From: a virus | Direction: 5' to 3' (one strand) | IMG/VR virus record: IMGVR_UViG_3300021185_003111 | Coordinates: 1-21,790 of that record | DNA: 21,790 nucleotides | Shown here: in pieces, positions 1 through 21,790 of the stretch | Layout of the letters: the number at the start of each line of letters is the position of its first letter | How positions within the stretch are numbered: the first letter of the stretch is position 1 | Position numbers and translations under genes: made by a program | Notes under the pieces: model-generated | What the model was told of the DNA's origin: nothing | Database searches by the model: none | The model's input: the letters and a program-made list of their open reading frames with translations, nothing else

Positions 1-74
1 TCCACAACAAATCCAGTATCGTTTGATACAACGTCTATTTTGTTTTCGACTAAATATCTAGGTATTAGTTGCAT
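1..74 (-). CDS. 5' end of a minus-strand gene, cut by the window edge
   Basis: An ATG at 74 opens a frame that runs off the left edge with no stop; only about 24 residues are visible, beginning MQLIPRYLVEN. An AAGGA ribosome binding site lies seven bases upstream of the ATG, and a T4-late-promoter-like GATAAATA lies about 22 bases upstream, so the start is well supported. From memory the N-terminus resembles a virion structural protein of marine T4-like phages, but 24 residues cannot prove this. A late promoter would fit a structural role. Confidence 0.55.
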   Translation of the reverse strand, partial: MQLIPRYLVENKIDVVSNDTGFVV

Positions 75-96
75 TAAAGGATCCTTCTTGTATAAG

Positions 97-104
97 TATT
101 TATC
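97..104 (-). promoter_or_regulatory. T4-type late promoter-like motif
   Basis: Read on the minus strand this is GATAAATA, one base from the T4 late consensus TATAAATA. It is followed by AAGGA and then the ATG at 74. Spacing would put the transcript start near 91, giving a short leader that contains the ribosome binding site. T4 late promoters need only this -10-like element with phage sigma and clamp, so no -35 is expected. Confidence 0.5.
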
Positions 105-107
105 GGC

Positions 108-482
108 ATGTTATTAAAAGAAATAGAGAATCAGTATCCATATATTAGTGTTGTCGCTTACGGCGGCAACGAATACGTGGGCATCATATCAAATCAAGAT
201 GCATTTGTAACAAGTATGTTTATATACACCTCATTAAAAACTATTGATGAAAAGGAATTATTATTAGACCTTGGAGATATTTGGTGGTGGGAATCAAACA
301 GAATGATACCAATTAATATTTTCCTTAAAAGAGAAATGGAAAGATTTAATTATAGTTTGCTTACAATGAATAGTAAAAACGTTAAAGTAGTAATTGGTCC
401 GTGTGTTAATATCAACAACTTGTCAATCAAACGTGTTAAACGCAAAAGTGTTCAACTTATAAAACGATCTGCTAGTACGTAA
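108..482 (+). CDS. Conserved small phage protein, function unknown (124 aa)
   Basis: One of only two plus-strand genes in the window. The protein has a tryptophan cluster (DIWWWESNR, residues about 57-65) followed by IPINIFLK, and a basic end rich in KRVKRK. From memory, proteins of this pattern recur in marine T4-like phages, but I know no function. There is no clear Shine-Dalgarno upstream of the ATG. The sequence before it carries TATAAG at 91-96 and a distant CTAAATA at 50-56, either of which might serve as a promoter. Its stop overlaps the end of the converging DnaE-like gene by 11 bases. The coding nature is supported by length and composition rather than by any motif. Confidence 0.7.
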   Translation: MLLKEIENQYPYISVVAYGGNEYVGIISNQDAFVTSMFIYTSLKTIDEKELLLDLGDIWWWESNRMIPINIFLKREMERFNYSLLTMNSKNVKVVIGPCVNINNLSIKRVKRKSVQLIKRSAST

Positions 483-1032
483 GACTTTCACAGATTAAAT
501 TTACATGTACAACACAAGATAATGCATATGCTACAGCATGTGCTTTCTTAAAATAGTAACTGCCGTCTTCAGGCTTCTTCCAAACTTCTTTGAATATCGT
601 TTGCCATGTTTCGTTGGCAAGATGCCTCTTGGCAGGCCGAATTATCGCTAGTGTCGCTGCTAACTGTTCTACCGAAGTAGGTTTCAATTGCTGCAATAGT
701 TCGCTGTGCCCGTTTAGATGAAAGACTTGATCTGAAAAGTCTTTGTGTTCCAATAGTTGCCATAACGGTTCCTTCTCCATTAGTGTGTTTAAGTGTGCTT
801 CGTTCTTAACGTCTTTGTATATGCTTACGTTAAGAAAGTCTAGTTTAAAGTATCCACGTTCTTCTGCGGTCTTGTGTTCAATAGTAGATAGATTGTCTAT
901 AGGATTATGAGGACACTCTGTAACATATACACCAGTGTTGTGTTTTTTACCTGTATCTAATTTTGCCACACGATGTTCTATCTTATCTAGTATAAGATTA
1001 CGATCGGCAAAGTCAATATCAATATCTGGCAT
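472..1032 (-). CDS. Miniature DnaE-like (DNA polymerase III alpha) protein
   Basis: The protein starts MPDIDIDF, matching the DnaE palm motif PDFDVDF that supplies two catalytic aspartates (here D3 and D5). KKHNTGVYV (29-37) resembles the DnaE GKHAGGVVI segment. FKLDFL (62-67) matches the KFDFLGL motif carrying the third catalytic Asp (here D65). VFHLNGHSELLQQLKP (103-118) and the following IIRP resemble VFQLES...L..L.P...RPGP. FKKAHAVAYAL (161-171) matches FNKSHSAAYAL. The order is that of bacterial DnaE, but the whole protein is only 186 residues against over 1,100, and it lacks PHP, tau-binding, beta-binding and OB domains. The region between the second and third Asp motifs is cut from about 150 to about 60 residues. 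It is the last gene of the minus-strand run. Whether it polymerises is unknown; it may be a relic or a repurposed DNA-binding fold. Confidence 0.75.
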   Translation of the reverse strand: MPDIDIDFADRNLILDKIEHRVAKLDTGKKHNTGVYVTECPHNPIDNLSTIEHKTAEERGYFKLDFLNVSIYKDVKNEAHLNTLMEKEPLWQLLEHKDFSDQVFHLNGHSELLQQLKPTSVEQLAATLAIIRPAKRHLANETWQTIFKEVWKKPEDGSYYFKKAHAVAYALSCVVHVNLICESLTY

Positions 1033-1034
1033 TT

Positions 1035-1739
1035 TTATACTTTCGTGCTATCAAAACTAAACCAACCCGATGGCACTCTTATATGCCATCTATTGTCTAT
1101 GATTTTGTAAATGCATTTGTTATCTAAGAATATATTATTTTTTGTTATTTCACATTCATAATTATTAGAAAAAAATCCTGAATGAGAAACATTACTTTTT
1201 CTACGTGGAAGCCATTGTAAATTGTTTACATAACCTTTGTGTATATGTTGGTACATTTTTTGATGCAGCAATTCAAACGGCCGGTTGTCAAAGACATAAT
1301 CAATTGTATATTTGTCTAGTTCACATTCGTCTCCCCAAAGCATAACATTTATTTCTTTGTCTGGAAAAAATTGAAAAAAAGAAAGTCTAGTTGTTCCTGG
1401 ATGACAAAAATATTTATTGTTAAGATAATTAATACTAATTGGATCTTTCCATTTAGAATTTGCTAGTTCATAAGTTATAAGTAGAGATCTAAATAATGCT
1501 TCATTACGAACAAAATGTATGTCATACAATTTTTGTTCTAACACATTTAATCTTTCACATGTTCTTCTATGTGTATCAAGTCCTATAAGATTTGTAATCT
1601 TTACAAGATTTCCAAGTGTAACTTTACAAATACGAAAATTATATTTTTCTTTTGCTAGTAAAAAATGTTCTTTTGTTTTGATAATGTTGCTAGTTTGATC
1701 ACATACATTTCCGTTTACTTTTTTTTCGAGATTAGGCAT
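1035..1739 (-). CDS. Unknown protein, distantly similar to the gene at 2844-3482 (234 aa)
   Basis: I do not recognise the family. The ATG at 1739 is preceded by AGGA at a good distance. The central part (roughly residues 80-125: ALFRSLLITYEL, KDPISI, HPGTTRLSFFQ, PDKEI) parallels the 212-residue product of 2844-3482 (NSLLDVYFIL, RDPITI, QPGLKRSLFI, PNQEI). Both proteins also end with a Trp-X-Ile/Arg...Pro pattern. The gene is AT-rich with many Asn, Lys and Phe. It sits between the membrane-protein gene and the DnaE-like gene, two bases before the latter. No catalytic motif is visible. Confidence 0.7.
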   Translation of the reverse strand: MPNLEKKVNGNVCDQTSNIIKTKEHFLLAKEKYNFRICKVTLGNLVKITNLIGLDTHRRTCERLNVLEQKLYDIHFVRNEALFRSLLITYELANSKWKDPISINYLNNKYFCHPGTTRLSFFQFFPDKEINVMLWGDECELDKYTIDYVFDNRPFELLHQKMYQHIHKGYVNNLQWLPRRKSNVSHSGFFSNNYECEITKNNIFLDNKCIYKIIDNRWHIRVPSGWFSFDSTKV

Positions 1740-1747
1740 GTTCTATC

Positions 1748-2038
1748 CTATAGTATAAACAGTTGCACCATAGCAATGCTGTTCATTACAACAAACCATG
1801 CACACAAGACTATTGCAAATGCTGCTTTACGTATTACTGTACTTATAACTCCGAGTATACTGCCTAGCAAATACAAAGGAATAAAAATCTTTGTTGCTGG
1901 GTCTAATACTGTAAATGTTAGAATAGCACTTGCAACAATCAATAATGTTGTTTCGACCATTTCGCAATAAAATGCAATAGGTGACAGCCTATAACTTTCT
2001 TTGCAAAAGTCTACAATATATTTAATCAAGTTTGCCAT
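1748..2038 (-). CDS. Small membrane protein with about three transmembrane helices (96 aa)
   Basis: After a short charged N-terminus (MANLIKYIVDFCKESYR) the protein is almost wholly hydrophobic. Likely membrane helices are near residues 27-46 (METTLLIVASAILTF type sequence), 50-66 and 70-93. It is predicted to sit in the host inner membrane. There is no family motif; it is too short for the PnuC nicotinamide riboside transporter despite the NadM-like neighbour. Its start overlaps the end of the nucleotidyltransferase gene by 17 bases, so the two are probably co-translated. Roles such as lysis control or superinfection exclusion are possible, but nothing in the sequence indicates one. Confidence 0.7.
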   Translation of the reverse strand: MANLIKYIVDFCKESYRLSPIAFYCEMVETTLLIVASAILTFTVLDPATKIFIPLYLLGSILGVISTVIRKAAFAIVLCAWFVVMNSIAMVQLFIL

Positions 2039-2429
2039 TACGTCTCATTTCTGCACGAATTTTTGTTGCACTTATGTTATGTATTGTAGCACCCAAATCG
2101 TGTTCTGTCAAGGTATATCCTACACCTCTGCCATAACTAATATCTACAATATTAGGAACAATCATAATAACATATTCTTTGTCATATGTAAAACCTTCTT
2201 TTGCTAGTTCTTTTTTAATATTTCCCATAACATCTGTAACAATAAATGGATTATCATCTTGTGTTGCTGTACGTCCACCTGATGCATCAGTGTCTTGTGG
2301 CACAGTTCTAATCTGTATACATACTTGTCCTGTTTCAGCAAGAGCCCGCTTAAATAGTTCAGTATGACCAGCATGCCAAGGTTGCCAGCGTCCTAGCATT
2401 TGCGTTGTAGGTTTAAATCTATCAAACAC
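2022..2429 (-). CDS. NadM/cytidylyltransferase-like nucleotidyltransferase (135 aa)
   Basis: This is a member of the HIGH-type nucleotidyltransferase superfamily. GRWQPWHAGH (13-22) is close to the archaeal NMN adenylyltransferase motif GRFQPFHKGH. ISATKIR (119-125) near the C-terminus matches the second nucleotide-binding signature (S-T-X-I-R) of NMN adenylyltransferases and cytidylyltransferases. It would transfer AMP or CMP from the NTP to a phosphorylated acceptor; the acceptor cannot be read from sequence. It starts with GTG at 2429, overlapping the end of the upstream APS-kinase-like gene by eight bases. Translation could instead begin at an in-frame ATG ten codons later, immediately before the first motif. 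The kinase pairing suggests one pathway: NAD salvage, PAPS supply or nucleotide-sugar activation. Confidence 0.75.
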   Translation of the reverse strand: MFDRFKPTTQMLGRWQPWHAGHTELFKRALAETGQVCIQIRTVPQDTDASGGRTATQDDNPFIVTDVMGNIKKELAKEGFTYDKEYVIMIVPNIVDISYGRGVGYTLTEHDLGATIHNISATKIRAEMRRNGKLD

Positions 2430-2847
2430 GATTAATACCCATCCAACGTTGTACTACTGGCATTAGTTGTTCGTGTGCATTGTCAAACCATTTCTCTACA
2501 TGGTAGTCTACAAGCTCTGGCGTTTCAAACATATCATTTGTGTCTTCAAAACGGCCACGAGAAATAGTATCCATCCACACTGTATAATCTGGATTAAATT
2601 CTAACCGTGCTTCTGGAGTTGGGCAAACAAAGTCAGCAACAGCAATCTTGCCTGCCATTACAACACCGTCTGCTAGATGTTTCATACGTTGTGCTTGGCG
2701 CATACGTCCTTCTGGTGTAAAGTCCCAATCATCGTAACTTGTGCGTACTACGTCTGCGTTTAGATGGACGCCGCCAATTAGTTCTGCAAAAGGTTTTGCT
2801 AATGTAGTCTTGCCGCTACCAGGCAACCCAAAAATTAATATCTTCAT
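2422..2847 (-). CDS. P-loop kinase resembling adenylylsulfate kinase (141 aa)
   Basis: The Walker A loop GLPGSGKTT lies at residues 7-15, followed by LNADVVR (29-35), equivalent to DGDNVR of APS kinases. A stretch of AQRMKHLAD...AGKIAV-ADFVCPTPEAR (52-81) follows the APS-kinase pattern in which a helix precedes the VI..FISP.R strand. APS kinase phosphorylates adenylylsulfate to PAPS, the donor for sulfation. The protein is shorter than CysC (about 200 aa), so a related small-molecule kinase is possible. The start has a strong GGAGG site and overlaps the upstream stop by four bases. The next gene downstream encodes the nucleotidyltransferase, an arrangement that hints at a two-step activation of one substrate. 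Confidence 0.75.
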   Translation of the reverse strand: MKILIFGLPGSGKTTLAKPFAELIGGVHLNADVVRTSYDDWDFTPEGRMRQAQRMKHLADGVVMAGKIAVADFVCPTPEARLEFNPDYTVWMDTISRGRFEDTNDMFETPELVDYHVEKWFDNAHEQLMPVVQRWMGINRV

Positions 2848-3482
2848 TTTTCCTCCATTAAATTAGGTAAACAAATTTTCCAGTCGTGGTCTTTTTTAAA
2901 GACTTCGATATCATTAAAATATACAGTATCGTCTTTTAAATAAATCTCAATATCTTCTTGGGTTACTAAATTTTTATAGCTTTGTTGTCTATCATACGGA
3001 CGTACTTGTGTAGTAATATTTTCGCCCCATAATGTTTCTATTACTATATTATCACTAAGAAATCGAATACTGTCGTCAGTACGCCCAAATTTTCTAAATT
3101 TAAAATATATTATTTCTTGGTTAGGCAAATAAGGAATGAATAAAGAACGTTTTAATCCAGGTTGTATTTCAATTCGTTGTCCATCGTCGTGTATGGTAAT
3201 TGGATCTCTAATGAATCTATCTTTTATTAAAATAAAATATACATCAAGAAGTGAATTATAATTATCTATTGGGTTATGTATAAAGTCTCGATTTGTATAT
3301 GATTGTTTACTTTTATTTTTAAAATATCTTATAACTAATTGATTCCATCGATTGTATTGTGGCGATGCGTGTTTAACAATATTTTTATAGAACTCAAAAG
3401 AAGATGTTTTGTGTACAACAAAATTTAAATCTCTTTTTGCGTATTCTAAATCGTCGATTGTTTTTAAAGAATACACAGTCAT
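2844..3482 (-). CDS. Unknown protein, distantly similar to the gene at 1035-1739 (212 aa)
   Basis: No recognised family. The product shares with the 234-residue protein at 1035-1739 a core containing a SLL..Y.I helix, a DPI(T/S)I motif, a PG..R segment and a P(N/D)(Q/K)EI motif, and a C-terminal region ending in Trp-X-Ile-(Cys/Arg)-(Leu/Val)-Pro. It is rich in Lys, Arg, Asn and Tyr, with no membrane segment. The ATG shares one base with the stop of the zinc-finger gene, and its stop overlaps the kinase start by four bases, so translation is probably coupled on both sides. Its AT-rich composition resembles its homologue. Confidence 0.7.
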   Translation of the reverse strand: MTVYSLKTIDDLEYAKRDLNFVVHKTSSFEFYKNIVKHASPQYNRWNQLVIRYFKNKSKQSYTNRDFIHNPIDNYNSLLDVYFILIKDRFIRDPITIHDDGQRIEIQPGLKRSLFIPYLPNQEIIYFKFRKFGRTDDSIRFLSDNIVIETLWGENITTQVRPYDRQQSYKNLVTQEDIEIYLKDDTVYFNDIEVFKKDHDWKICLPNLMEEK

Positions 3483-4177
3483 TAGAGCATCGCCTTTTTT
3501 GCAATATTTTTAATAAGTTCAATATCCTTTGGTTGTCTTTTAAATCGCATTGCCCAGTGACTTGGATCTAAAACATTGCTTAACATTCCTAACTGTTCCC
3601 CAGATAAACTACTTAATGCTTGTTTGCCTGAACTACAATTTAGTACTAGCCACGGAGATACTTTACCGTCTTTGATATCCCATGTGAGTCTGTTTTCATT
3701 TACATATCTAAAGTAATCGTTGAATCGACTATTTTTCTCTTCAGCCCATTTTGTCATTGTTGCAATACTACGTTCAAGTGCAGTTTCAACGCCTTCTTTA
3801 CGTATAAGCTCTACAGCATATGCTTCGTACATTTCTTCTCGGCACCAATGGTCGAGTTTTACATTACTAGTAACAACATAATCGATATACTTGTCAGGAT
3901 AAAGAGGACGCACATTAGATACAAAACTTCCAAACTTAACAAAGGCATTATAAAAACTACTCTTTGAAAACTCTTCATACGTTTTTTCTTTTTTGTGTCC
4001 TGCACTTAAAGTATAGAATCGTTGGAATGCATAAAAGCCCAACGTAACACGTTTTTCATCTTTTTGTAGCCAGCGTCTTTTGGGCTCACACATATGCGCT
4101 AAGAGTGTGCTTTCTTTAACATAACTCTTATTACAATATTCGCATGTGTGTTTAGATGTCAACTTTGTCGTAACCAT
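3482..4177 (-). CDS. Zinc-finger phage protein downstream of gp62 (231 aa)
   Basis: I place the start at the ATG at 4177. The frame is open further upstream, but only to a TTG deep inside gp62. From 4177 the protein opens with a zinc-finger-like motif: C12-X2-C15-X12-H28-X1-C30, in CEYCNKSYVKES...AHMC, followed by a basic KRRWLQK stretch. The last spacing is shorter than in a classical C2H2 finger. The rest has motifs such as FVKFG and LDHWCREE. From memory, the arrangement of an N-terminal finger plus this body recurs in T4-like marine phages next to DNA replication genes. It overlaps the gp62 end by 26 bases. A nucleic-acid-binding role in replication or expression is an inference. Confidence 0.7.
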   Translation of the reverse strand: MVTTKLTSKHTCEYCNKSYVKESTLLAHMCEPKRRWLQKDEKRVTLGFYAFQRFYTLSAGHKKEKTYEEFSKSSFYNAFVKFGSFVSNVRPLYPDKYIDYVVTSNVKLDHWCREEMYEAYAVELIRKEGVETALERSIATMTKWAEEKNSRFNDYFRYVNENRLTWDIKDGKVSPWLVLNCSSGKQALSSLSGEQLGMLSNVLDPSHWAMRFKRQPKDIELIKNIAKKAML

Positions 4178-4622
4178 GCTCTTTGGCAAACTGCTTGATT
4201 TCTTTTTTTGTAGATATTCTAGCAAGTAATTCAACCTCGTCTAATTTCATTTCAGGATATATTTGTGATAGCAATTTTGCTGCTTTACTGCTTTCATCTT
4301 TTTTCTTTTTAAGACCAATCCACGGATGAAACATTTTCTTTCCAGTTTTGCCAGCAACACACAATAACTGCCATTGTAGTTTGATGTGATTTGTTCCACC
4401 AATATCATTCCAGTTTTTATTGTAGTATTCATTTACTTTGAATACTGCTAATGCTTGGTCTTCGAACTTGCCTTTAACACTACTGATGTAACGATTGAGA
4501 TTCCATAAGTCACCTTTGATATCTTTCTTACCAACATCACTTGCTGCATCATACAGCTCTTTGATGCCCATATCAATACTTGGAATAAGTTCTTTAAATA
4601 AGTCTAGTTCTTTATTTGGCAT
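4152..4622 (-). CDS. 62: Sliding-clamp loader small subunit, gp62-like (156 aa)
   Basis: The N-terminus DLFKELIPSI and the body (NRYISSVKG, VNEYYNKNW, LQWQLLC, HPWIG) follow the pattern I know for gp62 of T4-like marine phages. T4 gp62 is a highly divergent, ATPase-less partner of gp44 that helps load the gp45 clamp onto primer-template. The length (156 aa) is a little below the T4 protein (187 aa). No Walker motif is present, as expected. The start overlaps kdsB by 11 bases, with AGGA inside the kdsB end. In T4, gene 62 directly follows and overlaps gene 44, which is not in this window. The call rests on remembered pattern rather than a catalytic motif, so a profile search would settle it. 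Confidence 0.7.
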   Translation of the reverse strand: MPNKELDLFKELIPSIDMGIKELYDAASDVGKKDIKGDLWNLNRYISSVKGKFEDQALAVFKVNEYYNKNWNDIGGTNHIKLQWQLLCVAGKTGKKMFHPWIGLKKKKDESSKAAKLLSQIYPEMKLDEVELLARISTKKEIKQFAKEHGYDKVDI

Positions 4623-5286
4623 GCCATTCCTCTACATCACTTGGCGAATTAATCTCTACTCCATTGTATTGTACACTCAAACAACCAATTTGCCAACCAC
4701 TTTTTAGCCAGCGTAGTTGTTCTAATTTTTCAACTTCTTCTTCACGTTCTACAGGCAAAGTAGTATACATTTCTAACGCATTACGCTTATATCCGTATAC
4801 TCCTAAGTGCCAGTCACCGTAGCCGGTCATACCTCTTCCAAACCATAGGGCTTGGTCGCCAGCACGTACCATCTTAACTGAGTTAGGGTCGTTCTGTTTG
4901 TCTTCTTGCATTTGAGTAAACACTGTGGTAACAGGATAGTGTTGTAAGTGCCATTGTGCCTTTTCAATCATCTCTAGTGTTACATCAGGCATATCACCTT
5001 GTACGTTTATAAAGTTTTTGTATTGATCTAATATATCAAACTTAGCAACAGCACCTGCACATCTTTCAGTTCCGTTTTCGTAATCGCGGTGATCTAATAG
5101 GCAATTTGCACCTATTACATTGTATATGTTTTGGTCATCAGTAAGCACATATGTTGGTATCTTAGACGCTGTACAAGCGTCATACACACGCTTTATCATA
5201 GGAACACCATCTAACAGTGCCAAAGGTTTTCCAGGGAAGCGTGTGCTACCGTACCTAGCGGGAATAAGAATAACTGATGATGTCAC
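4612..5286 (-). CDS. kdsB: CMP-Kdo synthetase (3-deoxy-manno-octulosonate cytidylyltransferase)
   Basis: The enzyme couples Kdo to CTP, giving CMP-Kdo and pyrophosphate in the cytoplasm. Family signatures are PARYGSTRFPGKPL (9-22), the CTP-binding loop; ENGTER (70-75); NVQGD (94-98), whose Asp binds magnesium; HLGVYGYKR; and LEQLRWL near the C-terminus. At 224 residues it is slightly shorter than E. coli KdsB (248), but no core motif is missing. NeuA-type CMP-sialate synthetase is less likely because ENGTER and the LEQLRWL helix are Kdo-type. It starts with GTG at 5286 behind a near-perfect GAGGAGG site. It overlaps kdsA by 32 bases, and its stop overlaps gp62, so translation is probably coupled on both sides. 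Confidence 0.92.
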   Translation of the reverse strand: MTSSVILIPARYGSTRFPGKPLALLDGVPMIKRVYDACTASKIPTYVLTDDQNIYNVIGANCLLDHRDYENGTERCAGAVAKFDILDQYKNFINVQGDMPDVTLEMIEKAQWHLQHYPVTTVFTQMQEDKQNDPNSVKMVRAGDQALWFGRGMTGYGDWHLGVYGYKRNALEMYTTLPVEREEEVEKLEQLRWLKSGWQIGCLSVQYNGVEINSPSDVEEWHAK

Positions 5287-6028
5287 GTACTACCTCCTCG
5301 AAGTTATCTAAGCGTAGCATGTTAGGCCCATCGCTTGGTGCATTATCAGGATCAGGATGAACTTCTATGAAAAAATCTGTAATCCCAAGAGCACTGCTTG
5401 CCCTAGCCAAACCAGGAATATAATCCCTGTTGCCGCCACTAGATTCCCCATTGCCTCCGGGCTTTTGGCACGAGTGGCTAATATCGTACACAATTGGAGT
5501 GTTATAAGTGTCAAGCATATACTGCAAACCAGTAAAGTCAACGACAAGATTATTGTAACCAAAACTTGTTCCCCTTTCAGTTATCCAGACGTCTTTAGCG
5601 CCTTCTGTTTTACTTAGTACACCTTTCATATCCCAGGGTGCCATAAACTGTCCTTTTTTAATATTAACAATTTTATCTGTAGCACAAGCTGCTTGGATCA
5701 AGTCAGTCTGTCTACACAAGAATGCAGGTATCTGATAGACATCAACTGCATCTTTAAATTCTCTTTCAATACGTGCGACCTGTACATAGTCGTGTACATC
5801 AGTAAGTGTCTTTACACCTAGTTCTACTTTTAGTGCTAGGAAGTCAGTTAGTGTTGCTTCCATACCCATACCACGTTTGCCTTTAATACTCGAACGATTG
5901 GCTTTGTCGTAACTTGCTTTGAAGTAATACTCAATACCATACTTATCGCATACACGTTTACACTCGCGAGCAATCTCTAAACTTTGCGGCAATGATTCGT
6001 GTTGACACGGGCCTGCTATAATTCTCAT
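5255..6028 (-). CDS. kdsA: Kdo-8-phosphate synthase
   Basis: It condenses phosphoenolpyruvate with arabinose-5-phosphate to Kdo-8-phosphate. Signatures: AGPC (5-8), FKASYDKANRSS (36-47), TDVH (76-79), QIPAFLCRQTDL (99-110), NIKKGQFMAPWD (122-133), TERGTSFGYNNLVVDF (150-165), SHSCQKPGG (184-192) and HPDPDNAPSDGPN (224-236). The length, 257, is close to the usual 270-285. Cys8 in AGPC, with His185, Glu222 and Asp233, matches the metal-binding set of the metal-dependent class (Aquifex type) rather than the E. coli class, which has Asn. An AAGGAA site precedes the ATG. kdsD and kdsC equivalents are not in the window, so arabinose-5-phosphate and the phosphatase step would come from the host or elsewhere in the phage. 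Confidence 0.95.
   Translation of the reverse strand: MRIIAGPCQHESLPQSLEIARECKRVCDKYGIEYYFKASYDKANRSSIKGKRGMGMEATLTDFLALKVELGVKTLTDVHDYVQVARIEREFKDAVDVYQIPAFLCRQTDLIQAACATDKIVNIKKGQFMAPWDMKGVLSKTEGAKDVWITERGTSFGYNNLVVDFTGLQYMLDTYNTPIVYDISHSCQKPGGNGESSGGNRDYIPGLARASSALGITDFFIEVHPDPDNAPSDGPNMLRLDNFEEVVRDIISYSYSR
5293..5299 (-). promoter_or_regulatory. Strong ribosome binding site for the GTG start of kdsB
   Basis: GAGGAGG on the minus strand lies six bases before GTG at 5286, inside the last codons of kdsA. It is among the best Shine-Dalgarno matches in the window and decides the GTG start, since the first in-frame ATG lies after the PARYGS nucleotide-binding motif. Confidence 0.75.
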
Positions 6029-6029
6029 T

Positions 6030-6314
6030 TTATTCCTTATCCTTTACAATATAATACACATCTAAAGTTTTGTCAAGTTGTTTTCTTAGTGTAGGATACT
6101 TGTCGGCTAATGCAAATAAATTTTTCCATTGGTCGTAACTTACTATTCCCATAGCTTCGTTAACAGCTTCTAATTCTCCGCCAATTATCCAACGTCCTTC
6201 AAATTTTGATTTCTTTGGCTCATCTCTAAATCTAGCATATATTACACCATTAGCATTTTCATATATCAATGCTTCATGTGCTAGTTCAGTTTTTTCAGGT
6301 GTATCAATTATCAT
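6030..6314 (-). CDS. Unknown small soluble protein in the sugar operon (94 aa)
   Basis: I do not recognise this family. The protein begins MIIDTPEKTELAHEAL, then has a predicted beta segment (GVIYARFRDEPKK) with GRWIIGGE and a C-terminal helical part (YDQWKNLFALADKYPTLRKQLD). There is no signal peptide, membrane helix or catalytic motif. It overlaps the dehydrogenase stop by four bases and ends one base before kdsA starts, so it is clearly part of the same operon. A function in the sugar pathway is possible only by association. Confidence 0.65.
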   Translation of the reverse strand: MIIDTPEKTELAHEALIYENANGVIYARFRDEPKKSKFEGRWIIGGELEAVNEAMGIVSYDQWKNLFALADKYPTLRKQLDKTLDVYYIVKDKE

Positions 6315-7102
6315 TTACGCATACCACTAAAAGTTGTTGTTTTAAACTTTTCATTATCATTTTTAAGACTCTCGATAAGATCAAAGTTTAATTCATTTTC
6401 CTGTAGTGTATGGGCAAGTGCTGCAACATCTTTAGGCAAGCACATGCCACCGTATCCACGCAATCTATTATTTACATCAAGATAGAAGTTCTTTGTTTTA
6501 CCAGTTTGTACATATGCATCTTTAACTTGCGAATAATCGCACTCAAACTTTTCACAGAGTTCATAGAATACGTTTGCAAATACAATACGCAATGCTGCAT
6601 ACGAATTATTAAAGTACTTGAGTATTTCTGCTTCAGTAGGTGCTAATTGCTTTACAGCCTTAGGTAAATGTCCGTGTGCTTCTACAATTTTTTTGTATAC
6701 GTAAGGATCATCAGTACCAATTGCAAGTAGCTCATGATTATTAATAAAGTCATCTGCTGCTGCACGTTCACGCAAAAACTCTGGAGCACAACAAATCGTT
6801 AATGTTTCATGTTTGTCTATCATACGTTCGGTAAAGCCTGGTTCGACTGTGCTACGTATACATGCTACACCTTGATAGTTAATATCAACAAGTTCTTGTA
6901 ATACATTTTCAATAACCGATGTATCGCAAGCACCGTTTGTTTCAGGTGTTGGTAAGCACATGAATACAACTTCGGTATCTGTTAAATCTGTTATTTCAGT
7001 ATCAAACTTGATATCGTGTTCTGCAACTTCGTGTTCTAGTAATCTAAATCCTGTTGCATTTGCGTTTCCAACAACGCCCATTCCGATAATTCCTAGTTTC
7101 AT
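6311..7102 (-). CDS. Short UDP-glucose/nucleotide-sugar dehydrogenase
   Basis: UDP-glucose/GDP-mannose dehydrogenase family: NAD-dependent four-electron oxidation of a nucleotide hexose to the uronic acid. The Rossmann loop GMGVVG is at 7-12, then PTP (51-53), STVEPG (84-89), PEFLRE (107-112), KYFNNSYAALRI (162-173), carrying the conserved Lys and Asn, and GYGGMCLPKD (217-226) with catalytic Cys221. The chain ends at residue 263, soon after the catalytic motif. E. coli Ugd has 388 residues, with a C-terminal Rossmann-like domain that contributes to nucleotide-sugar binding; that domain is absent here. The reading frame shows no sign of a frameshift, and the gene overlaps its neighbours by four bases on each side, so the short form looks intact. 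The donor specificity is unresolved. Confidence 0.88.
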   Translation of the reverse strand: MKLGIIGMGVVGNANATGFRLLEHEVAEHDIKFDTEITDLTDTEVVFMCLPTPETNGACDTSVIENVLQELVDINYQGVACIRSTVEPGFTERMIDKHETLTICCAPEFLRERAAADDFINNHELLAIGTDDPYVYKKIVEAHGHLPKAVKQLAPTEAEILKYFNNSYAALRIVFANVFYELCEKFECDYSQVKDAYVQTGKTKNFYLDVNNRLRGYGGMCLPKDVAALAHTLQENELNFDLIESLKNDNEKFKTTTFSGMRK

Positions 7103-7962
7103 AATAAACTCTCTACTGTTTTTCTTAACCCTATTTCTAAAGGTGTATAATCTGTAAATCCTGTAAGTGTTTGTACTAGCGTAGTATCAGGACATCTACG
7201 TGTAGCACTTCCAACTGGACCAGGACGTATTTCTAATCTATCAGGATTGATACCCATGTATCCCATAATTAATTTTGCTACAACACTTATACGTGTCTCA
7301 ACGTCCTGTCCTACATTTACTGTTTGGTTACTAGCAGTTTGTATTAGTATGTCTGTCATACGCACAGCATCGTCAACATAACAAAAACTACGTGTGTCGT
7401 TGCCTTTGATATAGTACTCGCCTTGTTTACAACGTTCTACAAACTCATTTATAAAGTGGTCAATTTGTCCAGGACCGTATACATTAAAGTAGCGTATGAT
7501 AAGATACTCAAGTCCGCTATTAGCAACTAGGTTTTCGCCTAATGCTTTTGGTATACTATAACTCCAACGTGGATTAGTAATGTCGTTGTACATAACTGGT
7601 ACTGCTTCGTCAGTAGGTACATGGTAGTAACCGTTGTCTATTGTGCTGTTGAATATTTCGCATGTACTAGCAAATACAAACTTTGTATCAGTGTTTCTAT
7701 AACGTTCGATCAAGTTAATAGTAGGCAGTGTGTTGTTGATACAAACATCTGTAGGATTTTGATAAAAAAGTCTTGTACCATTAGTTGCTGCTAAGTGTAC
7801 TACAACATCTGTATCGGGCATTGAACTAGTTACATCCGAGTATCTTAGATTTTTACTATTATTATCTTTTTGATCATAGCCCGTTACGTTGTACGTATCT
7901 TTTATATAATTATAAAAGTGATTACCTATGAATCCTTTATGTCCAGTTACTATTACTTCCAA
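7099..7962 (-). CDS. NAD-dependent nucleotide-sugar epimerase/dehydratase (extended SDR)
   Basis: TGHKGFIG (6-13) is the SDR dinucleotide loop; HLAA lies at 56-59; ASTCEIF (98-104) supplies the catalytic Ser/Thr strand; YSIPK (135-139) is the catalytic Y-X3-K; RYFNVYGPGQ (157-166) and a DTRSFCYVDD segment are typical of UDP-hexose epimerases and dehydratases. At 287 residues it is slightly short for the family (about 310-350). It likely interconverts, dehydrates or decarboxylates a nucleotide sugar; with the dehydrogenase next door, a UDP-glucuronate epimerase or decarboxylase is attractive but unproven. It starts with TTG at 7962, giving MEVIVTG; an AAGGAAG stretch lies upstream, and the start overlaps the SGNH gene by ten bases. 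Confidence 0.87.
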   Translation of the reverse strand: MEVIVTGHKGFIGNHFYNYIKDTYNVTGYDQKDNNSKNLRYSDVTSSMPDTDVVVHLAATNGTRLFYQNPTDVCINNTLPTINLIERYRNTDTKFVFASTCEIFNSTIDNGYYHVPTDEAVPVMYNDITNPRWSYSIPKALGENLVANSGLEYLIIRYFNVYGPGQIDHFINEFVERCKQGEYYIKGNDTRSFCYVDDAVRMTDILIQTASNQTVNVGQDVETRISVVAKLIMGYMGINPDRLEIRPGPVGSATRRCPDTTLVQTLTGFTDYTPLEIGLRKTVESLL

Positions 7963-8618
7963 CCTGCTTCTTCCTTACTATTGCTAGTTGTATAATACTC
8001 TTGTGGCAATGCCATTGTAGTGTGAATATCAATTTCGCCATTTATATGGTGTTGCATGTAATTAGCAAATTCTTTATTCTGTTGAGGGCTCATGTGGCAA
8101 TAACGATGATCATCGTCTTCTTTTAATCCCAATGCTTGCCAGTCAAGTTTGCTTATATTAATCATACTACCATTAGTACGATCAAGAAAATCAAATGCAA
8201 AAATAATATGTGTATCAGGGCGCTGATATTTAATACTATCTAAGTATGCTGTATGATAAATGATATTGCTATCGTAATGCATATTTTTTTGTACTTCGTT
8301 TTTTATTGTTTTTGTTAAACGAGAATCGAATAAACAGTTTGCATCTTTATTCATATCTTTTAGATCTGGATAATTAGTATTTTGATAAAATGCCAAATGC
8401 TTTGGGGTATTATTTTTAGTAGTAAAAATACTACCTCGTGTAGTACTAGTAACTACAAATATAATAGTATCATGCTTATGATGATTGTTTAAAAATTGAA
8501 AATAAGAATAATCAAAACTACTACCACCAATACTATAATTAGTTACATCACCTATCAGAGATGGCCAGCCATTGCCGTATCCAAGTCCATAACTATCTCC
8601 AAATATTGCTATTGTCAT
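7953..8618 (-). CDS. SGNH/GDSL-like hydrolase, possible glycan esterase
   Basis: Block I FGDSYG (6-11) gives the nucleophile Ser9, and the SIGGSS segment about 20 residues later fits block II with its oxyanion Gly. Near the C-terminus, DDDHRYCHMSP fits block V with a catalytic Asp/His. The canonical GXND of block III is not obvious: the equivalent strand reads FVVTSTTRG, so the Asn may be replaced. Family members in polysaccharide clusters often add or remove acetyl groups from sugars. No signal peptide is visible, so it would act in the cytoplasm. The ATG at 8618 overlaps the upstream glycosyltransferase by four bases. Confidence 0.75.
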   Translation of the reverse strand: MTIAIFGDSYGLGYGNGWPSLIGDVTNYSIGGSSFDYSYFQFLNNHHKHDTIIFVVTSTTRGSIFTTKNNTPKHLAFYQNTNYPDLKDMNKDANCLFDSRLTKTIKNEVQKNMHYDSNIIYHTAYLDSIKYQRPDTHIIFAFDFLDRTNGSMINISKLDWQALGLKEDDDHRYCHMSPQQNKEFANYMQHHINGEIDIHTTMALPQEYYTTSNSKEEAGWK

Positions 8619-9325
8619 TTAAAACTTTCAAAGTATGCAGGCGGTAAACGTTTTTTAGTTGGACCTTTTTCGTGTAACATATATTCACTTAAAAAACATT
8701 TATTCAGCGGTGTATGTGTATTTTTGTCTATGCTTAGTTCAGATAAGTCTTTGTATTTTAATTTACTTGCTGCAAACATGCAAACCTGCCCGTCATACCA
8801 TTTTGTAATTTCTTTAGGCTTATTAACATATGCTTTCTTGTATGTTTCTAAAAATTGAAAAAAGTGTTTGTGATTTTTATTTACAATTACAAATCCTGAT
8901 TCTGCACTATATTTTTCACCTAGATAATCATGACTGAATAATGCAACACAATATTTTTTAGGACATAGTTCTGTAATTAATTTTGTTGCAAATTCTTTAC
9001 GATACATTATATCAGCATCAGACCAAATTAAATAATCAGTATCTATATTTTCTAATGCGTGTATAAATGTTAAACCTTTCTTTGCAAATTTTATTTCTTT
9101 TTGCACAGATGATTTAAATTGTTTCCACTGTGGATATACTACATGATTCCAGTCGTATACTTTAAGTTTATCTGTTTCTGTAAACTTTGAGTTTACATTT
9201 TCAGCATAAAGATTTATCCTACAATTACTTGGCGAATATTTTAAAAAACTGTTCAGCATATATCGACCAACATTATCATAATAATGCTGGTCCATAGTTG
9301 TTACATATTCAAACTTCAGTGCCAC
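8615..9325 (-). CDS. GT-A-type glycosyltransferase with DXD motif (236 aa)
   Basis: TDYLIWSDADIMY (96-108) contains the metal- and nucleotide-sugar-binding DXD (D103, D105). The N-terminal strand FEYVTTMDQHYYDNVGRY resembles the start of GT8-like enzymes. The protein aligns in motif order with the plus-strand product of 13715-14539 (LYAE, FA.K...., TD.(I/L)(V/I)W.DAD), so the two are paralogues. It starts with GTG at 9325 (VTTM strand needs this start), overlapping the cupin end by 17 bases and lacking a strong ribosome site. The sugar donor and acceptor are not readable. Confidence 0.75.
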   Translation of the reverse strand: MALKFEYVTTMDQHYYDNVGRYMLNSFLKYSPSNCRINLYAENVNSKFTETDKLKVYDWNHVVYPQWKQFKSSVQKEIKFAKKGLTFIHALENIDTDYLIWSDADIMYRKEFATKLITELCPKKYCVALFSHDYLGEKYSAESGFVIVNKNHKHFFQFLETYKKAYVNKPKEITKWYDGQVCMFAASKLKYKDLSELSIDKNTHTPLNKCFLSEYMLHEKGPTKKRLPPAYFESFK

Positions 9326-9659
9326 TTGTGCGTCTTACAATATCATCGTGATTGAACTCTGCCCAATACAATTCAAATGCAACGCCGTCTTCAAGGCCTT
9401 CGAACTGGTGTATCTTGCCTGGCTTAACTTGTGTAAAGTCGCCTGCGTTAAGAATAGTTTCGTCAACTAGTCCTTGATCATCTTGCCATACACGTACAAG
9501 CATTTGTCCTGACTCAACAAAGAAGCCGTTCCATTTAAACTGATGTTCGTGTTCACTGCATTTGTAACCTTTATTGAATTCAATACGATGGAACTCAAGT
9601 GCTCCATTTGCATGAATTAACTCTGTGTTACCCCAAATTTTTCCTGCTTTAATTCCCAT
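9309..9659 (-). CDS. Small single-domain cupin (116 aa)
   Basis: Cupin motif 1 is at 31-51 (G...CSEHEHQ...FFVESG), with metal-ligand candidates His37, His39 and Glu49. Motif 2 lies at 73-84 (GDFTQVKPGKIH) with His84. Small cupins in surface-glycan clusters include sugar isomerases and WbuC-like proteins, so it could act on a nucleotide sugar or sugar phosphate. An AGGAG site lies seven bases before the ATG. It is the first gene of the second glycan block and directly follows the conserved unknown after uvsW. Confidence 0.8.
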   Translation of the reverse strand: MGIKAGKIWGNTELIHANGALEFHRIEFNKGYKCSEHEHQFKWNGFFVESGQMLVRVWQDDQGLVDETILNAGDFTQVKPGKIHQFEGLEDGVAFELYWAEFNHDDIVRRTSGTEV

Positions 9660-9668
9660 TTTATTCTC

Positions 9669-10175
9669 CTATAATAATTTTCCGTAATCAACAATTTCAC
9701 TTTGTCGATTAATATCTTTTACAAAATATGCACAATCAGGATTTTCTCCATCAAAGATAGGAACGCTTAGTAAATGTCCGTTACGCATCTTTGGAAAAAA
9801 CCATTTTACATCATTGTAAAAATTTGTAATTTCGATCTTAGCAAAGCGTGGATGTGTACCAGTTAACGGATTAAACAAAAATGCTTCAAAGCCTCTTTCG
9901 TTTAAACTTGTTAATGGTAGTACTTCTAAGTCACTGCCGCTTTGGCTGCATCCTACAGCAAGGCACCAATCTAATGGCATAGTAATTTCATTACCGCCAA
10001 TTTCCATTACTATGGCTGGCGAATTAAAACTTTCTAAAAAGATCAACGGATTAAAGAAAAAATCCGGATCTTGTGGGTTACTGTTATCAAGCACTGCAAA
10101 TCGTAAATCATCTTCGATTACTTCAGGCAAGGAATTTAATAGAAAACTTTCGTTTTCAAGTGTCATTATTCGCAT
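9669..10175 (-). CDS. Conserved phage protein directly after uvsW, unknown function (168 aa)
   Basis: The frame extends upstream to a TTG inside uvsW, but the ATG at 10175, one base after the uvsW stop, is the better start. A second ATG follows three codons later (MTLENESF). The protein is soluble, acidic, with motifs VIEDDLRFAVLD, FFFNPLIFLESF, GFEAFLFNPLTG and VKWFFPKMR, ending SEIVDYGKLL. From memory, close relatives occur in marine T4-like phages beside uvsW, with no assigned role. No enzymatic motif is visible. Confidence 0.75.
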   Translation of the reverse strand: MRIMTLENESFLLNSLPEVIEDDLRFAVLDNSNPQDPDFFFNPLIFLESFNSPAIVMEIGGNEITMPLDWCLAVGCSQSGSDLEVLPLTSLNERGFEAFLFNPLTGTHPRFAKIEITNFYNDVKWFFPKMRNGHLLSVPIFDGENPDCAYFVKDINRQSEIVDYGKLL

Positions 10176-10176
10176 G

Positions 10177-11640
10177 TTAATTCCAATCAACTTTTTCGAT
10201 AGTGAATGGGTACTGCGCCTCTTTGTAAAACTTTTTACGTTGGGTAAGGTGCCGCTTCGCAAACTTGCATGTAGATGTCAAGTCCCATATTTGCACGAAG
10301 TCTTTGTCCTTTGCCTTTCTTACACCTCTACCAATAGATTGAATTACTCTTACAAAGGACTTGCCAGGCTCCAAAAGAACCAAGTTAAAAATACGAGGAA
10401 TGTTAAGACCCACGGCAGCAACTCCATAGGTCGCGATAATAACCTCATTAGTTCCTTCACGGATTGTATCATATGTTTCTTTCCTGTCTTTGTTTTTAAC
10501 AGCACCGCTTACAAATGTGCTGCCTGGTATAAGTTCAGCAAGCATTTCGCCTGCGCTAATTCTATCTACTAGTATTAATGTATTGCCTGATTCTTTTACT
10601 GTGTTTAATAATTTGCCTATATATTCTATTCTTGCTGGATTGTTAACAAGATATTTTAATTCTTCTTGGTAACCGCTGTGTGCTACTGTGTCAATCAATT
10701 GTACTACATTAACATGACATTCTGACAGTACACCTTTGTCTTGTAATTCTTTTGCCGAGATGTTGCCAATTACAGGACCAAGACTAGCATGAATACTTTC
10801 AAACTCAAACTTTTCTTTAGGTACTGTACCAGTTAGTCCCCAACGTATAGGTGCATTACGTAGGTTGCGAGTGAGCAGGTTTTTAAGAACTTCTGCTTTG
10901 GCTTGGTGTACTTCGTCGACAATAATAGTGCTTACACCTTCTAGAAACTCTGCAAGTGATAACACTGCTGAGCCGTCTTTTTGCTTCTTGTCTAGAATAT
11001 TTAAACTCTGCCAAGTGCAAATAGTGTGAGTCTTACCTAACATCTTCCTGTCTCCGAAGTACACCCCTACATCGAGACCGCAGTTAATATAGTCCTCTTC
11101 TGTTTGTTCTACTAACGACTTGTTAGGAACAATCACAAGACTTCTACCATACGGCTCAGTTATGTGTGACAGCGTTGCTGTGGTAATAGTTTTACCTGCG
11201 CCAGTAGCAATCTGTTGCAAGCTCTGTGGGTTATTCAAAAAGTTATTAATTGCTTCTACTTGATAGTCACGTAGAATAATATCTTCGCCTTCTGCTGGAT
11301 GACCTTCTGGCCATACTACGCCTTGATCCTTCCAGTAGTTTTCTGTTACTGGTGTAAAGTCTAATTGTATAGGATGTCTATTGTCTTGAATATCAACTAT
11401 TTCAACATTATTTTTTTGTAGCACTTGACTAACAGTGTCAAGATGATTAACATAGCCAGTACCGCCAATACCAAAAAAAGCAACTTTTCCATCCCAGCGA
11501 CCAAGTTTATACTGTGGCATATATCGTGCGTAAGGCACTTCAAACTTGAGAGCATTCGATAACTTTCTCCGTACATCAACGTCTAGTCCTTCTAGTTTAA
11601 TGTTTACTTCGTCTTCAATTATCAATCTACACGTAGCCAT
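10177..11640 (-). CDS. uvsW: UvsW-like SF2 DNA helicase
   Basis: In T4, UvsW unwinds branched DNA and R-loops and anneals strands, and helps switch replication from origin- to recombination-dependent initiation. Motif I is ATGAGKTIT (145-153), motif II DEVHQ (242-246), motif III GLTGT (268-272), and motif VI QSIGRGVRKAKD (434-445). The N-terminal 120 residues (KLGRWDGKVAFF and around) resemble the substrate-binding N-domain of UvsW. Length 487 is close to T4 UvsW (503). The ATG follows a GGAG site and overlaps the upstream 392-residue gene by 14 bases. Confidence 0.95.
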   Translation of the reverse strand: MATCRLIIEDEVNIKLEGLDVDVRRKLSNALKFEVPYARYMPQYKLGRWDGKVAFFGIGGTGYVNHLDTVSQVLQKNNVEIVDIQDNRHPIQLDFTPVTENYWKDQGVVWPEGHPAEGEDIILRDYQVEAINNFLNNPQSLQQIATGAGKTITTATLSHITEPYGRSLVIVPNKSLVEQTEEDYINCGLDVGVYFGDRKMLGKTHTICTWQSLNILDKKQKDGSAVLSLAEFLEGVSTIIVDEVHQAKAEVLKNLLTRNLRNAPIRWGLTGTVPKEKFEFESIHASLGPVIGNISAKELQDKGVLSECHVNVVQLIDTVAHSGYQEELKYLVNNPARIEYIGKLLNTVKESGNTLILVDRISAGEMLAELIPGSTFVSGAVKNKDRKETYDTIREGTNEVIIATYGVAAVGLNIPRIFNLVLLEPGKSFVRVIQSIGRGVRKAKDKDFVQIWDLTSTCKFAKRHLTQRKKFYKEAQYPFTIEKVDWN

Positions 11641-12805
11641 TTAGTCTCCATTTGTTTTTAAAAATACTTGGGCTATCGTCGTTATATATAATAAGATCGC
11701 ATAATGAATCAATATAATTTTGAACTTTATGATTGTTTCTTATACTGCTTATTGATATAGTTGCTTGAGGCTGCCAGTTATTTTTAAATAATAATTTAGG
11801 TAGTTTATCTTTACTAATATATACAACTTCTGTACTATTGTCAAGCCAATTATTTAATTTTTTATCTTTAATATAATTGTTTACATTATATTCGTCGGAT
11901 GATTTAGATCTAAATAATACTGTTTGTTTTTGAGTATTAAAATTGTGTTGTTCAAATGATTCAACAAAAGCAGCAAGTTCAGTTAACGGATTGTCAGGTG
12001 AAATTATTACTAGCAACGGAAACCGTTCTAGTTTTTTTAATCCTAAAATTATTTCGTCTAAATAAAATTCTTTTGGAGTAAGACATATTTCTGGATGCGA
12101 ACGTTGTGCAATTAAATTTTCTATTGTATTATCTTTATCGCAAGTAATGTATTCAATGCCTAGTTGACGCTTACGATCTAACAATTGCAAACGACTAAAA
12201 TTTTTAGTATACATATTAGCTTTTTCAGGTAAGTTTGATAATGCATCGTTCCACAACCCTGGTACATATTTTGAAGGGTTAGATTTGATAACTTTTATTT
12301 CTTCATACCAATCTACTAATTTTTTATCTATCTCAAATTGAGTATTAATAAATTGAGAGCAAATATTGTCAATTGACTTTTCAGTTAACTGAAAGTAATG
12401 TTCGTGCGAACCTTTATCATGCTGATAACTAAATTTAGGAATAGCATTAATTTTCATAATATCTTTTTTACTAAACGGAAATCTAATTTTAATCCATTCA
12501 ACATTTTCAATTTTAACTATCTTGATGTACTTTCTACGATCAATTTTTCTTAATGGCAATCGTAATGATTCTAATGCTATATCAAAATTATCAAACTTAT
12601 TTTCTAAAAATTGATTTTTGTATGTAGCAAGTTTTATTTTCATAAGTGCATACTGTTTATCAGTTAACGCACTTCCTTTATAAACTTGTCTAGCAATACT
12701 ATACATGATAGTCTTATCGCTTTTATCAATTTCAATGCTGGAATCGCGAGACAGCCCTGCTATAGTTTCAAGACAATCTTCAATAGTATGTAAATAATTG
12801 CTCAT
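11627..12805 (-). CDS. Unknown protein directly upstream of uvsW (392 aa)
   Basis: I do not recognise a named family. The N-terminus has a helical region with RQVYKGSALTDKQYAL (around 35-50). This is followed at about 101-145 by a segment (IRFPFSKKDIMKI-NAIPKF) and then DKGSHEHYFQLTE. The order is loosely like the HARP domain of annealing helicases, where a sheet and a K-W/F-X-hydrophobic motif recur. The C-terminal third (LLVIISPDNPL, TEVVYISKDKL, DLIIYNDD) shows alternating strands like a helicase core, but no P-loop or DEXH is visible. The ATG sits immediately downstream of a sigma-70-like promoter. Co-transcription with uvsW suggests a recombination or repair role, which is inference only. 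Confidence 0.6.
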   Translation of the reverse strand: MSNYLHTIEDCLETIAGLSRDSSIEIDKSDKTIMYSIARQVYKGSALTDKQYALMKIKLATYKNQFLENKFDNFDIALESLRLPLRKIDRRKYIKIVKIENVEWIKIRFPFSKKDIMKINAIPKFSYQHDKGSHEHYFQLTEKSIDNICSQFINTQFEIDKKLVDWYEEIKVIKSNPSKYVPGLWNDALSNLPEKANMYTKNFSRLQLLDRKRQLGIEYITCDKDNTIENLIAQRSHPEICLTPKEFYLDEIILGLKKLERFPLLVIISPDNPLTELAAFVESFEQHNFNTQKQTVLFRSKSSDEYNVNNYIKDKKLNNWLDNSTEVVYISKDKLPKLLFKNNWQPQATISISSIRNNHKVQNYIDSLCDLIIYNDDSPSIFKNKWRLNGYV

Positions 12806-12811
12806 AATATT

Positions 12812-12840
12812 ATAATAACAGATTATAGATAATCTGTCAA
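12812..12840 (-). promoter_or_regulatory. Sigma-70-type promoter in front of the uvsW operon
   Basis: Read on the minus strand, a perfect TTGACA (12840-12835) is followed by exactly 17 bases and then TATTAT (12817-12812), five of six -10 bases. The predicted start point, seven bases beyond the -10, falls on 12805, the A of the ATG of the 392-residue gene. The transcript would be leaderless or nearly so. Such host-type promoters are used early in T4-like phages. The -35 lies inside the end of the upstream gene. Confidence 0.6.
12818..12837 (-). repeat. Inverted repeat (8-bp stem, 4-base loop) in the promoter spacer
   Basis: The 20 bases form a perfect stem of ACAGATTA / TAATCTGT around a TCTA loop. 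The stem covers the stop codon of the upstream glycan gene and the spacer of the promoter at 12812-12840, and is followed by an AT-rich run but not a proper U-tract. It may be a weak terminator for the upstream gene, an operator, or chance. Confidence 0.5.
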
Positions 12841-13680
12841 TCTTTTTAGTGGAATACCTTGTGATATTTCATCTACAGTATATTCAGTATGGGCATAGTC
12901 GTTAAGCCATTGTGTTCTATCTGTCATTAATGGTTGTTCAATATCGTGTAAAAAGTCTATATCGTTGGCCACATCATAAGCAAGACTATGAGTACTAACA
13001 AAAGCAGGAACGCCTTCGATGATAGAATGTATCCCAGGATTGCTACTGTAACTGATAGTGCAATGTATATCATTAAAGCCCATATCAAAAGAATCATAAG
13101 TGCCGTTAACATGTCGAGGCTCCTGTCTTGTTACGTGTGTAAGTCCGCGTTCTATATGTTCTAGTCTACAGCGTGGATGAGGTCGAAATATTATAGGACG
13201 GTCTGTGTGTTTACGTATTTCTTCGTATGTATTTAAGAACCAATTACTCATACGTGGCATGTCTTGCCATTGTAAACTTTTATCATGCTGCCCACATAAC
13301 AAAATATATTTGCTGCTAGTACGCCATGGTTTTACTTCGAGTCCCAGTAAACGCTTACGGCTATCATCGTTATTACTATCCCCAAAATAAGCATCTCGAT
13401 TAATTCCATTTAGCCCCACCTTCCACGTCGTACCTCTTTTGATGCCGCCAACTTCGAGGACGATAACTGGTTTACGAAGTTCACGACAACGGGTCCAAAT
13501 ATCTTTGTTACGAGCCATTCTACCGTGAAAAAGCACACTCCAAATAACATGGCAATCGGCATCATTAATATTATCACTATTACTAATGTTATGCCCATTA
13601 GTAATACAACTCCGCTCAAAAGCAGAAAAAACATCTTTGGAATTAAGGGCACCGTATTCTTTCCATAATTTAAATTTCAT
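12823..13680 (-). CDS. Capsule-synthesis-like (KpsS/KpsC-type) glycosyltransferase homologue (285 aa)
   Basis: The core contains YILLCGQ (125-131), EIRKHTDRPIIFRPHPR (154-170), and a CTISYSSNPGIHSIIEGVPAFVST region (208-230). This order (strand, EIRK helix, R-H-P, S..S..E.(I/L)..G.PA) recurs in the 308-residue protein at 14524-15450 and in the C-terminal half of the fusion at 15437-17140. It also resembles bacterial capsule synthesis proteins KpsS/KpsC, which transfer Kdo to a lipid. With kdsA and kdsB nearby, a Kdo-transferase role is plausible, not proven. The start is the ATG at 13680, without a Shine-Dalgarno but 15 bases downstream of a perfect late-promoter motif. Confidence 0.65.
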   Translation of the reverse strand: MKFKLWKEYGALNSKDVFSAFERSCITNGHNISNSDNINDADCHVIWSVLFHGRMARNKDIWTRCRELRKPVIVLEVGGIKRGTTWKVGLNGINRDAYFGDSNNDDSRKRLLGLEVKPWRTSSKYILLCGQHDKSLQWQDMPRMSNWFLNTYEEIRKHTDRPIIFRPHPRCRLEHIERGLTHVTRQEPRHVNGTYDSFDMGFNDIHCTISYSSNPGIHSIIEGVPAFVSTHSLAYDVANDIDFLHDIEQPLMTDRTQWLNDYAHTEYTVDEISQGIPLKRLTDYL

Positions 13681-13682
13681 AG

Positions 13683-13689
13683 TTAAATA
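13683..13689 (+). promoter_or_regulatory. Late-promoter-like TTAAATA for the plus-strand glycosyltransferase
   Basis: Plus-strand TTAAATA lies 25 bases before the ATG at 13715, leaving room for the AAGGA ribosome site at 13703-13707. It differs from TATAAATA by one base in the T-A step and occupies the same 34-base gap as the opposite-strand motif, so the two would fire divergently. Confidence 0.45.
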
Positions 13690-13695
13690 GTAACA

Positions 13696-13703
13696 TATTT
13701 ATA
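13696..13703 (-). promoter_or_regulatory. Perfect T4-type late promoter motif TATAAATA
   Basis: The minus strand reads TATAAATA exactly, 15 bases before the ATG at 13680. With the usual spacing the transcript starts near 13690, giving a leader of about ten bases and no Shine-Dalgarno. It would drive the gene at 12823-13680 late in infection. Confidence 0.6.
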
Positions 13704-13714
13704 AGGAAAAGTCA

Positions 13715-14539
13715 ATGACAATTACAGTAGTATCTACATTTCACGCACCAGTTTTGAGTTTATATGGGCAACGTTTTGTAAACAGTTTTAGTGAAAACAT
13801 TGACTCTGATATTAAATTAAGATTATATGCCGAAGACTGCAATCCAGTAACCAAAGATCCACGTATACAAATTTTAGATGCAAAACAAAAACTTCCAAAA
13901 TTAAATGCATTTAAATCAACTTGGGGAAATGTACCTAAAGCAAATGGCAAATGTCCGCCAGAGATAAAAGCTCGTCGTCCAAAAGATTGGCATAAAGAAT
14001 TTAAATGGGACGCTGTACGCTTTGCTAATAAAGTATATGCTGTATTTGATGCAGCACAGCATTGTAACACTGATTGGATTGTATGGATGGATGCTGATAC
14101 ATTTGTACATAGTAAATTTGACTATGCAGCATTTAAAAGTTTTTTACCTGAACGTTCTTGGCTTGCTTATATGGGCAGAGGACGCAAATGGCCAGAGTGC
14201 GGATTTTACGGAATTAATTTAAAAAATCCAGTTGGCTTAGAATTCTTAAAAGAATTTGAGCATGTGTACGAACATGCAGAGTATGGAATATTCCGTATGG
14301 AAGAATGGCACGATAGTTATGTATTTGACGAAGTACTAAAAAAGATTAAACGTAAATATCCTAACGAACCTATTAATAACATTAGTGGCAACTTGGTTAA
14401 TGGTGAAGGGCACCCGATTATTAATAGTGGGCTAGGTGCTTATATTGATCATCTAAAAGGCGATCGAAAGTCAGTAGGTAAAAGTAACAAACCTAAAGAT
14501 TTAATCAAGCCACGTAACGAAAGTTATTGGACAAACTGA
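13715..14539 (+). CDS. GT-A-type glycosyltransferase on the opposite strand (274 aa)
   Basis: TDWIVWMDADTFVH (119-132) carries the DXD motif (D126, D128). The N-terminus ITVVSTFHAPVLSLYGQRF and the LRLYAED segment (35-41) match the paralogue at 8615-9325. A conserved WDAVRFANKVYAVFDAA helix precedes the DXD strand. AAGGA lies eight bases before the ATG. The gene is the only plus-strand unit within the large minus-strand run, and its last 16 bases overlap the end of the converging gene at 14524. Its promoter is in the 34-base gap shared with the divergent gene. The donor sugar cannot be told. Confidence 0.8.
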   Translation: MTITVVSTFHAPVLSLYGQRFVNSFSENIDSDIKLRLYAEDCNPVTKDPRIQILDAKQKLPKLNAFKSTWGNVPKANGKCPPEIKARRPKDWHKEFKWDAVRFANKVYAVFDAAQHCNTDWIVWMDADTFVHSKFDYAAFKSFLPERSWLAYMGRGRKWPECGFYGINLKNPVGLEFLKEFEHVYEHAEYGIFRMEEWHDSYVFDEVLKKIKRKYPNEPINNISGNLVNGEGHPIINSGLGAYIDHLKGDRKSVGKSNKPKDLIKPRNESYWTN

Positions 14540-15450
14540 CGCATATGTCTCCAACAAGTGCCGTCATTTAATTCACTTAATTTCCAATGAAACATACTAA
14601 TACGTTGTAGCCATGCTTCTCTGTCAAACTCTTTTGGCTTTTCTAATCTTTTAAATCCGTGGTGTGCAACTTCGGCACACTGACTTTTACTAGGATCAGT
14701 AATGAATGCAGGATACCCTTTAATAATAGGACCTACAATACTACTACTGTTATGGTTAACAACACACCATGCGTTTTGTAAATCTGTTTCTAACGGAGTG
14801 CCTAATGGACTAATTGTTAAGTTTGGTATGTTACGTACAGGACTGCGTCTTGGGTCAAGATATACTCTTGCTTTTTTATCGCCTGGGTGTGCTCTAACTA
14901 CAATATGTCTTGGGCTAAATTTACGTATTTCTTTTACAGTGTTGTGTATCCAATTTACAACATCGTAACCTCCCATACTCCAGCCTTTGTTACGTTGACA
15001 ACATAATACAATATGATTGCCCCTGCGAGCATTTTCAATCCTAGCACCTGTATCTCGTTGTATTTGAGTCCATCTGTTTGGATCGATAATAGTATCACAG
15101 TAGTTTCCAGTGTTTGGAAAGATTCCATTAAAACTATATCTTAGATAACAATGTGGCTGGTTTGTTTTTGTTTGGTATAAAAACAAATTACTATCAGCAG
15201 TAACAACATGTTTGTTCTGTGTTCTATCAATTACACTTTGTCTTAGTTTTAAGTGAGGAGCATTTTTTCCAACTTCGTGTTGCCAGCCTTGTATAAGTCC
15301 TACATCGCAATCTAGTAGATTATATCCTTTATGTAATATACCAGTATCTCCCGCAGCGTTTACTCCATTAACAAAATTTTGTAATAGTAGATACTTTTCT
15401 TTGTTATTGTTTACTGTTGGAACAACATTATAGTAACTAACGACTTTCAT
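14524..15450 (-). CDS. Capsule-synthesis-like (KpsS/KpsC-type) glycosyltransferase homologue (308 aa)
   Basis: Homologous over its length to the product of 12823-13680 and to the C-terminal half of the fusion directly upstream. GNHIVLCCQR (144-153), a conserved Trp helix ending KEIRKFSPRHIVVRAHPG (173-190), and NHNSSSIVGPIIKGYPAF near residue 240 give the strand, EIRK, R-H-P and S..(I/V)...G.PA order. The KpsS/KpsC resemblance suggests a Kdo- or sugar-transfer role. The ATG at 15450 overlaps the fusion stop by 14 bases. Confidence 0.65.
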   Translation of the reverse strand: MKVVSYYNVVPTVNNNKEKYLLLQNFVNGVNAAGDTGILHKGYNLLDCDVGLIQGWQHEVGKNAPHLKLRQSVIDRTQNKHVVTADSNLFLYQTKTNQPHCYLRYSFNGIFPNTGNYCDTIIDPNRWTQIQRDTGARIENARRGNHIVLCCQRNKGWSMGGYDVVNWIHNTVKEIRKFSPRHIVVRAHPGDKKARVYLDPRRSPVRNIPNLTISPLGTPLETDLQNAWCVVNHNSSSIVGPIIKGYPAFITDPSKSQCAEVAHHGFKRLEKPKEFDREAWLQRISMFHWKLSELNDGTCWRHMRQFVQ

Positions 15451-17140
15451 TTAAAATTTGCCACGCTTTTCCATTACGCATTTCTTGTGCAGTAAATTGG
15501 CAATATGAAAGGTGTGCTGCAAATGCATATGTTTCGTCTTCGCCATAGCGATTTAAATTACCTTCAATATCAGATATTTGTGTATTACATAATGCTGTTG
15601 CTGCATTAGGTGCAAGTGCTATTGCTGGACGACGATGTAGTAGAGCTTCAGTTGCTGCAATACTATTATATGTAACTAGACAATATGCATTATCAAGGGC
15701 TTTCCAAATTGTATCATTAGTAACTCTGTCTCTACGTATTGGTTTTTGCCTAACTATAATTCTTCTATCAGTGTATTTTCTAATTTCGGTTGTTGTACGA
15801 GCAATCCATTTGTCGAGATCTTCGCCATAAAATTTCATAACTTTTAAACTTGGAGGACATAGTAATATATGCTCGCCTTCTCTATATTTTGGTAATTTAT
15901 ATTTTAATCTTTCAAGCCTATCAAACGGGCGTTCAATAATCGGGCCTTGTTGTTGTAGATTGTTGTACGTAATTCGATGATATTCTTTTTTTGTTCCTGG
16001 TTGTAAGTAGCCAGTGTCGATAGCATAATAATTACGATCGTTTTCAATACAATGTTTTAGAGCTTTCTGTCCGCCGCCGCCCAGGCCGCGAATTATTAGT
16101 GTGTTGTCTGATTTTTTCTCTCTGTCAAACTCACTAATAGTTCCGTTACATCCGATAATAAAATCTTCTAAGTACGGATCGTATAATGCGTTTTTCTTAC
16201 GAAGATTAAATCCATCGTCTTCGGCCGGTGCAATTGCTGCAACTTTAATACCCACGTTTCTCTCCTCAAACTTTTTTATACTTTCTTTAGATTTATAAAC
16301 ATGCTCGTTAGGGTCTATCCAGCTGTTTAATAAATTATGAAAATAGGTTTTAGTTTTGGCGGGCAAATCTAAATCCATTGTAAGTTTCATCTTGTCTTTA
16401 CTGCGTTCTAATTTTTTTTTTGAATTCTCTACTTGAGTTTCTAGATATCTAATTTTTCCTCTATACCAGTCAAGTGCATATTCGCAATCTTGATATTGTT
16501 TAAACCAAGGACCGCCTTCTGTATAGTGTAATGCTTTTGGTTTACCGTCTTCTGGTTCCTTATACCATCCAACTAACCAATTCCATTTGTGACTAATTTC
16601 GCCTACTTCGTCATCACTTAACCAACTAAATCGATGTAAAAATGCACCTGTAGTTGATTCTTTGTTTACTAACTCAGCAGTTAATCTTTCATTGCTTGGG
16701 TGTCCACAGTTGATTAGCATACAACTAGACCAGTTTTTTCTTGGATAATTATGCTGTTGCTTACCATCCATTTTTAGTCCTTCTTTAGGTGTATAGTCGT
16801 GGTGAGCACACATTACCGCATACTTGTCGTCACACTGATCAAACAACTTAGCAATGTCTTCTAGAAATACAAAATCACAATCTACAAATAATGCCCATCC
16901 TTTGTAATTCATCAAGTGAGGAATTAAAAATCTTGTAAAAGTAAATTCAGTTGATGCTAGTGCATCTGTTTCTCTTGTATAGATCTGTGCTTTTCTTAGG
17001 TCTCGTTGTTTTAGCGGCTCGACATGTACTGGCACAGTAGCTTTATCTAAAATAGTTTGTTTGCATACTTGAAACGCAATGTCTTCACGACTGTCCCATC
17101 CTACAAAAACTCTTAACTTATCTTCAATCTCTTCTTTCAA
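15437..17140 (-). CDS. Bifunctional fusion: GT-A glycosyltransferase plus KpsS/KpsC-like domain (567 aa)
   Basis: Residues 8-226 form a GT-A-type glycosyltransferase: LRVFVGWDSRED (9-20), a conserved FTFTRFLIPHLM (66-77), and the ALFVDCDFVFL strand (83-93) with DXD D87/D89; HYTEGGPWFKQY (205-216) marks its end. A charged, coiled-coil-like linker (about 227-295) follows. Residues 296-567 match the two stand-alone capsule-like proteins: IIGCNGTISEFD, HILLCPP (424-430), TEIRKYTDRRIIVRQKP (451-467), YNSIAATEALLHRRPAIAL (491-509). The start is TTG at 17140 with a GGAG site seven bases upstream; the first ATG lies too far in, beyond the first conserved motif. It overlaps the nucleotidyltransferase-cupin gene by 17 bases. 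Two sequential sugar additions by one protein are likely. Confidence 0.72.
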   Translation of the reverse strand: MKEEIEDKLRVFVGWDSREDIAFQVCKQTILDKATVPVHVEPLKQRDLRKAQIYTRETDALASTEFTFTRFLIPHLMNYKGWALFVDCDFVFLEDIAKLFDQCDDKYAVMCAHHDYTPKEGLKMDGKQQHNYPRKNWSSCMLINCGHPSNERLTAELVNKESTTGAFLHRFSWLSDDEVGEISHKWNWLVGWYKEPEDGKPKALHYTEGGPWFKQYQDCEYALDWYRGKIRYLETQVENSKKKLERSKDKMKLTMDLDLPAKTKTYFHNLLNSWIDPNEHVYKSKESIKKFEERNVGIKVAAIAPAEDDGFNLRKKNALYDPYLEDFIIGCNGTISEFDREKKSDNTLIIRGLGGGGQKALKHCIENDRNYYAIDTGYLQPGTKKEYHRITYNNLQQQGPIIERPFDRLERLKYKLPKYREGEHILLCPPSLKVMKFYGEDLDKWIARTTTEIRKYTDRRIIVRQKPIRRDRVTNDTIWKALDNAYCLVTYNSIAATEALLHRRPAIALAPNAATALCNTQISDIEGNLNRYGEDETYAFAAHLSYCQFTAQEMRNGKAWQILNESR

Positions 17141-17888
17141 TGTCGTTCTCCGTTAATTCTTTTCCAAGCCAAACTTCAATTACTTTAGCTGTATTGTTTC
17201 CAATATTAATAGCTTTGTGCCAATACGCAGTTGGTATATCTATACTATCGCCAGGTATTAGTGTACGAGTTGTCTTTCGTCCTTCGCGGTCTTCTAGCAT
17301 CATAACAATTACACCGTCAACAACATGCCAGTGTTCACTACGACTAAAATGTCGTTGATCACTAAGCGCACGACCTTCTTCAAACGACAATTCTTTTACT
17401 TGCCATTCGCCGTTGCGATCTAATATTTTATATGATCCCCATGCACGTTCAGTAACTGGCTTTTCCCAGTTACTAAGTATCCAGCTACTTGAATTCTTTT
17501 TGTCTTCGCCGCCAATACCAAAAACAAATTCTACATCTCTATTGTTGCCATACATTATTTGTTCAGGAATTTCACCTTCAACTCTATCGCCGCCGTTTGC
17601 AACAATAAGTTTACCAGTTGTTGTTTGTAAAAGATACCCAATTGCTTTTGTTGTGCCGCCGGTGTCATCGTCTTCAACTAATATAACATCGTCAACCATT
17701 TCAAGATGTCTAACAATATTTGCACGTTCTTCAAACGGCATAAAGGCTTTGCCTTTTTTATTCTCTAACCATGTATCGCTGTTAAGTCCAACAACTAGTC
17801 TATTGCCTAATTGCTTTGCTGATTTAAAATATTCAATATGTCCAGAGTGTAGTGGATCAAATCCACCAGTTACTAATACTGTATTCAT
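17124..17888 (-). CDS. Fusion of a HldE/RfaE-type nucleotidyltransferase and a mannose-isomerase-type cupin (254 aa)
   Basis: Residues 1-140 are a HXGH nucleotidyltransferase: VTGGFDPLHSGHIEYF (6-21), LNSD (35-38), NGGDR (98-102) and SSSWIL (133-138), as in the C-terminal half of HldE, which adenylylates heptose-1-phosphate. Residues 148-254 are a cupin like the C-terminal phosphomannose isomerase part of ManC: RAWGSYKIL (148-156), LSDQRH..R.EHWHVVDG (175-192), and PGDSIDIPTAYWH (212-224). The domain pairing is not one I know as standard. It would both activate and isomerise a sugar phosphate. The ATG at 17888 begins the first beta strand and so must be right, though it has no Shine-Dalgarno; the upstream 15 bases hold GTAAATA, a late-promoter-like string. 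Confidence 0.8.
   Translation of the reverse strand: MNTVLVTGGFDPLHSGHIEYFKSAKQLGNRLVVGLNSDTWLENKKGKAFMPFEERANIVRHLEMVDDVILVEDDDTGGTTKAIGYLLQTTTGKLIVANGGDRVEGEIPEQIMYGNNRDVEFVFGIGGEDKKNSSSWILSNWEKPVTERAWGSYKILDRNGEWQVKELSFEEGRALSDQRHFSRSEHWHVVDGVIVMMLEDREGRKTTRTLIPGDSIDIPTAYWHKAINIGNNTAKVIEVWLGKELTENDIERRD
17148..17151 (-). promoter_or_regulatory. Ribosome binding site supporting the TTG start at 17140
   Basis: GGAG on the minus strand, seven bases before TTG at 17140, lies within the last codons of the nucleotidyltransferase-cupin gene. With no ATG near the conserved glycosyltransferase N-terminus, this site supports TTG as the start of the 567-residue fusion. Confidence 0.6.
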
Positions 17889-17903
17889 GTAGGTATTTAC
17901 TTA

Positions 17904-18524
17904 CTACCAGCCGAAGATATAGTCTTTTCTGACATTAGTAATTTCTCTTGCACCGTAAGACTTTAAAAATAACCCTGCGCATTCGTCTGTATCGGCTTGT
18001 TGTTCACAAACAATAATTGGTTTATATTTTAGTATCGTTTCAATTGCACCTTTAAGAACTTCAAGTTCGTGACGTTCGCAATCAATTTTTAACAAGCCAA
18101 ACTTTGGAAGATTTAAATCGTCCATTCTTTTTATATCAATTGATCCTGTGCCAACTTCGCTTACATAGCTACCGCCTGTGTTTATATGATCGTATACCAT
18201 GTTTACTTTATTGTTTGTACTACCAAGTGCAAATTTATTAATATAAACTTTTGATGGATTAACATTTCTTTCTAAACAAATATATACTTGTTCAAGTGGT
18301 TCGTATGCAAATACACGATTAAACTTTTTAGAAAGAGGTTTTGCCCACAAGCCTACATTTGCACCTACATCAATTGCTATGTTAAAATCAGTTACATATT
18401 TGTATGCTTCGTCTCTAACATCATCTTGATATTCAGGCGGCCCGCCTTTTTTTATTCTTTTATTAATTAGACGTTCAAAATGATCGTCTGATGTTGGCAT
18501 CCAATAATTATGTACTAGTTTCAT
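17904..18524 (-). CDS. FkbM-family methyltransferase (206 aa)
   Basis: FkbM-type SAM-dependent methyltransferase. The SAM motif is AIDVGANVGLW (50-60), followed by FAYEPLEQVY (72-81) and LLKIDCERHELEVLKGA (144-160), a string characteristic of the family. Such enzymes O-methylate polyketides or sugars, and they are common in surface-polysaccharide clusters, where they may cap or decorate chains. The ATG overlaps the preceding methyltransferase stop by four bases. No signal peptide or membrane segment is seen. Confidence 0.87.
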   Translation of the reverse strand: MKLVHNYWMPTSDDHFERLINKRIKKGGPPEYQDDVRDEAYKYVTDFNIAIDVGANVGLWAKPLSKKFNRVFAYEPLEQVYICLERNVNPSKVYINKFALGSTNNKVNMVYDHINTGGSYVSEVGTGSIDIKRMDDLNLPKFGLLKIDCERHELEVLKGAIETILKYKPIIVCEQQADTDECAGLFLKSYGAREITNVRKDYIFGW

Positions 18525-19060
18525 TTTTTGAGCACCGTAATATATTTAATAACATTTATATTAAATTTTTGTACATAACGTTCAGTGATATTCTTGTATG
18601 TAATTGTCCAGTTGTATCTATCGAGTTGTCTTTTCCACCATTTTGGATCTTCAATAATTAAATGTGCATTGCGTCCGTCGCTTAGTTTTTTCTTTGCTGG
18701 ATGACAGGCAATTAAATGATATTGATACTTTGTTGTTCTATTAAATAAATCGTCTAGTGTTTTTTCTAACATATCTATTTCAACATGTTCAAGAACATCA
18801 CTACTATAAGTCATGTCAACTTGCTCAGGCAAGTCAATTGGGCTTGTCACTGGATCATATGTGTACAACTTAATATCGGGATACTCTTTGGAAATTGCTT
18901 GTGAAAGATATCCTTTGCCACTTCCAAAATCTAAAAAGCTATTTACTTCGCCGCTATCAAGAATTTCTTTAACTATTTTAGGAATGTCAGCGCCGCTTCC
19001 AAACGCTGACTTACTGTGTAAAGTTTTTAATTGTTTTAAATATTCTGCGCTATGTGCCAT
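18521..19060 (-). CDS. Class I SAM-dependent methyltransferase (179 aa)
   Basis: SAM motif I is FLDFGSGKGYL (42-52), the acidic post-motif II position is TYDP (67-70), and SSDVLEHVE (86-94) is the typical motif IV of small-molecule methyltransferases. The acceptor is not evident. It begins at the ATG at 19060, sharing one base with the preceding stop, and is the first gene after the uvsX-linked block. It thus sits at the border of the glycan block, where a sugar acceptor is likelier than DNA. Confidence 0.85.
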   Translation of the reverse strand: MAHSAEYLKQLKTLHSKSAFGSGADIPKIVKEILDSGEVNSFLDFGSGKGYLSQAISKEYPDIKLYTYDPVTSPIDLPEQVDMTYSSDVLEHVEIDMLEKTLDDLFNRTTKYQYHLIACHPAKKKLSDGRNAHLIIEDPKWWKRQLDRYNWTITYKNITERYVQKFNINVIKYITVLKK

Positions 19061-19515
19061 TATAGTGATGCATCCTCCATGCCAGCAACTCTAAGTTTTA
19101 CAACATTAGTAATTTGCCATTGCTTTTGATCAAGTGCTTTAAGTACGCCTAACCATTTGTTACGCATTAGTGCAAACTCGTTGATAATCTTTTCGTAGTC
19201 AACAACGTCTGCCTCACCGTCTACGTATTTTTCAACGTCACGGCTTGACAGAGCTCGTTGATAGTTCTCAAGATATTTCTTAAAAAATGAACTACGCAAT
19301 CTACGTAGTTCAATATTTAAATAGTTTAGAATTGCTTCTATTTCTTGAAGTTGGTTAAACCGCTGTTCAACAATTCCTGGCATCTCAGCTGCTGCTTTTT
19401 CAACATTACCTTTGAGTCTAACTTCACGTTTTGCTTCTACAAGTTCAGTTTCAAAATATTGTATAGCACTTGGAATTTTAGAGATATCACGTGATACATC
19501 TGAATACCATCCCAT
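19060..19515 (-). CDS. Conserved UvsX-linked phage protein, possible UvsY-type mediator (151 aa)
   Basis: The protein is helical with a conserved central run: RFNQLQEIEAILNYLN (53-68), FKKYLENYQRALSSRD (78-93), KYVDGEADVVDYEK, then KWLGVLKALDQKQWQI. From memory this protein lies near uvsX in marine T4-like phages. The C-terminal pattern of hydrophobic helix followed by a KLRVAGMEDASL tail is loosely like the end of T4 UvsY (137 aa), the mediator that loads UvsX on gp32-covered ssDNA, but similarity is too weak to assign. The gene starts one base into the stop of the 74-residue gene and is probably co-transcribed with uvsX. Confidence 0.7.
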   Translation of the reverse strand: MGWYSDVSRDISKIPSAIQYFETELVEAKREVRLKGNVEKAAAEMPGIVEQRFNQLQEIEAILNYLNIELRRLRSSFFKKYLENYQRALSSRDVEKYVDGEADVVDYEKIINEFALMRNKWLGVLKALDQKQWQITNVVKLRVAGMEDASL

Positions 19516-19739
19516 TACTCATCCCACTCTTGTTCGTCTTCGTCGTCTTCATCTTCTAAGTAGTATTGAATTGCAGCATCTAAAAGTTTATCATTGCCAA
19601 GTGAAGATTTTAATGTCAAGTCGTCAACACCATAATCAACTAGTAAATCAACAAATTTTTCAGCTACAAGTTCTGGCTGTTTCTTATCTAGATAGTTTTT
19701 AAATAAGTTCCAGATGTCAGCAATTTGGTCTTCATCCAT
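19515..19739 (-). CDS. Small acidic protein linked to uvsX (74 aa)
   Basis: The protein has a helical N-terminal part (DQIADIWNLFKNYLDKK) and a strongly acidic end: the last 15 residues are nearly all Asp or Glu (EDEDDEDEQEWDE). Acidic tails like this often mediate contact with ssDNA-binding or replication proteins. From memory, a relative lies between uvsX and the next conserved gene in marine T4-like phages. It overlaps uvsX's end by eight bases. No enzymatic motif is present. Confidence 0.72.
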   Translation of the reverse strand: MDEDQIADIWNLFKNYLDKKQPELVAEKFVDLLVDYGVDDLTLKSSLGNDKLLDAAIQYYLEDEDDEDEQEWDE

Positions 19740-20871
19740 TTTCAGCAGTTTCCTCGATTAAGTTATCATCGGTATTTACCAATTCGGCTTCTAATTCAGC
19801 TAGTTCTGCTTCTCTTGCCAACCGTTCAGCTTCTGCTTCATCGGCTGCAACTTGTGCTTCTTTAGCTGGCAAATCTGCCATAACCTTATCGAGTAATTCG
19901 CCTGTCCAACGCTTGCGGAATTCTAGAATAGGTTCGCCGTTACTCATAACATACTCGTAACGATTACCTTTCTTTTCTAGTAGTCCTTTTGCATCCATCA
20001 AGTCAAACATACCTGAATATGGATCCATACCTGTTTCATATGGAATCTCAACTTGTACACTTTCAAACGGTTTGTTGTAACGTGTTTTCATTACTTTACA
20101 CGCTGCTCTAATACCATGTACTTGTGATGTTTTGTTGCCGTCTGCATCCACTTTAAGTTTAAGTTTCTTCATAGCAACAACCATACTACTTGCATACACA
20201 AAACCCGAACCACCTGAGATCTTGTCATCTGGATCAAACATATCTTGCGATGCATACGTGTGGTTAGTTACACACATGCCTACATTGTAACTACCAAACA
20301 TGTTAACACAGTTAGTTACAAGTGCTTTAAGTGCTTTTGCCTTACGACCAAAGTCGCCCTTCATATCACCTTTTTGGAACTGGTCCATTTCAGTAGGCGA
20401 CATAAGCATACCAAGTGAGTCAACTACAAACAATACTTTTGGACGATCTTCTTCGTTCATTGCTTTGTAGTCTTCCATAAATGTACTAACTGTTTTAGCA
20501 ACATCATCAATCATTGCCATATTAAGTTTAAGTAATTTACTTTCGTCTGTGTCTACCTTTAGTGCTTGTAGCCAAGTTTCGTCAAGTGCATTTTCACTGT
20601 CAATAAGGACAACAAAGATACCTTGGTCTTGTGCGTATTTTACAATATTACCTGACACAATATAAGATTTGCCTGCACCTGATTCGCCTGCAAATACCGA
20701 CACCTTGCCTAGCGGAATACCTTTTTGAAAGTCACCACTTAGCAAATAGTTAAGTGCAAAGTTACCTGTACTAATCCAATCAGTTGGATCGTTGAAACCT
20801 GCACTCATACCCGTAATAGATTTTGTCAACGAATTACGGAATTTCGTTGGATCGAATGTTTTACTGACCAT
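19732..20871 (-). CDS. uvsX: UvsX, RecA-like recombinase
   Basis: T4-type RecA homologue that polymerises on ssDNA and drives strand exchange. Walker A is GESGAGKS (62-69), a conserved Glu-containing DSENALDETW segment follows (91-100), and Walker B is VLFVVDSLG (146-154). The KISGGSGFVYASS region (217-229) is the L2-like loop of the family. The C-terminus (about 345-379) is a charged Ala/Glu-rich helix ending acidic, as in other phage UvsX. Length 379 is near the T4 protein (391). An AGGAG site at 20877-20881 lies six bases before the ATG. Confidence 0.95.
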   Translation of the reverse strand: MVSKTFDPTKFRNSLTKSITGMSAGFNDPTDWISTGNFALNYLLSGDFQKGIPLGKVSVFAGESGAGKSYIVSGNIVKYAQDQGIFVVLIDSENALDETWLQALKVDTDESKLLKLNMAMIDDVAKTVSTFMEDYKAMNEEDRPKVLFVVDSLGMLMSPTEMDQFQKGDMKGDFGRKAKALKALVTNCVNMFGSYNVGMCVTNHTYASQDMFDPDDKISGGSGFVYASSMVVAMKKLKLKVDADGNKTSQVHGIRAACKVMKTRYNKPFESVQVEIPYETGMDPYSGMFDLMDAKGLLEKKGNRYEYVMSNGEPILEFRKRWTGELLDKVMADLPAKEAQVAADEAEAERLAREAELAELEAELVNTDDNLIEETAENG

Positions 20872-20885
20872 TGTTTCTCCTATCT

Positions 20886-20917
20886 AAAAAGCGTAATGGG
20901 GGATTGCTCCCCCACTA
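20886..20917 (-). terminator. Hairpin with U-run between gp32 and uvsX
   Basis: In the minus-strand RNA, UAGUGGGGGA pairs with UCCCCCAUUA around a GCAA tetraloop: ten pairs, one of them G-U, with a GNRA-type loop. Three bases after the stem comes UUUUU (20890-20886). The G-U pair forms only in the minus-strand transcript, showing the orientation. It can terminate the gp32 transcript or stabilise its 3' end, and it may be read through into uvsX. Confidence 0.75.
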
Positions 20918-20924
20918 TAGTTTA

Positions 20925-21790
20925 TCAACCTTGACGTGAACGAATCATTGCAAGGATATCTTGTGCTCCACCTTCAGCTGGCGCTGGTGCTGCTTCTGCT
21001 GCAACTTCTTCATTAGACTTAAACGGAATATCATCATTACGTGTGTCTACTGCTGGAGCAGGAGCTGGAGCACTTTGACTAACAGCCGTTGCTTGTGGTG
21101 ATGCTGGCTTTGACGGATCGCCTGTACGTGCTTGCATGCCTGCTGGGCGGAAATATTGACTCCAACGATCTGGATCGTAGGCTTCGCCATCTACACTTGC
21201 TTCAAACATTTCTGCAAGAACTTTAACAGCCACTTCGTCTGGCTTTTTAGGAAGGAAGTCGTTGAGATTAAACAGTCCGTGTGTATTAACTGCATTCATC
21301 TCACTGTCACTTAGTGGACGCTCTCTACGTGCCCAATTACTTGCGCCGTAATCTGCATATCCACCTTTGGAACCTTTTGCAAGACGGAAGTCTACACCAG
21401 CAGTATAATCTGTTGGTAATTCTTCCATATCTGGATCCATAAGAGCTGCCTTAATTAACTGAAAGATTTGTGGACCAATAATAAAACGTCTAACAGGATT
21501 TTCTGGTGTAGAGTCCTCTGCTAGTGGATTATCTGTAACAAATCCTTGGAAGATATATGAACGTTTCTTCCAATATTTACGACCCATATCTTCTAATGCT
21601 GGATCTTTAAACCAACCACGTACTTCCTGTAGAATGCCACAGGATTCGCCGTACATTTCCATGCATGGAACTTGTACTTGTACTGGGCGTGAACTTGTGT
21701 CGCCCTTAATACCGCTAAATGGAAGTTTAATCATCAAACGTTCTTTCCAGAAGAAAGTGTTTGAATCGTCCCCATCAGGTAAGAAGCGAA
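20925..21790 (-). CDS. 32: Single-stranded-DNA-binding protein gp32, 5' end outside the window
   Basis: The frame is open to the right edge (residues RFLPDGDDSNTFFWKERL just inside it), so the start is outside; an internal Met at 21737 is not the start. gp32 covers ssDNA in T4-like replication and interacts with UvsX. Visible features are FFWKERLMIKLPFSGIKG, MGRKYWKKRSYIFQGFV, PVRRFIIGPQIFQLI, and a long Ala/Pro-rich linker ending in GAQDILAMIRSRQ. Where T4 gp32 has CPVC of its zinc site, this reads CGIL, so at least one Cys ligand is missing. The terminal segment is far less acidic than in T4. It precedes uvsX, separated by the hairpin. Confidence 0.9.
   Translation of the reverse strand, partial: RFLPDGDDSNTFFWKERLMIKLPFSGIKGDTSSRPVQVQVPCMEMYGESCGILQEVRGWFKDPALEDMGRKYWKKRSYIFQGFVTDNPLAEDSTPENPVRRFIIGPQIFQLIKAALMDPDMEELPTDYTAGVDFRLAKGSKGGYADYGASNWARRERPLSDSEMNAVNTHGLFNLNDFLPKKPDEVAVKVLAEMFEASVDGEAYDPDRWSQYFRPAGMQARTGDPSKPASPQATAVSQSAPAPAPAVDTRNDDIPFKSNEEVAAEAAPAPAEGGAQDILAMIRSRQG

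Follow-up and report, generated by a model that had tools for sequence, protein, structure and literature searches.

A short DnaE-like protein of large phages as one half of a probable split, minimal DNA polymerase III alpha

Genes and motifs of the locus

The window, as the whole stretch of DNA analysed here is called, is a 21.8 kb viral fragment in which genes for a single-strand DNA binding protein (SSB), a UvsX-like recombinase and a UvsW-type helicase lie on the same strand as a short gene, here named B. The product of B is related to DnaE, the alpha subunit of DNA polymerase III (Pol III). B and its motifs are as follows.

472 to 1032, minus strand: B, 186 residues, assigned as the C-terminal half of a split minimal Pol III alpha, with the catalytic Asp triad and reduced fingers
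1009 to 1029, minus strand: PDIDIDF motif at the extreme N-terminus of B, residues 2-8, with catalytic D3 and D5
931 to 942, minus strand: HNTG motif of B, residues 31-34, with H31 and G34 unchanged in all 163 distinct homologues
832 to 849, minus strand: FKLDFL motif of B, residues 62-67, with K63 and the third catalytic Asp, D65
634 to 642, minus strand: IRP motif of B, residues 131-133, corresponding to RP of the DnaE fingers
526 to 549, minus strand: KKAHAVAY motif of B, residues 162-169, corresponding to NKSHAAGY of the DnaE fingers

The following neighbours of B in the window were considered.

108 to 482, plus strand: convergent neighbour of phrog_11637, the 3' end of which overlaps B by 11 bases
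3482 to 4234, minus strand: C2H2-like protein of phrog_11058, in the same block as B; relatives have phrog_11058 close before B
10177 to 11640, minus strand: DNA helicase (phrog_16 'DNA helicase', E 8.4e-79), UvsW-type by place
19732 to 20871, minus strand: UvsX-like recombinase (phrog_97, E 4.8e-68)
20925 to 21737, minus strand: gp32-like SSB (phrog_1192, E 1e-42)

The translation, MPDIDIDF...FKLDFL...VFHL...KKAHAVAYAL, was read directly from the ORF and bore out the initial annotation, which had placed D3, D5 and D65 in the order of the DnaE palm within a protein of 186 residues. The further DnaE-like motifs named there (VFHL, AHAVAYAL and one of the HxxG type, the HNTG above) were likewise found.

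The gene order around B recurs in relatives. In phages RaK2, PBECO4 and vB_Pa-PAC2, the SSB, recombinase and UvsW-type helicase genes are followed by a few small genes, B, a convergent gene, primase and the replicative helicase; full synteny refers to these three loci, which were taken with 10 kb flanks, and shorter loci show parts of it. UvsW lies at the place matching the window helicase in two of the relatives' loci. A protein of phrog_11058 is also encoded in L096, a locus from an uncultured contig, and a C2H2-type protein, likened by place and type, is encoded directly before B in vB_Pa-PAC2. As matched by place and orientation, a small convergent CDS directly follows B in 12 of 13 annotated loci; in XacN1, one ORF lies between the two, and a further locus carries no annotation. 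The convergent gene at 108-482 is a candidate functional partner of B, or a candidate terminator arrangement.

Two further features of these loci were noted. At 4612-6028 on the minus strand, the window includes adjacent genes for a KdsB-like cytidylyltransferase and a KdsA-like protein of the DAHP-synthase family (PF02348 and PF00793), together with genes for UDP-sugar dehydrogenase and epimerase and a weak match to a glycosyltransferase, all inside the replication block. A similar pair was seen by eye at L558:3494-4994, and the pair may be assignable to KDO. A peptide deformylase gene precedes B in some relatives, lying just before it at L090:9279-9779 (plus strand, phrog_2890) and, by eye, at L558:7231-7764 (plus strand); none is found there in the window.

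Identity and distribution of B

In PHROG profile searches, B was matched by phrog_11778, annotated 'DNA polymerase' (E 3.5e-58, residues 3-183), and by phrog_405, a DnaE family of 1190 positions (E 8.2e-9). Single-sequence searches of Pfam, NCBIfam and the PDB returned weak DnaE matches, and profiles were needed. The Pfam model of the DnaE fingers (PF17657) scored 16.3 bits, under its cut-off of 22 bits, with the region aligned yet reduced in the predicted model of B. The NCBIfam DnaE models were far under their cut-offs, and the best PDB match by phmmer (E 0.4) paired MPDIDIDF with the MPDIDIDF of Mycobacterium tuberculosis DnaE. The link of B to DnaE is weak in general libraries and strong by phage profile and fold.

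The profile of B matched M. tuberculosis DnaE weakly (E 0.009), with PDIDIDF, KMDFL through RP, and KSHAAGY aligned. These alignments agree with the shortened spacing between active-site motifs that the initial annotation had pointed out, D5 and D65 being 60 residues apart in B and 164 in M. tuberculosis DnaE. The fingers are also shortened, by about 85 residues, where residues 134-144 of the protein stand against positions 678-773 of phrog_405. Some relatives have up to about 20 residues ahead of PDIDIDF, and B of the window starts with MPDIDIDF. Across the 186 residues, Pfam gives just the sub-threshold fingers match, and the PHP, clamp-binding and C-terminal domains are missing. The GS motif of the palm is absent from B of the window and is found in relatives in a different protein, described below.

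This domain content bears on an earlier suggestion that B is a decoy for the host clamp or the template. The beta-binding and C-terminal domains are the DnaE regions that bind the clamp, and both are absent from B; a decoy would also have no reason to keep the catalytic triad. The suggestion gained no support and is considered extremely improbable.

B was found by tblastn in 63 phage records, each match covering at least 80% of the query, and the profile matches and this distribution put B well beyond a chance likeness. Among the 60 of these records that were listed, 57 are 284-490 kb and three are 86-110 kb long. In the record of phage GAP32 (NC_019401.1, 213274-213924), B carries the note of a single predicted transmembrane segment, and 'putative membrane protein' is its label in several related records. 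Given the DnaE-like fold predicted for the window homologue, this label is doubtful.

Partner gene A and predicted structures

Full records of 14 phages with B were searched with phrog_405 and PF07733 and, in all 14, a second gene with the DnaE palm stretch that precedes PDIDIDF was found, with PF07733 over its cut-off. This gene is named A. Its open frame is 169-213 residues in 13 of the phages and its ORF is 177 residues in Atu_ph07. A carries a G-x-GRGS motif and has the consensus end GVGRGSSVASYxLYLIGxHxVDSIKYxLDxxEFLK, which matches DnaE as far as 'FLN'; the next motif in DnaE is PDIDIDF, the start of B. The profile of A aligns to residues 317-394 of E. coli DnaE. By sequence and structural alignment, A reaches residue 393/394 of the E. 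coli protein and B begins at 400/401, and in M. tuberculosis DnaE (5lew) structural alignment ends A at 413 and begins B at 419. In DnaE, five to seven residues therefore separate the end of A from the start of B.

A lies 14.7 to 224 kb from B on record coordinates, and was detected in 59 of the 60 listed B records. Among the phages with both genes is Sharanji, a coliphage with E. coli K-12 MG1655 as host. A itself was found in 60 records, all of them listed; one of these, OP752703, does not appear among the 60 listed B records and could be one of the three left unlisted. The single listed B record without A is PP728206, which is probably partial given its length of 109.5 kb. A set of 28 large IMG/VR records, chosen for size from the A or B searches and including possible fragments, had both genes in 13, B alone in nine and A alone in six, two weak A-profile matches in records with a compact DnaE (see below) being left out of the A count. 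Records with one gene alone are probably mostly fragments, and six of the seven records over 300 kb carry both. A family B polymerase is encoded in 14 of 14 phages and in 19 of the 28 IMG/VR records.

Some individual contigs depart from this pattern. One 359 kb IMG/VR record (G034, locus L400) encodes A and a family B polymerase, and B was not detected in it by two profiles; it may be a fragment, may encode a very divergent B or may have truly lost the gene. A was not seen in the 21.8 kb of the window, and in G001, a contig of 98.5 kb whose B is identical to that of the window, neither A nor a family B polymerase was detected by profile. B-bearing contigs were also found in MAGs assigned to Neomarinimicrobiota, Elusimicrobia, Natrialbaceae, Cloacimonadota and Pacearchaeota (L558-L562), two of the five MAGs also holding A; these contigs probably belong to phages and were misplaced in binning.

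No ORF fusing A and B was found in 254 loci and the window, nor after two further scans, and in 205 B loci and 189 A loci, each of at most about 20.5 kb, the two genes never shared an ORF or a locus. A long ORF in locus L335 was considered as a fusion and rejected, being A behind an upstream open stretch. A and B were not found in one locus, and their physical association is therefore inferred.

AlphaFold2 gave a model of B with a mean pLDDT of 94.6 and a pTM of 0.84 (115 aligned sequences), and one of A from IMG/VR locus L150 with a pLDDT of 90.3 and a pTM of 0.73 (109 aligned sequences). The top Foldseek match was DnaE for both (E 6e-4 for B and 1.6e-3 for A). The query TM-scores were about 0.4-0.56 (0.56 for B and 0.45 for A in the top row), and these modest E-values and scores are attributed to large gaps. 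In VIA-align, where the fold comparison covers the listed families, B aligned with 3e0d at Z 10.0 and rmsd 3.7 over 184 residues (chain 461-838) and with E. coli DnaE (2hnh) at Z 9.3 and rmsd 3.7 over 181 residues (401-781), and the first unrelated row had Z 3.7. A aligned with 5lew at Z 12.8 and rmsd 2.4 over 100 residues (305-413) and with residues 279-393 in the E. coli DnaE rows, the first unrelated row having Z 2.8; in the DnaE rows A was aligned from about residue 73-79 on, and the comparison concerns mainly its C-terminal part. The 181 aligned residues of B are spread over a stretch of 381 residues in E. coli DnaE, and sequence alignments place the gaps in the thumb region and the middle of the fingers. 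By AlphaFold2, Foldseek and VIA-align, the predicted fold of B is that of the DnaE palm with reduced fingers over its whole length, which is the outcome expected by the initial annotation. As models, A and B match adjoining, non-overlapping parts of solved DnaE.

These results change the view of B as a miniature DnaE. Its derivation from DnaE and the kept triad stand, whereas its completeness does not, as B is half an enzyme. A stand-alone mini-polymerase would be in keeping with the confident fold of B by itself and with its triad; against this, the front half of the palm and the GS motif are not in B and are supplied by A, a separate gene in every one of the 14 phages and in nearly all listed B records. 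Activity of B alone is thus judged very unlikely.

Conservation, relatives and proposed function

Among 163 distinct B homologues from IMG/VR, D3, D5 and D7 of DIDID, K63 and D65 are present in all, as are H31 and G34. R132 and P133 are found in 161 of them, and both K and H of KKAHAVAY in 161, the other two being gaps in each case. All 144 distinct A sequences from IMG/VR have G-x-GRGSS, R116 and E120. Each of three IMG/VR scans for relatives relied on a pair of motif patterns, at least one of which covers GRGSS or DIDID, and the invariance of these residues is thus partly built in. A further search for relatives drew on six patterns spread over the protein, and tblastn on none. In the set retrieved without patterns, the 14 phage proteins and that of the window all have the full triad (15 of 15), and the aspartates are not lost in these homologues, a point that the initial annotation had singled out for checking. 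The first A pattern caught 12 of the 14 phages and the remaining two were read directly, Atu_ph07 having GRGSC.

Counting pairs with dS between 0.1 and 1.5, B gives a median pairwise dN/dS of 0.14, with values from 0.01 to 0.56 over 947 pairs, and A one of 0.18, with values from 0.04 to 0.64 over 2366 pairs. Among pairs that include B of the window, the ten lowest have dN/dS of 0.08-0.13 at dS of 1.3-1.5, near saturation. The B family is under purifying selection, as had been proposed in place of decay. A chance match or a relic was rejected on the phrog_11778 match, the invariant active-site residues and the dN/dS values: although B is strongly shortened relative to DnaE, as a decaying relic would be, it is also intact and widespread, and there is hardly any likelihood left for decay.

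Conservation also bears on whether A and B might be a catalytically idle accessory or scaffold, derived from DnaE, in a family B replisome. Such a role would suit the family B polymerase found in all 14 phages and the loss of parts that a processive DnaE requires. An idle scaffold should, however, lose some of its active-site residues, and the Asp triad, the Lys and GRGS are kept in the 163 distinct B and 144 distinct A sequences, even if partly by the choice of patterns; this argues against the scaffold, which is regarded as quite improbable.

A third DnaE-type gene, named C, was seen soon after the gp41 gene in two B-bearing uncultured contigs (G007 and G008).

L096:16957-18612, plus strand: C, whole in the contig, 551 residues; PF07733 at E 1.2e-42, fingers at 5.5e-16 and no PHP match
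L090:16167-17408, plus strand: C, running off the contig

C of L096 was matched at E 1e-5 or better by 1222 phage records, three of them over at least 80% of its length. The best covered, LR756508 (484 kb), matches 95% of the length at 35.7% identity, and the other two have 26-28% identity. LR756508 encodes C and a family B polymerase, and neither A nor B was detected in it by profile; the other C-holding contigs searched are at most 101 kb. In IMG/VR, 308 stretches are related to C, and 80 loci were kept (L461-L540), of which 78 encode a gp41-like helicase and 22 also have B within the fetched flank. Conversely, C was found in six of 184 B loci. The 98.5 kb contig with the identical B encodes gp41 and gave no PF07733 match, and hence there is no C in that stretch. 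The possibility that C is a fused A and B was rejected, as C matches the A and B profiles weakly and occurs beside B. The A profile gave 17-34 bits in 14 of 15 C-bearing records and nothing in one, whereas true A genes score 181 bits or more; the 14 weak matches are the C gene itself, as judged by open frames of 550-601 residues. No description of C was found in the available passages of PMC7824862 or in a non-exhaustive search of open-licence PMC papers.

A split minimal Pol III alpha in group 2.2 jumbo phages has already been described by Iyer et al. 2021 (PMC7824862), and B of the window therefore adds a member. The available passages of that paper describe two small proteins encoded by distant genes, an N-terminal NTP-binding unit and a C-terminal unit binding Mg2+ and template, beside a family B polymerase. 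A and B fit this description, and the tie to phrog_11778 is made here. The same passages state that these phages have no other Pol III domains, whereas some B-bearing contigs here also encode the compact DnaE. Its authors propose that the split enzyme works with the family B polymerase in making one strand or in repair, and regard it as a model of ancestral forms. The T4-like gp32, UvsX and UvsW-type gene families beside B in the window are as expected for this group. In the parts available of other papers, a truncated Pol III alpha, identified as A by its length of 172 residues, is given for CBB (PMC5259590); Pol III alpha and epsilon subunits are listed for Atu_ph07 (PMC6102473); PF07733 is reported in 51.9% of one jumbo-phage cluster (PMC9123017); and a 'DNA polymerase III' ORF is listed for Callisto with nothing further (PMC11079468). 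The PaBG paper was set aside as a source on A and B, the part available dealing with different Pol III subunits. A search of open-licence PMC papers yielded no experimental work on A or B.

Taken together, A and B are likely to form a split, thumbless and PHP-less minimal C-family nucleotidyltransferase of jumbo phages, a helper to the family B replicase that probably acts in repair or in filling gaps. The two chains would join without a covalent bond. Going by the chemistry of the family, the GS motif of A would position the triphosphate of the incoming nucleotide and D3, D5 and D65 of B would hold two metal ions. With the triphosphate site on A and the metal site on B, neither chain is expected to be active alone, and an enzyme with no thumb, PHP, clamp-binding or C-terminal domain is expected to be slow and poorly processive and to make short stretches. 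The complex would work alongside the family B polymerase, near SSB, UvsX, UvsW, primase and the gp41 helicase, and this block around B suggests gap filling or end extension; most likely, the complex would fill gaps or extend 3' ends in recombination-dependent replication and repair.

The chemistry might instead be directed to something other than copying a template, with A and B as an active nucleotidyltransferase that, for example, tails ends or acts on RNA or protein. In DnaE, the thumb and the middle of the fingers hold the duplex DNA and the template, and it is these that are missing, while the metal-binding and GS motifs are kept. The location of B within a DNA replication and recombination block, in the window and in relatives, speaks against this, and the retained RP and KSHA finger motifs would fit contact with DNA or template. 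A transferase of this kind is considered unlikely, and gap filling or end extension on DNA is preferred.

The stronger proposal, that A and B in trans are an active C-family polymerase with no thumb and about 370 residues in all, beside the family B replicase, with the compact DnaE as a third polymerase in some relatives, is made tentatively and with somewhat less than even confidence. To our knowledge, this would be smaller than any known C-family polymerase, and we know of no split or thumbless Pol III that has been shown to be active. C-family polymerases are known in the form of very large single chains, and a conserved two-piece enzyme without thumb or PHP would, if real, show the minimum needed for the chemistry. 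This phage lineage would then use several polymerases, unrelated or reduced, at a single fork. With the split point precisely defined and the residues listed, two small proteins would be enough to put the question to a direct test. Such an enzyme would also bear on the idea, put forward in the available passages of PMC7824862, that minimal forms resemble ancestors of the bacterial replicase.

Bacterial DnaE (E. coli 2hnh, Taq 2hpi and 3e0d, M. tuberculosis 5lew) shares with B the palm fold, the PDxDxDF and KxD triad and the RP and KSHA motifs, but is one chain, whereas A and B are two, of about 180 and 186 residues. DnaE has more than 900 residues, with PHP, thumb, full fingers, clamp-binding and C-terminal domains. 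PolC, of the same palm superfamily, is larger and has exonuclease and other domains. A matched PolC of Geobacillus kaustophilus (3f2b) at Z 8.3 over 99 residues, and the entries 9qrn/9qpc, titled 'DNA polymerase' and taken for PolC by their residue numbers, gave Z 7.8 with B and Z 11.9 with A, the match of B to PolC being weaker than that to DnaE. The DnaE of Rhizobium phage RHEph10 (gp048) is likewise a phage C-family polymerase, but is encoded by a single 3.4 kb gene with PHP annotated.
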